From NCBI RefSeq assembly GCF_018555685.1, contig NZ_JAFLWW010000001.1, forward strand, positions 124,001 through 188,000: a stretch of DNA of 64,000 nucleotides, given 5' to 3'. Both the position numbers and the translations under genes were made by a program. This document shows positions 1-64,000 of the stretch, piece by piece. The notes beneath the pieces were generated by a model. The model was not told the DNA's origin. It did not search any database and was given only the letters and a program-made list of their open reading frames with translations. Positions within the stretch are counted from its first letter, which is position 1. Each line of letters starts with the position of its first letter. This stretch comes from Aminobacter anthyllidis. Lineage in GTDB: Bacteria; Pseudomonadota; Alphaproteobacteria; Rhizobiales; Rhizobiaceae.

Positions 1-456
1 GCACATGCGGGCGAAACGGGACCGGCCGCCTACATCAGGGGCTCGCTTGACGCTTTGAAGGTCGAACGCATCGATCATGGCTACAATGTCGTCAATGACA
101 TGCAGTTGATGCAGCGCTGCAAGGATGAGGGGGTGCTCTTCACCGTATGCCCTTCAACCGCAGCGGTCACTTCGGCGTGGCATGATCTGTCGGCGCCTGA
201 TCACGCCATTCGCCAGATGCTCGATTTTGGCCTGACGCTTTCGATCCACAGCGACGATCCGCCAATGTTCTTCACCGACCTCGAGAACGAATACGTAAAG
301 GCGGTCGAACTGCTGAAGTTCACCCCGCGCGACATCCGGGACGCCATCCTGGCGGGCATCGACGGCTCCTGGCTTGATGCAACGACAAAGCGTCGGTGGC
401 TGCAGGAGTGGTCGGAAGAGATCGACGGCCTGATGACGGCGTTGTCGCCCAACTAG
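1..456 (+). CDS. Adenosine/adenine deaminase family protein, C-terminal part
   Basis: This is the last 151 residues of a metal-dependent purine deaminase; the start lies left of the window. The visible part opens with the catalytic HAGE block (residues 2-5), followed by the VERIDHGY block and the SDDPPMF block whose aspartates bind zinc and position the attacking water. Members of the family hydrolyse the 6-amino group of adenosine, adenine or N6-substituted analogues. The sequence aligns almost without gaps to the second deaminase at 6060-7118, so the two are paralogues. It is convergent with the AraC gene at 560-1429 and lies beside a Rieske oxygenase and nucleoside-type transporter genes, which suggests a catabolic rather than salvage role. 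Family is clear; the exact substrate cannot be read from the sequence. Confidence 0.85.
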   Translation, partial: AHAGETGPAAYIRGSLDALKVERIDHGYNVVNDMQLMQRCKDEGVLFTVCPSTAAVTSAWHDLSAPDHAIRQMLDFGLTLSIHSDDPPMFFTDLENEYVKAVELLKFTPRDIRDAILAGIDGSWLDATTKRRWLQEWSEEIDGLMTALSPN

Positions 457-559
457 GCGCGGCGTTCCAGCGTCGCCAGTACCGGCGCGCTCACAACCTG
501 CTGCGTCAGCTGGGCTTGCCTTGTCGCGGGCCCGGCTGACGACGAAAAGTCCCCGCCGT

Positions 560-1429
560 TCAATATGCGATATCGACCGTATCCTCGGCAACTTCGCTTG
601 GCTTGTGGTAGCCCATGTTCGCGCGCACTTCAGTTGGCGACATGCCGAAAAGCTGCTTGATCTGACGCGAGAAATGGTAGGGGTTCTTGTAGCCGCATTG
701 ATATGCGATTTCCGCAATCGTCAGGCCGCTGTGCAAGAGCAGATGACGTGCCCGTTTTGCGCGTACCTGCCAGAGATAGCGGGCCGGTGTGACCCCGATA
801 TGTTTGCGAAACGACAGGATGAGATGCTGCGGCGTTCGCGCGACCAACGCCGCCAGGCTGTTGATCGTGACATCCTTTTCGGAATTTTCTTCGATGTAGT
901 TTCTGGCGCGATGGACGGGTCGGGGAATATGCCGATCACGCTCTGAAACGTGGGCTTCGTGAAAATAGGCCGCGTAAAGAGCCTGCCCCAGGGCGTTGCG
1001 CAGCATGTTGAGATTGGCTGTGGATCCGGAGCCCAGTTCGACGCCAAGGCGCTGAAGCGCTTCAAGCGGCTCTGATATCGGAATCTTGGCGGGCACCTCG
1101 CGCAGAAGCCGCGCAATCGAGTCCGTCAGCAGTCCTGGTGAGCCTTCGCACCAGCTCACCCTGCAGCGATCACCATTGCCATATTCGAACAAAACCTGTC
1201 GTTCGTTGCGAAAGACGCCGCACTCGCCGCTATCCACGATCGTCACTTCTTCGTCGCACGTCACCCTTGCCGTTCCTTCGTGGACCAGCAGCAGCGTGAC
1301 GTAGCGATTGCGAAGCGGGCCATATACCCCACCCGCACTGTACATCGCCTCGCCGAAAGTGAAGCCATGCTCCGGGTCGACAATCGTCTGCAATGGCTGG
1401 CTCCACTCGTTAACGGGACGAAGACTCAC
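560..1429 (-). CDS. AraC family transcriptional regulator (copy 1)
   Basis: A 289-residue one-component regulator. The N-terminal part (about residues 15-160) is a cupin-like effector-binding domain of the AraC-binding type, and the last 100 residues hold two helix-turn-helix units; the second has the hallmark run AEIAYQCGYKNPYHFSRQ followed by FGMSP. It is divergent from the Rieske oxygenase gene with about 180 bases between them, so it probably controls that promoter and its own. It is strongly similar along its whole length to the AraC gene at 4931-5764, both containing VDPEHGF near the start and PQHLI-SFRKHIGVTP in the first DNA-binding unit. A substituted purine or its oxidation product is a reasonable guess for the effector, by context only. 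Confidence 0.9.
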   Translation of the reverse strand: MSLRPVNEWSQPLQTIVDPEHGFTFGEAMYSAGGVYGPLRNRYVTLLLVHEGTARVTCDEEVTIVDSGECGVFRNERQVLFEYGNGDRCRVSWCEGSPGLLTDSIARLLREVPAKIPISEPLEALQRLGVELGSGSTANLNMLRNALGQALYAAYFHEAHVSERDRHIPRPVHRARNYIEENSEKDVTINSLAALVARTPQHLILSFRKHIGVTPARYLWQVRAKRARHLLLHSGLTIAEIAYQCGYKNPYHFSRQIKQLFGMSPTEVRANMGYHKPSEVAEDTVDIAY

Positions 1430-1611
1430 GGTACGCCGCTATCCAGCTATTTCAAGCGGCGGCTTATGGCGATCTTCATTCAAGGTATCCTTTAGGCCGG
1501 CAAGGACATTCCTCGAAAACCTCTGTTCGCCGACTATTCAGCTACGAAAATCAAAGCCGATCCGACGAACCAGATATGGCAAATCGGGCCGGGCTCCAGG
1601 GAGCTGAACTT

Positions 1612-2667
1612 ATGTTTTTGCCCGTCGACAACTCGAAAACGAAAAGCGAGCTGCCGCCCGGATGCACATTCGCGGAAAGCGACTGGCATATCCTCTCCTC
1701 GTTCTGGCATCCGGTGGAATATGCTCACGAAGTTGGCGAAAAGCCTGTGCGGGCCCGCCTCCTGGATGTCGACCTTGTGCTCTACCGGACACCGCAGGGC
1801 GTAGCAGTCGCTCGCGATATCTGTCCTCACCGCGGCACCAGGATCAGCTCCGGCTGGATGGCCGACGGCCAGATCGTCTGCCCGATGCATGGGCTGCATT
1901 TCGACCATGGCGGACAGTGCACCAAGATCCCGTCGATGACCGATCCGACGGCGAAGATTCCGCCCAAGCTGAGGCTGCTGACTGTGCTGTCGGAGGAGCG
2001 ATACGGCATAATCTGGGTATGCCTCAACGGTGAACCGATCTGGCCGATCCCTGAATGGCCCGGACTTTCCAACGCGGCCTGGAAGACGGTCCATCTGCCC
2101 AAGGATACCTGGAATGCGGCGGCGAGCCGCCATGTCGAAAACTTCAACGATGTCGCCCATTTCCCATGGGTTCATGCCGAGAGCTTTGGTTCGGCGACAG
2201 CGGTTCCGATTCCGCAATACACGGTCGATCACGCGGAATTCGGGCTGCGGTTCTCTTATCCATACCCGAACGGCGCCAACTACTATCCCGATGGCGTCGA
2301 GGGCGCCGAGCGCAACGTCGTCTACAGCTATGAGCTGACCTATCCGTTCTCGACGATCATCATCATCGATCCGGAAGGCTCGGACTACGTGCAATATCTG
2401 GCGGATACGGTGTGTCCGGTTTCCGCCCGCGAAACCCGCATCTTCCAGCTGCTCACCGACACGACCGGCAATCCGGACGGCGAATACTGGAAGAAGTTCC
2501 AGATGCTGATCAACGACGAAGACAAGTCGATGGTCGAGGAGCAGCGACCGGAAGACCTGCCGCTCGATCTGACTGAAGAAATCCACGTTCCGTGCGATCG
2601 CCTGTCGCTTGAATACCGGCGTGCGCTTGCCAAGAAGTTCGGGCTCGGCGCGCCGATCGCAAGTTGA
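1612..2667 (+). CDS. Rieske non-heme iron oxygenase, alpha subunit
   Basis: A 351-residue terminal oxygenase. The Rieske cluster motif is complete: C71-x-H73 and C90-x2-H93. The mononuclear iron site follows as N-x2-D180-x2-H183-x4-H188, so both centres look functional. Size and motif spacing fit the homomeric VanA/NdmA-like group, which removes O- or N-linked alkyl groups, rather than the larger ring dioxygenases. The start at 1612 is preferred over an in-frame ATG at 1576 because AGGGAG lies at the right distance before it. The reductase gene follows after 78 bases and should supply electrons. Neighbouring deaminases and a nucleoside-type importer point to an N-alkylated purine as substrate; this is inference. 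Alternatives are an aromatic methyl ether or another N-methyl compound. Confidence 0.9.
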   Translation: MFLPVDNSKTKSELPPGCTFAESDWHILSSFWHPVEYAHEVGEKPVRARLLDVDLVLYRTPQGVAVARDICPHRGTRISSGWMADGQIVCPMHGLHFDHGGQCTKIPSMTDPTAKIPPKLRLLTVLSEERYGIIWVCLNGEPIWPIPEWPGLSNAAWKTVHLPKDTWNAAASRHVENFNDVAHFPWVHAESFGSATAVPIPQYTVDHAEFGLRFSYPYPNGANYYPDGVEGAERNVVYSYELTYPFSTIIIIDPEGSDYVQYLADTVCPVSARETRIFQLLTDTTGNPDGEYWKKFQMLINDEDKSMVEEQRPEDLPLDLTEEIHVPCDRLSLEYRRALAKKFGLGAPIAS

Positions 2668-2745
2668 GCCCGGCCAATTCAGCGAATTCGGGATCGTTGC
2701 CGCAAAGTTCCACGTGTTGCCTGACAGGCCAGGAAGGAGCCGAGC

Positions 2746-3759
2746 ATGAACATCGCGCTGTCTGCCCATGGAAATGCTATGATCCACCAGGTCAACCGTT
2801 CCGCGCGTCTGCAAGTCCGGATCGCCGCCAAAACCAGCGAAGCCCAGGATATTGCAGGCTTCGAACTGGTCGATGACGGTGGCGAGGACTTGCCGGAATT
2901 CACGGCGGGGTCGCATGTCGATGTCTTCATGCCCAACGGGCTTGTTCGCCAGTATTCGCTTCGCAACGATCCGCGTGAGCGCCACTGCTACCGTCTGGGT
3001 GTGCTGCGTGACCGGCAGGGCGCTGGTGGCTCGATCTTCATGCACGATATGCTGAAGTCAGGCGACGTGATCGAGGTCAGCCACCCACGCAACGCCTTTC
3101 CGCTCAACGAACAGTCTCCGTCCTCACTGCTGCTGGCCGGTGGCATTGGCATCACGCCGATCCTGTCGATGGCCCACAGGCTGTCGGCCCTGGGACGGGA
3201 CTTCGCGCTGCACTATTGCGCCCGAAACGCCGACCGGATGGCCTTTCGCGCCGAGCTCGATGCGGCTGCTTTCAACAGGCAGGTTCACTTCCATCTCGAC
3301 GACGGGCCAGCCGAGCAGAAACTGAACATCGCGGAATTGTTGCAGTCGAGCCCAAAGGGCACGCATCTCTATGTTTGCGGACCACGCGGCTTCATGGACG
3401 CCGTCATCGGCGAAGCCGAACGGTCGTGGCCGAAGGAAACCATTCACCGCGAGTATTTCGGCAAGATCGCTGATGTCGGGTCAAGCGATGACAGGCCGTT
3501 TGCCGTCCAGATTGCCAGCACCGGCGAGGTTTTTGCCATCGCGGCAGGCGAAAGCGTGGTCTCGGTGCTCGGCGCCAACGGCATCGAGATCCCGGTATCC
3601 TGCGAGCAAGGCATCTGCGGAACCTGCGTGACGCGCGTCCTTGCCGGGTTGCCTGACCACCGCGACCTCTATCTGACCGATGCCGAACATGCCGCCAATG
3701 ACCAGATGACGCCGTGCTGTTCGCGGGCGTTGTCGGAAATCGTCGTGCTGGATTTGTGA
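2746..3759 (+). CDS. PDR/VanB family oxidoreductase (flavin and [2Fe-2S] reductase)
   Basis: A 337-residue electron-transfer partner for the oxygenase just upstream. The first 100 residues form a ferredoxin-reductase-type flavin-binding barrel with the RQYSLRN motif; the middle contains the nucleotide-binding part with LLAGGIGITPILSM and YVCGPRGFM; the C-terminus is a plant-type [2Fe-2S] ferredoxin with C286-x4-C291-x2-C294 and a fourth ligand at C324. This is the domain order of the phthalate dioxygenase reductase/VanB class, moving electrons from NAD(P)H to the Rieske protein. A ribosome site (GGAG, seven bases ahead) supports the ATG at 2746. The spacing to the oxygenase gene suggests cotranscription. 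Confidence 0.92.
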   Translation: MNIALSAHGNAMIHQVNRSARLQVRIAAKTSEAQDIAGFELVDDGGEDLPEFTAGSHVDVFMPNGLVRQYSLRNDPRERHCYRLGVLRDRQGAGGSIFMHDMLKSGDVIEVSHPRNAFPLNEQSPSSLLLAGGIGITPILSMAHRLSALGRDFALHYCARNADRMAFRAELDAAAFNRQVHFHLDDGPAEQKLNIAELLQSSPKGTHLYVCGPRGFMDAVIGEAERSWPKETIHREYFGKIADVGSSDDRPFAVQIASTGEVFAIAAGESVVSVLGANGIEIPVSCEQGICGTCVTRVLAGLPDHRDLYLTDAEHAANDQMTPCCSRALSEIVVLDL

Positions 3760-3846
3760 ACGAGGGAAATATGCACCGGTGGACCTACACCGGGCAAAGC
3801 AGGGCCGGACCGAACCGGACTAGACAACCAATGGGAGTTAGAAATC

Positions 3847-4878
3847 ATGATTGGACGATTGACCGGCAGGCTCGTTGCCTCCTTGGCAATGGCTGTGCTT
3901 GCGCTGTTTGCGCTTTCGTCGGTGTCGCGCGCCGAAAACCCGGACAAGCTCCGCATCGCTGTCATTCTGGCTTCCGGCGTGGAAAGCGGCTGGGACGGCA
4001 CGCTGATTGAATCGCTCGAGCGGGTGAAGGCGGCCAGGCCGCATGGGCTTGAGCTGAGCTGGAAATACACCGACCCGCTATGGGGCGACGATGCAGGCGA
4101 CGCCATGCGGCTGTTCGCCGAAAGTGGCCAGTATGACGTCATCTGGGCCCACAGCACCTATTCCGACCAGGTCAAGAAGCTGAAGGATGAGTTCCCGGAG
4201 ATACTCTTCGTCGTTACCGGGTCTGGGAACGAAGGCTTGGGCGGCAACCAGTACATGCTCTACAAGCGTGTCCACGAGCCTGCCTACCTGCTTGGCGTCA
4301 TCGCCGGCCGCATGACCAAGTCCAACGTGCTTGGCACGGTGGGCACATTTCCCGCCGACGATGTGAACGATTCGATCAACGCCTTCTTCGCCGGAGCGAG
4401 ATCGGTAAATCCGTCGATCAAGGAAAAGGTCGTTTTCATCGAGTCCTGGTATGACCCGGCCAAGTCGGCCGAATACACCCATGCTCAGATCGCAACGGGC
4501 GCCGACGTCATCTTCCAGCAGACCGACAACTTCAAGGAATGCGAAGCCGCCAAGATCATCTGCTTCGGCAGCAATCAGGATCAGTCCAGCTTCTCCCCGA
4601 CCACCATCGTCAGCAGCACCGTGATCCGCTGGGATCCGGACATCATGCACGTCGTCGACGCCTGGTGGCAGCACAAGGTCGAAGGAAAGCCGCTCGCCGG
4701 AAGCACGGAGCGGATATGGCGCGGCATGAAGGATGGCGGTGCCGACATGGCTCCCTATCACGGCTTCGAGGCAACGCTGCCGCAACCGGTGATATCAGAG
4801 GTCGAGGCGCTGAAGGCCAAGATCATCTCAGGCGAGTTCAAGGTGCCGCTCGATACATCAGCCCCCAAGCCCAATTGA
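3847..4878 (+). CDS. BMP family ABC transporter substrate-binding protein (copy 1)
   Basis: A 343-residue periplasmic binding protein of the BMP (basic membrane protein, PnrA-like) family, whose characterised members bind purine nucleosides for ABC import. Residues 1-29 are a signal peptide ending in a VSRAE-type cleavage region with no lipobox cysteine. The mature protein starts with the family pattern KLRIAVIL, followed by WGDDAGDAMRLFAESGQYD, HSTYSDQVKKLKDEFPE and LLGVIAGRMTKSN. A GGGAG site precedes the ATG. It is highly similar to the BMP gene at 7179-8210. No permease gene follows directly; it probably feeds the same ATPase and permeases (8274-11844) or provides a second specificity. 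Confidence 0.9.
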   Translation: MIGRLTGRLVASLAMAVLALFALSSVSRAENPDKLRIAVILASGVESGWDGTLIESLERVKAARPHGLELSWKYTDPLWGDDAGDAMRLFAESGQYDVIWAHSTYSDQVKKLKDEFPEILFVVTGSGNEGLGGNQYMLYKRVHEPAYLLGVIAGRMTKSNVLGTVGTFPADDVNDSINAFFAGARSVNPSIKEKVVFIESWYDPAKSAEYTHAQIATGADVIFQQTDNFKECEAAKIICFGSNQDQSSFSPTTIVSSTVIRWDPDIMHVVDAWWQHKVEGKPLAGSTERIWRGMKDGGADMAPYHGFEATLPQPVISEVEALKAKIISGEFKVPLDTSAPKPN

Positions 4879-4885
4879 GACAACG

Positions 4886-4919
4886 CTCCCGCCGGGCCGA
4901 GAGGTCGGTCCGGCGGGAG
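4886..4919. terminator. Bidirectional hairpin between BMP copy 1 and AraC copy 2
   Basis: A perfect 10-base-pair stem (4886-4895 with 4910-4919), extended by an inner CCGA/TCGG pairing, sits between two convergent genes. There is no T-run on the plus side, so its strength as a plus-strand terminator is uncertain. Confidence 0.55.
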
Positions 4920-4930
4920 GCGTGGCTCGG

Positions 4931-5764
4931 TCAAAAGACCATGTTCACTGCGTTTTCGGCGACACGACTTGGTTTGCGGTAATCCATATTGGCACGCAGT
5001 TCCGTAGGCGACATGCCGAAATGCAGCTTGATCTGCCGCGAGAAATGAAAGGGGTTCTTGTAGCCGCATTGATACGCGATTTCTGCGATCGTCAAACCGG
5101 TATGCAACAGGCGCTGCTTGCCACGGTTCGCCCGTACCTGCCAGAGATAGCGGACAGGTGTCACTCCGATGTGTTTTCGGAACGATGAGATCAGGTGCTG
5201 GGGCGTGACGGCCACCACATCCGCCACATGGCCGACAGTCATCTCCTTTTCGAAATTATCCTCCAGATAGCGCCGGGCTTGATGAATCGAACGGGGGATG
5301 TGACGCTCCAGCTCCGAGACCTGTGCTTCATGGAAATAGGCGGTGAACAGCGACTGCCCCAGGTTGTTGCGGAGCATGTTGACGTAGGCGCCTGTCCCTG
5401 AGCCCAGTTCCAGCCCCAGGCGCACAAGTGTTGACAGCCGGTCGGATATTGGAATTTGAGACGGGACGTCGCGCATGCGCAAGGCAACGGACTCCGGCAG
5501 ACTGGCGGGAAATCCCTCGCACCAGCTCACCCTGTCGCGCGCGCCTTTCTCATATTCGAAGAGCGAAACGCCTTCGCACAGGATGAAGCCGCATTGCCCG
5601 GGTTCGACGATGGTGACTTCCTCATCGCATGTCACCTTGGCGCTGCCTTCGTGCATCATCAGCAAGGTCGCATAGCGTCTGGTCAGTGGTCCGTAGACCC
5701 CTCCGGTTGAGTAGTCGGCTTCGCCAAACGAGAAGCCGTGTTCGGGATCTACAACACTGTCCAC
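4931..5764 (-). CDS. AraC family transcriptional regulator (copy 2)
   Basis: A 277-residue AraC regulator, paralogous to the one at 560-1429. It has the same layout: an N-terminal effector domain beginning VDPEHGFSFGEA and C-terminal paired helix-turn-helix units with AEIAYQCGYKNPFHFSRQ and FGMSPTELR. The start is a GTG with GGAG upstream; it lacks the extra dozen N-terminal residues of copy 1. The gene is divergent from the second deaminase (6060-7118) with about 295 bases between them, mirroring the divergent arrangement of copy 1 and the Rieske gene. The likely role is control of the deaminase-BMP-ABC transporter operon. Confidence 0.9.
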   Translation of the reverse strand: MDSVVDPEHGFSFGEADYSTGGVYGPLTRRYATLLMMHEGSAKVTCDEEVTIVEPGQCGFILCEGVSLFEYEKGARDRVSWCEGFPASLPESVALRMRDVPSQIPISDRLSTLVRLGLELGSGTGAYVNMLRNNLGQSLFTAYFHEAQVSELERHIPRSIHQARRYLEDNFEKEMTVGHVADVVAVTPQHLISSFRKHIGVTPVRYLWQVRANRGKQRLLHTGLTIAEIAYQCGYKNPFHFSRQIKLHFGMSPTELRANMDYRKPSRVAENAVNMVF

Positions 5765-6059
5765 TCGCTCGCTCCACCCAGCTATTCGCCCGTGGCGGCA
5801 GGTCCCGCCGCCTTCCAGGAATTCAGAACATTAGACAAACGTAATCTTAATTCAAGACATGCTTCGGATCGGCGGCGATATTCCGCTTGGCACCCTGATG
5901 CACGACAATCCGGTCGTAGCGAAGAGACAGCCAGATCCGATCGAGGACGGAAATCCATCCGTGATTGTCGACAGGAATGACTGTTGCGCCGGGTCGGTTC
6001 CGGTGAAGCGTATCGAGCGATACGGGTCTCAAGCTTCGATACACAGACGGAGAAGATCA

Positions 6060-7118
6060 GTGGATCTGCAGGAATTTATACGAAGTATACCTAAAACTGA
6101 ACTCCATCTTCATCTGGAGGGCGCGATAAATCCGGAGACATTTCTTAAGATTTCCAGGAAAAACAAGCTGGAAGTTCCGCAATTCAAGATTGTCTCTGAT
6201 CTCTATCGCTATGACAATCTTCTGGATTTCCTCAAAGTCTATAGTATGGCTTCCAGGTCGGTGATTGATGCCGATGATTTCCATCTCATCACCTACGAGG
6301 CGCTCCAGAGCTGCGCCAACAGCGGCGCTCGCTACGTCGAGTTCTTCTTCAGTCCGCATGTGCACCTGGAATGCGGCGTGGCCTATCAGACCATGCTCGC
6401 CGGCATATTCCGCGCAATGGACGACATCGAGACGGACTTCGGGCTGATTTCGAAGCTGATACCCGCGCACAATCGCGAACATGGGCTTGAGCGTGGTTTC
6501 GAGTTTCTGGACATGGTGCTTGCCCACCGAACCGACAAGGTGATTGGCATCGGTCTCGATTTTGACGAAACACCTTTCCCGCCAGCACAATTCAAGCCGC
6601 TTTTCGATCGGGCGCGCCAGGCGGGACTTCATCGCACTGCTCATGCCGGAGAGGGCGGTCCGGCGTCCAACGTGCGGGACTCGCTGGATTTGCTGAAGGT
6701 CGAGCGCATCGACCACGGTTATCGTGTGATGGAGGATCTCGATCTGGTCGCGCGCTGTCGCGCTGACCGGACCGTCTTCACCATCTGCCCGAGTTCAACC
6801 GTTGGGGTGACGATCTGGCGCGATCTTGCCGCGAAGGATCATCCTATTCGGCAAATGATCGAAGCCGGACTCACGATCGTTGTCGCAGCGGATGATCCGC
6901 CAATGTTCGAGACCGATCTGGCCAACGAATATCAGCTGCTTGCCACGAACATGAATCTCGATGCCGCCGCATTGAAGACGCTTGCGCTCAATTCGCTCGA
7001 GGCGTCGTGGCTCGACGAGTCCGTCAAGCGGGATTGGCGCGCATCATGGTCACGCGAGATCGATGAGCAGATTGCTCTTCTGGATGCGGAAAACAGTGAT
7101 GCACTCACGTCTGCATAA
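6060..7118 (+). CDS. Adenosine/adenine deaminase family protein (copy 2)
   Basis: A 352-residue purine deaminase. The metal-binding motif H16-x-H18 (in TELHLHLEGA) is at the N-terminus, followed by HAGEGG, VERIDHGY and ADDPPMF, so the zinc ligands and catalytic Glu/His are present. The start is taken as the GTG at 6060 because GGAGAAG precedes it at normal distance and because the family begins a few residues before the HLHLEG motif; an upstream in-frame ATG at 5859 would add 67 residues unlike the family. It is the first gene of a run with BMP copy 2 and the ABC transporter genes, 61 bases before the next. It probably deaminates the purine brought in by that transporter. N6-substituted adenine deamination is possible; not shown. 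Confidence 0.9.
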   Translation: MDLQEFIRSIPKTELHLHLEGAINPETFLKISRKNKLEVPQFKIVSDLYRYDNLLDFLKVYSMASRSVIDADDFHLITYEALQSCANSGARYVEFFFSPHVHLECGVAYQTMLAGIFRAMDDIETDFGLISKLIPAHNREHGLERGFEFLDMVLAHRTDKVIGIGLDFDETPFPPAQFKPLFDRARQAGLHRTAHAGEGGPASNVRDSLDLLKVERIDHGYRVMEDLDLVARCRADRTVFTICPSSTVGVTIWRDLAAKDHPIRQMIEAGLTIVVAADDPPMFETDLANEYQLLATNMNLDAAALKTLALNSLEASWLDESVKRDWRASWSREIDEQIALLDAENSDALTSA

Positions 7119-7178
7119 GGCTGCGACGGCGTAACAAAAAAACATAAGCGCCGCCTGAAAATCAATGGGAGCAATGGA

Positions 7179-8210
7179 ATGTTAGGTCAATTATCAAGAC
7201 GACTACTCGCCATCTGGGCGCTGACTTTGTTCGCCGTTTTCGGACACACAAACGGCACGTACGCAAGCTCACCCGAAAAGCTCCGCATCGCGGTCATCTT
7301 GTCGGCTGGTCTTGACCACGGCTTCGATGCAACGCTGATCAAGTCGCTCGAGCGCGTCAAGCAAGCAAAGCCACATGGCCTCGACATCGAGTGGAAGTCG
7401 ACTGAACCGCTATGGGGCGACGACGCCGGCGATGCGATGCGCCTGTTCGCCGAAAGCGGCGACTACGACATCATCTGGGCACACAGCACCTATTCCGACC
7501 AGGTCAAGAAGCTGAAGGACGAGTTTCCGGAAATTCTCTTCGTCGTGGTCGGTGCCGGCAATGAGGGCCTCGGTGGCAATCAGTATTGGGTCTACAAGCG
7601 TCTCCACGAACCTGCCTATCTGCTTGGCGTTTTGGCAGGGCGGATGACCAAATCCGATGTGCTTGGCGTCGTCGCGCCCTTTTCCATCGAGGACATCAAT
7701 GACTCGATCAACGCATTTTTCGCCGGTGCGCGGGCGGTCAATCCGGCGATCGCCCGGAAAGTAGCGTTCGTCGGATCCTGGTATGATCCAGCCAAGGCGG
7801 CTGAATATGCCGGCGCCCAGATTGCGGCCGGAGCCGATGTGATTTTCCAGCTGTCCGGCAATTTCAAGCCGTGCGAGGCCGCGAAAATCCTGTGCTTCGG
7901 TAGTTTCCAGGATGAAAGCAACTTTTCGCCGGCCACGATCCTCAGCAGCACCGTAGCCGTCTGGGACCCTGATATGACGTGGATCATCGAAAACTGGTGG
8001 AGCCACAAGGCTGAAGGCAAGCCTTATGGCGGCAACCTCAAGGAGCATTGGTTCGGCATGAAGGATGGCGGAGCCGCGTTTGCTCCCTACCATGATCTGG
8101 AAGCGAGCCTGCCAGTGGACGTTCGGACGGAAGTTGAGACGCTGAAGGCAAAGATCGCCTCGGGTGAACTCGAAATTCCAGTCGACCTGTCGGAGCCTAA
8201 GTCCGATTAG
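7179..8210 (+). CDS. BMP family ABC transporter substrate-binding protein (copy 2)
   Basis: A 343-residue BMP/PnrA-like binding protein of exactly the same length as copy 1. The signal peptide is about residues 1-30 (hydrophobic core LLAIWALTLFAVF, then TYASS). Mature-protein blocks match copy 1 nearly residue for residue (KLRIAVIL, WGDDAGDAMRLFAESGDYD, HSTYSDQVKKLKDEFPE, RMTKSDVLG), with differences concentrated in the second half around LSGNFKPCEAAKILCFG. GGGAG precedes the ATG at 7179. It lies in one direction with the ATPase and permease genes and is probably the cognate binding component of that importer, carrying a purine nucleoside or related base. Confidence 0.92.
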   Translation: MLGQLSRRLLAIWALTLFAVFGHTNGTYASSPEKLRIAVILSAGLDHGFDATLIKSLERVKQAKPHGLDIEWKSTEPLWGDDAGDAMRLFAESGDYDIIWAHSTYSDQVKKLKDEFPEILFVVVGAGNEGLGGNQYWVYKRLHEPAYLLGVLAGRMTKSDVLGVVAPFSIEDINDSINAFFAGARAVNPAIARKVAFVGSWYDPAKAAEYAGAQIAAGADVIFQLSGNFKPCEAAKILCFGSFQDESNFSPATILSSTVAVWDPDMTWIIENWWSHKAEGKPYGGNLKEHWFGMKDGGAAFAPYHDLEASLPVDVRTEVETLKAKIASGELEIPVDLSEPKSD

Positions 8211-8273
8211 CCGCTGCGCCACCTCCACTGCTGCTTGCGCCATTTTTTGAGTGAACTTGATCAAGGAACCACC

Positions 8274-9854
8274 ATGTCGCTCTTACCGAGCATCAAAGAT
8301 CCGACGCCGGCGAATGCCAGAAAGGCGGGTACTGAGGATAAACCTCTGGCGCTGCACGTTGCAGGTCTGACCAAGCGCTTTGCCGGCGTGACGGCCAATG
8401 ACGGCGTCGACTTCGACCTGGAGGTTGGCGAAATCCATTGCCTGTTCGGCGAAAACGGCGCGGGCAAGTCGACCTTGTCGTCCTGCATCTTCGGTTTCTG
8501 CACGCCGGATGCCGGGCAGATCATCGTGCGTGGCCAGCCCGTCGAGATGCATTCGCCAAGGGACGCGATCAAGCTCGGCATCGGCATGGTGCATCAGCAT
8601 TTCGTGCTGGTGCCGGAGTTCACCGTGCTGGAGAACATCATTGTCGGCACCCAGAAATCCGGCTGGCGGCTGGACGACAGGGCGGCCAGGCAAAAGCTGA
8701 ATAGCCTCTGCGAAGCCTACGGCATCGAGATCGATCTCGACGCCTATGTCTGGCAACTGGCGGTGGGGCGCCAGCAATGGGTCGAGATCCTCAAGGCGCT
8801 TTACCTCGACGTACAGATCCTCATCCTCGACGAACCGACGGCGGTGCTGACACCTGATGAGTCCGCGCGCCTGTTCGCGATCATGCGCAAGATGTGCGCC
8901 AACGGCATGTCGATCATCCTGATCACCCACAAGGTCGCCGAAGTGATGCAGTCGAACCGCGTCACCGTTCTGCGCAAGGGCAAGACTGTTGCCACCGTCC
9001 AGACCAGGGATACCTCGCCTGAGGAACTGGCGAGGCTCATGGTTGGCCGCGAGGTGTCGTTTTCGGTCAACAAATCGACAATCGCGCCCGGCGATACCGT
9101 GCTCGAAGTCAGTGGTCTCGGCGCCAGGGGCTACTGGAACGAGGCCGTCCTGAACCAGGTGTCGCTGTCGATCGCGCGGCACGAAATCCTCGGCATCGCC
9201 GGCGTTGCAGGCAATGGCCAGAAGGAGCTTTTCGAGGTGCTTTCGGGCGTGCGCTGGGCGCGCGAAGGCACGATCAGGCTGAACGGCGAGGACGTCAGCC
9301 GGCTCACGCCGCGGGCGATGATGGACAGGGGCGTCGGGCACATTCCCGACGACCGTTTTCGCGAGGGCCTTGTCGGGCCGTTCAGCATTGCCGAAAACCT
9401 CATCCTCGGCTGGCAGCGTAACGCCAAGTACCGCAGCGGCCTCTTTCTGGATCGTACCAAGATCGCGGCGCTGTCGAAGACGATGATGGCCCGGTACCAG
9501 ATCGCCGCGCGCGACGACGAAGTGCCGGTCGAAAATCTGTCCGGTGGCAACGCCCAGAAGGTCATCCTGGCACGCGAGTTCCTGCATTCATCGGGGCTGC
9601 TGCTCGCCAACCAGCCGACACGCGGCCTCGACATCGGCGTCATCGAATATGTCTACGCCCAATTGCTGCAGAAGCGCGAAGAGGGCTTCGCGATCCTGCT
9701 TGCCTCGGAAGAGCTCAGCGACCTGTTCAATCTCGCCGACCGCATCGCGGTGATGTTCAAGGGCGAGATCGTCGGCGTCGTCGATCCCAAGACAACGACA
9801 GTGGAAGAAGTCGGCATGATGATGGCCGGACGCAGGATGGAGGCTGGACGATGA
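8274..9854 (+). CDS. Nucleoside/simple-sugar type ABC transporter ATPase (double domain)
   Basis: A 526-residue protein with two fused ABC domains, the form used by BMP-dependent nucleoside importers and sugar importers. The N-terminal domain has a full Walker A (GENGAGKST, residues 59-67), the family-type signature LAVGRQQWVEI and Walker B with D186-E187. The C-terminal domain has the degenerate Walker A region GVAGNGQKEL but a canonical signature LSGGNAQK near residue 422 and LLANQPTRGLDIG, as expected for this class where one site is weak. The start at 8274 is chosen for the AAGGAA ahead of it; 13 further codons upstream stay open but have no ribosome site. Its stop overlaps the next start by four bases (ATGA). 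Confidence 0.93.
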   Translation: MSLLPSIKDPTPANARKAGTEDKPLALHVAGLTKRFAGVTANDGVDFDLEVGEIHCLFGENGAGKSTLSSCIFGFCTPDAGQIIVRGQPVEMHSPRDAIKLGIGMVHQHFVLVPEFTVLENIIVGTQKSGWRLDDRAARQKLNSLCEAYGIEIDLDAYVWQLAVGRQQWVEILKALYLDVQILILDEPTAVLTPDESARLFAIMRKMCANGMSIILITHKVAEVMQSNRVTVLRKGKTVATVQTRDTSPEELARLMVGREVSFSVNKSTIAPGDTVLEVSGLGARGYWNEAVLNQVSLSIARHEILGIAGVAGNGQKELFEVLSGVRWAREGTIRLNGEDVSRLTPRAMMDRGVGHIPDDRFREGLVGPFSIAENLILGWQRNAKYRSGLFLDRTKIAALSKTMMARYQIAARDDEVPVENLSGGNAQKVILAREFLHSSGLLLANQPTRGLDIGVIEYVYAQLLQKREEGFAILLASEELSDLFNLADRIAVMFKGEIVGVVDPKTTTVEEVGMMMAGRRMEAGR

Positions 9855-10915
9855 TCCGGATCGAACGGCGCATTGAAGCCAATCCATGGTGGACCGCCGG
9901 CACGCTGGTGGCCGCACTGGTCGCGGGCATGCTGGCCTCCGCGCTCATTGTGGCGACGGCCGGCGCTGATCCCCTCGAGGCGTTCAGGACCTTGTTCTTC
10001 GGTGCCTTTGGCTCGCAGAAAGCGATGATGACGACGCTCATCAAGTCGACGCCGCTGATCCTGACGGGCCTGGCGACCGTCATCGCCTTCCGCGCCCAGA
10101 TATGGAGCATCGGCCAGGAAGGCCAGGTCTTCGCCGGCGCAATGGCCGGCTATCTCGGCAGTCAGGTCCTGTCTGGCCTGCCGCCACTGCTGTTCTTTCC
10201 CGGGGTTATCCTGTTCGGCGTCGCCGGCGGGCTTCTGCTGGGCGGCGCCTGCGCGATCCTCAAGACCCGCTTTGGCGTCAACGAGATCGTCTCGACGGTG
10301 ATGACCAACTACCTTGCCATCTACCTGTTGTCCTACCTGCTGGCGGGCGGCCCCTGGGCCGAAATTGGCGACGGCGCCTCCTACCAGCAGTCTGTGCCGC
10401 TTCCGGCGGCGGAACATCTGCCGCTGCTGTTTGGAACGAAGCTACATTTCGGCGTGCTGTTGCCCTTCATTGCCGCGATCTGCGGTGCCGTCATGCTCGA
10501 CCGCACGGCACTTGGCTACGAGATCAAGGCGCTGGGGACCAATCCCGTCGCGCTCGGCCACAAGGGCACCAACATCGCCAAGACCATCGTCGTGGTGATG
10601 TGCATCAGCGGCGGGCTCGCGGCCCTTGCGGGCGTCATCGAACTCTACGGCGTCGGCCACAGGCTGAAGGCCGACAACCTTGTCGGGCTTGGCTATGCCG
10701 GCATCATCGTCGGCATGATCGGCGGCCTGCGACCACTCGGCACCGTACTTGCGGGGCTGCTGTTTGGCGGGCTGGCAAGCGGTGCCGTGTCGATGCGGGT
10801 GGTCAGCGACATTCCCGCGTCTCTGGTTCCCGCCATGCAGGGCATCATCCTGCTTTTCGTCCTCTGTGCCAGCGTGATGGCGCGTTACAAGATCGTCAGG
10901 GGTACCGCGTCATGA
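9851..10915 (+). CDS. Nucleoside-type ABC transporter permease 1
   Basis: A 354-residue inner-membrane permease of the branched-chain/simple-sugar superfamily (BPD_transp_2). It shows about nine to ten hydrophobic segments, the first near residues 17-37, and the family block FRAQIWSIGQEGQVFAGA followed later by LGTNPVALGHKGTNI and a glycine-rich AALAGVIELYGVGH region. This subunit is longer than permease 2, as in other BMP-linked systems. It starts in a four-base overlap with the ATPase stop and ends in a four-base overlap with permease 2, so the three genes are translationally coupled. It forms half of the membrane channel. Confidence 0.93.
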   Translation: MIRIERRIEANPWWTAGTLVAALVAGMLASALIVATAGADPLEAFRTLFFGAFGSQKAMMTTLIKSTPLILTGLATVIAFRAQIWSIGQEGQVFAGAMAGYLGSQVLSGLPPLLFFPGVILFGVAGGLLLGGACAILKTRFGVNEIVSTVMTNYLAIYLLSYLLAGGPWAEIGDGASYQQSVPLPAAEHLPLLFGTKLHFGVLLPFIAAICGAVMLDRTALGYEIKALGTNPVALGHKGTNIAKTIVVVMCISGGLAALAGVIELYGVGHRLKADNLVGLGYAGIIVGMIGGLRPLGTVLAGLLFGGLASGAVSMRVVSDIPASLVPAMQGIILLFVLCASVMARYKIVRGTAS

Positions 10916-11844
10916 GCGGATTGTTTCAGGAAGCCATCCTCATCAGCATCTTCGCCGCGACCCTGCGAACGATGACCCCATTGCTGTTTTCGGCGATGGG
11001 CGAACTCGTCACCCAGCGCGCCGGGATCTGGAACATGGGCGTCGAAGGCACGATGCTGATGGGCTCGTTCGTCGCCTATTTCGTGGCGACGGCGACAGGA
11101 TCCTTGTGGCTGGCGGTGCTGGCGGCGGTCCTGGCAGGAGCCGTCATGGGGCTGATCATCGCCTTCATGACGGCAACGATGCGCGTCGATCATTTCGTCA
11201 CCGGCCTCGGCCTCAACCTCTTTGCCGGCGGCATCACGCTGTACTGGTTTCAAAGCTACGTTCACGGTGGTCCGCAACCCTCATTCTCCGGTTTTGAAGA
11301 CGTGCCGCTGCCCTTCCTGTCCGACATCCCCTTCATCGGCCCGGTGCTGTTCTCACAGCGTCTCTTGACCTATGCCGCCTTCTTTATCGTTCCCGCTATC
11401 TGGTTCCTGCTTTACCGCACGCGTTATGGCCTGGAACTGCGTTGCCTCGGTGAGAACCCCAAGGCGCTCGACGTCAAGGGACTGAGCGTGCCCGTTCGCC
11501 AGTATGGTGCCGTGATGTTCGGCAGTGCCATGACCGGGCTCGGCGGTGGCTTCCTGATGCTCGCCTTCTCCGATCGCTTCATCGCCGACTTCTCGGCCGG
11601 CCGCGGCTGGATCGTGGTCGTTGCGCTGATCGCCGGAAACTGGAAGCCCAAGGGCGTTCTGTTGGCGGTGGTGGCCTTTGCCTTCCTGGAAGCTGTCGCC
11701 ACGCACGCCCAGGTGGTCGGCGTCGGCGTGCCGCGCCAGTTGTTGCTCGCTTTGCCCTACATCGCCTCGATTATCCTTTTGATGGGGGTTCGCTTCCGGA
11801 CCGGCCAGCCGGCAATGCTTGGGTTTCCTTACGCGCGCGAGTGA
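10912..11844 (+). CDS. Nucleoside-type ABC transporter permease 2
   Basis: A 310-residue second permease of the same superfamily. The start is the ATG at 10912, which overlaps the TGA of permease 1; a longer frame to the left exists but runs antiparallel to no family sequence. Conserved blocks include TPLLFSAMGELVTQRAGIWNMGVEG near the N-terminus (residues about 19-44), FVTGLGLNLFAGGIT and LGENPKALDVKGLSV, typical of NupQ-like subunits. Together with permease 1, the double ATPase and a BMP binding protein it completes an importer for purine nucleosides or chemically related compounds. Confidence 0.93.
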   Translation: MSGLFQEAILISIFAATLRTMTPLLFSAMGELVTQRAGIWNMGVEGTMLMGSFVAYFVATATGSLWLAVLAAVLAGAVMGLIIAFMTATMRVDHFVTGLGLNLFAGGITLYWFQSYVHGGPQPSFSGFEDVPLPFLSDIPFIGPVLFSQRLLTYAAFFIVPAIWFLLYRTRYGLELRCLGENPKALDVKGLSVPVRQYGAVMFGSAMTGLGGGFLMLAFSDRFIADFSAGRGWIVVVALIAGNWKPKGVLLAVVAFAFLEAVATHAQVVGVGVPRQLLLALPYIASIILLMGVRFRTGQPAMLGFPYARE

Positions 11845-11907
11845 CGCGGGCGATAGCGTGTCCGAGCGAAGCTTTTTCCAGCAACTCTGAGCGGGAGGTC
11901 AACGACA

Positions 11908-12606
11908 GTGGAAGACGCGCATCTCGCACTCTTGGCGCTCCCTGGCGAGCAGCAGAACGACCTGGTCGAGCAACCCGCAAGCCTTTGCCAGAATCCGCAT
12001 TCGTTACGCGACAGCGGTGAAAACCGCTTGCAGACAGCGATCGGGCGCGAGGTGCGCTTCTGTCGAAAGCGTCATGGCATGACCCTCGCGGAGCTTGCGG
12101 ATGCCGCCAGCGTATCGCTCGGCATGATGTCCAAGATTGAAAATGGGCATATCTCGCCGTCACTGGCCACGTTGCAGGCGCTGGCTCAGGCTTTGGCTGT
12201 CCCGCTCTCGTCCTTGCTCAAGCGCTTCGAACAGGAGCGCACCGCTGTCTTCGTAAAGGCAGGAACGGGTGTCGAGGTCGGACGGCGCGGCACGCGAGCC
12301 GGCCATCAATACAACCTCCTGGGTTACATCGGCTCCAACACGGGCGGGATCTTCGTCGAGCCCTATCTCATCACGCTGACCAAGGACACCGACACGTTTC
12401 CGCTGTTTCAGCATGCCGGAATGGAGCTGCTTTACCTGCTCGAAGGCGAGGTCAGCTACCGCCACGGCAATTCGGTCTACAGGCTGATGCCAGGTGACAG
12501 TTTGTTCTTTGATGCCGACGCCCCGCACGGCCCCGACGAGCTGGTCAAACTCCCCATTCGCTTCCTGTCGATCATTTCATATGGCGTTGGCGGCGGAGAG
12601 GATTGA
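11908..12606 (+). CDS. XRE-family regulator with C-terminal cupin domain
   Basis: A 232-residue regulator. A helix-turn-helix of the Cro/XRE type spans about residues 40-103 (GMTLAELADAASVSLGMMSKIENG), and a small-molecule-binding cupin occupies the last 90 residues (MELLYLLEGEVSYRHGN, PGDSLFFDADAPHGP). Such proteins repress or activate catabolic operons in response to a ligand held in the cupin barrel. The GTG start at 11908 has GGGAGG upstream. It lies 63 bases behind permease 2 on the same strand and is probably part of, and feedback on, the transporter operon. It is the third regulator of the module, after the two AraC proteins. Confidence 0.9.
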   Translation: MEDAHLALLALPGEQQNDLVEQPASLCQNPHSLRDSGENRLQTAIGREVRFCRKRHGMTLAELADAASVSLGMMSKIENGHISPSLATLQALAQALAVPLSSLLKRFEQERTAVFVKAGTGVEVGRRGTRAGHQYNLLGYIGSNTGGIFVEPYLITLTKDTDTFPLFQHAGMELLYLLEGEVSYRHGNSVYRLMPGDSLFFDADAPHGPDELVKLPIRFLSIISYGVGGGED

Positions 12607-12861
12607 CCTTGGGGCCACTTCTCTTGCTCGACCGCCGTTCGCAGTTCCTGGCAAAAATAGCGACGCCAGGATCGCATTAGGCTGCAAGCCCTCATCTGCA
12701 AATGGGCGATATCAGCCTGTGAATGCCGCATGTCGGTGGCGCCGCAAGCACGCTTGTGGTTGCGACCCGGCCCGTCCCGAAATCGCCAGCGCGTCCCTCG
12801 ACGCTGAGATAGCGCATGGTGAGCAAAGGCAAGAACCGACGCTCATAAGAGCCGTCGATGA
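12607..12861. other. Non-coding or decayed stretch after the XRE-cupin gene
   Basis: No frame here has both a credible ribosome site and recognisable domain content. Open frames exist on both strands but none looks like a known family. With the membrane fragment that follows it, this reads as decayed DNA between the purine module and the envelope gene group. Confidence 0.45.
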
Positions 12862-13182
12862 GTTTGGATTGATGGGGGTCGGGAGCGAGGATGCGGCAAG
12901 CGCCCGACATCTAAGTTCGCGCACGCGCCGGGCGACACCATCCCGATCATCGGCTTCTGGATCGGCCTGCTGCTGGCGGGGGCCGATGCGAGAAATCTCA
13001 ATCGCAGTCGCCGCAATCCACAGCTGCGGACCATGGTGCCGTTCGTGCTGCTGACGCCTATCGGATATTTCTGGCGGCGCTGGGCCATCACCAGAACCTC
13101 GCTCAACTACCTGTTCATCTGGATCTGCTGCTTAGTGTCTTACGCCGTGGTCCTTGCCGGACTGTCGGATCTGCAAATCTAG
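12862..13182 (+). pseudogene. Remnant of a membrane protein (C-terminal fragment)
   Basis: An open frame of about 106 codons without an ATG, GTG or TTG at its left side. Its C-terminal 80 residues look like real protein: hydrophobic segments IPIIGFWIGLLLAGA, MVPFVLLTPIGYFW and YLFIWICCLVSYAVVLAG separated by basic loops (RSRRNPQ, RRWAITR). It ends at the TAG at 13180-13182. The missing start and lack of a ribosome site suggest a gene that lost its 5-prime part. The only in-frame ATG (within the MVPFV segment) would leave about 50 residues. I do not recognise the family. Confidence 0.4.
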
Positions 13183-13399
13183 GCCTCGGGCCAACTGAAC
13201 CTCTCGCCGGGCAGTCCTGTCGTCCGGCTGTCTCGTGGACGCCAGCGAAATCATAGCCGGGCTGATCACACTGGCGCAGGCCAACTCATTAGATTTGCTC
13301 CAGGAACGGCAAATTAATTCACTAGTCCTGTTGGGCTCAGTCGTGCAACATCCTGACGTAAAGCGATGGCTGCTGCGGCGCACTTCCTTGGGAGGTCTA

Positions 13400-14101
13400 A
13401 TGATCAAGTTGGCTGCCGCCCTTGGAGCAATCCTTTTTGGAATTATTTTGCTGCCGGTTGTTCAGCCTGTGTGCGCGCAGGAGCGATCCGAACGTATAAG
13501 TTTCGCAAGCGGACGTTCCTCGAAGACCGTGCAGGACAGCATCGCGGGCTACGAGACGGTCAACTACCGTGTCAACGTCCGCGCAGGGCAACGTCTTGCG
13601 GCTAGCCTGCGGACCGACAATGCGAGCAACTACTTCAACATCTGGGCGCCCCGCGTGTCGGAGGCGATCTATAACAGCTCGACGTCGGGTGAACTGGCCG
13701 ATGTGATCGTTCGGTCGAGCGGCGACTATCGCATCCAGGTGTACCTGATGCGCAACGCGGCGCGCCGAAACGAAACCGCGGACTACAGTCTCAAGGTGGA
13801 GGTTACCGGCGGCGATCCGGCCTCTGGCGACGATGCTGAGCCTCAACCGGACTACGCCGACGGCTTTTCGGGCGGCCCCGATTTCTGGGAAGTGGCGAAT
13901 GTCCCGCCGGGAGACCGGCTCAATGTCCGGTCACGCCCGACGGCGCAGGCCCCGATCATCGTTCGCTTACGCAATGGCGCGGTCCTGCGCAATCTCGGCT
14001 GCCGCATGAACGGCCAGATACGCTGGTGCAAGGTCGAGCGGCGCGACGGCGGCGGTTCGGGCTGGGCGGCGGGACGGTTCCTGATCGAGTCGGGCGGTTA
14101 G
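13400..14101 (+). CDS. Exported PliG-like (lysozyme inhibitor-like) protein with SH3 domain
   Basis: A 233-residue exported protein. Residues 1-27 are a signal peptide (MIKLAAALGAILFGIILLP ending in VCAQ). Residues about 30-130 resemble periplasmic inhibitors of g-type lysozyme (PliG): a repeating pattern of SGRSSKTVQDSIAGYE, YRVNVRAGQ, YFNIWAPR, SGDYRIQVYLMRNAARRNETADYSLKV. Residues about 150-230 form a bacterial SH3 fold (DRLNVRSRPTAQAPIIVRLRNGAVLRNLGC), often wall-binding. The start at 13400 has GGAGG five bases ahead and coincides with the signal peptide; the frame is open for 55 more codons upstream without family support. The likely role is protection of, or binding to, peptidoglycan in the periplasm. 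It is followed closely by a lipoprotein and two wall- or protein-processing enzymes. Confidence 0.75.
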   Translation: MIKLAAALGAILFGIILLPVVQPVCAQERSERISFASGRSSKTVQDSIAGYETVNYRVNVRAGQRLAASLRTDNASNYFNIWAPRVSEAIYNSSTSGELADVIVRSSGDYRIQVYLMRNAARRNETADYSLKVEVTGGDPASGDDAEPQPDYADGFSGGPDFWEVANVPPGDRLNVRSRPTAQAPIIVRLRNGAVLRNLGCRMNGQIRWCKVERRDGGGSGWAAGRFLIESGG

Positions 14102-14143
14102 CAACGGTCGTGTTCGCAAGAGTGAGTTTCAGGGAGGACTGAC

Positions 14144-14464
14144 ATGAACCGATACTATTTCCTGCTCGTAGCATCGTTGCTCATAGCCGGCTGCTCGACC
14201 GATTCCGGCTCGTCCGTGCCTGCCGGCGCGGCAGCGCCTATGATGGACCAAAGCGTGCCCCAGGTCGCACGAAACGCCTGCCTTCGCGAGGTGGCCCGTA
14301 CCACCAACACCCAGCAGGGCGTCATTCTCGACATGCTCTATTCCGAGGCGAACTCGCAGGTCACCATTGGCGTCGGTCCGGAGCGCGCGCGGTGGCAGTG
14401 CACGGTGTCCAACAGCGGCGTCGTCGCCAATGTGATGTCGTTGACGGACGAGGGCAAGCTCTGA
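14144..14464 (+). CDS. Small outer-membrane lipoprotein of unknown function
   Basis: A 106-residue protein with a clear lipobox: a hydrophobic segment then LIAGC with the modified cysteine at residue 18. The mature part has no domain I recognise; it contains two cysteines (in NACLREVA and RWQCTVSN) that could form a disulfide. GGGAGG lies before the ATG. It sits 42 bases behind the PliG-like gene and 34 bases before the M13 peptidase, on the same strand, so the three may be cotranscribed. Confidence 0.8.
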   Translation: MNRYYFLLVASLLIAGCSTDSGSSVPAGAAAPMMDQSVPQVARNACLREVARTTNTQQGVILDMLYSEANSQVTIGVGPERARWQCTVSNSGVVANVMSLTDEGKL

Positions 14465-14498
14465 TCGGCGAGACTGCGGAGCGTGGGAGGAGAACGCC

Positions 14499-16580
14499 GT
14501 GAGATCGATGCGCCTGCGTGCTGCCGCCACGTTCTTCCTTGCCGCGCTGGTCGCAGGTTCCGCGCGCGCTGAGGATGCTGCCGGTCTTCCGGCCCTCGAC
14601 GCCGACAAGCTCGTCTTCTCCATCTCCAACATGGATCCGGGCGTCAGGCCAGGGATGGACTTCTATCGGTATGCGTCGGGAGCCTGGCTCGACAGGGTGG
14701 AGCGTCCCGCCCGCCTGTCGAGCTACGGCGTTTTCGATGTCATGGCCGAGAGGCTACGCGGCCAGATGTCGCTTGCCGTTGCGAAAGCGGGCGAGGAGGC
14801 TGCTAACGCGCCGAAAGGCACCCCGGTGCAGCAGGTCGGGAGTCTCTACAACGCGTACATGGATACAGCTAAGCTCGATGCTGCCGGCATTGAGCCAATC
14901 CGTGGCGAGCTTGACCGCGTTGCGGCGATAAAGTCGTTCGACGATCTGGTTCAGGTCATGGCCCGGCAAATCTATGTCAACGGACCGATCCTTTTTGCCG
15001 CGTTTGCGACCTTGAACGATCCGGCCGACACGACGCGGAACGCGTTCTATGCCGTTGGAGGAGGCTTCGGGATAGAAGCCGGCTTCGATTCGATCCTGGC
15101 CGAGGCACCGGATGACCCGCGTCGTGCGGCATATCGCAAGTACGTCGCGTCGGTCATGCAGATCGCTGGATACCCCGATGAAGAGGCAGCCCGAATCGCC
15201 GACCTCACGCTGAGCGTCGAGACCGAACTCCACGCCGCAAAATTGTCTCCGGCCGAAGGCGCCGACCCGCGCAACCGCTTCACGAAGGCGACATTCGATG
15301 AGTTGCAGGCCCAGATTCCTGAACTGGACCTCAAAGCTTACTTCCGCAGCGTCGGGTATGAAGTCCCTCAGTCGGTCGTGATGTACGAACCGCACTATCT
15401 GCCGGTGCTATCGAAACTGCTGCGGGAGCGGCCGCTTGGCGAAATCAAGGACTACATTGCCTTTCGCATTGTAAGGTCGTTCAGCCCTGTCCTGACGACG
15501 GCGTTCGACGCGCCGGAACTGGCGCTGCAGGAAGCCCTGACCGGGGTCGGCGTTCAACAGCCGCGACAGGAGCGGCTGCTGAAACTGCTGCAAGACAACC
15601 TCGGACACCCGGTCAGCCAGATCTACGTCCAGAGCTTCTTCCCTGAAGAGAACAAGCAAAAGGCGCTGGACATGGTCGAACGCATCCTGACCGCGTTCCG
15701 TGAGCGGATACCATCGCGCGCATGGCTGTCTGAGGCCACCCGTGCCGCGGCTCTCGAGAAGGTGAACAAATTCTACTATCGCGTCGGCTACCCGGACCAT
15801 TGGATAGACTACTCAAGTGTCGAGATCGGGCCGGACCTTGTGGCCGATGTTATCAATATTGGCGCTTTCGGCCAAAAGCGGGAAATCGAAAAGCAGGGGA
15901 AGCCGACGGTACACGAAGAGTTCAACAGCTCTTCCGCCACGCTGCCAATCGTCATCAATGCGGGATATACGCCATCGATCAATGGGTTCGAGGTTACGGC
16001 CGCCATCCTGCAAGCGCCCGCTTTCCTGCCCGACATGGATGCCGCTGTGTATTTTTGCAGGATTGGCGGCATCATCGGCCACGAGATGGTCCATGGCTTC
16101 GACAGCGGCGGCCGGCAATACGATGCGCAGGGCAACTTCCGTGACTGGTGGACGCCTTCAGACGCCAAGGCCTTCGAAGCCGAGGCGCAGAAGCTGATTG
16201 ACCAGGCCAACGCATTTGAAGTCCTACCCGGTCTCCATGCCAATGGCCCCCTGAATGTCCGGGAGAACATGGCCGATGTGGGAGGCATCACGCTCGCCTA
16301 CGCTGCGTTGATGGATTATCTGAAGGAGCACCCGAGCGAGAACGTCAAAATAGATGGGCTGACGCCGGCGCAGCGCTGTTTCATATCCTGGGCCCAAATG
16401 TGGACCTGGAAGGCCACGGACCAATACCTGCGCGCCATCGTTGCAGGTGATGGCCATCCGCCGAACAACTATCGAGCCGTGGCGCCGCTCCAGCACCTCG
16501 ACGCCTTCTATGAAGCATTCGACATCAAGCAAGGCGATCCTATGTGGCTGCCGCCCGAGAAGCGCGTAAAGGCATGGTGA
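14499..16580 (+). CDS. M13 family zinc metallopeptidase (neprilysin/PepO type)
   Basis: A 693-residue exported endopeptidase of normal family length. A signal peptide covers about residues 1-24. The zinc site is complete: H528-E529-M-V-H532 in GHEMVHGFDSGG and E589 in ENMADVGG. The N-terminal half carries the M13_N domain with PGMDFYRYASGAWL near residue 50. The VNAGYTPSINGFEV stretch corresponds to the usual NAYYxPxxN substrate-binding motif. The start is a GTG with GGGAGGAG upstream. Family members cut small peptides; a role in periplasmic peptide turnover is likely. It stands in a same-strand run with envelope genes on both sides. Confidence 0.92.
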   Translation: MRSMRLRAAATFFLAALVAGSARAEDAAGLPALDADKLVFSISNMDPGVRPGMDFYRYASGAWLDRVERPARLSSYGVFDVMAERLRGQMSLAVAKAGEEAANAPKGTPVQQVGSLYNAYMDTAKLDAAGIEPIRGELDRVAAIKSFDDLVQVMARQIYVNGPILFAAFATLNDPADTTRNAFYAVGGGFGIEAGFDSILAEAPDDPRRAAYRKYVASVMQIAGYPDEEAARIADLTLSVETELHAAKLSPAEGADPRNRFTKATFDELQAQIPELDLKAYFRSVGYEVPQSVVMYEPHYLPVLSKLLRERPLGEIKDYIAFRIVRSFSPVLTTAFDAPELALQEALTGVGVQQPRQERLLKLLQDNLGHPVSQIYVQSFFPEENKQKALDMVERILTAFRERIPSRAWLSEATRAAALEKVNKFYYRVGYPDHWIDYSSVEIGPDLVADVINIGAFGQKREIEKQGKPTVHEEFNSSSATLPIVINAGYTPSINGFEVTAAILQAPAFLPDMDAAVYFCRIGGIIGHEMVHGFDSGGRQYDAQGNFRDWWTPSDAKAFEAEAQKLIDQANAFEVLPGLHANGPLNVRENMADVGGITLAYAALMDYLKEHPSENVKIDGLTPAQRCFISWAQMWTWKATDQYLRAIVAGDGHPPNNYRAVAPLQHLDAFYEAFDIKQGDPMWLPPEKRVKAW

Positions 16581-16595
16581 CCAAGGATACTATCT

Positions 16596-17594
16596 TTGCC
16601 TAACAACGGTATCAGCAGACGCGCGTTCGGACTGGGTGTCGCCGCTTCCGTGGGGTCGGGTTTGATCGCGAGCGCGCTTGCCGACACCAGGGTCAACAAG
16701 ACCGCGGATTTCCTTCAGAATGGCGAATACAACTGGTTCCCCGAGAGGTCGCCGACCGGGCCTGTCGTGATCATCGTTTCCGTTCCCGACCAGATGGTCC
16801 ATGTCTATCGAAACGGCATCAGGATCGCAGCATCGTCCTGCTCGACCGGAAAGGCGGGGCACGGCACTCCGACAGGCGTCTTCAAGATCCTGCAGAAGGA
16901 CAAGCATCACCGTTCCAGCACCTACAACAACGCACCAATGCCCAACATGAACCGGCTGACCTGGTCTGGGATAGCGCTGCATGCCGGCAACCTGCCCGGC
17001 TATCCTGCGTCTCACGGCTGTGTGCGATTGCCGCTGGGTTTCTCGGAACTTCTCTGCGGGATCACCAAGCTCGACATGACCGTCATCATCGCCGACGAGA
17101 ATTCACAGCCGGCCTCGGTGGTGCATCCCGGCATGGTTCTCGGCAACTATGCGAGCCAGGAATTCGGCGCGGTGGACGCCTCGATAAAGCACTACCAATA
17201 CGCGCAAGGGCGCAGCCAGGAAACCAGTGCGACCAGCATCGTTGTCAGCGCAAAGGACCGGTCGATCAGCCTGTGGGACAATGCCAGGATCGTCGCCACC
17301 GGAAAAGTCGACATAGCACAGCCGGAAAAGCCGATAGGCAGGCACGTTTATACGCTCACTCAGGTCAACGAAGGGACGAAAGAGCTAACGTGGGTGTCGA
17401 TGGCGATGTCTTCCCGCAGCAAGAATGCCGATGATAATGCGTTGCGGCGAGTGAAGGCGCATCCAGACATATTGAAGAAAGTTCAGAAGGCGATGAGGCA
17501 GGGCATGACTCTGGTCATTACCGACGAGTCGAGTGGTTCCAAAAATCGGACCGCCGACAATTTCACTATCTTTACGGGTGAGGGCCTCTACTAG
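16596..17594 (+). CDS. L,D-transpeptidase (YkuD domain)
   Basis: A 332-residue peptidoglycan cross-linking or protein-anchoring enzyme. The YkuD catalytic signature is complete: H129, then SHGCVRLP with H140 and the nucleophile C142. The N-terminus carries a twin-arginine-type signal (SRRAFGL followed by a hydrophobic stretch), suggesting export in folded form. Residues beyond 200 form a second region with no recognised domain, so the protein is longer than minimal L,D-transpeptidases. The start is a TTG at 16596 with AAGGA upstream, 16 bases after the M13 peptidase stop, suggesting coupling to it. It acts in the periplasm on meso-diaminopimelate-containing stem peptides. Confidence 0.9.
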   Translation: MPNNGISRRAFGLGVAASVGSGLIASALADTRVNKTADFLQNGEYNWFPERSPTGPVVIIVSVPDQMVHVYRNGIRIAASSCSTGKAGHGTPTGVFKILQKDKHHRSSTYNNAPMPNMNRLTWSGIALHAGNLPGYPASHGCVRLPLGFSELLCGITKLDMTVIIADENSQPASVVHPGMVLGNYASQEFGAVDASIKHYQYAQGRSQETSATSIVVSAKDRSISLWDNARIVATGKVDIAQPEKPIGRHVYTLTQVNEGTKELTWVSMAMSSRSKNADDNALRRVKAHPDILKKVQKAMRQGMTLVITDESSGSKNRTADNFTIFTGEGLY

Positions 17595-17644
17595 CGTCAC
17601 GGGCGCTGGTGAGGAAGTTTAACAAACGTCCAAAGGAGGCACAG

Positions 17645-17938
17645 ATGAAGTCGCATGTTTTGATTTTCGCGGCGTTTGGCGTGGCGTTTGCCGGGGAGGC
17701 CGCCGCCAAAATTCCGCTTGTCAACGCCACGTGCCCTACCGGCATCGAGGTACATGCGGACGAGGGCGGTCCCGTTTACATCAACGGCAAGGAAGGCAAG
17801 CTCAAAGTCTTCAACGAGAATTACTACGAGATCAAAGACGGCGGCGTAACCATTTCGCTCAGCATCAATCCAGATGGTTCCGCAGATGTGTCATATACCG
17901 GCAAGGGTGGCGCTAACGGCGTCTGCGCCGTCAACTAG
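17645..17938 (+). CDS. Small exported protein of unknown function
   Basis: A 97-residue protein with a signal peptide (residues 1-21, KSHVLIFAAFGVAFAGEAAAK). The mature part is rich in glycine and charged residues and has two cysteines (C30 in NATCPTG and one four residues from the end in VCAVN), consistent with a disulfide in the periplasm. AAAGGAGG stands directly before the ATG at 17645, a very strong site. Its last 48 bases overlap the end of the convergent LysR gene. No family recognised. Confidence 0.75.
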   Translation: MKSHVLIFAAFGVAFAGEAAAKIPLVNATCPTGIEVHADEGGPVYINGKEGKLKVFNENYYEIKDGGVTISLSINPDGSADVSYTGKGGANGVCAVN

Positions 17939-18835
17939 GCGCGCTGCGTGTTTGCCTTGGCCGTTGGTCTGCAGCCGGAACCAACGCGCCACCGCATCAA
18001 GTGGTGCTTCGGAGCGCCGGCTTTCCTTGATGCACAGATAGTAATCTTCATTGGTAGCGACGCCACCATCGGAGATCACTTTCAGAGTGCCGTCCGCTAG
18101 CTCTCTTTCAACCAGGAAGTCCGGGACCAGAGCCGCGCCCAGGCCTTGCCGGACCATTTCGAGCGCAACGATGTAGTGCGACGCGAACAGCCAGTCCTGG
18201 CTGGCAGGAATTTCGAACGGCAGGATTCCTTGCGCTGCGCAGATTTTCCAGTCAGCACCGATCCTGGCCGGCTCCAGATCGGTGGTGATCAAGCGCGGCA
18301 CGATCTGATCTAGATCGGGCTTTCGGCCTGATACCACCGGAACGAGCATTTCTCGCCTTACGAGCAGTGACCAGAAGCCAGGCACTTCAGGGAATGTCGT
18401 GACAAATGCATCCGCAACGGCATCGGTAAGCACTGGTTCGCGCGCGTACATACACAACTGCAAGCCCACCTCGGGATTGGCTTGGTGAAAGCTCGACAGC
18501 CGGGGGACAAGCCAACCTGGAGCGAAGCTGCTGCAAATGGCTAAGCGGACAAGCTTGCGATTCCGACCGATGACCTCCGACAGCGATCTGTCGATATCAC
18601 CAAAGGCTGCCCCAAGCTTTCGCGCCAGCGCCTCTCCCGCTGACGTCAGGACAATGCTTCTCCCCGACTTCATCATAAGGCGTTCGCCAATCTGATCGGT
18701 CAGGCGGCGAAGCTGGTGGCTTACGGCACTCTGTGTCACTCCGAGTTCAGTCGCCGCTTTCGTCAACGAAAGATGACGCGCCACGGCTTCGAACGTTTGA
18801 AGCGAACGAAGATTGTTCTGCTTACTGCTCGACAT
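17891..18835 (-). CDS. LysR family transcriptional regulator (GcvA-like)
   Basis: A 314-residue regulator. The N-terminal winged helix-turn-helix (residues about 8-66) reads LRSLQTFEAVARHLSLTKAATELGVTQSAVSHQLRRL, close to the GcvA subgroup, and the rest is a periplasmic-binding-like effector domain. The ATG at 18835 has GAGG upstream; a TTG three bases earlier is too close to that site. The 3-prime end overlaps the convergent small exported protein by 48 bases. The usual LysR arrangement, divergent from its target, is not available here because the DNA upstream is decayed, so its target cannot be guessed. Confidence 0.9.
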   Translation of the reverse strand: MSSSKQNNLRSLQTFEAVARHLSLTKAATELGVTQSAVSHQLRRLTDQIGERLMMKSGRSIVLTSAGEALARKLGAAFGDIDRSLSEVIGRNRKLVRLAICSSFAPGWLVPRLSSFHQANPEVGLQLCMYAREPVLTDAVADAFVTTFPEVPGFWSLLVRREMLVPVVSGRKPDLDQIVPRLITTDLEPARIGADWKICAAQGILPFEIPASQDWLFASHYIVALEMVRQGLGAALVPDFLVERELADGTLKVISDGGVATNEDYYLCIKESRRSEAPLDAVARWFRLQTNGQGKHAARLVDGADAVSATLAGI

Positions 18836-19612
18836 CAATCCTCGCCAACGGCATGAGAGCTAAAGCAACTATACCGAATTTGAGCCATTGTTCGAACATT
18901 CCGTCTAATGCGCCGGACACTGCCCAATTTTGGTCCAGATGACGGCATGCCCACGTCTATGCAGCGCAGACTCTGCGGACCTGCGTGTTGGGTGATCCGA
19001 TGCAGGCCATTTTCGGTTTTGGGGACCAGCTTGCTGATTAAGAAGCGCATGTCTGCCGTGACTTTCCAATAGTTGGCCAGCTTCAAATCTCACAACGGTG
19101 GGAGCGGGTCGGCGAATTGGCGTTTGGCCGGTGGCTGCTGCAGGTGCGCGAGCACCTTGACCAGGGCGGAGCGCTCGACTTGGCTGCCGTCCCGCCAAAT
19201 GTCACCTGGGTGCGCCTGGCCGGCGACCAACGCGATCACGAACTCCGTCTAGCGGCTGGCAGAACTCCTGCGGGGGCGGATGAGAAGGTGCTCATCATCG
19301 CCGACACGCGACCGCGAGTACAGCACAAGTTCGCCAAGCATATTTCCGGCGCGGTCACGGGTCGAAAACGTATACCTGACCGACCTGACCGACTTCAGCG
19401 ACCGCTTCGATCTCAGTTTTCCGCAAGCTCTGCGTCAACTGATCGAGTTCGCCGGATCGGTGATGACCAACGTGGGTACCGCCGACATGCTTGCTCGCGT
19501 GGACATCTTGCGGGTCGGGCGCGCTCATCGCGAAGCCTCGCTTGCAGAGAACGCAGCGATCCATTTCGCCGAAAATCCTAGCTATTCCGCTGCTGCGGCG
19601 CAGGCCTCCTTG
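18836..19612. other. Decayed stretch without an intact gene
   Basis: About 780 bases between the LysR start and the hydrolase end. Several frames on both strands stay open for 60-170 codons and have coding-like composition (for example a plus-strand frame through 19117-19400 with a phrase VTWVRLAGDQRDHELRL), but none has start, ribosome site and recognisable family together. It reads as gene remnants in more than one frame. I saw no terminal inverted repeats or complete transposase. Confidence 0.45.
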
Positions 19613-20500
19613 TCAAAGGGCAGCTGGTGCTGGAACTTCAGCAAGAAACTCCATCAACGCCTCGCTGACCTCCCGGGGCCTGTCCACTGTCAGCGTATGC
19701 CCAGCTTGCGCCAACAGCGCAACTTCGCAGGCTGGCGCATTGGCGCGAATACGCGCCGCTGCTTTGTTTACATCGTAAAGGGCATCATCTTGCCCCAGTA
19801 GAAATAAGGTTCGCGGCGGCAAGCGTCGCAGATCGTCTGCTGATATCCTTGGTGGCGGCGGTGGGCTTTGCCGTTGCGACCGCCAACGTGTGACGAAATC
19901 CTGCATAACCAGCTCAGTCGGCTGCGGTGCATGCAGCGATGAGACAAGGCGATAAAAACTGCGAACTCTTGAGTCGGTTGGAGCGATGGTCGCCAGAACC
20001 GCCCTCAGCATAAAGCTCAAACGCAGCGGCTCGATATGGGGCGGTGCGAGCAATGCCAATCCTCGCACGCGCTCCGGGTGTTTGAGCGCAAAATCGGCAG
20101 CGAGCCATGAGCCGAAAGAAGTCCCGGCGAGTGCCGTTTGTTCAAGGCCGAGACCGTCGAGCACTTGCGCCAGCCAGCGAACGTAGCCGCCGGATGCATA
20201 GCTTGGTCGCACGCCTGTGCTCCTGCCGACGTCGCCGATGACATCAGGGGCATAGACACGAAACTTCGCAGCTAGGATAGCGATGTTATGAATCCACATC
20301 GTCGCGTTGCCACCCCCGCCATGCAGCAGCACGAGCGGAGACGCCGTCGGATTGCCGGAAGCTATAAGATGGGCCTTGCCGAAATCGGTATCGATGAAAC
20401 GGCTTTCATAAGATACCGGCCATCGCGCGAGCAGCAAATGATAGTCATCAAGAACCCTGTCTCTTGCCGTGTCGGACTTGAATGCAGACTGGGCCGGCAT
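19613..20500 (-). CDS. Alpha/beta hydrolase
   Basis: A 295-residue serine hydrolase. The oxyanion-hole motif LLHGGGGNATMW is near residue 60, the nucleophile elbow reads AGTSFGSW, the acid is in LLGQDDALYDV and the catalytic histidine is in AQAGHTLTVDRP near the C-terminus, giving a complete triad in normal order. The start at 20500 is preferred because GGGAG lies eight bases ahead; the frame is open for 30 more codons upstream without a good ribosome site. A C-C bond hydrolase, esterase or lactonase are all possible; no neighbour narrows the substrate. Confidence 0.88.
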   Translation of the reverse strand: MPAQSAFKSDTARDRVLDDYHLLLARWPVSYESRFIDTDFGKAHLIASGNPTASPLVLLHGGGGNATMWIHNIAILAAKFRVYAPDVIGDVGRSTGVRPSYASGGYVRWLAQVLDGLGLEQTALAGTSFGSWLAADFALKHPERVRGLALLAPPHIEPLRLSFMLRAVLATIAPTDSRVRSFYRLVSSLHAPQPTELVMQDFVTRWRSQRQSPPPPPRISADDLRRLPPRTLFLLGQDDALYDVNKAAARIRANAPACEVALLAQAGHTLTVDRPREVSEALMEFLAEVPAPAAL

Positions 20501-20757
20501 CAGAAATTCTCCCAAAGCTTGCGGTGGCAGCCAAAGCTGCTTCATGCTGTCGAGTTGTTCGAGGGTGCAAAACGGGGTCAATTTGCGCATATGGCGCTAT
20601 CAACATTGCGAGTTCATTGCAGCTCATGCCTTGCCAACTGCTGATGCACATAACGTGGATTCGGAAATGCACCTTTGCGCGCGCTAGGCGAATGCGCCCG
20701 GCCAGAACCAAGAATCTGCAGCGGCTTATTGCTGGTTTGGCATGGCGCAAGGAAAAA

Positions 20758-20833
<76 letters not shown>

Positions 20834-21046
20834 CAACCGCGCGGACCAATAAGCGGTTCGCCTGTGATCTGCAAGTTCAAATACATGCCGCAAGGGTAGG
20901 CGGATGCACTCGAAAGCCGGGTTTTGTGGACTTCGAAAAATAGACGACGAAGATTGTCGATTATCTCTTCGATGTCGCTTGACACCTCCCATCGAACGCC
21001 GTAATTCACCGCCAACGACGCGGCGCCCAGCGCCAACGTCCAGAGC
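20834..21046. other. Spacer between two divergent tRNA genes
   Basis: Holds the promoters of tRNA-Val and tRNA-Asp in opposite directions. No protein frame is supported. Confidence 0.6.
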
Positions 21047-21123
21047 GCGGGTGTAGCTCAGTCGGTTAGAGTGCCGGCCTGTCACGCCGGAGGTCGCGGG
21101 TTCGAGCCCCGTCACTCGCGCCA
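21047..21123 (+). tRNA. tRNA-Asp (anticodon GTC)
   Basis: A 77-base gene. Acceptor stem GCGGGTG pairs with CACTCGC (one G-T wobble), D arm GTAGCTCAGTCGG, anticodon stem CCGGC/GCCGG with loop CTGTCAC (anticodon GTC), T arm GGGTTCGAGCCCC, discriminator G and an encoded CCA at 21121-21123. Confidence 0.96.
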
Positions 21124-21475
21124 GTTTTTCAAAGGCTTAGCCTTTGCCGACTGATCCTCTAGATTAAGTTTGCCGCAGGCGCCAAAGGCGCTGGATGGCG
21201 CCAAATCCCTCCATCCTGCCAATGTAAGTCGGGCCGCTGTTTCCAGCAGTACCAGGCGCGAATCGCGCACGCGCGCGGGGCCCGTTGATAGCGATTCCAG
21301 CAGAGCGCGGCGCACAGCCGGCAACGTACGCCCCAGCCGTTTGAGTTCGCGCACTGCTCTCGCAGAATGATTCTGGTTTCACGTAGATTCGCGGCAACGC
21401 CATGCGCCTTGGATGCGCTACAGCCTCTTGAGCCTGTGGATGACTCTTCCCGGACGCCGCTTCTCGAAGGTGTGC
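21124..21475. other. Intergenic stretch after tRNA-Asp
   Basis: About 350 bases. A seven-pair hairpin (CAAAGGC, loop TTA, GCCTTTG at 21130-21146) follows the tRNA directly and may mark its transcript end, although the T-run precedes rather than follows it. The rest shows no supported gene on either strand. Confidence 0.5.
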
Positions 21476-22741
21476 TCAGAGATACTGGCCGAGCTTCTTG
21501 CCGGTCTTGATGAAGCGAAGCGGGTCGAGCGCTTCGCCGTCGCGGCGCACCTCATAGTGCAGGTGCGGGCCGGTCGAGCGGCCGCTGCTGCCGACCTCGC
21601 CGACCTCGTCGCCGACCACGACCTTCTGGTCGGGGGCGACGAGGGTCTTGCTCAGATGCGCGTAGCGTGTGGTGAAGCCGCCGCCATGGTCGATCTCGAC
21701 CATGCGACCATAGCCGCCGTTCCAGCCCGCCTTGGTGACGGTGCCAGCGGCGGTGGCGCGCGCCGGCGAGCCGTAAGGCGCACGAAAATCCATGCCCGAA
21801 TGCAGGGCGGGCGTGCCGATCAGCGGGTCGGTGCGGACCCCGAACGTGCTCGATATCGAACGGCCGGCGGCCGGATTGGCGAGCGGCAGCTTGCGCGCCT
21901 CCTTCTTGAGCCGGTCGAGCGTGTCGAGCGCCTCGTCGAGTTCCTTGACCTTGCTGTCGAAGGCCATCGGGTTGTCGAGCGTCACCAGAGGGCCGCCAAC
22001 GCCCGATTTTCCGAAATCCGCAGCAACAGGCAGGCCGGCGCCCTCAAGCGCGTCGGTGATCGCTCCCGCGGTTTGGTAGGCGTTGTCGGCAAGCGCATCG
22101 ATGCGTTGGGCCTGGTCGTCCTCGATGCTGCGCAGGGACTTGTTGATGGCGACGAACAGCTTGTCGGCCCGGTCGGCCCGGCTTTCGTCGTCAGGCTCGG
22201 CCGACCTGGTCGACCAGAACGAGAAGGGGCGCACTGCTGTTGCGTCGGCCGCCGCGTAGGCGAGGGGCAGCCCTGGCGTGGCTGAAATTTCGGCACGTTC
22301 GTCCGTCTTGCCAGCAGGCACGGGTTCAGCCGTCTCCGAGGCCGCCGCCTTGTCAAGGATCGGGCCGAGCCTGCCGTTGCGCTGGCTGAGTTGCGATTGC
22401 CGCTCCAGCAGTTCGCTGACCTTGGTTTCCATCAGTTGCTGGTCGAGCAATTGCCGGCTGGTGATGCGATCCACCTGGGCGCGAAGGGCCGAGATGCGGT
22501 CTTCATAGGCATGCTGCATGCGGGCCTGGCGCGCTGTTGCGGCACCAATCAGGTCGTCGCGCAGCACCAGGTAGGACGTGGCCAGGAGATAGCCGATGGC
22601 GACAGCGGCGAGTGCCGAGCCGGCGGCCGCGGCGGCCCAGGGGCGCACGGTGAAATGCCGAATCTCGTTGCCGCGTGCAATGATGACGGTATGGGGTTCT
22701 TTGCGCCTGCCGAACACGGCGGACTGACTTGCTGCTTTCAC
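21476..22741 (-). CDS. M23 family metallopeptidase (LytM/NlpD-type murein hydrolase)
   Basis: A 421-residue membrane-anchored cell-wall hydrolase. An inner-membrane segment lies at about residues 36-60, followed by a coiled-coil stretch to about residue 125. The C-terminal peptidase domain carries the zinc site H314-x3-D318 (HSGMD) and H393-x-H395 (GPHLHYE), so it is likely active rather than a degenerate EnvC/NlpD type. Family members cut peptide cross-links in peptidoglycan during growth or division. The gene is single; a minus-strand terminator lies just upstream of its promoter region at about 22850. Confidence 0.92.
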   Translation of the reverse strand: MKAASQSAVFGRRKEPHTVIIARGNEIRHFTVRPWAAAAAGSALAAVAIGYLLATSYLVLRDDLIGAATARQARMQHAYEDRISALRAQVDRITSRQLLDQQLMETKVSELLERQSQLSQRNGRLGPILDKAAASETAEPVPAGKTDERAEISATPGLPLAYAAADATAVRPFSFWSTRSAEPDDESRADRADKLFVAINKSLRSIEDDQAQRIDALADNAYQTAGAITDALEGAGLPVAADFGKSGVGGPLVTLDNPMAFDSKVKELDEALDTLDRLKKEARKLPLANPAAGRSISSTFGVRTDPLIGTPALHSGMDFRAPYGSPARATAAGTVTKAGWNGGYGRMVEIDHGGGFTTRYAHLSKTLVAPDQKVVVGDEVGEVGSSGRSTGPHLHYEVRRDGEALDPLRFIKTGKKLGQYL

Positions 22742-22847
22742 CGGACCGAACTCTCATCACGAGACAGCGACGATCCGATTACACATTATTAGGGTTAACA
22801 AAGCTTTGCGCCGCTGCCTCGATGCCAGATCGCTGGTAGATCCAAGT

Positions 22848-22887
22848 TCAAGAAAAGAAACCCCGCCGTGCAAGAGCACGGCAGGGA
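22848..22887 (-). terminator. Rho-independent terminator for the bcp-small peptide transcript
   Basis: A seven-pair stem GCCGTGC/GCACGGC with a four-base loop (22865-22882), extended by flanking C/G bases. In the minus direction it is followed by GGGGTTTCTTTTC, a T-rich tail, as expected for transcription arriving from 23060. Confidence 0.65.
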
Positions 22888-22982
22888 TCTCTTCGCAAGA
22901 AATGGAAAGTTATGAGGAATTTTCGTCGTGAATTAAACGGTATGTAGAAATACCGCCAAATGACATCAACGAATCGCAGTTG

Positions 22983-23060
22983 TCAGCGCAGGAACAGCCA
23001 CAGAAGTATGATGATGGGGATCGGAATGCCGATCATCCATAGAATGATGCTGCGGAACAT
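22983..23060 (-). CDS. 25-residue hydrophobic membrane peptide
   Basis: A tiny gene with a strong ribosome site (GGGAG, then AAATAAG before the ATG). The peptide starts MFRSIILW and is almost a single membrane helix, with the core IGIPIPIIILLWLF and one C-terminal arginine. It lies 75 bases behind the bcp gene on the same strand and is followed by a terminator, so it probably shares that transcript or has its own promoter there. Similar very short IPIPIII-type peptides occur in rhizobial genomes to my recollection; the function is unknown. Confidence 0.65.
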   Translation of the reverse strand: MFRSIILWMIGIPIPIIILLWLFLR

Positions 23061-23134
23061 CTTATTTCTCCCTATAAGGTTCTCCGGTGAGAAACGTCGG
23101 GAGAGGGGAACGGTTCCGTGGCGTGCGATTTTCG

Positions 23135-23602
23135 CTAGAGCGCCTTCACTGCCTCCAGCACCTCGGCGGCATGGCCAGACACCTTCACCTTGCGCCAGAT
23201 CCTTGCGATTCTGCCGTCGGCACCAATGAGAAAGGTCGAGCGCTCCACGCCCAGATATTTGCGGCCATACATCGATTTTTCGGTCCACACGCCATAGGCC
23301 TCGAGCGCCTTTCGCTCTTCGTCGGCGACAAGGTCGATGCCAATTTGGTGCTTGGCCTTGAATTTGTCGTGTTTCTTGGCGCTGTCGGGCGAAACGCCGA
23401 TGACCAGCGCTCCAGCCTTTTCGAACTGGGGCTTGAGCTGGGTGAAGTCGATCGCCTGGGCTGTGCAGCCGGACGTATCGTCCTTGGGATAGAAATAGAG
23501 GACAACAGGTTTGCCGGCGAAGTCGGAAAGCGTCAGAATGCCCCCACCGTCGCGCGGCAGCGTGAATTGCGGGGCGGATTGGCCAGTCTCGAGTTCAGAC
23601 AT
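23135..23602 (-). CDS. bcp: Thioredoxin-dependent thiol peroxidase (Bcp-type peroxiredoxin)
   Basis: A 155-residue peroxiredoxin of the Bcp/PrxQ group that reduces hydroperoxides. The peroxidatic cysteine is C46 in DDTSGCTAQA. The resolving cysteine five residues later in E. coli Bcp is replaced by isoleucine here, and no other cysteine is evident, so recycling must use an external thiol. The start at 23602 follows AAGGGT at normal distance; a longer frame to 23680 lacks family sequence. It is divergent from the large AsmA-like gene with about 55 bases between starts. Confidence 0.9.
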   Translation of the reverse strand: MSELETGQSAPQFTLPRDGGGILTLSDFAGKPVVLYFYPKDDTSGCTAQAIDFTQLKPQFEKAGALVIGVSPDSAKKHDKFKAKHQIGIDLVADEERKALEAYGVWTEKSMYGRKYLGVERSTFLIGADGRIARIWRKVKVSGHAAEVLEAVKAL

Positions 23603-23657
23603 ATCGATACCCTTGTTTGAAGTTACGGGGTGAGCCGGCAAGGATGTCAGGTTAATA

Positions 23658-26600
23658 ATGCCGGACTTGGATTCGTCCACGACCGAAACGACTACGGGAC
23701 ATAGCGTGGATCAGGAAGTGCCCCGGCACGAGAAAATCCGGTTCAGGCGCGATGAGATTACCGATCTCGGCGCCATGCCGTCGGCTGCGGGCCAGGAACT
23801 GCCGCGTCCACGTATCTCCGTGCGGCGGCGTGCGGGCCATTGCGTGCTTGCTGCGGTCGCGGTCCTTGGTTCGTTGGTGCTTTTGGCGATCATCGCGATC
23901 GAAGCGCTCAGCTATTCCGGTTTCGGCCAGGACAGGCTGCGTGCCGAGGCCGAGCATGCGATCGAAGGCCTTGCCGGCGTCGATGTCGACGTCTCGATGG
24001 GACAGGCGCGGCTGACGCTCGACGGGCTCAGGCTGATCGCGGTCGAGGTGCCCGACGTCAAGCTCAAGCGCGCTGACGGCTCCCCCATGGCCGAGGCCGG
24101 CCTGATGCGATTCGGCATCCGCCTCTTGCCATTGCTCACGGGCAACGTGCGCCTCGGCAACGCCAGGATTTCGGATGCCCGGATTGTCGTCGATGCCATG
24201 CCGGAAAGGGGCGGCTCCGACTGGAGTGTTGCGCTGCGCAACCAGGACGGCCTGATCGACCCGCAGAAGCTGCTGAACGAGACATTCCGAGGCATTCACC
24301 GCGGCTTCAACGCCGTCCAGTTCGACGCGATGCGTGAGATCGCGCTGTCCAACGTCGATTTCGTCTTGCCCACGGGTGGCGAGGTCAAGGTCGTGCGCGT
24401 CGTCCATGCCTCGCTGGCCAAGACGCGCTTGGGTGAACTGCGCGTCGGTGCCAATGTCGACGTCGACGGCCGTGATGTCGAGCTTGAGGCTTCGGTCGCG
24501 CGCGCTGAAGGCGCCGAGCGTATCGCCTCGCTCAATGCCACGGTGTCTATGACCGACCCGTTCGCCGGCATGACCGATGTGCCGGCGGCCAAGGCCAGCC
24601 GCATCGGGTCCGCCGACCTCGTCATCACCGGCCGCGAAGGCAGCGGCGGTGACGGTTCCGAATTGGTCGCCAAGGGGTCGATTGCCAAATCGACGCTGGA
24701 TCTTCACGAGCGCGGCCAGCTTGTTGGCGACGTCACGCTCGACCTGAGGCTCGCCGACGGCGAAAACAAGATCGATGTCCGCCAGTTGCTGGTTCAGACG
24801 GGCCGTTCGACCTTCGATTTCAATGGCGCTGTCGGACCACGCCCGGCCACCGGCGTCGCCAGCGACAATCCGGCCTACCGTTTCGAACTGATCAGCCGCG
24901 AATCGCGCCTGGCGCCGGGCGAATCGCCTGAACCGGCACTCAGCTTCCTGGCTCGTGTCGCCGGCACATATGATGTCGTCACCAAGACGCTGTCCGCCGA
25001 GCAGATCGGCCTGAAATCTGGGCCGGGCGGCGAGGCATTGGGCAAGGCTTCGGTGCAGTTCGTCGATGGCAGGGCGCCCGGCATCTTCGTCGCGTTCAAC
25101 GTCCACGACATGTCGGTGGCGCATGTGAAGCAGCTGTGGCCCTGGTTCTCGGCGAAAAATGCCCGGCTCTGGGTGCTGCAGAACCTGTATGGCGGCCGTG
25201 TGGTGGATGGCAATGTCCAGTTCGACGTCAAGCCCGACCGGCTCGGCAACGGCGTGCCGCTCAATGCGCAGGAAGTGTTCGGCCGTTTCGAAATCGATGG
25301 CTCGCGCTTCGACACGGCAGGCCGCATTCCGCCCATTCGCGACGCCAAGGGCATTGTCGAGTTCCACGGCAACGACGTCGATGTGTCGCTGTCGCAAGGC
25401 ACGGTTTTCATGCCGAGCGGCCGCACGGTTGCCGCCAGCAACGGCAAGCTGAAGGTGGCGAAGGCCAATGTCATGCCGGTCATCGGTTCGCTCGACATCG
25501 ACGTTGCCGGCACCGCCGATGCCGTGGCGGAGCTGGCTTCCTACGAGCCGATCAATGCCATGCGTCACGTCGGCATCCTGCCCGAGGAACTGACCGGCGA
25601 CGTCACCGGCAACGTCAAGGCCGACATCCCGCTGACCAGCGGCATCGACACCGACAAGCTCGATTGGAAGGTGGCGCTCGATTATGAAGGCCTGGCGGTC
25701 GCCAAGCCGCTCGATGGCCAGAAATTGACGGAGGCGGACGGCAACATCACCGTCACGCCAGACAAGGCGGTGATTGCGGCCAAGGGCAAGCTCAACGGGG
25801 TGCCTGCCGAACTGGACCTCGTCGAGCCGCTGGGCAAGGACGGCGTCGAAAAGCAACGCAACGTCCAGCTGGTGCTCGATGACAAGACGCGCAATGCGAT
25901 GGTGCCCGGCCTGTCCGATCTGCTGTCGGGCACCATCAAGGTCGATGTCGAGCAACTCGAGGAAGGCAAGCGCAACATCGTCGCCGACTTGACGGCGGCC
26001 CGTCTTGATCTCCCATGGGTCGGCTGGAGCAAGGGCCCAGGCATCCCCGCCAAGGCTTCGTTTGTCATGAACAGCGACGGTTCGCGCGCGACATTGTCGG
26101 ATTTCGACCTGAGCGGCAAAAGCTTCAGCATCAAGGGCGGTATTTCGTTCGTTGATGCAAGCCTGTCTTCGGCCAGTTTCGACGAGGTGAAGCTGAACCG
26201 CGACGATGACGTGTCGGTCAAGATCAAGCGTTCGGGCAAAGGCTTTGCGGTCAAGGTCAACGGCAATGCGCTCGACGCGCGCGCGCTGATCAAGCAGTTC
26301 ATGGCCGACACCGACAAGGCCAGCAAGTCGACCGGTGGATCCTCGGTCTCGGTCAGTGCCAATATCGGGGCGCTGATCGGTTTCAGCGGCGAAAAACTGT
26401 CGAACGTCACGCTCGAATATTCAGGCGCCGGATCGAAGGTAGGCAGCCTGAAGGTCAACGCGACGGCGAGTTCGAGTGGACTGATAACCGTCAGCAATGT
26501 GCTGCAAGGCGGCGGCAGGCGCCTTGATGTACGCTCGGCCGATGCCGGTGCCATCCTGCGCTTCCTCGACGTCTATGCCCGCATGCAGGGCGGCAGCCTG

Positions 26601-27110
26601 GCGCTTGCCCTGGAATCGACAGGCGACGGGCCGCTCAAGGGCCAGGTCGACGTGCGCGATTTCGTGGTGGTCAACGAGCCGAGGCTTGCGTCGATCGTCT
26701 CCAGCAAACCGGCGGGCGACGACCGCAGCCTCAACCAGGCGGTGCGCAAGGACATTGACGTGTCCAAGGTGAAATTCGAGCGCGGCTTCGCCCAGATCGA
26801 CAAGCGCGAGAAATACCTGGCGCTGGAAAACGGGGTTTTGCGCGGGCCACTGATCGGCACGACCTTCCAGGGCGTGCTCTACGACCAGCAGGGCCAGATG
26901 AACATGACCGGCACTTTCATGCCGGCCTATGGCCTCAACCGCATCTTCGGCGAACTGCCGCTGGTTGGCGTCATCCTGGGCAACGGCCGCGACCGTGGCC
27001 TGATCGGAGTCACCTACAAGCTGTCGGGCGACGCCAATACGCCCAAGCTGCACGTCAACCCGCTGTCGGTCATCGCGCCGGGCATCTTCCGGGCGATCTT
27101 CGAATATTGA
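23658..27110 (+). CDS. Large AsmA/YhdP-like envelope protein (DUF3971 type)
   Basis: A 1150-residue protein with an N-terminal cytoplasmic tail, one membrane helix at about residues 61-84 and a very long periplasmic part rich in alternating beta pattern and glycine-aspartate turns. The C-terminal part has the AsmA-like motifs seen in YhdP/TamB-type lipid-transport bridges: VLQGGGRRLDVRSADAGAILRF, then MNMTGTFMPAYGLNRIFGELP and LIGVTYKLSGDANTP near the end. Such proteins help move phospholipids between inner and outer membrane. No partner gene is adjacent. A perfect hairpin follows the stop. The ATG at 23658 is the first in frame; its ribosome site is weak, so a few residues either way are possible. 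Confidence 0.85.
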   Translation: MPDLDSSTTETTTGHSVDQEVPRHEKIRFRRDEITDLGAMPSAAGQELPRPRISVRRRAGHCVLAAVAVLGSLVLLAIIAIEALSYSGFGQDRLRAEAEHAIEGLAGVDVDVSMGQARLTLDGLRLIAVEVPDVKLKRADGSPMAEAGLMRFGIRLLPLLTGNVRLGNARISDARIVVDAMPERGGSDWSVALRNQDGLIDPQKLLNETFRGIHRGFNAVQFDAMREIALSNVDFVLPTGGEVKVVRVVHASLAKTRLGELRVGANVDVDGRDVELEASVARAEGAERIASLNATVSMTDPFAGMTDVPAAKASRIGSADLVITGREGSGGDGSELVAKGSIAKSTLDLHERGQLVGDVTLDLRLADGENKIDVRQLLVQTGRSTFDFNGAVGPRPATGVASDNPAYRFELISRESRLAPGESPEPALSFLARVAGTYDVVTKTLSAEQIGLKSGPGGEALGKASVQFVDGRAPGIFVAFNVHDMSVAHVKQLWPWFSAKNARLWVLQNLYGGRVVDGNVQFDVKPDRLGNGVPLNAQEVFGRFEIDGSRFDTAGRIPPIRDAKGIVEFHGNDVDVSLSQGTVFMPSGRTVAASNGKLKVAKANVMPVIGSLDIDVAGTADAVAELASYEPINAMRHVGILPEELTGDVTGNVKADIPLTSGIDTDKLDWKVALDYEGLAVAKPLDGQKLTEADGNITVTPDKAVIAAKGKLNGVPAELDLVEPLGKDGVEKQRNVQLVLDDKTRNAMVPGLSDLLSGTIKVDVEQLEEGKRNIVADLTAARLDLPWVGWSKGPGIPAKASFVMNSDGSRATLSDFDLSGKSFSIKGGISFVDASLSSASFDEVKLNRDDDVSVKIKRSGKGFAVKVNGNALDARALIKQFMADTDKASKSTGGSSVSVSANIGALIGFSGEKLSNVTLEYSGAGSKVGSLKVNATASSSGLITVSNVLQGGGRRLDVRSADAGAILRFLDVYARMQGGSLALALESTGDGPLKGQVDVRDFVVVNEPRLASIVSSKPAGDDRSLNQAVRKDIDVSKVKFERGFAQIDKREKYLALENGVLRGPLIGTTFQGVLYDQQGQMNMTGTFMPAYGLNRIFGELPLVGVILGNGRDRGLIGVTYKLSGDANTPKLHVNPLSVIAPGIFRAIFEY

Positions 27111-27139
27111 GCTCAAGCCAACGCTCGTCTCCAGACATG

Positions 27140-27166
27140 AAAATGGCCGGCAAGGCCGGCCATTTT
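27140..27166. terminator. Bidirectional terminator between AsmA-like gene and tyrS
   Basis: A perfect 12-pair stem (27140-27151 with 27155-27166) with a three-base loop, bordered by A4 on the left and T4 on the right, so it can end transcription from both convergent genes. Confidence 0.85.
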
Positions 27167-27189
27167 GCTATCACGCGAGGCGCGGCTAA

Positions 27190-28443
27190 TCAGGCCGGGC
27201 GCACCAGAATGTGCTTTTTCTTGCCGAGCGAAAGCTTGACCACGCCTTCGGGCGTGAGGTCCGCCGTGGTCACTGCCCGGCGTTCGTCATTGACTGGTTG
27301 ATCGTTGACGCGCACCGCGCCGCCCTGGACGTGGCGGCGTGCCTCGCCATTGGATGCTGCAAGCCCGGCGCGAACGACCAGCGAGAGCAGGCCGATGCCG
27401 GCTTTCAGCTCGTCGCCTGGTACCTCGACCGTCGGCAGCGTGTCGGCAAGCGCGCCTTCCTCGAAGGTCTTGCGCGCGGTCTCCGCCGACTGCTCGGCTG
27501 CGGCGCGGCCATGCAGCATGGCCGTCACCTCGGTCGCCAGCACTTTCTTGGCGTCGTTGATCTCCGAGCCGCCGAGGGCTGCCAGGCGCGCGATCTCGTC
27601 GAGCGGCATTGCCGTGTAGAGCTTGAGGAAGCGCTCGACGTCGGCGTCCTCGGTGTTGCGCCAGTACTGCCAGAAATCATAGGGCGACAGCATGTCGGCG
27701 TTGAGCCAGACGGCACCGTTCATCGACTTACCCATCTTGGCGCCGGACGAGGTAGTCAGCAGCGGCGAGGTCAAGGCGTAGAGCTGCGGCGTGCCGAGGC
27801 GATGGCCAAGGTCGATGCCATTGATGATGTTGCCCCACTGGTCGGAGCCGCCCATCTGCAGGCGCAGGCCGTAGCGCTTGTTGAGCTCGACGAAGTCGTA
27901 GGCCTGCAGGATCATGTAGTTGAATTCAAGGAACGACAGCGACTGCTCGCGGTCGAGGCGCTGCTTGACGGAATCGAAGCTCAGCATCCGGTTGACCGAG
28001 AAATGCTGGCCGACATCGCGCAGGAATTCGAGATAGTTGAGCGGCAAGAGCCACTCGGCGTTGTTGACCATCATCGCATCGCGAGGACCGTCGCCGAAGG
28101 TCAGGTAGTTCGAAAACACCTGCTTGATACCGTCGATGTTCGACTGGATCATCTCAGGCGTCATCAGCTTGCGCGCCTCGTCCTTGAAGGACGGGTCGCC
28201 GACCATGCCGGTGCCGCCGCCCATCAGCGGGACGGGGCGATGCCCTGTCTGCTGCATCCAGTACAGCATCATGATCTGGATCAGGCCGCCGGCATGCAGG
28301 CTCGATGCCGTCGGGTCGAAGCCGATATAGCCCGACACGGTTTCCTTGCAGAAGAGATCATCGAGGCCGGCGTCATCGGAGGTCTGGTGGATGAAGCCGC
28401 GCTCGGAAAGGGTGCGCAGGAAATCGGACTTGAAGACGGACAT
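27190..28443 (-). CDS. tyrS: Tyrosyl-tRNA synthetase
   Basis: A 417-residue class I aminoacyl-tRNA synthetase charging tRNA-Tyr in the cytoplasm. Blocks in order: [16 protein letters not shown] (nucleotide-binding region), [45 protein letters not shown] (tyrosine and ATP binding), and the KMSKS-type loop reading SGAKMGKS. An S4 RNA-binding domain ends the protein ([18 protein letters not shown]). The HIGH motif reads H-A-G-G, with glycine at the last position. The start at 28443 matches the family N-terminus and follows GAGAG. Convergent with the AsmA-like gene. Confidence 0.95.
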
Positions 28444-28669
28444 TGTTTCTCTCTCGGCGGACGATTGGTACGGCAGATCGTGCATGTGATCGGCGACGCG
28501 AGCGCTTTAGCATCTGAAGTGCTGGAATCACAAGGTTGGCGGGGCCTGATGCCTTCCTTGAGGGCAACAAGACGATCGGGGACTTCATCAAACTTTCACC
28601 GAGGCGTCACCCGCCCGACATGGCGTGGACCTAGCTGGAGGGCGTTCCTTCAACCAATCGGGGTCCACC

Positions 28670-30028
28670 ATGCGACGCTCTCTTTATCTGGCTGCGGCCG
28701 TTCTCGCGCTCACCACCGCTTCCGCCTTCGCGGGCGAGACGGAGTTCAAGGCAACGCTCGCCGGTCACGCGATCCTGCCGGCAAACACCATCATCGCAGC
28801 ACCTGAAAATGCGCCCGAGCACCTGCGCACATCGGGCAAGTTCACGACCGCCGACCGCAAGCGCTCCGAAGGCCTCGGCACCGTCCCGGGCAAGGACGGC
28901 GTCCGCCTGACCGGGCTCTCGCTGCCCTTCGACGGCCAGCCCGTGCAGGGCTTCTCGGGCATCAAGGCCGTCGGCGACGGCACGTTCTGGTCGCTATCGG
29001 ACAATGGTTTCGGCAACAAGCTGAACTCCACCGATGCCGCGCTGATGCTGCACCACGTCTCGTTCGACTGGGACAAGGGCACGATGAACCGTATCAAGAC
29101 CCTGTTCCTGACCGATCCTGACCGCAAGGCGCCGTTCCCGATCGTGCTCGAAGGCTCCGACACCCGCTTTCTCACCGGCGGTGACTTCGACGTCGAGTCG
29201 ATCCAGCCGGTTGCCGACGGCTTCTGGGTCGGCGAGGAGTTCGGGCCCTTCCTGCTCAAGTTCGACCTCGACGGCAAGCTGACCGATGTCGTCGGCACCG
29301 TCGTCGATGGCAAGCCGGTCAAGTCGCCCGACCATCCGACGCTGACGCTCCAGGCCAACCCGTCGCTGCCGATGCCGACGTTCAACCTCAAGCGCTCCGG
29401 CGGCTATGAGGGCCTCGCCCAGTCGAAGGACGGCTCCAAGCTCTACGGCCTGCTCGAAGGTGCGCTGTTCAAGGAAGACGGCACGATGGAGCAGGCGGAA
29501 GGCAACCGTGCGCTGCGTGTCATCGAGTTCGATGCCGCCAAGAAGGAATGGACCGGCCGCAGCTGGCTCTATCCGCTGTCCGCCGGCGGCGATGCCATCG
29601 GCGACTTCAACATGATCGATGCCACCACGGCCCTCGTCATCGAGCGCGACCAGGGTGCCGGCGTTGCCGCCAAGGCATGCGCTGATGCCAAGAACCCCAA
29701 GCCGGACTGCTTCGCCAACCCGGCTCTGTTCAAGCGCATCTACAAGATCGAGATGTCCGACGCCAATGTCGGCGGCGCTGTCCGAAAGATCGGCTATATC
29801 GACCTGATGAACATCGCCGATCCCGACAACAAGAAGCGGCAGGGCGGCGGCGAGGGTTTTTACGACATGCCCTTCAACACCATCGAGAACGTCGATCTGG
29901 TCGACGACACACACATCGTCGTCGGCGACGACAACAACCTGCCGTTCTCGGCTGGCCGCTCGCTGGATAAGGCTGACGACAACGAGTTCGTCCTGCTCGA
30001 GGTCGGCGAGTTCCTGAAGGCCAAGTAA
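28670..30028 (+). CDS. Exported phytase-like esterase (esterase-like activity of phytase family)
   Basis: A 452-residue exported protein. Residues 1-21 are a signal peptide (RRSLYLAAAVLALTTASAFAG). The mature part is beta-propeller-like with the blocks GFSGIKAVGDGTFWSLSDNGFG, DVESIQPVADGFWVGEEFGPFLLKFD, GGYEGLAQSKDGSKLYGLLEGAL and TIENVDLVDDTHIVVGDDNNLPFS, the pattern of the Phytase-like family (PF13449). Such proteins are predicted phosphoesterases; real substrates are mostly unknown. The ATG at 28670 is chosen because the signal peptide begins there. It is followed by a terminator. Confidence 0.85.
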   Translation: MRRSLYLAAAVLALTTASAFAGETEFKATLAGHAILPANTIIAAPENAPEHLRTSGKFTTADRKRSEGLGTVPGKDGVRLTGLSLPFDGQPVQGFSGIKAVGDGTFWSLSDNGFGNKLNSTDAALMLHHVSFDWDKGTMNRIKTLFLTDPDRKAPFPIVLEGSDTRFLTGGDFDVESIQPVADGFWVGEEFGPFLLKFDLDGKLTDVVGTVVDGKPVKSPDHPTLTLQANPSLPMPTFNLKRSGGYEGLAQSKDGSKLYGLLEGALFKEDGTMEQAEGNRALRVIEFDAAKKEWTGRSWLYPLSAGGDAIGDFNMIDATTALVIERDQGAGVAAKACADAKNPKPDCFANPALFKRIYKIEMSDANVGGAVRKIGYIDLMNIADPDNKKRQGGGEGFYDMPFNTIENVDLVDDTHIVVGDDNNLPFSAGRSLDKADDNEFVLLEVGEFLKAK

Positions 30029-30045
30029 GGTTCGGCTGTACCAAC

Positions 30046-30078
30046 ATCCGGGCTGCGCTTGCGGCCCGGATTCATTTT
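30046..30078 (+). terminator. Rho-independent terminator after the phytase-like gene
   Basis: Eight-pair stem ATCCGGGC/GCCCGGAT (30046-30053 with 30064-30071) followed by TCATTTT. It ends at the last codons of the convergent GNAT gene. Confidence 0.7.
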
Positions 30079-30565
30079 ATGAAATCTTGGCGCCAAGTAG
30101 CTTGCGATAAAACAAGAATCCGTCGTCCGGTGCTTCGATCTGGCGGATGAAGCCGCAGCGCTCGACACAGGCGATCGAGGCGAAATTGTTGTCCTCGATG
30201 TAGCCGCCGATATGCGTATAGCTGTGGTCGATATGTTCAACGAAGGCTGCCAGTATGCGCTTGCCGAAACCCTGGCCGCGCCGTGCCGGGTCGACGGCGA
30301 TCAGGAGGTTGATGCCTCCCTCGGCCTCTTCGTCATATTGCAGGACGCCAAGCGGTGCTTCACTGGGTGTCCGTACTGCCACCACAGCATGGGCGATGCT
30401 GGACGGGGCCATGACGTAGTCGAACCAATCAGCATCGGGAAAGCTGACGCGCCGCGCCACCTCCTCGTCGTCGAACCATGCTGCATAGGTGGCAAGATCG
30501 TCGCGGCGGAATGGCCGAAAGCTCACTTGGTCCACTGCGTTCGATATCATGACACGTAGGCGCAT
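30077..30565 (-). CDS. GNAT family N-acetyltransferase
   Basis: A 162-residue acetyl-CoA-dependent acetyltransferase. The acetyl-CoA-binding motif A is visible as LLIAVDPARRGQGFGKRIL (about residues 88-106), and motif B as NNFASIACVERCGFIR near the end. The N-terminal VSFRPFRRDDLATYAAWFDDEEVARRV is typical of the RimJ/aminoglycoside-acetylase-like branch. The start could be the ATG at 30565 or the one at 30550; neither has a strong ribosome site. It precedes the PaiB-like gene's end by 24 bases on the same strand, and PaiA (GNAT) and PaiB occur together in Bacillus, so a link is possible. Confidence 0.85.
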   Translation of the reverse strand: MRLRVMISNAVDQVSFRPFRRDDLATYAAWFDDEEVARRVSFPDADWFDYVMAPSSIAHAVVAVRTPSEAPLGVLQYDEEAEGGINLLIAVDPARRGQGFGKRILAAFVEHIDHSYTHIGGYIEDNNFASIACVERCGFIRQIEAPDDGFLFYRKLLGAKIS

Positions 30566-30589
30566 ACGAGGCGCAGGAACAGCGGAGGG

Positions 30590-31240
30590 CTATTCGCCCG
30601 CGAGCCCGCCATACTGGCGGACCAGTTGCGCCATGTCGTCGCCGGGCTGCTGCTCGGCCTCGATGCCTTCGGCCACGCCGACGCGGTCGCCGACAGGCCG
30701 GTTCTGGCTGACCTTCCACTTGCCGTCGATGCTGGCGATGTCGATCTCGAGCCCGATGATGCCCTTGATCTGGGCCGCGATGTAGGTGTCAGGCGCGTCG
30801 GTCACCTGCCAGGGTTCTGTCCGTCCGGTTTCCTGGCTGGCGGTTAGCTCCGCGATCTGCCCGGCAAGCCAGTCCTTGTCGTCGATCACCCGTGCCTTGC
30901 CGCGCACCTGCACCGTCGCATAGTTCCAGGTCGGAACCACCTTGCCGGTTTCGCGCTTGGTTTCGTACCAGGACGGCGTGACGTAGCTGTCGGCGCCCTG
31001 GAACACCACCAGCACAGGCATGTCGGGCGTCTCGGCCAGCAACCGCCATTGCGGGTTGGCGCGCGCCAGATGCGCGCGCAGCCTGCCGTTCGGCCCGACG
31101 TCGGCGTCGAGCAGGAATGGCAGCGGGTTGGCCACCGGGCCCTCCGATCCATTGCAGATCAGAAGGCCGAGCCGATGGTTGCGGATCAGCGCATGCAGAA
31201 CCTCGGGCCGCGTCTCGCGAAACAGCGGAGGCTGATACAT
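30590..31240 (-). CDS. PaiB-like FMN-binding protein (negative transcriptional regulator family)
   Basis: A 216-residue protein of the FMN-binding PaiB family. The diagnostic pattern runs MYQPPLFRETRPEVLHALI, then GPVANPLPFLLD, RAHLARANPQWR, FQGADSYVTPSWYETKRETGKVVPTWNYATVQVRG. In Bacillus PaiB is a repressor of sporulation and degradative enzymes, but the fold is a flavin-binding split barrel and many members may be oxidoreductases. It is 13 bases from the alpha/beta hydrolase stop upstream and 24 bases from the GNAT gene downstream, so the three minus-strand genes likely form one transcript. Confidence 0.88.
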   Translation of the reverse strand: MYQPPLFRETRPEVLHALIRNHRLGLLICNGSEGPVANPLPFLLDADVGPNGRLRAHLARANPQWRLLAETPDMPVLVVFQGADSYVTPSWYETKRETGKVVPTWNYATVQVRGKARVIDDKDWLAGQIAELTASQETGRTEPWQVTDAPDTYIAAQIKGIIGLEIDIASIDGKWKVSQNRPVGDRVGVAEGIEAEQQPGDDMAQLVRQYGGLAGE

Positions 31241-31253
31241 GCGCGTGTCTCCT

Positions 31254-31928
31254 CTAGCGCAGGCGCTTCGGACGCGGGTCCGAAAGTTCGCCGGCGAGAC
31301 GGCGGTCGAGATAATCGGCGCATTCTTCGATCACCAGCTCCGGATCGTTGCCGAAGAAGTGGTTGGCGCCGGCAAGCGTCTTCTGGGTGATGGTGATGCC
31401 CTTTTGCGTGTGCAGCTTGTCGACCAGCCCCTGCACGTCCTTGGGCGGCGCCACCTTGTCGGCATCGCCATGGATGATCAGGCCCGACGACGGGCAGGGC
31501 GCCAGGAACGAGAAGTCGTAGGTGTTGGGCTGCGGCGCCACCGAGATGAAGCCTTCGATCTCCGGCCGGCGCATCAGAAGCTGCATGCCGATCCACGAGC
31601 CGAAAGAGTAACCAGCGACCCAGCAGCTCTTGGAATCGGGATGCAGCGACTGCACCCAGTCGAGTGCTGCGGCCGCATCCGATAACTCGCCGGTGCCGTG
31701 GTCGAATTCGCCTTGGCTGCGGCCGATGCCGCGGAAATTGAAGCGCAGCGTCGTGAAGTCGCGCTTCTGGAACATGTAGAAGAGGTCGTACACGATCTTG
31801 TTGTTCATCGTGCCGCCAAACTGCGGGTGGGGGTGCAGTATGATGGCGATCGGCGCGTTCTTTTCCTTGGACGGCTGATAACGACCTTCCAGGCGACCCG
31901 CCGGACCGGTGAAAATGACCTCTGGCAT
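31254..31928 (-). CDS. Alpha/beta hydrolase (dienelactone-hydrolase-like)
   Basis: A 224-residue soluble hydrolase. Motifs in order: ILHPHPQFGGTMNN (oxyanion region), LRFNFRGIGRSQGEFDHG, the nucleophile elbow VAGYSFGSW, the acid in LIIHGDADKVAPP and the histidine in GANHFFGNDPELV. This matches the COG2945-type hydrolases found next to unrelated genes in many proteobacteria; their substrate is unknown. It is the first gene of a minus-strand set and is divergent from the suf operon, sharing the 218-base region that holds the candidate iron box. Confidence 0.88.
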   Translation of the reverse strand: MPEVIFTGPAGRLEGRYQPSKEKNAPIAIILHPHPQFGGTMNNKIVYDLFYMFQKRDFTTLRFNFRGIGRSQGEFDHGTGELSDAAAALDWVQSLHPDSKSCWVAGYSFGSWIGMQLLMRRPEIEGFISVAPQPNTYDFSFLAPCPSSGLIIHGDADKVAPPKDVQGLVDKLHTQKGITITQKTLAGANHFFGNDPELVIEECADYLDRRLAGELSDPRPKRLR

Positions 31929-32010
31929 AAACTACTCCACTTGACGCAAAGCCGATGAAACAATCCTGTGTCCAGCCTTGACGCGAGGGACGCGCCTTCT
32001 TAGAAGCTAG

Positions 32011-32027
32011 TTTAGAACTGTTCAAAA
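32011..32027. promoter_or_regulatory. Candidate Irr box (iron control element) in front of the suf operon
   Basis: The 17-base palindrome TTTAGAACTGTTCAAAA matches the alphaproteobacterial iron control element TTTAGAA-N3-TTCTAAA with one mismatch. It lies 119 bases before the first suf gene and 83 bases before the divergent hydrolase. Regulation of suf by Irr or RirA is established in rhizobia; the assignment to Irr here is inference from the match. Confidence 0.6.
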
Positions 32028-32146
32028 CTGGGTGGCGAGACCGCCCGTTTGGCAAAGCGGGTAGATAGGACGGCTCGCCTTGGAATTTCAAGGAAATTGC
32101 GCGTCCTGACACCCAAACGTGATTTGACAGGGCAGATTGAACGGAA

Positions 32147-33310
32147 ATGGCCGGATCGCGTGCCTATCTCGACTACAATGCCAGTGCGCCGCTACTGCCG
32201 GTAGCGCATGCGGCTGTGGTTGCGGCGCTCGATGTGGCAGCCAACCCGTCGTCGGTCCACAGCGAGGGCAGGGCAGCCCGCAAGATCATCGAGGATGCCA
32301 GGCGCGATGTTGCCGCCCTCGTCGGCGCCAAGGCCGAGCATGTGGTCTTCACCTCGGGCGCGACCGAAGCCGCTACCACGCTGCTTTCGCCTGACTGGCG
32401 CATGGGCCGCGGCGCTGTGCGCATGTCGCGCCTCTATGTCACTGAAGCGGACCATCCCTGCATTCTGAACGGCGGCCGTTTCCCGGCTGAACGCATCACG
32501 CGGCTTGGCGTCGACAGCAACGGCATTGTCGACCTTGCTGCTCTGGAAACAGCGCTTGCGGCCCACGACAAGTCGGAAGGCCTGCCGCTGGTCGCGATCC
32601 ACGCCGCCAACAACGAGACCGGGGTCATCCAGCCCGTCCGCGATATCGTCAGCCTGGTGAAGGCCGCGGGCGGCGTGCTCGTGCTCGACGCAGTCCAGGC
32701 TGCAGGGCGCATTCCTCTCGATATGTCAGAGGCTTATGCCGATTATCTGATTCTCTCCTCGCACAAGATCGGCGGACCCAAGGGCGCGGGAGCGATCGTC
32801 GCCACCGCTGACCTGATGATGCCGGCGCCGCTGGTCACCGGCGGGGGCCAGGAAAAGGGCCATCGCGGCGGCACCGAGAACCTGCCGGCTATTGCAGGAT
32901 TTGGCGCTGCGGCGCGCGACGCTTTGGCCGGATTGGCCGGGGTCGACGCGGTTCGCGCCATGCGCGACCGCATCGAAAATACGGTGATCCGGCTTGTTCC
33001 CGATGCTGAAATCTTCGGAAAGGCAGCCGAACGGCTTGCCAATACGACATTCTTCGCTATTCCGGGCGTCAAGGCCGAGACGGCACAGATCGCCTTCGAT
33101 CTCGCAGGCGTCGCGCTCTCGGCCGGTTCCGCGTGTTCGTCGGGCAAGGTCGGCCCCAGCCATGTGCTGAAGGCGATGGGCTTTGCCGACAATCTCGGTG
33201 CGCTGCGCGTTTCGATCGGCCGGAACACGGCCGAGGCGGACGTGGAAAAATTCGAGACTGCCCTCGCTGCGCTTCTTTTGCGCCGCGCGGATCGTACGAA
33301 AGCCCCCTGA
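32147..33310 (+). CDS. Cysteine desulfurase (NifS/IscS-type), first gene of the suf operon
   Basis: A 387-residue pyridoxal-phosphate enzyme that takes sulfur from cysteine for Fe-S cluster assembly. The internal aldimine lysine is K207 (SSHKIGGPKG), and the persulfide cysteine is C330 in GSACSSGKVGPS, a motif of class I (NifS/IscS) desulfurases, unlike the class II enzyme at the end of the operon. N-terminal block YLDYNASAPLLP and GGGQEKGHRGGTENLPAI also fit. Having two desulfurases in one suf operon is usual in rhizobia (often named sufS2 and sufS1). Downstream sufB starts after 171 bases, with its own hairpin leader. Confidence 0.93.
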   Translation: MAGSRAYLDYNASAPLLPVAHAAVVAALDVAANPSSVHSEGRAARKIIEDARRDVAALVGAKAEHVVFTSGATEAATTLLSPDWRMGRGAVRMSRLYVTEADHPCILNGGRFPAERITRLGVDSNGIVDLAALETALAAHDKSEGLPLVAIHAANNETGVIQPVRDIVSLVKAAGGVLVLDAVQAAGRIPLDMSEAYADYLILSSHKIGGPKGAGAIVATADLMMPAPLVTGGGQEKGHRGGTENLPAIAGFGAAARDALAGLAGVDAVRAMRDRIENTVIRLVPDAEIFGKAAERLANTTFFAIPGVKAETAQIAFDLAGVALSAGSACSSGKVGPSHVLKAMGFADNLGALRVSIGRNTAEADVEKFETALAALLLRRADRTKAP

Positions 33311-33447
33311 TCGGCGGGAAATTTGGCCCAAGGGCCAGTGAACGGGTGTGTCAGGGACGCCGAAGGCGTTCTTCCGGGTGAATTTCCGGCAAAAGCACAC
33401 TATATGGAACTTACGCCGCTGCAGCGGTGCCATAGTTTGAAAACTGT

Positions 33448-33475
33448 CGGGCCTTGACCCCGGCGTGGATGGAGA
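33448..33475 (+). promoter_or_regulatory. Leader element with small hairpin before sufB
   Basis: CGGGCCTTGA followed by CCCCGGCG and ATGGAGA, ending in the ribosome site of sufB. CGGG and CCCG can pair around a six- to seven-base loop. A nearly identical element stands in the same position before sufA (39061-39089). Its role is unknown. Confidence 0.45.
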
Positions 33476-33481
33476 ACGCTT

Positions 33482-35011
33482 ATGCCTGCTGTGCAGGAAA
33501 CGATCGAGCAGGTCCGCAAGATCGACGTCGACCAATACAAATACGGCTTCGAATCCTTCATCGAGATGGACAAGGCTCCCAAGGGCCTCAGCGAAGACAT
33601 TGTCCGCTTCATCTCGGCCAAGAAGGGCGAACCCGAATGGATGCTCGAATGGCGCCTCGGCGCCTATCGTCGCTGGCTGACGCTTGAGGAGCCGAACTGG
33701 GCGCGCGTCAACTATCCCAAGATCGACTTCCAGGACATCTACTTCTACGCCGCGCCCAAGAGCACGCCCGGACCGACTTCGCTCGACGAAGTCGATCCCG
33801 AGATCCTGAAGGTCTACGAAAAGCTGGGCATTCCGCTTCGCGAGCAGGAAATCCTCGCCGGCGTCCAGAAGGAAGCGGCTCCGGTCGACGGCCTGTCTGA
33901 TGAAGAGCTTGGCGACAACGTCTACAAGTCGGGCCGCGTCGCTGTCGACGCCGTGTTCGATTCGGTTTCGGTCGTTACCACCTTCAAGGACGAGCTGGCC
34001 AAGGCCGGCGTCATCTTCTGCTCGATCTCGGAAGCCATCCGCGAGCATCCCGAGCTGGTGAAGAAATATCTCGGCACAGTGGTGCCGACGACCGACAACT
34101 ATTACGCCACGCTGAATTCGGCCGTCTTTACCGATGGCTCCTTCGTGTTCGTGCCCAAGGGCGTTCGCTGCCCGATGGAGCTGTCGACCTATTTCCGCAT
34201 CAACGAGAAGAACACCGGCCAGTTCGAGCGCACGCTGATCATCTGCGAGGAAGGGGCCTATGTCTCTTATCTCGAAGGCTGCACTGCACCCCAGCGCGAC
34301 GAAAACCAGCTTCACGCCGCCGTGGTCGAGCTGGTCGCGCTCGATGACGCCGAGATCAAGTATTCGACCGTCCAGAACTGGTACCCGGGCGATGCCCAGG
34401 GCAAGGGCGGCATCTACAACTTCGTCACCAAGCGTGGCGACTGCCGTGGCGACCGCTCGAAGATTTCGTGGACCCAGGTCGAAACCGGCTCGGCCATCAC
34501 CTGGAAATATCCGAGCTGCATCCTGCGCGGCGACGATTCCAGGGGCGAGTTCTATTCGATCGCGGTGTCGAACGGCTACCAGCAGGTCGACTCCGGCACC
34601 AAGATGATCCATCTCGGCAAGAACACGTCGAGCCGCATCATCTCCAAGGGCATCGCCGCCGGTTTCTCGCAGAACACTTATCGCGGCCAGGTTTCGGCCC
34701 ACCGCAAGGCCACCAACGCACGCAACTTCACCCAGTGCGACTCGTTGCTGATCGGCAACCAGTGCGGCGCGCATACCGTGCCGTATATCGAAGCCAAGAA
34801 CGCCACCGCCCAGTTCGAGCACGAGGCGACGACCTCCAAGATCTCCGACGACCAGAAGTTCTACGTCATGCAGCGCGGCATTCCCGAGGAAGAAGCGATT
34901 GCGCTGATCGTCAACGGCTTCGTCAAGGAAGTGATCCAGGAACTGCCGATGGAGTTCGCCGTCGAGGCGCAAAAGCTCATCGGCATCAGCCTTGAAGGAA
35001 GCGTCGGCTGA
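33482..35011 (+). CDS. sufB: Fe-S cluster assembly scaffold SufB
   Basis: A 509-residue scaffold subunit of the SufBCD complex in the cytoplasm. Family blocks are all present: [27 protein letters not shown] at the N-terminus, [76 protein letters not shown] and [19 protein letters not shown], which carries the cysteine region linked to cluster assembly. GGAGA precedes the ATG. The last base of its stop is the first base of a 53-residue gene not found in the E. coli operon. Confidence 0.97.
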
Positions 35012-35172
35012 TGGACCCGGTGTCGATGGTCTTTTACGCGGTCGTTTGCGGCGGGCTCGCCGCGACGGCGCCGTCATTCCAGTCGCGCCCGGCGCGGCTG
35101 GTTGTCGGGACCATCACTGGCATCGTTGCTGCAGCCCTTTTGCCGTTGCTGCGTCGCACATTCGGGATTTGA
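35011..35172 (+). CDS. 53-residue membrane protein between sufB and sufC
   Basis: A small gene whose ATG shares one base with the sufB stop. The peptide has two hydrophobic segments, MVFYAVVCGGLAATA and LVVGTITGIVAAALLPLL, separated by a basic turn (QSRPAR), so it should be a two-helix inner-membrane hairpin with a short RRTFGI tail. The position argues for translational coupling to sufB and for a link to Fe-S assembly, for instance membrane association of the complex, but that is inference. Codon use is like its neighbours (strong G/C at third positions). sufC follows after 83 bases. Confidence 0.7.
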   Translation: MDPVSMVFYAVVCGGLAATAPSFQSRPARLVVGTITGIVAAALLPLLRRTFGI

Positions 35173-35255
35173 GAGCCCGACGTCGCGCCGGCAACGTCTG
35201 TGACAGGAATTGCGCCGCCCGCCTCGGCGCCAGAAGTGAAGAAAGCTGAAGAAAA

Positions 35256-36011
35256 ATGCTTGAGATCAAGAACCTGCATGCCCGTATCGCCGAGAGCGGC
35301 ACCGAAATCATTCGCGGCCTGAACCTGACCGTGAAGGCGGGCGAAGTCGCCGCCATCATGGGCCCCAACGGCTCCGGCAAGTCGACGCTGTCCTACATCC
35401 TGGCCGGTCGCGACGACTACGAAGTGACCGAGGGCGACATTCTCTACAATGGCGAGTCGATCCTGGAGATGGATCCGGCCGAACGCGCTGCCAAGGGCCT
35501 GTTCCTGGCGTTCCAGTATCCGATGGAGATACCTGGCGTCGCCACCATGGAGTTCCTCAAGGTCGCGATGAACTCGCAGCGCAAGGCGCGCGGCGAGGAA
35601 CCGCTCAAGATTCCTGATTTCATCAAGCGCGTGAAGGATGCCGCCAGCACGCTTGAGATGGATTTCAACATGCTCAAGCGTCCGGTCAATGTCGGCTTCT
35701 CCGGCGGCGAAAAGAAGCGCGCCGAGATCCTGCAGATGAAGCTTCTCGAGCCGAAGCTGTGCGTGTTGGACGAGACCGATTCCGGCCTCGACATCGACGC
35801 GCTCAAGATCGTTTCGGATGGCGTCAATGCGCTGCGTTCGCCCGACCGCGCCATCATCGTCATCACCCACTACCAGCGCCTGCTCGACCACATCGTGCCG
35901 GATACGGTGCACGTGCTCTATAAGGGCCAGGTCATCAAGTCGGGCGACAAGTCGCTGGCGCTCGAACTCGAAGAGAACGGCTACGCCGGGATCATCGAAG
36001 AGGCTGCGTGA
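35256..36011 (+). CDS. sufC: Fe-S cluster assembly ATPase SufC
   Basis: A 251-residue ABC-type ATPase that drives conformational change in SufBCD. Walker A GPNGSGKST spans residues 36-44, the signature reads GFSGGEKKRAEIL, and Walker B with its SufC-specific ETDSGLDIDALK follows. FLAFQYPMEIPGV in the middle is the SufC Q-loop region. Length is normal. The stop is 10 bases before the sufD start, so the two are closely coupled. Confidence 0.97.
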   Translation: MLEIKNLHARIAESGTEIIRGLNLTVKAGEVAAIMGPNGSGKSTLSYILAGRDDYEVTEGDILYNGESILEMDPAERAAKGLFLAFQYPMEIPGVATMEFLKVAMNSQRKARGEEPLKIPDFIKRVKDAASTLEMDFNMLKRPVNVGFSGGEKKRAEILQMKLLEPKLCVLDETDSGLDIDALKIVSDGVNALRSPDRAIIVITHYQRLLDHIVPDTVHVLYKGQVIKSGDKSLALELEENGYAGIIEEAA

Positions 36012-36021
36012 GGTGTCGACG

Positions 36022-37287
36022 ATGAACATGCGTGCTGAAATACAGCGTACCCCGGCGGAGGCGGCGATCGTCGATGCCTTCGGCGAGCGGCTTTCGCTCC
36101 TGCCCGGCGACGGCGCGGTCATGGTCAAGCGCGACAATGCGATTGAGCAGATCAAGGCCGGCCTGCCGACCCGCCGCGTCGAATCCTGGCACTACACCGA
36201 CCTGCGTCGTCTTCTGGCCTCGGTGCCGGCCTTCGACGCCAGCGCGGAAGCCAAGCCGATTGCGGCCCTGCTCGAAGGTTCGACCCTGCTTTCGATCGTC
36301 AACGGCGTGTCGGCGGCTACGCCTTCCGTCGATGGTGTCACGTTCCAGCGGCTCGGCGACAAGCTCGTCGACGGCAGCTACGCACCGGCACTGGTGACCT
36401 ATGGCATCGACGATGCCGTCGGCGCGCTCAACACCGCCTTCGTTGCCGACGGCTATTTCGTCGACATCGAAGACGGCGCCCAGGTCGAAAAGCCGATCGA
36501 GCTGCAGAACATCCAGGCCGGCGGCCAGGTCCACGTCCGCCTGCCGGTTCGTGTCGGCGCAGGCGCCAAGGCAACCATCGTCGAACGCCAGACGGGCGAG
36601 GGTGCAGGCCTTGTCAGCTCCGTCAGCCAGCTGCTGCTTGGCGATGATGCCGAGGTGCTGTGGCTGATCGTCCAGGACCAGCCGGAGACCGCGACCCATC
36701 TCGCCCAGTTCAAGGCCGAACTCGGCAAGAACGCCAAGCTCACGCTGTTCGTGATGAATGCCGGCGGCAAGCTCGTTCGCCAGGAAATCATCGTCAAGGC
36801 TTCGGGCGAAGGCGCTGATTTCAAGTTGCGCGGCGTCAACCTGCTTGCCGGCGACAGCCATGTCGACGTCACCATGGTGCTCGACCATACCGTGCCGCAC
36901 ACCTCGTCGACGGAAGTGGTGCGCAACGTCGTCACCGGCCGCGCCAAGGGTGTGTTCCAGGGCCGCATCAACGTCCATCAGGTGGCGCAGAAGACCGACG
37001 CCCGCATGGCCTGCAACACGCTGCTTCTGTCCGACGACGGCGAGTTCTCGACCAAGCCCGAGCTCGAAATCTTCGCCGACGACGTGGCTTGCGGCCACGG
37101 CGCGACGGTCACCGAGATCGACCGCAATCATCTGTTCTATCTGATGGCGCGCGGTGTCGACGAAAAGACCGCACGTGGTCTGCTGGTCCGGGCGTTCCTG
37201 GCCGAAGTTATCGAAGAACTCGATGACGAAACGGTCGTTGAACCGCTGGAAGAGCTGCTGACCAGCTGGTTTGCGACGCACGCCTGA
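36022..37287 (+). CDS. sufD: Fe-S cluster assembly protein SufD
   Basis: A 421-residue partner of SufB. The N-terminal helical part includes TRRVESWHYTDLRRLL, and the beta-helix core ends with the SufB/D C-terminal domain: VVTGRAKGVFQGRINVHQVAQKTDARMACNTLLLSDD, then KPELEIFADDVACGHGATVTEID, with the conserved histidine in CGHGAT. The ATG at 36022 has GAGGTG upstream; the frame is open further left inside sufC but that is not used. A stable hairpin separates it from sufS. Confidence 0.95.
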   Translation: MNMRAEIQRTPAEAAIVDAFGERLSLLPGDGAVMVKRDNAIEQIKAGLPTRRVESWHYTDLRRLLASVPAFDASAEAKPIAALLEGSTLLSIVNGVSAATPSVDGVTFQRLGDKLVDGSYAPALVTYGIDDAVGALNTAFVADGYFVDIEDGAQVEKPIELQNIQAGGQVHVRLPVRVGAGAKATIVERQTGEGAGLVSSVSQLLLGDDAEVLWLIVQDQPETATHLAQFKAELGKNAKLTLFVMNAGGKLVRQEIIVKASGEGADFKLRGVNLLAGDSHVDVTMVLDHTVPHTSSTEVVRNVVTGRAKGVFQGRINVHQVAQKTDARMACNTLLLSDDGEFSTKPELEIFADDVACGHGATVTEIDRNHLFYLMARGVDEKTARGLLVRAFLAEVIEELDDETVVEPLEELLTSWFATHA

Positions 37288-37294
37288 CCAGATC

Positions 37295-37318
37295 CTTTTC
37301 CCCGTTCGCGGGGAAAAG
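37295..37318 (+). other. Stable hairpin between sufD and sufS
   Basis: A perfect 10-pair stem (37295-37304 with 37309-37318) closed by a TTCG tetraloop on a G-C pair, a very stable RNA fold. No T-run follows, so it is more likely an mRNA-stability or partial-termination element within the operon than a full terminator. Confidence 0.6.
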
Positions 37319-37353
37319 CGCCGGCGGGCGAATGAAGGTATGGGAATTTGTTG

Positions 37354-38589
37354 ATGGATCAAAAGGTCGAAACCTATGACGTCGAGGCGATCCGCCGCGA
37401 CTTCCCGATCCTGTCGCGCGAGGTCTACGGCAAGCCGCTCGTCTATCTCGACAATGGCGCCTCGGCCCAGAAGCCGCAGGTGGTCATCGACACCATCGCC
37501 AACGCCTATGCCAACGAATACGCCAATGTTCACCGCGGCCTGCATTTCCTGTCCAATGCCGCGACCGATGCCTATGAAAAGGCCCGCGAAAGCGTGCGCC
37601 GCTTCCTCAATGCTCCTGATGTCAACCAGATCGTCTTCACCTCCAACGCCACTTCGGCGATCAACACCGTCGCTTATGGCTACGGCATGCCCAACATCGG
37701 CGAGGGCGACGAGATCGTGCTGTCGATCATGGAGCACCATTCCAACATCGTGCCGTGGCATTTCATCCGGGAACGCCAGGGCGCCAAGCTTGTCTGGGTG
37801 CCGGTCGACGATCTTGGCACCTTCCACGTCGAGGAATTCGAGAGTCGCCTGACCGACCGCACCAAGCTGGTCGCGATCACCCACATGTCGAACGCGCTCG
37901 GCACTGTCACGCCGATCAAGGAGATCTGCCGCATCGCCCATGAGCGCGGTATCCCCGTTCTTGTCGACGGCAGCCAGAGCGCTGTCCACATGCCCATCGA
38001 CGTGCAGGACCTCGACTGCGACTTCTTCGTCATGACCGGCCATAAGCTCTACGGTCCTTCTGGTATCGGCGTGCTTTACGGCAAGCGCGAGCTGCTCGAG
38101 CGCATGCGCCCCTTCCAGGGGGGTGGCGAGATGATCGTTGAGGTCACCGAAGACATCGTCACCTACAACGAGCCGCCGCATCGTTTCGAAGCAGGCACGC
38201 CGCCGATCGTCCAGGCGATCGGCCTGGGCGCGGCACTCGACTACATGGACAGCATCGGCCGCGAGCGCATCGCCGCCCACGAGGCGATGCTGCGCGACTA
38301 TGCCCACGAGCGGCTGCGCTCCATCAATTCGCTGCGCATCTTCGGCGATGCGCCCGGCAAGGGCGCCATCGTCTCCTTCGAGCTGCAGGGCATCCACGCC
38401 CACGACGTGTCGATGGTCATCGACCGCCAGGGCGTCGCCGTTCGCGCCGGCACCCATTGCGCCCAGCCGCTGTTGAAACGCTTCGGCGTAACCTCCACAT
38501 GCAGGGCGTCGTTCGGTATGTACAACACCAAGGCCGAGATTGACGTTTTGGCCGAAGCGCTTGAAAAAGCGCGTAAATTCTTCGGGTGA
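37354..38589 (+). CDS. sufS: SufS-type cysteine desulfurase
   Basis: A 411-residue class II cysteine desulfurase that supplies sulfur to SufBCD. K231 (MTGHKLYGPSGIG) binds pyridoxal phosphate and C369 (GTHCAQPLLKRFG) carries the persulfide; RAGTHCAQP is the SufS form, different from the class I enzyme at 32147-33310. N-terminal FPILSREVYGKPLVYLDNGASAQKP is diagnostic. GGGAA stands before the ATG at 37354. No SufE gene is in the window; the sulfur-relay partner, if any, must lie elsewhere. The next gene begins in a four-base overlap (GTGA). Confidence 0.96.
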   Translation: MDQKVETYDVEAIRRDFPILSREVYGKPLVYLDNGASAQKPQVVIDTIANAYANEYANVHRGLHFLSNAATDAYEKARESVRRFLNAPDVNQIVFTSNATSAINTVAYGYGMPNIGEGDEIVLSIMEHHSNIVPWHFIRERQGAKLVWVPVDDLGTFHVEEFESRLTDRTKLVAITHMSNALGTVTPIKEICRIAHERGIPVLVDGSQSAVHMPIDVQDLDCDFFVMTGHKLYGPSGIGVLYGKRELLERMRPFQGGGEMIVEVTEDIVTYNEPPHRFEAGTPPIVQAIGLGAALDYMDSIGRERIAAHEAMLRDYAHERLRSINSLRIFGDAPGKGAIVSFELQGIHAHDVSMVIDRQGVAVRAGTHCAQPLLKRFGVTSTCRASFGMYNTKAEIDVLAEALEKARKFFG

Positions 38590-38993
38590 GCACCATGGAA
38601 GACGCTATCGCTGCCACAGTTGACGACACCGCGCCGGAAACGGCGGGCAAGGGTATCGTTTCGGCCTCGGCCATTCCAGCCGACGACCTCGCGCGGCTGA
38701 CCGACGACATCGTCTCGGCGCTGAAGACGGTCTACGACCCGGAAATTCCCGCCGACATCTACGAACTCGGCCTGATCTACAAGATCGACATCGAAGACGA
38801 CCGCACCGTCAAGATCGACATGACGCTGACCGCACCCGGCTGCCCGGTTGCCGGCGAAATGCCCGGCTGGGTGCAGAACGCCGTCGGCGCCGTCGAAGGC
38901 GTGTCGGGCGTCGAGGTCACCATGACCTTCGACCCGCCATGGACCCCCGATCGCATGTCGGAAGAGGCACAGGTCGCTGTCGGCTGGTATTGA
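38586..38993 (+). CDS. sufT: SufT-like MIP18/DUF59 Fe-S assembly factor
   Basis: A 135-residue protein of the DUF59 (MIP18) family. After a variable N-terminal 25 residues the domain reads DDIVSALKTVYDPEIPADIYELGLIYKIDIED, then MTLTAPGCPVAGEMPGWV with the conserved cysteine, and MTFDPPWTPDRMSEEA. Such SufT proteins help maturation of some Fe-S enzymes. The start is a GTG overlapping the sufS stop; an ATG three codons on is an alternative. It sits at its usual place in the rhizobial suf operon (often called sufX or DUF59). Confidence 0.92.
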   Translation: MSTMEDAIAATVDDTAPETAGKGIVSASAIPADDLARLTDDIVSALKTVYDPEIPADIYELGLIYKIDIEDDRTVKIDMTLTAPGCPVAGEMPGWVQNAVGAVEGVSGVEVTMTFDPPWTPDRMSEEAQVAVGWY

Positions 38994-39060
38994 GCCATTG
39001 ATGGTGGTGCTTGCAAGGACATGCAATCTTCACCATCTTAGTTTGGAATGAGTCATTCCC

Positions 39061-39089
39061 CGGGCCTTGAACCCGGCGATGAATGGAGA
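39061..39089 (+). promoter_or_regulatory. Leader element with small hairpin before sufA
   Basis: Second copy of the element seen before sufB: CGGGCCTTGA, ACCCGGCG, ATGGAGA, again ending in the ribosome site. With the preceding C the stem becomes CCGGG/CCCGG. Confidence 0.45.
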
Positions 39090-39094
39090 CTGGA

Positions 39095-39481
39095 ATGGGA
39101 CGCTTCGCCGTCATCACGATGACCGACAGGGCCGCCGAGCGCGTGCGCGAGATCATGGCCACGCGCGAAAACGCGCAAGGGATCCGCCTCGGCATCAAGA
39201 AGGGCGGCTGCGCCGGCATGGAATACACGGTCGACCTGGTGACCGAGCCCAACCCCAAGGACGACCACATCGAGCGCGACGGCGCCCATGTCTATGTCGC
39301 GCCTGAGGCGGCCTTGTTCCTGTTCGGCACCCAGATGGATTTCGAGACCACGACGCTGCGCACCGGCTTCACCTTTTCCAATCCGAACCAGAGTTCGGCC
39401 TGTGGCTGTGGCGAGTCGGTCGAACTGAAGCCCGCCGACCTCAAGGCACTTGCCGAGGCGCGCGCGCAAAGCGCAGTGTAG
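39095..39481 (+). CDS. sufA: A-type Fe-S carrier protein SufA/IscA
   Basis: A 128-residue A-type carrier that passes Fe-S clusters to target proteins. The three conserved cysteines are C39 (KKGGCAGM) and C103/C105 (SSACGCGESV). The core RAAERVREIMATREN...GIRLGIKKGGCAGMEYTV is typical; about 20 extra C-terminal residues end the protein. The start at 39095 is preferred over an in-frame ATG four codons earlier because GGAGA fits it. It is the last gene of the suf set, 101 bases after sufT, with its own leader element. Confidence 0.93.
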   Translation: MGRFAVITMTDRAAERVREIMATRENAQGIRLGIKKGGCAGMEYTVDLVTEPNPKDDHIERDGAHVYVAPEAALFLFGTQMDFETTTLRTGFTFSNPNQSSACGCGESVELKPADLKALAEARAQSAV

Positions 39482-39490
39482 TTGCTCCCG

Positions 39491-40009
39491 ATGAGCGCCG
39501 AAGCGTATCGCTGGCGGTGCTCATGTTGCGGTGAAGAGCATGTCGGCCTGCCGATGGACATGATGTTCGGCGAGCCCGTCGATTGGGACGCGCTTGATGA
39601 GGCCACGCGGGCCGCGTCCGGCCTGGATGACGATTTTTGCGAGGTCCGCTATTTGACCGGCGAGGTGGACCGCTTCATCCGCTGCCTTCTGCCTTTTCCC
39701 GTGCCGAAAATGTCCGTCGAATTCCGCTTCGGCGTCTGGATGTCGGTGTCGGAGCGCAGCTGGGACATCTACCGCGCGGGTTTCGGCACCGGCGGCTACG
39801 CCGAAGGCGGTTGCTTCGGCTATCTCATGCATGACGTTCCCGAATATCCTGGAACCATGTACTTCAATGCCGATGTCTGGTTCCAGCCGGACGGGCTTCG
39901 GCCGCGCGTGGCTCTGCACGAGACCGATCATCCTTTGTTCGTTGCACAGCGCGACGGGATCGAACCGGTCCAGATCGAGCGCTGGGCGGCGATGATGCAC
40001 AGCGGATAG
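39491..40009 (+). CDS. DUF2199 family protein
   Basis: A 172-residue protein of unknown function, matching the DUF2199 pattern: an N-terminal zinc-like pair in YRWRCSCCGEEHVGLPMD, a block ATRAASGLDDDFCEVRY, then FRFGVWMSVSERSWDIYRAGF and HDVPEYPGTMYFNADVWFQPDGLRPRVAL-HETDHPL. The cysteines may bind a metal. It begins 9 bases after the sufA stop, so it might be cotranscribed with the suf operon, but no functional link is known. The start could also be the TTG three codons earlier. Confidence 0.85.
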   Translation: MSAEAYRWRCSCCGEEHVGLPMDMMFGEPVDWDALDEATRAASGLDDDFCEVRYLTGEVDRFIRCLLPFPVPKMSVEFRFGVWMSVSERSWDIYRAGFGTGGYAEGGCFGYLMHDVPEYPGTMYFNADVWFQPDGLRPRVALHETDHPLFVAQRDGIEPVQIERWAAMMHSG

Positions 40010-40023
40010 GCAAGGGGTAACCG

Positions 40024-40341
40024 ATGAGCGACGACGCCATTCGCGAGGTCTTCGCCAGTCTTGGGGAGATCACCATCCGCAAGATGTTTGGCGGCAAGGG
40101 CATTTATCACGATGGCCTGATCGTCGGCGTCGAGGTGCGCGGCGACATCCTGCTCAAGGCCGATGTGGTGAGCGCGCCCGATTTCGAGGCGGCAGGCGCG
40201 AAGCGCTGGGCCTATGACGGCAAGGGCCGGCCGGTCCACATGCCCTATTGGTCGATCCCCGACAATGCCATCGACGATCCCGACGAGTTGGCGATATGGA
40301 CGCGTAAGGCCTATGAGGCCGCACTTCGTACCAGGAGGTAG
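40024..40341 (+). CDS. TfoX/Sxy N-terminal domain protein
   Basis: A 105-residue protein consisting only of a TfoX_N domain: VFASLGEITIRKMFGGKGIYHDGLIVGV, then LLKADVV, and MPYWSIPDNAIDDPDELAIWTRKA. Full Sxy/TfoX proteins activate competence genes in gammaproteobacteria, but single-domain versions are common in alphaproteobacteria and their role is unknown. GGGGT precedes the ATG. It follows the DUF2199 gene by 14 bases. Confidence 0.88.
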   Translation: MSDDAIREVFASLGEITIRKMFGGKGIYHDGLIVGVEVRGDILLKADVVSAPDFEAAGAKRWAYDGKGRPVHMPYWSIPDNAIDDPDELAIWTRKAYEAALRTRR

Positions 40342-40353
40342 CGCCTCTGCGTG

Positions 40354-40402
40354 GTGCGTCCTTCGAGGCTCGCTGCGCTCACACCTCAGGATGAGGATCG
40401 TG
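40354..40402. repeat. Dispersed repeat element, copy 1 (inverted relative to copy 2)
   Basis: Begins GTGCGTCCTTCGAGGCTCGC and ends CACCTCAGGATGAGGATCGT. The same sequence in opposite orientation lies at 40587-40639. The CCTCAGGATGAGG core is itself a near-palindrome. It has the look of a small intergenic repeat family of rhizobial genomes. Confidence 0.6.
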
Positions 40403-40586
40403 GCACGCGGCCTTCCCCTTCTAGGGCACCTTGGGGATAGGCGTCAGGGCATTTTCAGCTTGGTTTCCTCGACCCACTGATGTGGGAGGGAGGTGGTTTG
40501 CCCTGAGCTTGTCGAAGGGGCGAACCGGTGAGGGAGCGGCACGACATCGTCCGCCGCGCCCTTGCAGGGTCAACAGCTGAGCGCTC

Positions 40587-40639
40587 CACGATCCTCATCC
40601 TGAGGTGCTCGCCCGAAGGGCGAGCCTCGAAGGACGCAC
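40587..40639. repeat. Dispersed repeat element, copy 2
   Basis: Reverse-oriented copy of 40354-40402: CACGATCCTCATCCTGAGGT, then an internal hairpin GCTCGCCC/GGGCGAGC, ending CCTCGAAGGACGCAC. The two copies could pair into a long hairpin in RNA and may act together as a terminator for the convergent genes. Confidence 0.6.
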
Positions 40640-40649
40640 GAAGGCAGCC

Positions 40650-41567
<918 letters not shown>

Positions 41568-41587
41568 GTTGGTCTCCTTGGACCGCG

Positions 41588-42529
41588 TCATGCCATTTCC
41601 GAGGCGTGCGGCACAAGGGCCAGCGCCGCGTCAAAGGCTGTCTGATCGAGTTCGGGCACGGCCGAAGCGCTCTCGATCGCCAACACCGCTGCCGCAATGC
41701 CTTGCCTGAGCGCGGCATCAAGTGGCAGCCCGCGCAGCAGTGCCACAGTCGTCGCACCGGCGAGCGCGTCGCCCGCGCCGGTGACATCGACGACCCGCCG
41801 GGGGGCAGGGGGCGCGATGATCGAAAGGCTGTCGCAGTCATAGGCGAACACCGCGCTGCCGCCGGCGGTCACCACGCCGCGCCTTAGGCCGACAGCTCTT
41901 AGTCCGCGCGCGAGTTCGCGGGCATCCGCGTCGACGTCGATGCCGGCGAGCACCGCCGCTTCGCGCCGGTTCATGAACAGGCACGACAGCTTGTCGAGGA
42001 CAGGCGTCAGCCGCACCGCCTTGGCCGGCGAGATGGCGATGGCAAACAATGGCACTGGCTGTGCGACCTCCGCCAGGCGCCAAAGGGCTGTTTCGGGAAG
42101 GTTGGCGTCGCAAAGCACTGCATCCACCGTGCCGATGGCTTCGCGCAGCTTGGCGCGGCGCATCTGCTTGGGGAAGGCGAGCTCGTAGAGTCCCATGTCG
42201 GCAAGGGCAGCCACCACGTCGCCATCGCGGTCGAGCAGTGCCGTATAGCTCGGCGTTGCCCGGTCGAGGAAAACTGCCGACAGGTCGGCGATGCCATTGG
42301 CCGCAATCTCCGCGGCGACAGCCTCGCCGGCGGCATCGCCACCGCGCACCGACATCAGCGAACCCACGGCCCCCCGTCGCACCGCACCGCGCAAAGCGTT
42401 GAAAGCACCGCCGCCGACCTCCTCGCTCATCGCGCCGGGGATAGAGGCACCCGGCACGAATGGCGCGGTCATGCGTCCGCGTCGATCGACATGGGCGCCG
42501 CCGACGGCGAGGATCCTGGGTGACTTCAT
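41588..42529 (-). CDS. psuK: PfkB-family kinase, probable pseudouridine kinase
   Basis: A 313-residue sugar kinase of the PfkB/ribokinase family. The N-terminus reads ILAVGGAHVDRRGR, the substrate region GGGAFNALRGAVRRG, and the C-terminal signature DVTGAGDALAGATTVAL holds the anion hole and catalytic aspartate. Being directly ahead of psuG on the same strand makes pseudouridine the likely substrate: it makes pseudouridine 5'-phosphate that PsuG then cleaves. No pseudouridine transporter gene is seen next to it. Confidence 0.85.
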   Translation of the reverse strand: MKSPRILAVGGAHVDRRGRMTAPFVPGASIPGAMSEEVGGGAFNALRGAVRRGAVGSLMSVRGGDAAGEAVAAEIAANGIADLSAVFLDRATPSYTALLDRDGDVVAALADMGLYELAFPKQMRRAKLREAIGTVDAVLCDANLPETALWRLAEVAQPVPLFAIAISPAKAVRLTPVLDKLSCLFMNRREAAVLAGIDVDADARELARGLRAVGLRRGVVTAGGSAVFAYDCDSLSIIAPPAPRRVVDVTGAGDALAGATTVALLRGLPLDAALRQGIAAAVLAIESASAVPELDQTAFDAALALVPHASEMA

Positions 42530-42738
42530 GCTGAGGCGGTCCGGTGGGCGTTTAAGGCGGCGAACTTAGTGTTCCATGCGAGGGGCGGCAACCGCCGGCG
42601 ATTCGCAATGACTGGCTTTGCTGGCACATTGGCGGTCGGGCCCATGCGACATCCGATCGCGTGTCGTTTGAAAACAAAAAAAGAACATACCAATGAATAT
42701 CATTCTATATCAATGCGTTGACTGCTATTGCCAAATGT

Positions 42739-42753
42739 GAACAAAACCAGTAC
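42739..42753. promoter_or_regulatory. Candidate LexA (SOS) box before recA
   Basis: GAAC, seven bases, GTAC within the AT-rich stretch 59-73 bases before the recA start. The alphaproteobacterial LexA box is a direct repeat GAAC-N7-GAAC (GTTC-N7-GTTC on the other strand); this copy differs by one base. Confidence 0.4.
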
Positions 42754-42811
42754 AAATTTATATCGGCATCGGACAGTCCGGCCTTCATTGACGACTACGG
42801 GGTGATGTATC

Positions 42812-43903
<1,092 letters not shown>

Positions 43904-43952
43904 CAGCGCCCAGGGGGGGGATCGATAAGGTCCAGGACAGCCAATCCATGCG

Positions 43953-43980
43953 ACCGCCGGCCATCGTGCCGGCGGTTTGC
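43953..43980 (+). terminator. Terminator after recA
   Basis: Nine-pair stem ACCGCCGGC/GCCGGCGGT (43953-43961 with 43968-43976) followed by TTTGCGTTT. Confidence 0.75.
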
Positions 43981-44139
43981 GTTTGTGCAGCCGGCTTTGA
44001 CGATCCGGGCGGCGGAATTGCGGGCTTTTGCCGGTCCGGTGTTTCTGGACAGTGGTCTGGCGGGCCGCTAAAAGGCCAGTTCCAATTTCCGCCTGCGAAG
44101 GGCGGGCATCTGTCCAGGGCGGCGATCAAAGGCGGCAAT

Positions 44140-46806
44140 ATGAGTGGCGTGAACGAGATCCGGTCGACATTTCTCGACTACTTCAAGAAGAACGGGCACG
44201 AGGTGGTGGCCTCCAGTCCGCTCGTACCGCGCAACGACCCGACCTTGATGTTCACCAATGCCGGCATGGTGCAGTTCAAGAACGTCTTCACCGGTCTTGA
44301 GAAGCGTTCCTATTCGCGCGCCGCGACCGCCCAGAAGAGCGTGCGTGCCGGCGGCAAGCACAACGATCTCGACAATGTCGGCTACACTGCCCGCCATCTC
44401 ACCTTCTTCGAGATGCTCGGCAATTTCTCGTTTGGCGACTATTTCAAGGAGCACGCCATTGAGCTTGCCTGGAATCTGATCACCAAGGAATACGGGCTGA
44501 ACAAGGACAAGCTGCTCGTCACCGTCTACCACACCGACGACGAGGCGGCCGGCTACTGGAAGAAGATCGCCGGTTTCTCCGACGACCGCATCATCCGTAT
44601 CGCCACGTCGGATAATTTCTGGGCCATGGGCGACACCGGTCCTTGCGGTCCGTGCTCGGAGATCTTCATCGATCGCGGTGATCATATCTGGGGCGGCCCT
44701 CCCGGCAGCCCCGAGGAGGATGGCGACCGCTTCCTCGAGTTCTGGAACCTCGTCTTCATGCAGTACGAGCAGGTGACGAAGGAGCAGCGCATCGATCTGC
44801 CGCGCCCATCCATCGACACCGGCATGGGCCTCGAACGCATGGCCTCGATCCTCCAGGGCGTCGAGACCGTCTTCGAGACCGACCTGTTCCGCCATCTCAT
44901 CGATGCGGCTTCATCGGCGATCGGCCGCGGGCCGGACGCGAGCAACGTCGGTTCGTATCGCGTGATCGCCGATCACCTGCGCTCGTCCTGCTTCCTCGTC
45001 GCCGATGGCGTGCTGCCGTCGAACGAAGGACGTGGCTACGTGCTCCGCCGCATCATGCGCCGCGCCATGCGCCACGCGCAGCTGCTCGGCGCCAACGAAC
45101 CACTGATGTGGAAGCTCGTGCCGGCGCTTGTCCGCGAAATGGCCCAGGCCTATCCGGAGCTCGGCCGTGGCGAAGCGCTCATCACCGAGACGCTGAAGCT
45201 TGAGGAAACCCGTTTCCGCAAGACGCTGGTGCGTGGCCTCGGCCTGCTCGCCGATGCCACCGAGACGCTTGGCTCCGGCGACATGCTTGACGGGGAGACC
45301 GCATTCAAGCTCTACGACACCTATGGCTTCCCGCTCGATCTGACGCAGGACGCGCTGCGCCAGCGCAGCATCTCGGTCGACCTCGCCGGCTTCACCGATG
45401 CCATGGCGCGCCAGAAGGCGGAAGCCCGCGCCAACTGGGCCGGTTCAGGCGAAGCCGCAACCGAGACGGTCTGGTTCGGCATCAAGGACAGGAACGGCGC
45501 CACCGAGTTCCTCGGCTACGAGACCGAGCAGGCCGAAGGCGTTGTCCTGACCCTGATCAAGGACGGTGCCGAAGTCGCAAGCGCTGCGGCAGGCGACACC
45601 GTTGCCATCGTCGTCAACCAGACGCCATTCTACGGCGAATCCGGCGGCCAGATGGGCGACACCGGCACCATGTCGGGCGAAGGTTTCACCATCGAGGTCA
45701 CCGATACACAGAAGAAGGCCGACGGCCTGTTCGTCCACTACGGCAAGGTGACCAGCGGCAAGCTCAAGACCGGTGCCGTCGTCGAGCTGAAGGTCGACCA
45801 TAACAGGCGGACCCGCCTGCGTTCGAACCACTCGGCGACCCACCTTATCCACGAGGCGCTGCGCGAGGTGCTCGGCACCCATGTGGCGCAGAAGGGCTCG
45901 CTGGTGGCGCCTGAGCGCCTGCGCTTCGACATCTCGCACAACAAGCCGATCTCTGCGGACGAGCTCGAGCAGGTCGAGCGCATGTCGAACGAAATCGTTG
46001 TCCAGAACAGCCCGGTCACGACGCGCCTGATGAGCGTTGACGACGCCATTGCCGAAGGCGCCATGGCGCTGTTCGGCGAAAAATACGGCGATGAGGTCCG
46101 CGTCGTTGCGATGGGCACCGGTATCCACGGCGCCAAGGCCAACCGGCCCTATTCCGTCGAGCTCTGCGGCGGCACGCATGTCACCGCCACCGGTGATATC
46201 GGCCTGGTGCGCATCGTCTCCGACAGCGCGGTTGCCGCCGGCGTCCGCCGTATCGAGGCGCTGACCGGCGAAGCCGCCCGTCGCCACCTCGACGAGCAGG
46301 ATCGCCGCCTGAAGGCTGTTGCGGCATCGCTCAAGGTTTCGCCCGCCGACGTGCTGGCGCGGGTCGAGGCACTTGTCGAGGAGCGCAAGAAGCTCGAACG
46401 CGAGCTCACCGAGGCGCGCAAGAAGCTGGCGCTCGGAGGCTCCAATGGTGCCGGTTCCGCCGATGAGAGCGAGACTGTCGCTGGCGTCAGCTTCCTTGGC
46501 AAGGTGGTATCAGGCGTGGCGCCGAAGGACCTCAAGCCGCTCGCCGATTCCGGCAAGGCCTCGCTCGGTTCGGGCGTGGTGGTGTTTGTCGGTTCGGGCG
46601 ACGATGGCAAGGCGAGCGTCGTGGTCGCCGTCACTGAAGACCTGACCAAGCGTTTCAGCGCTGTCGACTTGGTCCGTGTGGCATCCGCTGCACTCGGCGG
46701 CCAGGGCGGTGGCGGCCGTGCCGACATGGCCCAGGCCGGCGGCCCCGACGCCACCAAGGCAGCCGATGCGGTCGCGGCGGTCAAGGCTGCGATGACGGCT
46801 GCCTGA
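44140..46806 (+). CDS. alaS: Alanyl-tRNA synthetase
   Basis: An 888-residue class II synthetase charging tRNA-Ala. Domains in order: catalytic core ([19 protein letters not shown] to about residue 240, with [12 protein letters not shown] and [11 protein letters not shown]), the tRNA-binding middle, the editing domain with [11 protein letters not shown] (zinc ligands) and [17 protein letters not shown], and the C-terminal DHHA1/oligomerisation region ending in a glycine-alanine-rich tail. The start at 44140 fits the family N-terminus; the frame is open 64 codons upstream through the recA terminator, which is not used. A classical terminator follows. Confidence 0.97.
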
Positions 46807-46828
46807 ACCGGGCATCTATCGAAACTCG

Positions 46829-46856
46829 AAAAAGGCCCGCTTGGCGGGCCTTTTTT
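46829..46856 (+). terminator. Rho-independent terminator after alaS
   Basis: Seven-pair G/C stem GGCCCGC/GCGGGCC with a three-base loop (46834-46850), flanked by A5 and followed by T6. Confidence 0.92.
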
Positions 46857-46941
46857 GTTTCCGGCACGCGCCGCAAGTCAGCAGGATTTGTCAAACCGGG
46901 CTATGGTTCTGTCCAGCCGATCGATTTGCAAGAGGTTTGGC

Positions 46942-47790
46942 ATGAACGGTGAGACGGCATGGGCGGTGTATGAAACCCGCCTGAGAAGGGTTTCGGCACA
47001 CATCCACGCGCACCTCGACGAGGAGCTGGATATGGACCGCCTGGCCGACATCGCCTGCATGTCGAGCTATCACTGGCACAGGATCTACCGCGCCATCTAC
47101 GGCGAGACGCTTGCCGCCACCGTCAAGCGTCTCAGGCTGCACCGCGCCGCAGGTGACATCGTGGGAACGGATCTGAGTGTCGGCGAAATTGCAAAGCGGT
47201 CTGGCTATCCCAATGTCCAGTCGTTCAACCGCATCTTCAAGGCCGTCTACGGCATGCCGCCGGCGCGCTACCGGAGGGAGGGAAGCCACAAGCTCTTCGA
47301 AACCCACAGAGGAAAGGCTTCCCACGTGTTCGACGTTCACATCCGCAATATCCCTGACACCAGCCTAGTTGGCGTCGCCCATCAAGGCTCCTACCTGCAG
47401 ATCGGCCAGGCTTTCGAGCAGCTGTTCGGCACGCTCTACGCCCGTGGCCAGGCGCGGCCCGACATGCGCATGATCGGCGTCTATCTCGACGATCCCGATC
47501 TCGTTGCCGAGGACAAGCTGCGCTCCGTCGCCTGCGTCAGTGCCGACGCCTCTGCACCCGCCGCCGCACCGCTCGAGCGTCGCGCAATCTCGGGCGGCGA
47601 CTATGCCGTTCTGCGCCACAAGGGCCCCTATGCCGAGATGCACAAGGCCTACAAATGGCTCTATGCCGAATGGCTGCCGAAATCGGGCCGCCAGCTGCGC
47701 GATGCGCTCATGTTCGAGGAATACGTCAACAACCCGCGCGACGTGGCGCCGTCAGAGCTTCTGACCGACATCCACCTGCCATTGGCCTGA
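46942..47790 (+). CDS. AraC family regulator with GyrI-like effector domain
   Basis: A 282-residue regulator with the domain order reversed relative to the AraC pair at the left end. The DNA-binding part is first (residues about 12-115: LDMDRLADIACMSSYHWHRIYRAIYGETLAATVKRLRLHRAA, then SGYPNVQSFNRIFKAVYGMPPARYR). A GyrI-like domain follows from about residue 130 (VHIRNIPDTSLVGVAHQGSY to the C-terminus), a fold that binds small hydrophobic or cationic compounds, as in Rob and SbmC. The ATG at 46942 has AGAGG upstream. It may control efflux or stress genes; the target is not evident. Confidence 0.9.
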   Translation: MNGETAWAVYETRLRRVSAHIHAHLDEELDMDRLADIACMSSYHWHRIYRAIYGETLAATVKRLRLHRAAGDIVGTDLSVGEIAKRSGYPNVQSFNRIFKAVYGMPPARYRREGSHKLFETHRGKASHVFDVHIRNIPDTSLVGVAHQGSYLQIGQAFEQLFGTLYARGQARPDMRMIGVYLDDPDLVAEDKLRSVACVSADASAPAAAPLERRAISGGDYAVLRHKGPYAEMHKAYKWLYAEWLPKSGRQLRDALMFEEYVNNPRDVAPSELLTDIHLPLA

Positions 47791-47819
47791 GCAGCGGTTC
47801 GTGGAGACATCAGTGGCCG

Positions 47820-48605
47820 TCAGATGAACTCGCGGCCACCGGTGTACTGGCGGCGAAGCCGCCGGATCACCCATTTGTGCAGCGGCTGGTTTCGCCGGCG
47901 ATGAAGAAAGACAGTCTGGCGAAATGGCATTTCGCCGGACAGTCCTGAATCCCACGGCCCAAATTGCGACGGGTCGGGGAAAAGCGCCGCGTTGTGTCTT
48001 TTCGCAAGGATGGTCAGCACCGACTGGTCGTGTCGGTGATCAACGAAGCCTGGCAGGTTGGGCAGGTTATGAATGTTCGGCGCATCGGTCAGACATGCTT
48101 CGCTCGCCATGGCTTCGGATAGGCGCGTCGCAAACTGCCTGGCTTCCGGTCCGGCCCGGTAAAGCTGCATTCCAGCCCATAACTGCGGCAGCGACCAGAA
48201 TTCTTCCGTGTCGGCATTCAATTCGACGAAGCAGTCGCGCTTGGTCCATATCGATTGCCGCATCGCACCGCCCATTTGGAAGAGGCTCACAGGGTGCTTT
48301 TCCGCCAACGCGATGAGTGGAGCCGGGTCGGCGATGAAGGTCATGGCGACATCGGTATAGAGAACCGACGTGCCATCCGGCACGCTGTTCAGGACATCCA
48401 TGATGACAAATGGCTTCCAGAGCCAATAGCCGGCTCCCCGCCGCGCGCTCATGATGGATGGGTATCGCTGCGCCAAATCGCGCAGAACCGGATGGTCCGG
48501 CGTATAGACAAGCGTCTCAAGGCCGAACCGGCGCGCCGTCTTCGCAAGCAATTTGGCGGCCTGCGAATAGTTCGCGGTCGCAAACGTCACGTGGACGGCA
48601 CGCAC
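47820..48605 (-). CDS. Glycosyltransferase-like protein of unknown specificity
   Basis: A 261-residue soluble protein that reads like a GT-A-fold sugar transferase. Supporting phrases are VHVTFATANYSQAAKLLAKTARRFG at the N-terminus, RRGAGYWLWKPFVIMDVL, SVLYTDVAMTFIADPAPLI (with an aspartate in the place of a metal-binding DxD motif but only one acidic residue seen), and RHDQSVLTILAKRHNAALFPDP. The C-terminus is very basic (HRRRNQPLHKWVIRRLRRQ). The start is a GTG with a weak ribosome site, 22 bases behind the icd stop. Assignment is by pattern only. Confidence 0.6.
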   Translation of the reverse strand: MRAVHVTFATANYSQAAKLLAKTARRFGLETLVYTPDHPVLRDLAQRYPSIMSARRGAGYWLWKPFVIMDVLNSVPDGTSVLYTDVAMTFIADPAPLIALAEKHPVSLFQMGGAMRQSIWTKRDCFVELNADTEEFWSLPQLWAGMQLYRAGPEARQFATRLSEAMASEACLTDAPNIHNLPNLPGFVDHRHDQSVLTILAKRHNAALFPDPSQFGPWDSGLSGEMPFRQTVFLHRRRNQPLHKWVIRRLRRQYTGGREFI

Positions 48606-48627
48606 TGGTTCGGCCTGTCTTAGGCTA

Positions 48628-49839
48628 TCAGCCCATCGCCTTCTGCAGGTTCTCGTCGATCTTGTCGAGGAAACCGGTGGTCGACAGCCAGGGCTGGTCG
48701 GGACCGATTAGCAGCGACAGGTCCTTTGTCATGAAGCCGCTTTCGACGGTCTGGATGCAGACGCGCTCCAGCGTCTCGGAGAAACGCTTCAGATCGGCGT
48801 TGTCGTCGAGCTTGGCGCGGTGGGCCAGGCCACGGGTCCAGGCGAAGATCGAGGCGATCGAGTTGGTCGAGGTTTCCTCGCCCTTCTGGTGCTGGCGGTA
48901 GTGGCGGGTCACGGTGCCGTGGGCGGCTTCTGCTTCCACCGTCTTGCCATCCGGCGTCATCAGCACCGAGGTCATCAGGCCGAGCGAGCCGAAGCCCTGC
49001 GCCACCGTGTCGGACTGGACGTCGCCGTCATAGTTCTTGCAGGCCCAGACATAGCCGCCCGACCACTTCAGGCTCGAAGCCACCATGTCGTCGATCAGGC
49101 GGTGTTCGTACCAGAGCTTGCGCGCCTTGAACTCGGCTTCGAATTCCTTCTCGTAGACGTCCTGGAAGATGTCCTTGAAGCGGCCGTCATAGGCCTTGAG
49201 GATGGTGTTCTTGGTCGACAGATAGACCGGGTAGTTGCGCAGCAGGCCGTAATTGAGCGAGGCGCGGGCGAATTCGCGGATCGACTCGTCGAGGTTGTAC
49301 ATGGCCATGGCAACGCCGGCGCCCGGCGCGTCGAACACGTCATGCTCGATCACTTGGCCGTCGTCGCCGACGAACTTGATCGACAGCTTGCCCTTGCCGG
49401 GGAATTTGAAATCGGTCGCCTTGTACTGGTCGCCGAAAGCGTGACGGCCGACGATGATCGGCTTGGTCCAGCCCGGCACCAGGCGGGGCACGTTCTTCAT
49501 GATGATCGGCTCGCGGAAGATGGTGCCGCCGAGGATGTTGCGGATGGTGCCGTTTGGCGACTTCCACATCTTCTTGAGCTTGAATTCTTCGACGCGCTGC
49601 TCGTCAGGGGTGATGGTGGCGCACTTCACGCCGACGCCGTGCTTGTTGATGGCGTTGGCGGCGTCGATCGTCACCTGGTCGTTGGTGGCGTCGCGGTGCT
49701 CGATGCCGAGGTCGTAATATTCCAGGTTGAGATCGAGATAGGGGTGGATCAGCTTGTCCTTGATGAACTGCCAGATGATGCGGGTCATCTCATCGCCGTC
49801 GAGCTCGACGACGGGCTTGGCCACCTTGATCTTCGCCAT
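48628..49839 (-). CDS. icd: Isocitrate dehydrogenase (NADP+)
   Basis: A 403-residue TCA-cycle enzyme converting isocitrate to 2-oxoglutarate with NADP+. It is of the homodimeric, eukaryote-like subfamily (IDH type II): [35 protein letters not shown] at the N-terminus, [38 protein letters not shown] with substrate arginines, and [30 protein letters not shown] in the cofactor region. Length fits. This subfamily is the one normally found in rhizobia. It is divergent from trmJ across about 420 bases. Confidence 0.97.
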
Positions 49840-50261
49840 GGGAAAATGCCTCTTCTTGCCTGGAACCAGCCGGTTCCGGAGGGTTCACGATTGGGAGTGC
49901 GGCCCCTATACCAAAGCGAATCGGAGCGCGCAAATGATTGCCCTTGCTACCTTGGACGTGTCTGCTGACAATGTATGAATCGTCTCCGGCCGACACGTGC
50001 CGTCGCAGCCGCGCAAGTCATTTCTTCGTTGGTCTTTGACGGACATCGGCCAGACAAAGCGCGAGGCGGCGATCCAGCCCGTGATGGCATCCTCGCGCAC
50101 GAGCATGCCACCATCCTTCCCATCATAAGGTCGTCGCCGATGAAAGCCCGGATCTGGTCCGCAAGGTCGTCCGCCATGCTTGTTCCTTACCAGAACTTCA
50201 TTTTCAGCGCCGAATGTGGCAGGGACGCGCAAAAGGCGCAATTCTCGGTTCAATCGCAGCA
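49840..50261. other. Intergenic region between icd and trmJ
   Basis: About 420 bases between divergent genes, holding both promoters. A minus-strand open frame starting MADDLADQIRAFIG at 50177 looks protein-like for about 18 residues and then loses that character, while another frame then reads GMLVREDAITGWIAASRF; this could be a small frameshifted gene, but the evidence is too thin to call. Confidence 0.45.
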
Positions 50262-51143
50262 ATGTCAGACACCCCAATCCCCGCACAACCCGCCGCACCG
50301 GTGATCATTCTTGTCGAGCCTCAGCTCGGCGAGAACATCGGCATGGTGGCGCGCGCCATGGCCAATTTCGGCCTCGGCGAGTTGCGCCTGGTCAATCCCC
50401 GCGATGGCTGGCCGAACGAGAAGGCGAGGGCTGCCGCCAGCAACGCCGATCATGTCATCGACGGAGTCGTGGTCTTCCCAGATCTCGCATCCGCCGTTGC
50501 CGATCTCAATTTTGTCTTTGCCACCACAGCGCGTCAGCGCGACGGTTTCAAGCGTGTCGCCGGACCCGTCGAAGCCGGGCGGACGCTGCGCGGCCATGCC
50601 GCTTCGGGACTTCGCACCGGCATCTTGTTCGGACGCGAGCGTTTCGGCCTCTACAACGAGGAAGTGAGCCTTGCCGACGAGATCGTCACCTTCCCGGTCG
50701 ATCCCAGGTTCGCCTCCCTCAACATCGCCCAGGCGGTGCTGTTGATGTCCTATGAATGGATGAAGTCTGGCCTGGAAGATGAGACGCAGACCAATTTCAG
50801 CGGCCCCGAAATGACGCCGGCGACCAAGGACCAACTGCACGGGCTGTTCAACCATCTTGAATCTGCCCTCGATACGCGGGGCTATTTCCGCCCGGCGGCC
50901 AAGAAGCCCAAGATGGTCGACAATTTGCGCTCGGTGCTGACGCGGCCCGGCTTCTTCGCGCCTGAACTCAAGGTTTTGCGCGGCGTGGTGGCCTCGCTCG
51001 ACTATTTTTCGCCCAAGGAACCGCGCGGTGCCGGCTACCCCGACCGCAAGGCGAAGGTCGACCATGCCGCCCATTCCGGCGGCGCGGATAGCGATGAAGA
51101 CGACACGCCGCCGGTCGGTGGCAGGGGGCTCGACAATGACTGA
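50262..51143 (+). CDS. trmJ: tRNA (cytidine/uridine-2'-O-)-methyltransferase TrmJ
   Basis: A 293-residue SPOUT-class RNA methyltransferase of the TrmH superfamily, predicted to methylate the ribose at tRNA position 32. The SPOUT motifs are visible: [39 protein letters not shown] at the N-terminus, [20 protein letters not shown], and [15 protein letters not shown] (the S-adenosylmethionine knot). The C-terminal helical extension is typical of TrmJ. The start at 50262 fits the family; the frame is open 16 codons further. Its 3-prime end overlaps the murI start by eight bases. Confidence 0.9.
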
Positions 51144-51930
51144 CCGCCCGATCCTGATGTTTGATTCAGGCATTGGCGGGCTGACGGTGCTGCGTGAGGC
51201 GCGTGTGCTGATGCCCGAGCGCCGATTCGTCTACGTCGCCGACGATGCGGCATTCCCCTACGGCGCGTGGGAGGAGCCAGCGCTGAAGGCACGCATCCTT
51301 GATCTGTTCGGCGGGCTGCTTGAGCGTTTCGACCCGGAGATTTCGGTCGTTCCCTGCAATACGGCGTCCACGCTGGTCATCGACGCGCTGCGCCAGGCAT
51401 TTTCCGGCCATCCGTTTGTCGGCACGGTACCGGCGATCAAACCGGCGGCGGAGCGGACCCGTTCAGGCCTGGTTTCGGTGCTGGCGACGCCAGGCACGGT
51501 CAAGCGGCAATACACGCGTGACCTGATCACCCAATGGGCGACGAAATGCCATGTCCGGCTGGTCGGCAGCGACCGGCTGGCGCAGATGGCCGAAATCTAC
51601 ATGCGCGACGGCTTTGTCGATGAGCAGGCGGTCAAGGACGAGATCGCGCCTTGCTTCATCGAGCAGGACGGTCGCCGCACCGACATCGTCGTGCTCGCCT
51701 GCACGCACTACCCGTTCCTGGTCAACCGCATGCGCAAGACGGCGCCCTGGCCGGTCGACTGGATCGACCCGGCCGAGGCTATCGCGCGCCGCGCATTGTC
51801 GCTGCTCGATGGCTCGCGCGGCAGGCGCGACGATGCCGGTCCCGATATCGCTGTCTTCACCTCGAACCGGACCGATTTCGCCACCCGCCGTCTGATGCAG
51901 GGCTTTGGGCTGACAATTCAGGGAACATGA
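51136..51930 (+). CDS. murI: Glutamate racemase
   Basis: A 264-residue enzyme making D-glutamate for peptidoglycan. The catalytic cysteine pair is C74 (VPCNTAST) and C189 (LACTHYPF); the N-terminus carries the substrate-binding D10-S11 (FDSGIGGL), and [11 protein letters not shown] follows. [13 protein letters not shown] is also typical. The ATG lies inside the end of trmJ, giving an eight-base overlap and likely translational coupling; the trmJ-murI pair is common in rhizobial genomes to my recollection. Confidence 0.93.
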
Positions 51931-51975
51931 CGGCAGGGCATGCGTTTCCCAAACCCAGAGGTAAGGAGAAACGTC

Positions 51976-52164
51976 ATGCCCGCGACGTCAAAAGCTCAGC
52001 AGAAGGCCGCCGGAGCGGCCCTTTCCGCCAAGCGAGGCGAAACCAAGAAGAGCGAACTTTTCGGCGCATCGAAGGAAATGTACGAGTCGATGACCGAAAA
52101 GCAGCTCGAAGAGTTCGCCGAAACCAAGCACAAGGGTTTGCCAGAGCACAAGGCAAAGCAATGA
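51976..52164 (+). CDS. Small DUF3008 family protein
   Basis: A 62-residue, highly charged, cysteine-free protein. The DUF3008 pattern is clear: MPATSKAQQKAAGAALSAKRGE, KSELFGASKEMYESMTEKQLEEFAETKHKGLPEHK. AAGGAGA is directly before the ATG. These small proteins resemble plasmid- and stress-related KGG-like proteins and may be stress-induced, but no function is known. It stands alone between murI and a convergent oxidoreductase gene. Confidence 0.85.
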   Translation: MPATSKAQQKAAGAALSAKRGETKKSELFGASKEMYESMTEKQLEEFAETKHKGLPEHKAKQ

Positions 52165-52181
52165 GTTCCGGCCGAACGACG

Positions 52182-52817
52182 TCAGTAGCCCAGGGTGAAG
52201 CGCTTGCCGGTATGCTTGGGCGTCTCGGCTTCATCGACGATGGCGACGGCCAGGTCTTCCACCGAGATGTGGCTTTCGCCCTTGGCGTCGAATACCGGCT
52301 GGTCGCCACCGATGCGGAATTTTCCGGTGCGCTCGCCCGGAGCCATCATGATGGCTGGCGACACGAACGACCATTCCACCCCGGTCTCCGTACGCAGTGC
52401 CGCGAGCGCGTCGCGTGCCGCCCGCGCACCGTCCTTGTAGGCGTCGGGGAAGTGCGGGCCGTCGACGAGCTGCTTGCCGTCGATTTCGAGGCTGCCGGCG
52501 CCACCGACCACGATCACGCGCTTGCCAGCCGCCTTGGCCGCCGCAACGATCGCCTTTGAGCCGGCGAGGTGCTTGGCATAGATCTCAGGATCGCCCCAGC
52601 CGCCGTTGAAGGCCGAGACGATCACGTCGCTGCCGGAAATCGCGGCCTTGAGCGCCTCGGCGTCGCTGGCATCGGCCTTGACCGCGGTTACGCCGTCGAT
52701 CTGCTCGACCTTTTCCGGGCTGCGAACGATCGCCGTGACCTTGTGGCCGCGTGCGGCCGCTTCCTTGAGTACGGTGGTGCCGACAAAGCCGGATGCGCCG
52801 ATGAGAGCGATTTTCAT
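52182..52817 (-). CDS. NAD(P)-binding oxidoreductase (atypical SDR, NmrA-like)
   Basis: A 211-residue Rossmann-fold protein. The nucleotide-binding motif GASGFVGTTVLKEAAARGHKVTAIVRSPEKV is at the N-terminus, followed by VTAVKADASDAEAL and RVIVVGGAGSLEIDGKQLVD; the classical SDR catalytic Tyr-x3-Lys is not evident, as in other atypical NAD(P)H-binding members. The divergent HxlR regulator gene at 52966 starts about 150 bases away, and HxlR proteins frequently control a neighbouring quinone or aldehyde reductase of this kind. Confidence 0.88.
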   Translation of the reverse strand: MKIALIGASGFVGTTVLKEAAARGHKVTAIVRSPEKVEQIDGVTAVKADASDAEALKAAISGSDVIVSAFNGGWGDPEIYAKHLAGSKAIVAAAKAAGKRVIVVGGAGSLEIDGKQLVDGPHFPDAYKDGARAARDALAALRTETGVEWSFVSPAIMMAPGERTGKFRIGGDQPVFDAKGESHISVEDLAVAIVDEAETPKHTGKRFTLGY

Positions 52818-52877
52818 GACTGTTCTCCTGTTCGGGCTGTTTTGCCTTTCGCGGCAAAAGCAGGTATGATCTGTAAT

Positions 52878-52952
52878 CAGGTTACCAACGATAACTATAT
52901 AGATCGAACGGAAGGGCGCGAAAAGAACGCATGATTTCGTGCCCAGGTTACC
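52878..52952. promoter_or_regulatory. Two CAGGTTACC direct repeats between oxidoreductase and hxlR-type gene
   Basis: CAGGTTACC occurs at 52878-52886 and again at 52944-52952, 66 bases apart, in the 148-base divergent promoter region. The second overlaps the ribosome-site area of the HxlR gene. They could be operator halves for that regulator. Confidence 0.35.
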
Positions 52953-52965
52953 TCAGGAGAACCAC

Positions 52966-53376
52966 ATGAACGCACCAGTGAAAGCACCCGTGGCGGTGCC
53001 GCTGCTGCACGCCACGCCGGGCTTCGAAGCCGACGGCCGCAACACGTGCCCCATTCGCGAGGTGCTCGACCGCGTCGGCGACACCTGGAGCATCCTTGTG
53101 ATCATCAACCTTCAGGAGCAGTCGGTGCGTTTCAACGCGCTCAAGCGCTCGATCGAAGGCATCTCGCAACGCATGCTGACGGTCACCTTGCGCTCGCTCG
53201 AGCGCGACGGGCTGGTCACCCGCACTGTGCGGCCGACAACGCCACCCGAGGTCGAATACGCGCTGACGGAGCTCGGACAGTCGATAGCCGTGCCGATCGC
53301 ATCGCTCGGCAGCTGGGCTGCAAGCAATCGCGACCGTATGCGTCAGGCGAGGGAGGCGTTCGATCTCGAGGCGTGA
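52966..53376 (+). CDS. HxlR family transcriptional regulator
   Basis: A 136-residue winged-helix regulator of the HxlR class. The signature cysteine is in NTCPIREVLDRVGDTWSILVIINL, followed by RFNALKRSIEGISQRMLTVTLRSLERDGLVTRTV and VEYALTELGQSIAVPIASLGSWA. Many HxlR proteins sense electrophiles or oxidants through this cysteine. AGGAGA precedes the ATG at 52966. It is divergent from the NmrA-like oxidoreductase, its likely target. Confidence 0.92.
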   Translation: MNAPVKAPVAVPLLHATPGFEADGRNTCPIREVLDRVGDTWSILVIINLQEQSVRFNALKRSIEGISQRMLTVTLRSLERDGLVTRTVRPTTPPEVEYALTELGQSIAVPIASLGSWAASNRDRMRQAREAFDLEA

Positions 53377-53453
53377 TCGTCACCGCAGGAATCGGAATGC
53401 GGTGATTGATGTAACGGCCTAGCCTCGGCTCCAATGTGAAATGGAGCGCCGCT

Positions 53454-54161
53454 ATGCACGCCGACAATGTAGTTTCGAGGCTGGACTGGGATGTGATCCT
53501 TCGCGACCTCGATGAGTTCGGTGTCGCGCCGACTGGCCCGTTGCTCGACCGGCAGACTTGCCTCGAATTGAGGGCGCTTTACGACCACGACGAGCATTTC
53601 CGCAGCCGCATCGTCATGCAGCGGCATGGATTTGGGTCCGGCGAGTACAAGTACTTCGCCAACCCGCTTCCCCAGGTAATCGCCGGTCTTCGCCGAGGCT
53701 TCTACGAACGCCTCGCTCCCTTCGCCAATGGCTGGAACGAGCGCATGGGGCTCGACCGGCATTACCCGCCAGATATCGACGCCTTCCTTGCCGAATGCCA
53801 GGCGGACGGGCAGACCAAGCCGACGCCGCTTCTGCTGAAGTATGGCGCGGGCGACTACAACTGTCTGCACCAGGACGTTTACGGAGTGCACCTCTTTCCG
53901 GTCCAACTGGTGATTCTGCTCTCCGATCCACAGGCCGAGTTCGAGGGCGGCGAGTTCGTCATGACAGAACAGCGACCGCGTATGCAGTCGCGCGCAGAGG
54001 TGGTGCCGCTCGGCATCGGGCAGGGCGCGCTGTTTGCCGTCAACGACCGGCCCAAGGCTGGCTCGCGCGGCGATTACCGGGTAAAGATGCGCCACGGTGT
54101 CAGCCGCATCCGCTCCGGCGCGCGCTTCACGATGGGCGTCATCTTCCACGACGCGAAATGA
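53454..54161 (+). CDS. 2-oxoglutarate/Fe(II)-dependent oxygenase
   Basis: A 235-residue enzyme of the 2OG-Fe(II) oxygenase superfamily. The facial triad is H139-x-D141 (CLHQDVYG) and H214 (MRHGVSRI), followed by an arginine (SGARF) that would bind 2-oxoglutarate. The remainder, with RIVMQRHGFGSGEYKYFANPLP and FEGGEFVMTEQRPRMQSR, matches a group of proteins often annotated as prolyl-hydroxylase-like; the substrate is unknown. The start at 53454 is preferred because GGAG lies at normal distance; a GTG six codons earlier has no good ribosome site. Confidence 0.87.
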   Translation: MHADNVVSRLDWDVILRDLDEFGVAPTGPLLDRQTCLELRALYDHDEHFRSRIVMQRHGFGSGEYKYFANPLPQVIAGLRRGFYERLAPFANGWNERMGLDRHYPPDIDAFLAECQADGQTKPTPLLLKYGAGDYNCLHQDVYGVHLFPVQLVILLSDPQAEFEGGEFVMTEQRPRMQSRAEVVPLGIGQGALFAVNDRPKAGSRGDYRVKMRHGVSRIRSGARFTMGVIFHDAK

Positions 54162-54182
54162 GCCGGCTGCCGGCCCCAAGCG

Positions 54183-54211
54183 TTGACATTGTGGGATGTT
54201 TCGCCTAGTTA
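54183..54211 (+). promoter_or_regulatory. Candidate sigma-70 promoter of rpsD
   Basis: TTGACA at 54183-54188, 17 bases, then TAGTTA at 54206-54211, leaving a leader of about 170 bases before rpsD. The leader has a GC-rich palindromic stretch (GCCGGGC and GCCCGG around 54221-54240) that could fold; ribosomal protein S4 often binds its own leader. Confidence 0.5.
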
Positions 54212-54384
54212 GCCGCCAACGCCGGGCCGAAACGCCCGGTGTTTCATTTGACGTGTCCCGTGGGCCTTTCCGCAATGCGTGCGTGGAAGATCCTGTCAGG
54301 CTCCGAAAACGGGGGCCAGAGGAGGGCGCGTTTCCTTCACTCGAAACACGAGGTTTCGGGTGTATCATTTTGAAAGGGAATGCG

Positions 54385-55002
54385 ATGAGCAAGCGCGAAT
54401 CCGCGAAATACAAAATCGATCGCCGTCTTGGCGAGAACATCTGGGGCCGTCCGAAGTCCCCGGTCAACAAGCGTGAATACGGCCCCGGCCAGCATGGCCA
54501 GCGCCGCAAGGGCAAGATGTCGGACTTCGGTCTGCAGCTGCGCGCCAAGCAGAAGCTGAAGGGTCACTACGGCGACGTTTCGGAAAAGCAGTTCCGCAAG
54601 ACCTACGAAGAGGCCAACCGCCGCAAGGGCGACACCTCCGAGAACCTGATCGGCCTGCTCGAGTCGCGTCTGGATGCGGTCGTCTACCGCGCCAAGTTCG
54701 TGCCGACCATTTTCGCAGCCCGTCAGTTCGTCAACCACGGCCACGTCAACGTCAACGGCGTCCGCACCAACATCAGCTCGTACCGCTGCAAGGCTGGCGA
54801 CGTGATCGAGGTCCGCGAGAAGTCGAAGCAGCTGGTCATCGTGCTCGAGGCCGTTGGTCTCGCCGAGCGCGACGTTCCTGACTACATCGAAGTCGATCAC
54901 AACAAGATGGTCGCGACCTTTGCTCGCGTTCCTGGCCTGTCGGACGTTCCGTACGCAGTGCAGATGGAACCGAACCTCGTCGTCGAATTCTATTCGCGCT
55001 AA
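54385..55002 (+). CDS. rpsD: 30S ribosomal protein S4
   Basis: A 205-residue primary 16S rRNA-binding protein. The N-terminal region [39 protein letters not shown] is typical of alphaproteobacterial S4, without the zinc cysteines of some other groups, and the S4 RNA-binding domain ([41 protein letters not shown]) lies at about residues 94-155. The ATG at 54385 has AAAGGGA ahead of it. It stands alone, as in rhizobia, not in the alpha operon. A terminator follows. Confidence 0.98.
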
Positions 55003-55026
55003 TCCTTCGGATAGCATCGAATTCAA

Positions 55027-55054
55027 GAGAGCGGCCGGAAACGGCCGCTCTTTT
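55027..55054 (+). terminator. Rho-independent terminator after rpsD
   Basis: Nine-pair stem GAGCGGCCG/CGGCCGCTC (55029-55037 with 55042-55050), loop GAAA, followed by TTTT. Confidence 0.9.
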
Positions 55055-55175
55055 CGTTTGTGCGTCGTGTGCACGATCGGCTGCGCCTTGCACCGCAGCC
55101 GATAATGCGAAATATGCCGCTCTAAGTGGTGAAGTCGGGCGTTGGCCCGCCGATGCCGAGTGTAAGGAAGGCCCC

Positions 55176-56030
55176 ATGGGTATTCACGAAGCAGATGTAC
55201 TGGCCGAGCCTGCCGAAGGCGCGTTCCCGCTCTATCGCGACGCGCCGTCCTCGGTGGAGTTCAACAAGCTGCGCAAGCGGCTGTTGCGGTTGACCCGCCA
55301 GGCCATCGAGGACTACGCCATGGCCAGGCCGGGCGAACGCTGGCTGGTGGCGCTGTCGGGCGGCAAGGATTCCTACGGCCTGCTCGCTGTCCTGATGGAT
55401 CTCAAATGGCGCGGCCTGCTGCCGGTCGAGCTGCTTGCCTGCAATCTCGACCAGGGCCAGCCGAACTTTCCCAAGAACGTGCTGCCCGACTACCTCAACG
55501 CCAATGGCATTGCCCACCGCATCGAATATCGCGACACCTATTCGGTGGTCACCGAGAAGATCGCGGAGGGCAACACCTATTGCTCGCTGTGTTCACGCCT
55601 GCGGCGCGGGCACCTCTATCGCATCGCGCGCGAGGAGGGCTGTTCGGCGCTGGTGCTCGGCCACCACCGCGAGGACATCCTCGAGACCTTTTTCATGAAC
55701 ATGTTCCATGGCGGCCGCCTTGCCGCCATGCCGCCCAAGCTGATGAACGATGAGGGCGACGTCATGGTGCTCAGGCCGCTGGCCTTATGCGCCGAGGCCG
55801 ACCTCGCCAAGTTCGCCGAGGGCATGAAGTTCCCGATCATCCCCTGCGACCTGTGCGGCAGCCAGGAAGGGCTCCAGCGCAACGCCATGAAGGCGATGCT
55901 CGACGACATCGAAAAGCGCATGCCGGGCCGCAAGGACACGATGCTGCGGGCGCTTGCGAATACGCGCCCGTCGCATCTGCTCGATCGCAAGCTGTTCGAT
56001 TTTGCCGGCCTGATGCCGACTGGGGCATAA
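55176..56030 (+). CDS. ttcA: tRNA 2-thiocytidine biosynthesis protein TtcA
   Basis: A 284-residue ATP-pyrophosphatase that thiolates cytidine 32 of tRNA. The PP-loop SGGKDS is at residues 61-66, and the Fe-S-binding pair C136-x2-C139 lies in [13 protein letters not shown]; a third conserved cysteine is in [11 protein letters not shown]. The enzyme carries a [4Fe-4S] cluster, so it depends on the suf system in the same window. Length is normal. The stop is followed by a hairpin shared with the convergent MFS gene. Confidence 0.93.
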
Positions 56031-56059
56031 GCCCGAAAACCGGTTCCGGCTTTCGGGCT
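56030..56059. terminator. Hairpin between convergent ttcA and MFS genes
   Basis: Nine-pair stem AGCCCGAAA/TTTCGGGCT (56030-56038 with 56051-56059), with an inner CCGG/CCGG pairing. It overlaps the last base of the ttcA stop. No clear T-run. Confidence 0.55.
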
Positions 56060-56069
56060 GTAGCTACGC

Positions 56070-57335
56070 TCAGTGGACCTCGGTCAGCACCGGTTTGACG
56101 TCGTGCTGGCCGCGGAACAGCTTGCCCTTCTCGGCAATCAGCACCATCACGAGGCCGATGGCGGCAACGCCGCAGAAGCCGACGGCCAATGGCACTGTGG
56201 TGCCGTCGAAGGACTGGCCGATGGCCGCCCCGATCAAGCCGCCACCCAGCGTCTGCATGAAGCCCTGCACTGATGAGGCCGTGCCGGCGATATGGCCGAG
56301 CGGCTCCATGGCGATGGAGTTGAAGTTGGAGCCAATCCAGCCGAACTGGAACATCGCCAGGGCAAACAGCACGATGAATGCTGGGAAGGGCACTGGTCCG
56401 GTCAGCGACCAGATGAGCCAGATCGCGCTCACGAGCAGGAAGCCGATCAACGCGCCGTGCGAAAGCTTGCGCATGCCGAGCTTGCCGACCAGGCGCGAGT
56501 TGAGGAACGACGACACCGACATCATGCCGGCGATGGCCGCGAACACCAGCGGAAACCAGACGCCGAGGCCGTAGAGGCCGACATAGACCTGCTGCGCCGA
56601 GTTGATGAAGCCGAACAGCGCCCCGAAGATCGTCATCGAGGCGAGCGTGTACCACAGCGACATGCGCGTCGTCAGCACGGTGCGGAAGCCCTTGGCGATC
56701 GACAGGATCGACAGCGGCCGCCGGTCCTCGGGATGCATCGTCTCGGGCAGGCGGATCGCCGCCCACAGCGTGATTGCAAGCGCCGACACCGCCATGACGA
56801 TGAAGATCATGTGCCATTCCGAAAACAGCATTACGATCTGGCCCATGGCGGGCGCCACGACCGGCACGATCATGAACACCATGAAGATCAGCGACATGAT
56901 CTCGGCCATCTGCCTTCCGCCGAAGCGGTCGCGCACCACCGACACCGCGATCACCCGCGTCGAGGCTGCCCCGATGCCCTGGACGAAGCGCAGCGCAAGC
57001 AGCGTTTCGAAGCTCGGCGCGAAGGCAGCCGCGAAGGCTGCGAGCACGTAGATGCCAAGGCCAAACAGCAACGGCTTGCGCCGGCCGAATCGGTCGGAGA
57101 TCGGGCCATAGGCAAGCAGCGCCAGCGCGAGGCCGGCGAAGTAGGCTGTTATCACGTACTGGCGGTGGTTTTCGCTCTCGACGTTGAGGGCAGCACCGAT
57201 CTGCTGCAGCGCCGGCAGCATGATGTCGACGGCGAGCGCGTTGACGGCCATCAAAGCGGCGGCGAGCGCGATGAATTCCCAACGCGGAATCGGGAATACG
57301 CCCTGCTGGGCGCTCGAAGAGACTTTCTGTTCCAT
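56070..57335 (-). CDS. MFS drug efflux transporter, Bcr/CflA type
   Basis: A 421-residue membrane transporter with twelve predicted helices. Motifs fit the DHA1 Bcr/CflA group: ALMAVNALAVDIMLPALQQIG in helix 1, the A-motif loop YGPISDRFGRRKPLLFGLG, and RFVQGIGAASTRVIAVSVVRDRFGGRQMAEIMSL in helices 4-5. Such pumps export bicyclomycin-like compounds, chloramphenicol or small peptides and amino acids. The first 13 residues are a hydrophilic N-terminal extension. The grxD gene lies upstream on the same strand, separated by a hairpin. Confidence 0.92.
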   Translation of the reverse strand: MEQKVSSSAQQGVFPIPRWEFIALAAALMAVNALAVDIMLPALQQIGAALNVESENHRQYVITAYFAGLALALLAYGPISDRFGRRKPLLFGLGIYVLAAFAAAFAPSFETLLALRFVQGIGAASTRVIAVSVVRDRFGGRQMAEIMSLIFMVFMIVPVVAPAMGQIVMLFSEWHMIFIVMAVSALAITLWAAIRLPETMHPEDRRPLSILSIAKGFRTVLTTRMSLWYTLASMTIFGALFGFINSAQQVYVGLYGLGVWFPLVFAAIAGMMSVSSFLNSRLVGKLGMRKLSHGALIGFLLVSAIWLIWSLTGPVPFPAFIVLFALAMFQFGWIGSNFNSIAMEPLGHIAGTASSVQGFMQTLGGGLIGAAIGQSFDGTTVPLAVGFCGVAAIGLVMVLIAEKGKLFRGQHDVKPVLTEVH

Positions 57336-57356
57336 TCAGGAATCCAATTCAAACGG

Positions 57357-57382
57357 AAATGCGCCGGAAAGCCGGCGCATTT
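57357..57382 (-). terminator. Terminator after grxD (before the MFS gene)
   Basis: Eleven-pair stem AAATGCGCCGG/CCGGCGCATTT (57357-57367 with 57372-57382). Read on the minus strand it ends in TTTCCGTTT, so it should end the grxD transcript just before the MFS start. Confidence 0.7.
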
Positions 57383-57427
57383 GCCACAAACGGGACCCCG
57401 GAACAGGCCGGAGCCGGTAATTCTAGG

Positions 57428-57763
57428 TCAGGCGGCGCCCTTGACGCTCACGCCCTTCTCTTCAAGGAAAGACTGCAACTCGCCGGCCTGGAACATCTCG
57501 CGGATGATGTCGCAGCCGCCGACGAACTCGCCCTTGACGTAGAGCTGGGGGATCGTCGGCCAGTTCGAGTAGTCCTTGATGCCCTGGCGAAGGTCGTTCG
57601 AGGTCAGGACGTTGACGCCCTTGTAGTCGACCCCGAGGTAGTCGAGGATCTGGACGACCTGGCCGGAAAAGCCGCACTGCGGAAAGCCCGGCGTTCCCTT
57701 CATGAAAACCACGACATCCTGGCTCTTCACTTCGCTATCGATGTACTCGTTGATTCCGCTCAT
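57428..57763 (-). CDS. grxD: Monothiol glutaredoxin (CGFS type, Grx4/GrxD)
   Basis: A 111-residue class II glutaredoxin that carries [2Fe-2S] clusters with glutathione and pairs with BolA. The active-site motif is C30-G-F-S in [14 protein letters not shown]; the glutathione-binding residues [20 protein letters not shown] follow. Length is normal for the single-domain bacterial form. The bolA gene lies 1.3 kb upstream on the same strand, with a frameshifted methyltransferase and a small basic protein between them. Confidence 0.95.
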
Positions 57764-57958
57764 GGCGCCCTAAACCTCAATCTGGCCGAACTCGTGTAGC
57801 CGGCAATATCCGCTAGACTGCTAGCACTTGCTACTATGTGGTTGCAACAGTCGAGCTTTCCAAGCGGCACGTCGACCCGAAAACCAGAAAGCCGCAATAG
57901 CATACTCGCTCCTCTCGTCCAGAGCCTGGCGCGATTGCGTTCGCCAACGCGCCGATCG

Positions 57959-58183
57959 CTAGGGGCGCCTGCGCACCTTGGAACGCGAGCGAACCGTGCG
58001 TTTGCGGCTTGTCTGCTTCTTGGCTGGCCTCAAAAGCTTCTCGATCTGGCGCAGTGTTGCCGAACTTGTCGAGGTCGTGCGCTTGCGCCGGCGGGTACGC
58101 TTCGACGTGCTCGACGGTTTCTTCAGAATGTCCTTCAGCACGCCGTCGACGACGCCTTGCACCAGGTCGTTGATCAATGACAT
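57959..58183 (-). CDS. Small basic protein of unknown function
   Basis: A 74-residue protein whose N-terminal 20 residues look like a short amphipathic helix (SLINDLVQGVVDGVLKDILKK), while the rest is extremely rich in arginine, lysine, serine and threonine (SKRTRRRKRTTSTSS, KKQTSRKRTVRSRSKVRRR). Such composition suggests nucleic-acid or anionic-surface binding and little fixed structure. A TTG three codons upstream is an alternative start; the ribosome site is weak. Expression is uncertain and no family is recognised. Confidence 0.5.
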   Translation of the reverse strand: MSLINDLVQGVVDGVLKDILKKPSSTSKRTRRRKRTTSTSSATLRQIEKLLRPAKKQTSRKRTVRSRSKVRRRP

Positions 58184-58261
58184 GAGCGGCAAGTTCCTGT
58201 TCTGTGGAACGTTTTGGATAAAAGATCGGCCAATCGATGTCGAGGCATTCAGCTTCCTGGC

Positions 58262-59006
58262 CTACTTGATCGCGCGCACGCAGATGAACGCTGGCGAATG
58301 GCTGAGCTCGGCGAAATGCTCCGGATCGACGACCGCCATTTCGGCCATCGGCAACGGTTCGACAAAACGGTCGAGGCGCCAGCGGGCGTCGCTCAGGCCG
58401 TTCAGTATGTCCTGAAGCGGCCGCCGGTAGGATTCAACGTAAGGGTTGGGCTCGCCAAAGCCGCCCCAATGCAGGCCCCAGCGGTTCGTCGCGAAGTAAT
58501 CGGCGACGCCACGCGTGCGCGGATCGGCCCAGTCGCGCATCGGGTGCCCCATCGAAAAGACCAGCCGCCCTCCCGGCCGGGCAATGCGGTGGAATTCGGC
58601 AAATACCGGCCTGAGTTCCTCGACATAATCGAGCGCCAGCGAACACAGGATCGCGTCGGCGCTGTCGCTCGCCAGCCAGTCCAGCGGTTTGGCCAGATCG
58701 CCTTCGCGGACATCGACATCGAGCCCAGCGCATCGCTTCCGTGCCAGTTTGGTCATTTCAGGCGTGATATCGAAGGCGCTAACCTTAGCACCTTCCCGCG
58801 CCAGCTTCTCCGAACAGATGCCGGAGCCGCAGCCTGCGTCGACGACGTCCTGGCATTTTACGTCGCCAAGCAGCGCCCACGAAGCCGGGCGCTCATAAAG
58901 CGCGTTTGTGTGGCTTGGTCGACGCTGCGGCGTCGTAGCGCTCGGCGAAGGTCGCGTAAGCGCGCCGGGCGATCTGTTCGCTGTCGGTGTCAGAGCTATC
59001 GGGCAT
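58262..59006 (-). pseudogene. Class I SAM-dependent methyltransferase, frameshifted
   Basis: The gene starts at the ATG at 59006 (MPDSSDTDSEQIARRAYATFAERYD) and stops after 37 codons at a TGA. If one base of the T-run at 58905-58907 is removed, the frame continues as NALYERPASWALLGD and DVVDAGCGSGICSEKLAREG, the SAM-binding motif I, and joins smoothly to the downstream open frame (EMTKLARKRCAGLDVD, LCSLALDYVEEL, RPGGRLVFSMGHPMRDW). The complete protein would be about 247 residues, a normal small methyltransferase. As it stands the SAM-binding motif is cut off from any start. It is either a recent single-base loss of function or a base error in the sequence. Confidence 0.8.
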
Positions 59007-59022
59007 CGACGGGCGAGGGACG

Positions 59023-59256
59023 TTATTCCGGAATGCTGGTCTGCAGGGCGAGCGCGTGCAGCACCCCGCCCATATTGCCCTTCAGCGCGTCATAGACCAT
59101 CTGGTGCTGCTGCACGCGGGTTTTGCCGCGGAAGCTTTCCGACACGACTTCGGCGGCATAATGATCGCCGTCGCCGGCGAGATCGCGGATGGTCACCCGA
59201 GCATCCGGAATGCCGTCCTTGATCATGCGCTCGATGTCGTGTGCGTCCATTGCCAT
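59023..59256 (-). CDS. bolA: BolA family protein
   Basis: A 77-residue BolA/YrbA-type protein. The fold pattern is AHDIERMIKDGIPDARVTIRDLAGDGDHYAAEVVSESFRGKTRVQQHQMVYDALKGNMG, with the conserved histidine in GDHYAAEV that can ligate a [2Fe-2S] cluster shared with a CGFS glutaredoxin. It begins 15 bases after the purL stop on the same strand; the purL-bolA-grxD neighbourhood is typical of rhizobia. Longer open frame upstream (into purL) is not family sequence. An ATG two codons on is an equally good start. Confidence 0.93.
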   Translation of the reverse strand: MAMDAHDIERMIKDGIPDARVTIRDLAGDGDHYAAEVVSESFRGKTRVQQHQMVYDALKGNMGGVLHALALQTSIPE

Positions 59257-59270
59257 GTCGTTTTTCCCGA

Positions 59271-61496
<2,226 letters not shown>

Positions 61497-61629
61497 CGTA
61501 GATCGCAGAATCCGTTGGGGGAGCGTTGGTGGCTCCATAGCGCATGATTGGCCCGGGATATACCGTCAATGGCCAGAAAGTCACCCTTTATGGCACGGAA
61601 ACAGCCATCCGCCGCAGCTTGGCGCCGTC

Positions 61630-63060
61630 TCAACCGAAACTGTCGTAGCCGGCATCGCCCTCGTCGAGCAGGCGGCGGACCGTGGCCAGGCCCCTTTCGA
61701 CGTCGCCGCGCGTGCGTGGCGCGGAAATGCCTATCCTGACGCGGTGGAACACCTGGTCCGAGCGTCCGGCCTTGAATTCGTCCTCGTCGTCGACGAGCAC
61801 GCCCTGGCCATAGGCGGCATTCTTGAACGTGCCCGAATTCCATGGTTCCGGCAGCGCCAGCCAGACGAACGGGATGTTGGGGGTGATATTGAAATCATAG
61901 CCGCCAAGTGCTGCGCGAACGATGTCGAGGCGGGCGTTGATCTCGGCAATCGAGCGGGCGCGGATTGCCGTGGCCTCGCCTGACAGCACGAGTTGCGCGC
62001 AGAGTTCGGCCAGCAGGAACGGCATGCCGCCGGTCACCATCTTGTGGGCGACGCGAATGCTGTGACGAAAATGCGTCGGGCACGAAACCCAGCCGCCACG
62101 CACGCCGGCCGCCACCGATTTCGACAGGCCACCAACGACGAAGACGCGCTCCGGCGCGAACTCGGCCAGTTGAGGCGTGCGGTCGTCCGTCAACGCGCCA
62201 TAGATGTCGTCTTCGACCAGCAGCACATTGTACCTGCGGGCAATCGCTGCAATCGCCGCGCGCCGTTCGCCCGGCATGATCACGCCCGTGGGGTTCTGCG
62301 CGGTCGGCATCAGGAACGCCAGCTTGGGGTGTTTTTGCGCGCAGACCGCCTCGAAATCGTCAGGATCGACGCCGTGCTCGTCCGAATTGACCAGCGCCAT
62401 GCGCCGCCCGATCAGCCCGGCGCTGCGCGCGATCTGGGTGTAGGTCACATGCTCGAACAGGATGTGGTCGCCCGGCTGTGTCACTGCAGCGATGATGGCC
62501 ATCACCGCCGCATGTGCGCCGAGCGTCGGCACGATCGTATCGGGGGCGAGGCGAAAGCCGTTGCGTGAAAGCCAGACGCTGCCTGCCTCGAACCAATGTT
62601 CGGGAAAGGTCCTGGTGTAGCTCGTCACATCGTCGGGATTGTCCCGGCTGATCACGGCCAGGATTGACTCGATTGTCTTGGCCTGGCCGACATTGGGTGC
62701 CGCGGTGCTGTCGAAATGCAGCTTTCCCGGTGGGGCTTCGACGGCGCGCGAACCTTCGAAGGGCAGGGTGGTAACAGGGCTGGGAGCCACCTGCTCGGTG
62801 TGGCGCGCCAAGGTGTGGCGCGCCAGAATGTAAGTGCCGCGCCCGACTTCGCCGCTGACCAGCCCGCGTTCGCGCAGCAAGGCGTAGGCGCGGCCCACCG
62901 TGCCGATGGTCACGCCGATGTCGTAGGCAAGGTTGCGCTGCGGCGGCAGCTTGGTTCCGGAGGCCAGCACCCCGCTGTCGATGTCGCTTTCGATGCGTTC
63001 CGCCAGCCGCAGATAAAGCGGCCCGGCGCCGGATGAGAGATCGGGAAGCCAAATTGTCAT
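61630..63060 (-). CDS. MocR/PdxR-type regulator (GntR domain fused to aminotransferase fold)
   Basis: A 476-residue regulator. Residues 15-80 are a GntR winged helix (PLYLRLAERIESDIDSGVLASGTKLPPQRNLA, YALLRERGLVSGEVGRGTYI) and the rest is a fold-type I aminotransferase domain with the pyridoxal-phosphate lysine K314 (GGLSKSVAAGVRGGW), NPTGVIMP and DDIYGAL. MocR proteins sense pyridoxal phosphate or amino compounds. An eight-base inverted repeat covers its own start codon, suggesting autorepression. It is divergent from the DUF1127 gene; whether that is the target is unknown. Confidence 0.93.
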   Translation of the reverse strand: MTIWLPDLSSGAGPLYLRLAERIESDIDSGVLASGTKLPPQRNLAYDIGVTIGTVGRAYALLRERGLVSGEVGRGTYILARHTLARHTEQVAPSPVTTLPFEGSRAVEAPPGKLHFDSTAAPNVGQAKTIESILAVISRDNPDDVTSYTRTFPEHWFEAGSVWLSRNGFRLAPDTIVPTLGAHAAVMAIIAAVTQPGDHILFEHVTYTQIARSAGLIGRRMALVNSDEHGVDPDDFEAVCAQKHPKLAFLMPTAQNPTGVIMPGERRAAIAAIARRYNVLLVEDDIYGALTDDRTPQLAEFAPERVFVVGGLSKSVAAGVRGGWVSCPTHFRHSIRVAHKMVTGGMPFLLAELCAQLVLSGEATAIRARSIAEINARLDIVRAALGGYDFNITPNIPFVWLALPEPWNSGTFKNAAYGQGVLVDDEDEFKAGRSDQVFHRVRIGISAPRTRGDVERGLATVRRLLDEGDAGYDSFG

Positions 63061-63070
63061 GGTGACAATT
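63052..63070. promoter_or_regulatory. Operator-like palindrome over the mocR-type start codon
   Basis: AATTGTCA, three bases, TGACAATT: a perfect eight-base inverted repeat that includes the start codon (63060-63058). A looser ATTGT...ACAAT pair lies at about 63109-63130 in the same divergent promoter region. Confidence 0.55.
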
Positions 63071-63143
63071 CCTACATTGCGATCATCGTTGAGTCAATTC
63101 ATAGCATTCATTGTCGAAAATAGATACAATTTGGATCATCGCT

Positions 63144-63380
63144 ATGAGTACAATGGATGCAATTGGCGGGGGCGTCACAGGTGCATCTTCACAGATGGAG
63201 CGTGGCTCGCCCCGCAAAAGGGCAAATGCGCTTTCCCGGCTGATGCGCTGGCTTGCGCACTGCGTTGAGCGCCGCCGCACCCGGATGTCCCTGCTGGAAC
63301 TCACGGATGATCAGCTGTCGGATATCGGCATCTCGCGTTGCGATGCCTATCGCGAAGGGCTTCGCCCTTTCTACGACTGA
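63144..63380 (+). CDS. Small DUF1127 family protein
   Basis: A 78-residue basic protein. The C-terminal 45 residues carry the DUF1127 (YjiS-like) pattern: LMRWLAHCVERRRTRMSLLELTDDQLSDIGISRCDAYREG. In Agrobacterium and Rhodobacter such proteins bind RNA or affect phosphate, stress and small-RNA networks. The start is taken as the ATG at 63144; another ATG three codons on is possible and neither has a strong ribosome site. It is divergent from the MocR-type gene. Confidence 0.85.
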   Translation: MSTMDAIGGGVTGASSQMERGSPRKRANALSRLMRWLAHCVERRRTRMSLLELTDDQLSDIGISRCDAYREGLRPFYD

Positions 63381-63496
63381 TTGGTCACGGCTTTTCGGAT
63401 TGTCCCGACCCACGGGCAGTTCGACATTGGTGGAGGCGCTCCCCGGTGCCTCCACCTCTTTTCTTCGGCGCGCATCGATGCGCGCCGTTGGCTCCG

Positions 63497-63904
63497 TCAG
63501 GCGGTGCCGGTGCAGGATGGGTTGCCGGAGCGCCAACGGTTGACGTCCGAGCTGATGCGTGCGCCCAGCGCCTGATCCATCAGGGGACCGAACACCTGGA
63601 CCTGGCTGGAATTGCCTTGTGCTTGCACCACCAGCAGCGGCCTTGCGCCATATTGCTTCGCCGGCACCACCAGGAAGCGCGGCGTGCCACCGAAATTGTT
63701 GAGCTCGTTGGCCATCTGGTACTTCGCGAAGGCCGGATCCTTGCTGGCGAACCAGCATTTGTGCGCGGCGATCGCCACCTGTTCCATGGAGCGAAGCGAG
63801 GCACTCTTTCCCGACACCGACGGTGCCGGCGTCTTTGGGCTTGAATTGCAGGCTGCCAAACCGATGACCGCGGCCGTTGCCGCCAGAATCCGCAGTGATT
63901 TCAT
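63497..63904 (-). CDS. Lipoprotein of unknown function
   Basis: A 135-residue lipoprotein with the signal RILAATAAVIGLAAC (lipobox LAAC, cysteine 19). The mature part holds SMEQVAIAAHKCWFASKDPAFAKYQMANELNNFGGTPRFLVVP, then VFGPLMDQALGARISSDVNRW and a C-terminal cysteine (NPSCTGTA), so a disulfide between the two mature cysteines is possible. No domain recognised. The start at 63904 is set by the signal peptide; the frame is open 20 codons further. Confidence 0.8.
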   Translation of the reverse strand: MKSLRILAATAAVIGLAACNSSPKTPAPSVSGKSASLRSMEQVAIAAHKCWFASKDPAFAKYQMANELNNFGGTPRFLVVPAKQYGARPLLVVQAQGNSSQVQVFGPLMDQALGARISSDVNRWRSGNPSCTGTA

Positions 63905-63960
63905 GCGCCGACGCCTGCCTTTTCCATGTCGATGAACTGAAGGGAATTCCCGGACGCCAC

Positions 63961-64000
63961 TCAAGCTGCCTTGGGCAGCCCGAGCGCGCTTTCGAACAGG
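63961..64000 (-). CDS. C-terminal end of a gene cut by the window edge, possibly purQ
   Basis: Only the last 12 residues are visible (LFESALGLPKAA, then TGA). This resembles the end of PurQ, the glutamine amidotransferase partner of PurL, and purQ commonly precedes purL on the same strand in rhizobia. The match is short, so it remains a guess. Confidence 0.4.
   Translation of the reverse strand, partial: LFESALGLPKAA

Follow-up and report, generated by a model that had tools for sequence, protein, structure and literature searches.

A conserved Rieske oxygenase, deaminase and BMP importer block in Aminobacter anthyllidis and its possible role in the catabolism of N-methylated purine bases

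The gene block described here lies at the start of the window, a 64,000-nucleotide stretch of the Aminobacter anthyllidis genome (contig NZ_JAFLWW010000001.1, positions 124,001 to 188,000). It contains two divergent units: one AraC-type gene faces a Rieske oxygenase, a reductase and a first BMP protein, and the next faces a deaminase, a second BMP protein and an ABC importer. The features, in window coordinates, are as follows:

1..456, + strand, ADA1, 3' part of an adenosine/adenine deaminase family gene (TIGR01430, 291.4 bits, cut-off 216.55)
560..1429, − strand, AraC1 regulator, transcribed away from the Rieske gene (assigned by its resemblance to AraC2 and to AraC genes in relatives)
1612..2667, + strand, Rieske non-heme iron oxygenase (Rieske and VanA_C; start from comparison with relatives)
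2746..3759, + strand, VanB/PDR-type reductase, NAD-binding with a C-terminal [2Fe-2S] domain (Fer2 and NAD_binding_1)
3847..4878, + strand, BMP1 substrate-binding protein (Pfam Bmp, 97.2 bits)
4931..5764, − strand, AraC2 regulator, divergent from ADA2 (HTH_18)
6060..7118, + strand, ADA2, adenosine/adenine deaminase family, GTG start at 6060 (A_deaminase, 267.7 bits)
7179..8210, + strand, BMP2 substrate-binding protein (Pfam Bmp; 67% identity with BMP1)
8274..9854, + strand, ABC importer ATPase with two ABC stretches (ABC_tran; start 8235 or 8274)
9851..10915, + strand, ABC importer permease 1 (BPD_transp_2)
10912..11844, + strand, ABC importer permease 2 (BPD_transp_2)
11908..12606, + strand, XRE-cupin regulator, true start uncertain (HTH_3 and Cupin_2)

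Every frame listed in the original prediction was open and at its place, and the four-base overlaps it described were recovered between the ATPase and permease 1 (9851–9854) and between the two permeases (10912–10915). The Pfam scan covered 10 of the 12 block proteins, all of which scored above the cut-off for the expected families; of the other two, ADA1 was identified through NCBIfam and AraC1 through similarity only. ADA1 is truncated by the window edge and is complete in the genome, in which its open frame starts some 650 bases before window position 1 and a third AraC gene faces it. A gene 94% identical to the XRE-cupin regulator comes after the block in A. niigataensis. No nucleosidase was present among the Pfam-scanned proteins of the block, and the Rfam search at gathering thresholds gave no match in it, thus no xanthine or urate riboswitch there.

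The view that these genes form one functional module was supported by comparison of 22 loci carrying relatives of the Rieske gene, which also showed the predicted co-occurrence in other genomes. The order Rieske–reductase–deaminase–BMP–importer was kept in five of them (Aminobacter, Mesorhizobium, Ensifer). Within about 10 kb of the Rieske relative, an ABC ATPase was found in 18/22 loci, a BMP protein in 15/22, a deaminase in 12/22 (six of those only 28–34% identical) and a stand-alone reductase in 9/22, and an AraC gene lay at most 4 kb away in 13/22. The same neighborhoods held NdmC-like genes in 14 loci (three only 34–38% identical), NdmD-like genes in 10 (three with only a partial, Rieske-type match), NdmE-like genes in 10, GcvT-like genes in five, FrmA in four and FrmB in two. 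These counts are lower bounds, as many loci lack the full 10 kb on one side (at least L014, L017, L018, L019, L020, L023, L025, L028, L029, L031 and L033); the neighbor labels come from blastp at 1e-15, and distant matches, such as the ATPases near L030 (29%) and upstream of L016 (37%), may not belong to the module. No deaminase was found within reach in 10/22 loci, including three from Roseovarius and L029, and no FrmA in 18/22, some of them on short contigs. At L015, two NdmC genes, NdmD, NdmE, FrmA and FrmB adjoin the module, with FrmA and FrmB above the NCBIfam cut-offs, and at L029 a GcvT-like gene sits between the Rieske and reductase genes. The downstream ATPase frame of L016 was not called, nor was permease 1 called separately at L013, L015 and L017. 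The recurrence of the cluster in other genera, together with the scarcity of its components in the genome itself (6.7 Mb yield only three matches to A_deaminase and 12 to Bmp), argues against a chance assembly.

Both iron sites attributed to the Rieske protein are intact: CPHR/CPMHG supply the Rieske ligands and ENFNDVAHFPWVH the iron motif, and with them the protein carries the NdmA/NdmB-type signature (CxH/CxxH ligands, ENxxDxxHxxxxH iron motif). The numbering C71/H73/C90/H93 matches the start at 1612, which is backed by the relatives, with 1576 also open. The protein was 28.9% identical to NdmA vs 38.9% to a Pantoea HpxD. In the tree, it fell in a supported clade separate from that of NdmA/NdmB, and this clade joined HpxD with support of 100/96, the two HpxD rows forming a separate branch. 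An NdmA/NdmB orthologue was rejected, given 28–29% identity and a grouping that includes Rut-linked oxygenases and the purine hydroxylase HpxD. This (hypo)xanthine hydroxylase, not the NdmA-like enzyme first proposed, is the nearest characterized relative of the Rieske protein. Neither was the protein placed in an aromatic methyl ether clade, in a tree that had no verified VanA or DdmC. Its nearest plasmid-borne relatives (42–43% identical) lie inside Rut pyrimidine-type clusters, one of which is followed by the formaldehyde dehydrogenase gene fdhA. Roseovarius and further members of the Rhodobacteraceae, mainly marine bacteria, have relatives of it at 60–66% identity. In the Rieske alignment (window plus 20 of the 22 loci, with L018 and L023 absent, the latter matching in pieces), residues were compared with R_L033 omitted. 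The FQ...D motif had Gln in 21/21 module rows and Asp in 19/21; the Gln was also present in both Rut-linked rows, while the two positions read Ala and Arg in each HpxD row. At a column which we take to be a purine contact of NdmA, the window protein has Gln, against Ala or Ser in each of the other seven rhizobial-side rows, so the pockets vary between relatives.

The window reductase, in which the Pfam scan found no Rieske domain, shares 41% identity with the reductase region of an NdmD-like protein. The block holds no NdmD-type reductase with an extra N-terminal Rieske domain; an NdmD-like gene sits elsewhere in the genome, on contig C26. According to the available part of PMC11855574, NdmD still supports N-demethylation after loss of the first 266 residues, so a reductase lacking the Rieske domain can serve. 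The module resembles NdmABCDE of Pseudomonas putida CBB5 in pairing a Rieske oxygenase with an NADH reductase, presumably also for a purine, and in the NdmC/D/E and FrmA/FrmB homologues found next to some of the related modules and at other sites in the genome. It differs in its separate oxygenase clade, its short reductase and its linkage to deaminases and a BMP/ABC importer.

The metal and catalytic motifs of the deaminases (HxH, HAGE, His, Asp) are intact, as had been claimed, and both proteins pass the family cut-off, ADA2 with 296.8 bits in TIGR01430 (cut-off 216.55). Their nearest structures are the adenine/adenosine deaminases 3rys, 4gxw and 3ou8, from which they differ in that the residue after the next position of the HxH motif is variable among module proteins (Glu, Ala, Asp), and their substrate is a predicted one. 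The adenosine deaminase family is known for purine substrates.

For BMP1, AtzT and the adenine-modeled 3s99 top both the sequence and the fold rankings at about 30% identity, an AtzT-type purine-base binder being the best fold match among BMP proteins. With the own-genome rows L001 and L008 excluded for unusable reading frames, and L007 and L083 being one gene, aromatic-45, Asp-165 and Trp-194 were found in 15/15 module-type BMPs, so that the aromatic sandwich and acidic site residue of AtzT/3s99 are retained. In the control BMPs (L002–L006), aromatic-45 was found in 5/5, Trp-194 in 2/5 and an acidic residue at 165 in 0/5; among the three, only position 165 discriminates fully. Unlike these, the hydrogen-bonding set of AtzT (Ser97, Asn218, Asn220) is not kept in module-type BMPs: Ser97 is replaced by His in 15/15, Asn218 by Leu, Gln or Ser, and Asn220 by Gly in 8/15. 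Moreover, BLAST placed BMP2 no closer to AtzT than the own-genome BMP L005 (110 bits each). Overall, BMP1 and BMP2 appear closer in character to binders of nucleobases than of nucleosides, which agrees with the purine-type ligand of the original prediction but less well with nucleoside import.

The reading preferred here, with moderate confidence, is that the module serves the substrate-inducible catabolism of an N-methylated purine, probably of adenine type and taken up as the free base, through oxidative N-demethylation and an adenine-type deamination. BMP1 and BMP2 would bind the base in the periplasm for import by the ATPase/permease set, and the VanB-type reductase would pass electrons from NADH to the oxygenase, which would hydroxylate the N-methyl group, to be lost as formaldehyde. 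ADA1 and ADA2 might then remove the 6-amino group by hydrolysis, yielding a hypoxanthine-type base. What was observed directly is the gene content, the intact metal sites, the conserved clustering and the family placements; substrate, demethylation instead of ring hydroxylation, this order of steps and the regulation are what we infer. Elsewhere in the genome, xanthine dehydrogenase (xdhB above cut-off) could convert the hypoxanthine-type base to urate and FrmA/FrmB could handle the formaldehyde; the window's own block has no FrmAB, GcvT or NdmCDE genes. Each divergent unit may be turned on by an AraC protein that senses the substrate. The predicted purine N-dealkylation stands in part: the NdmC/D/E, FrmA/FrmB or GcvT-like genes near some related modules make oxidative dealkylation likely, although not by an NdmA/NdmB orthologue. 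A narrower version, a dedicated pathway for methylated adenines (e.g., 1-, 3- or 7-methyladenine from RNA/DNA turnover) combining an HpxD-side N-demethylase with its own nucleobase importer and deaminases, is put forward tentatively.

The main rival is ring hydroxylation following adenine deamination, a molybdenum-independent, HpxDE-like route in which ADA1/ADA2 would convert imported adenine to hypoxanthine and the Rieske enzyme would form xanthine or urate. The closeness to HpxD keeps it alive, and plain adenine would suit both the adenine-type deaminases and the nucleobase-type BMPs. The Klebsiella HpxDE likewise has a VanB-type reductase partner and oxidizes hypoxanthine and xanthine, as reported in the available part of PMC7373994. 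However, the genome encodes xanthine dehydrogenase, the block gave no xanthine or urate riboswitch match at the Rfam gathering thresholds, the module Gln of FQ...D is absent from both HpxD rows, and the formaldehyde/one-carbon genes beside some relatives would be left unexplained. The regulators also differ (AraC here, LysR with HpxDE): of two HpxD-type loci compared, one had LysR and the other LysR and the urate hydroxylase gene hpxO, neither of which was found in the window's block. Overall, this route appears unlikely.

The specific proposal of a cytokinin or N6-methyladenine was not supported. A larger N6-substituted adenine, dealkylated to adenine and an aldehyde and then deaminated, would suit the pairing of deaminase and oxygenase, and the relatives include plant-associated rhizobia. 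Yet mainly marine Rhodobacteraceae have relatives at 60–66% identity, the neighbors of some related modules handle formaldehyde and not larger aldehydes, and no link between a Rieske oxygenase and cytokinins was found in the literature searched, among the matches listed; a cytokinin-type substrate is highly unlikely. A non-purine N-methyl heterocycle, such as an N-methylpyrimidine, would fit the Rut-linked relatives and the fdhA neighbor of one of them, the deaminases then using an amino-heterocycle, but is improbable, as the deaminases belong to a purine-substrate family and the BMP fold and three site residues agree with purine binders. AtzT itself binds pyrimidine bases at 620 µM or weaker, in the accessible text of PMC6834077. 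It is hardly probable, finally, that the deaminases act first, releasing methylamine from an N6-methyl group and leaving another position to the oxygenase: in the excerpt available of PMC13296781, E. coli Add deaminates N6-methyladenosine but AdeC is inactive on N6-methyladenine, and nothing here separates ring-N from N6 substrates.

The ndmCDE homologues of Sinorhizobium and Mesorhizobium are noted as of unknown function in the available part of PMC4408171. In several genomes, ndmCDE-type genes have as neighbor a further and distinct Rieske system that comes with an importer and in many cases deaminases. This points to the recycling of modified purines by a route more widespread among bacteria. 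Catabolism of N-methylated purines by such modules could explain bacterial use of methylated bases from nucleic acids or other organisms, and the gene set and substrate panel are now concrete enough to test. The A. anthyllidis genome also carries ndmC'-ndmC-ndmD-ndmE-frmA-frmB as one block, from which a BMP importer diverges, and its GcvT-like homologue has its best score, below the cut-off, in the latter half of the model for trimethylamine N-oxide demethylase. There are four oxygenase-plus-BMP blocks in this genome, which, in the methylated-adenine version of the preferred reading, could together demethylate several purine positions.

All genes listed in the original prediction were found with open reading frames at C1:124001-188000 of the 6.7 Mb genome (G000). 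The deaminase-family gene ADA1 is truncated at the window edge and full-length in the genome, with a third AraC gene (AraC3) opposite. The genes form three units:

Unit 1: AraC3, divergent from ADA1
Unit 2: AraC1, divergent from the Rieske oxygenase, reductase and substrate-binding protein BMP1 genes
Unit 3: AraC2, divergent from the second deaminase gene ADA2, BMP2, ATPase and two permease genes, then the XRE-cupin gene

The two BMP proteins share 67% identity and the two deaminases 55%. A simpler layout, AraC divergent from Rieske-reductase-ADA-BMP-importer, occurs at loci L013-L017 in Aminobacter, Mesorhizobium and Ensifer (at L016, the ATPase frame at the importer position was not called), and the window block would resemble this operon with its AraC, ADA and BMP genes duplicated. 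Upstream of the Rieske gene (window ~1430-1611), nine aligned sequences share a conserved block, AGATAT or AGGTAT, about 16 bases and then GGCATTCC or GACATTCC, which is a candidate promoter or AraC site.

Searching species genomes turned up Rieske relatives at 22 loci in Aminobacter, Mesorhizobium, Ensifer, Roseovarius, other Rhodobacteraceae and gammaproteobacteria. One in Aminobacter niigataensis DSM 7050 shares 98% identity, on which basis the present genome is assigned to Aminobacter. Within ~10 kb, with neighbours labelled by blastp at 1e-15 and several contigs short, there was an ABC ATPase at 18 loci, a permease at 17, an AraC gene at 16, a BMP gene at 15, a deaminase at 12 (six of them at only 28–34% identity) and a stand-alone reductase at nine; some BMP/ABC matches at L022, L025 and L026 reached only 25–37% identity. 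We judge the block to be one conserved purine-catabolic module. Across 297 genomes of the family, 27 had any match at 1e-20 and just five, the own genome included (G000, G261, G207, G089 and G257), a match of at least 69% identity, a patchy spread as might be expected for an accessory catabolic trait.

The Rieske enzyme had been predicted to be VanA/NdmA-like, and the methylxanthine N-demethylase NdmA is indeed its nearest solved relative by sequence (E 1.6e-36; HpxD had no structure among those listed). The structure model (pLDDT 80.3, poor near the iron motif) also has NdmA as its closest fold, tied with GxtA/SxtT. However, identity is 28.9% to NdmA against 38.9% to HpxD, and in a 71-row IQ-TREE tree, to be read with caution because of several long branches, the proteins of the module clade group with HpxD and the Rut-linked oxygenases (support 100/96), NdmA/NdmB lying elsewhere, so orthology to NdmA was rejected. 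The same placement and identity favor the chief rival reading, HpxD-like ring hydroxylation; hypoxanthine and xanthine are oxidized by HpxDE according to PMC7373994. The reaction is not readable from phylogeny. The reductase lacks the extra Rieske domain of NdmD in the Pfam scan; NdmD without its first 266 residues is still functional, as stated in PMC11855574.

Against hydroxylation stand the neighbors of some relatives: N-demethylation needs formaldehyde or one-carbon handling and ring hydroxylation does not, so that such genes point to demethylation. NdmC-, NdmD- and NdmE-like matches occurred within ~10 kb at 14, 10 and 10 of the 22 loci, in this order at L015, L016, L019, L020, L021 and L029 (NdmD-like 578–588 aa). 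By domain scan, L016 encodes VanA_C without Rieske, Rieske plus Fer2, and a glutathione transferase, respectively, matching the caffeine N7-demethylase complex described in PMC4408171, which also places frmA/frmB in the caffeine cluster and gives the function of ndmCDE homologues in Sinorhizobium and Mesorhizobium as unknown. FrmA and FrmB adjoining L015 scored 592 and 448 bits (NCBIfam cut-offs 544 and 282); no FrmA was seen at 18 of the 22 loci within the ~10 kb reach, several contigs being short. A GcvT-like gene lies within ~10 kb at five of the 22, inside the operon at L029; the model that the own-genome copy fits best is trimethylamine N-oxide demethylase, in its second half, with 198.5 bits (cut-off 1100). 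None of the NdmC/D/E, FrmA/FrmB or GcvT-like genes was found within the window's own block. Overall, the leading prediction, to which we give an even chance, has the module N-demethylate an adenine-type base. Cytokinin, earlier proposed as one example of a substrate, found no specific support.

Both deaminases score above the adenosine deaminase cut-off with intact metal motifs, and their nearest structures are 3rys, 4gxw and 3ou8, the last of which we take to be adenine deaminase Pa0148. In true adenosine deaminases, the motif Asp contacts ribose; across 12 aligned deaminases, this position is Glu, Ala or Asp. Since E. coli Add deaminates N6-methyladenosine, as PMC13296781 reports, the deaminase could itself have a demethylating role.

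The genome has four oxygenase-plus-BMP blocks, the window's included. Contig C26 carries NdmC'-NdmC-NdmD-NdmE-FrmA-FrmB with a divergent BMP/ABC importer, and C25 near 625 kb a second Rieske-reductase-BMP-ABC module with GcvT, FrmA lying ~7 kb upstream. An NdmC-like gene with BMP/ABC (L010, C25:28328-34286) has its counterpart in DSM 7050 (L012:783-6740) directly upstream of the module, whereas here the two are on different contigs, a rearrangement between close relatives.

The NdmD match at L022, L024 and L026 is only a separate Rieske-type protein of ~240–265 aa, not a Rieske-reductase fusion (L024:15823-16617, L026:11452-12180, L022 from 11851; the Pfam scan covered L024 and L026). Plasmid-borne Rut-linked relatives (L078:4795-11027 and L079:2829-13328) pair a Rieske oxygenase and VanB-type reductase with genes resembling those of Rut pyrimidine degradation, namely RidA, a hydrolase, a flavin reductase and an LLM oxidoreductase, joined in Cupriavidus by the formaldehyde dehydrogenase gene fdhA, possibly an N-methylpyrimidine route; these neighbors suggest that the branch includes nucleobase demethylases. 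Gammaproteobacterial clusters L027, L028, L030 and L033 hold three or four Rieske-superfamily oxygenase genes, and the first three, judged by eye, also a TonB receptor-like gene (746–808 aa) and an MFS transporter-like gene. The Rieske relative L030:10001-10978 shows no CxHR match and so is missing the first of its Cys-His ligand pairs; it keeps CPFHG and the iron motif. Such multi-oxygenase clusters may strip several positions on one substrate.
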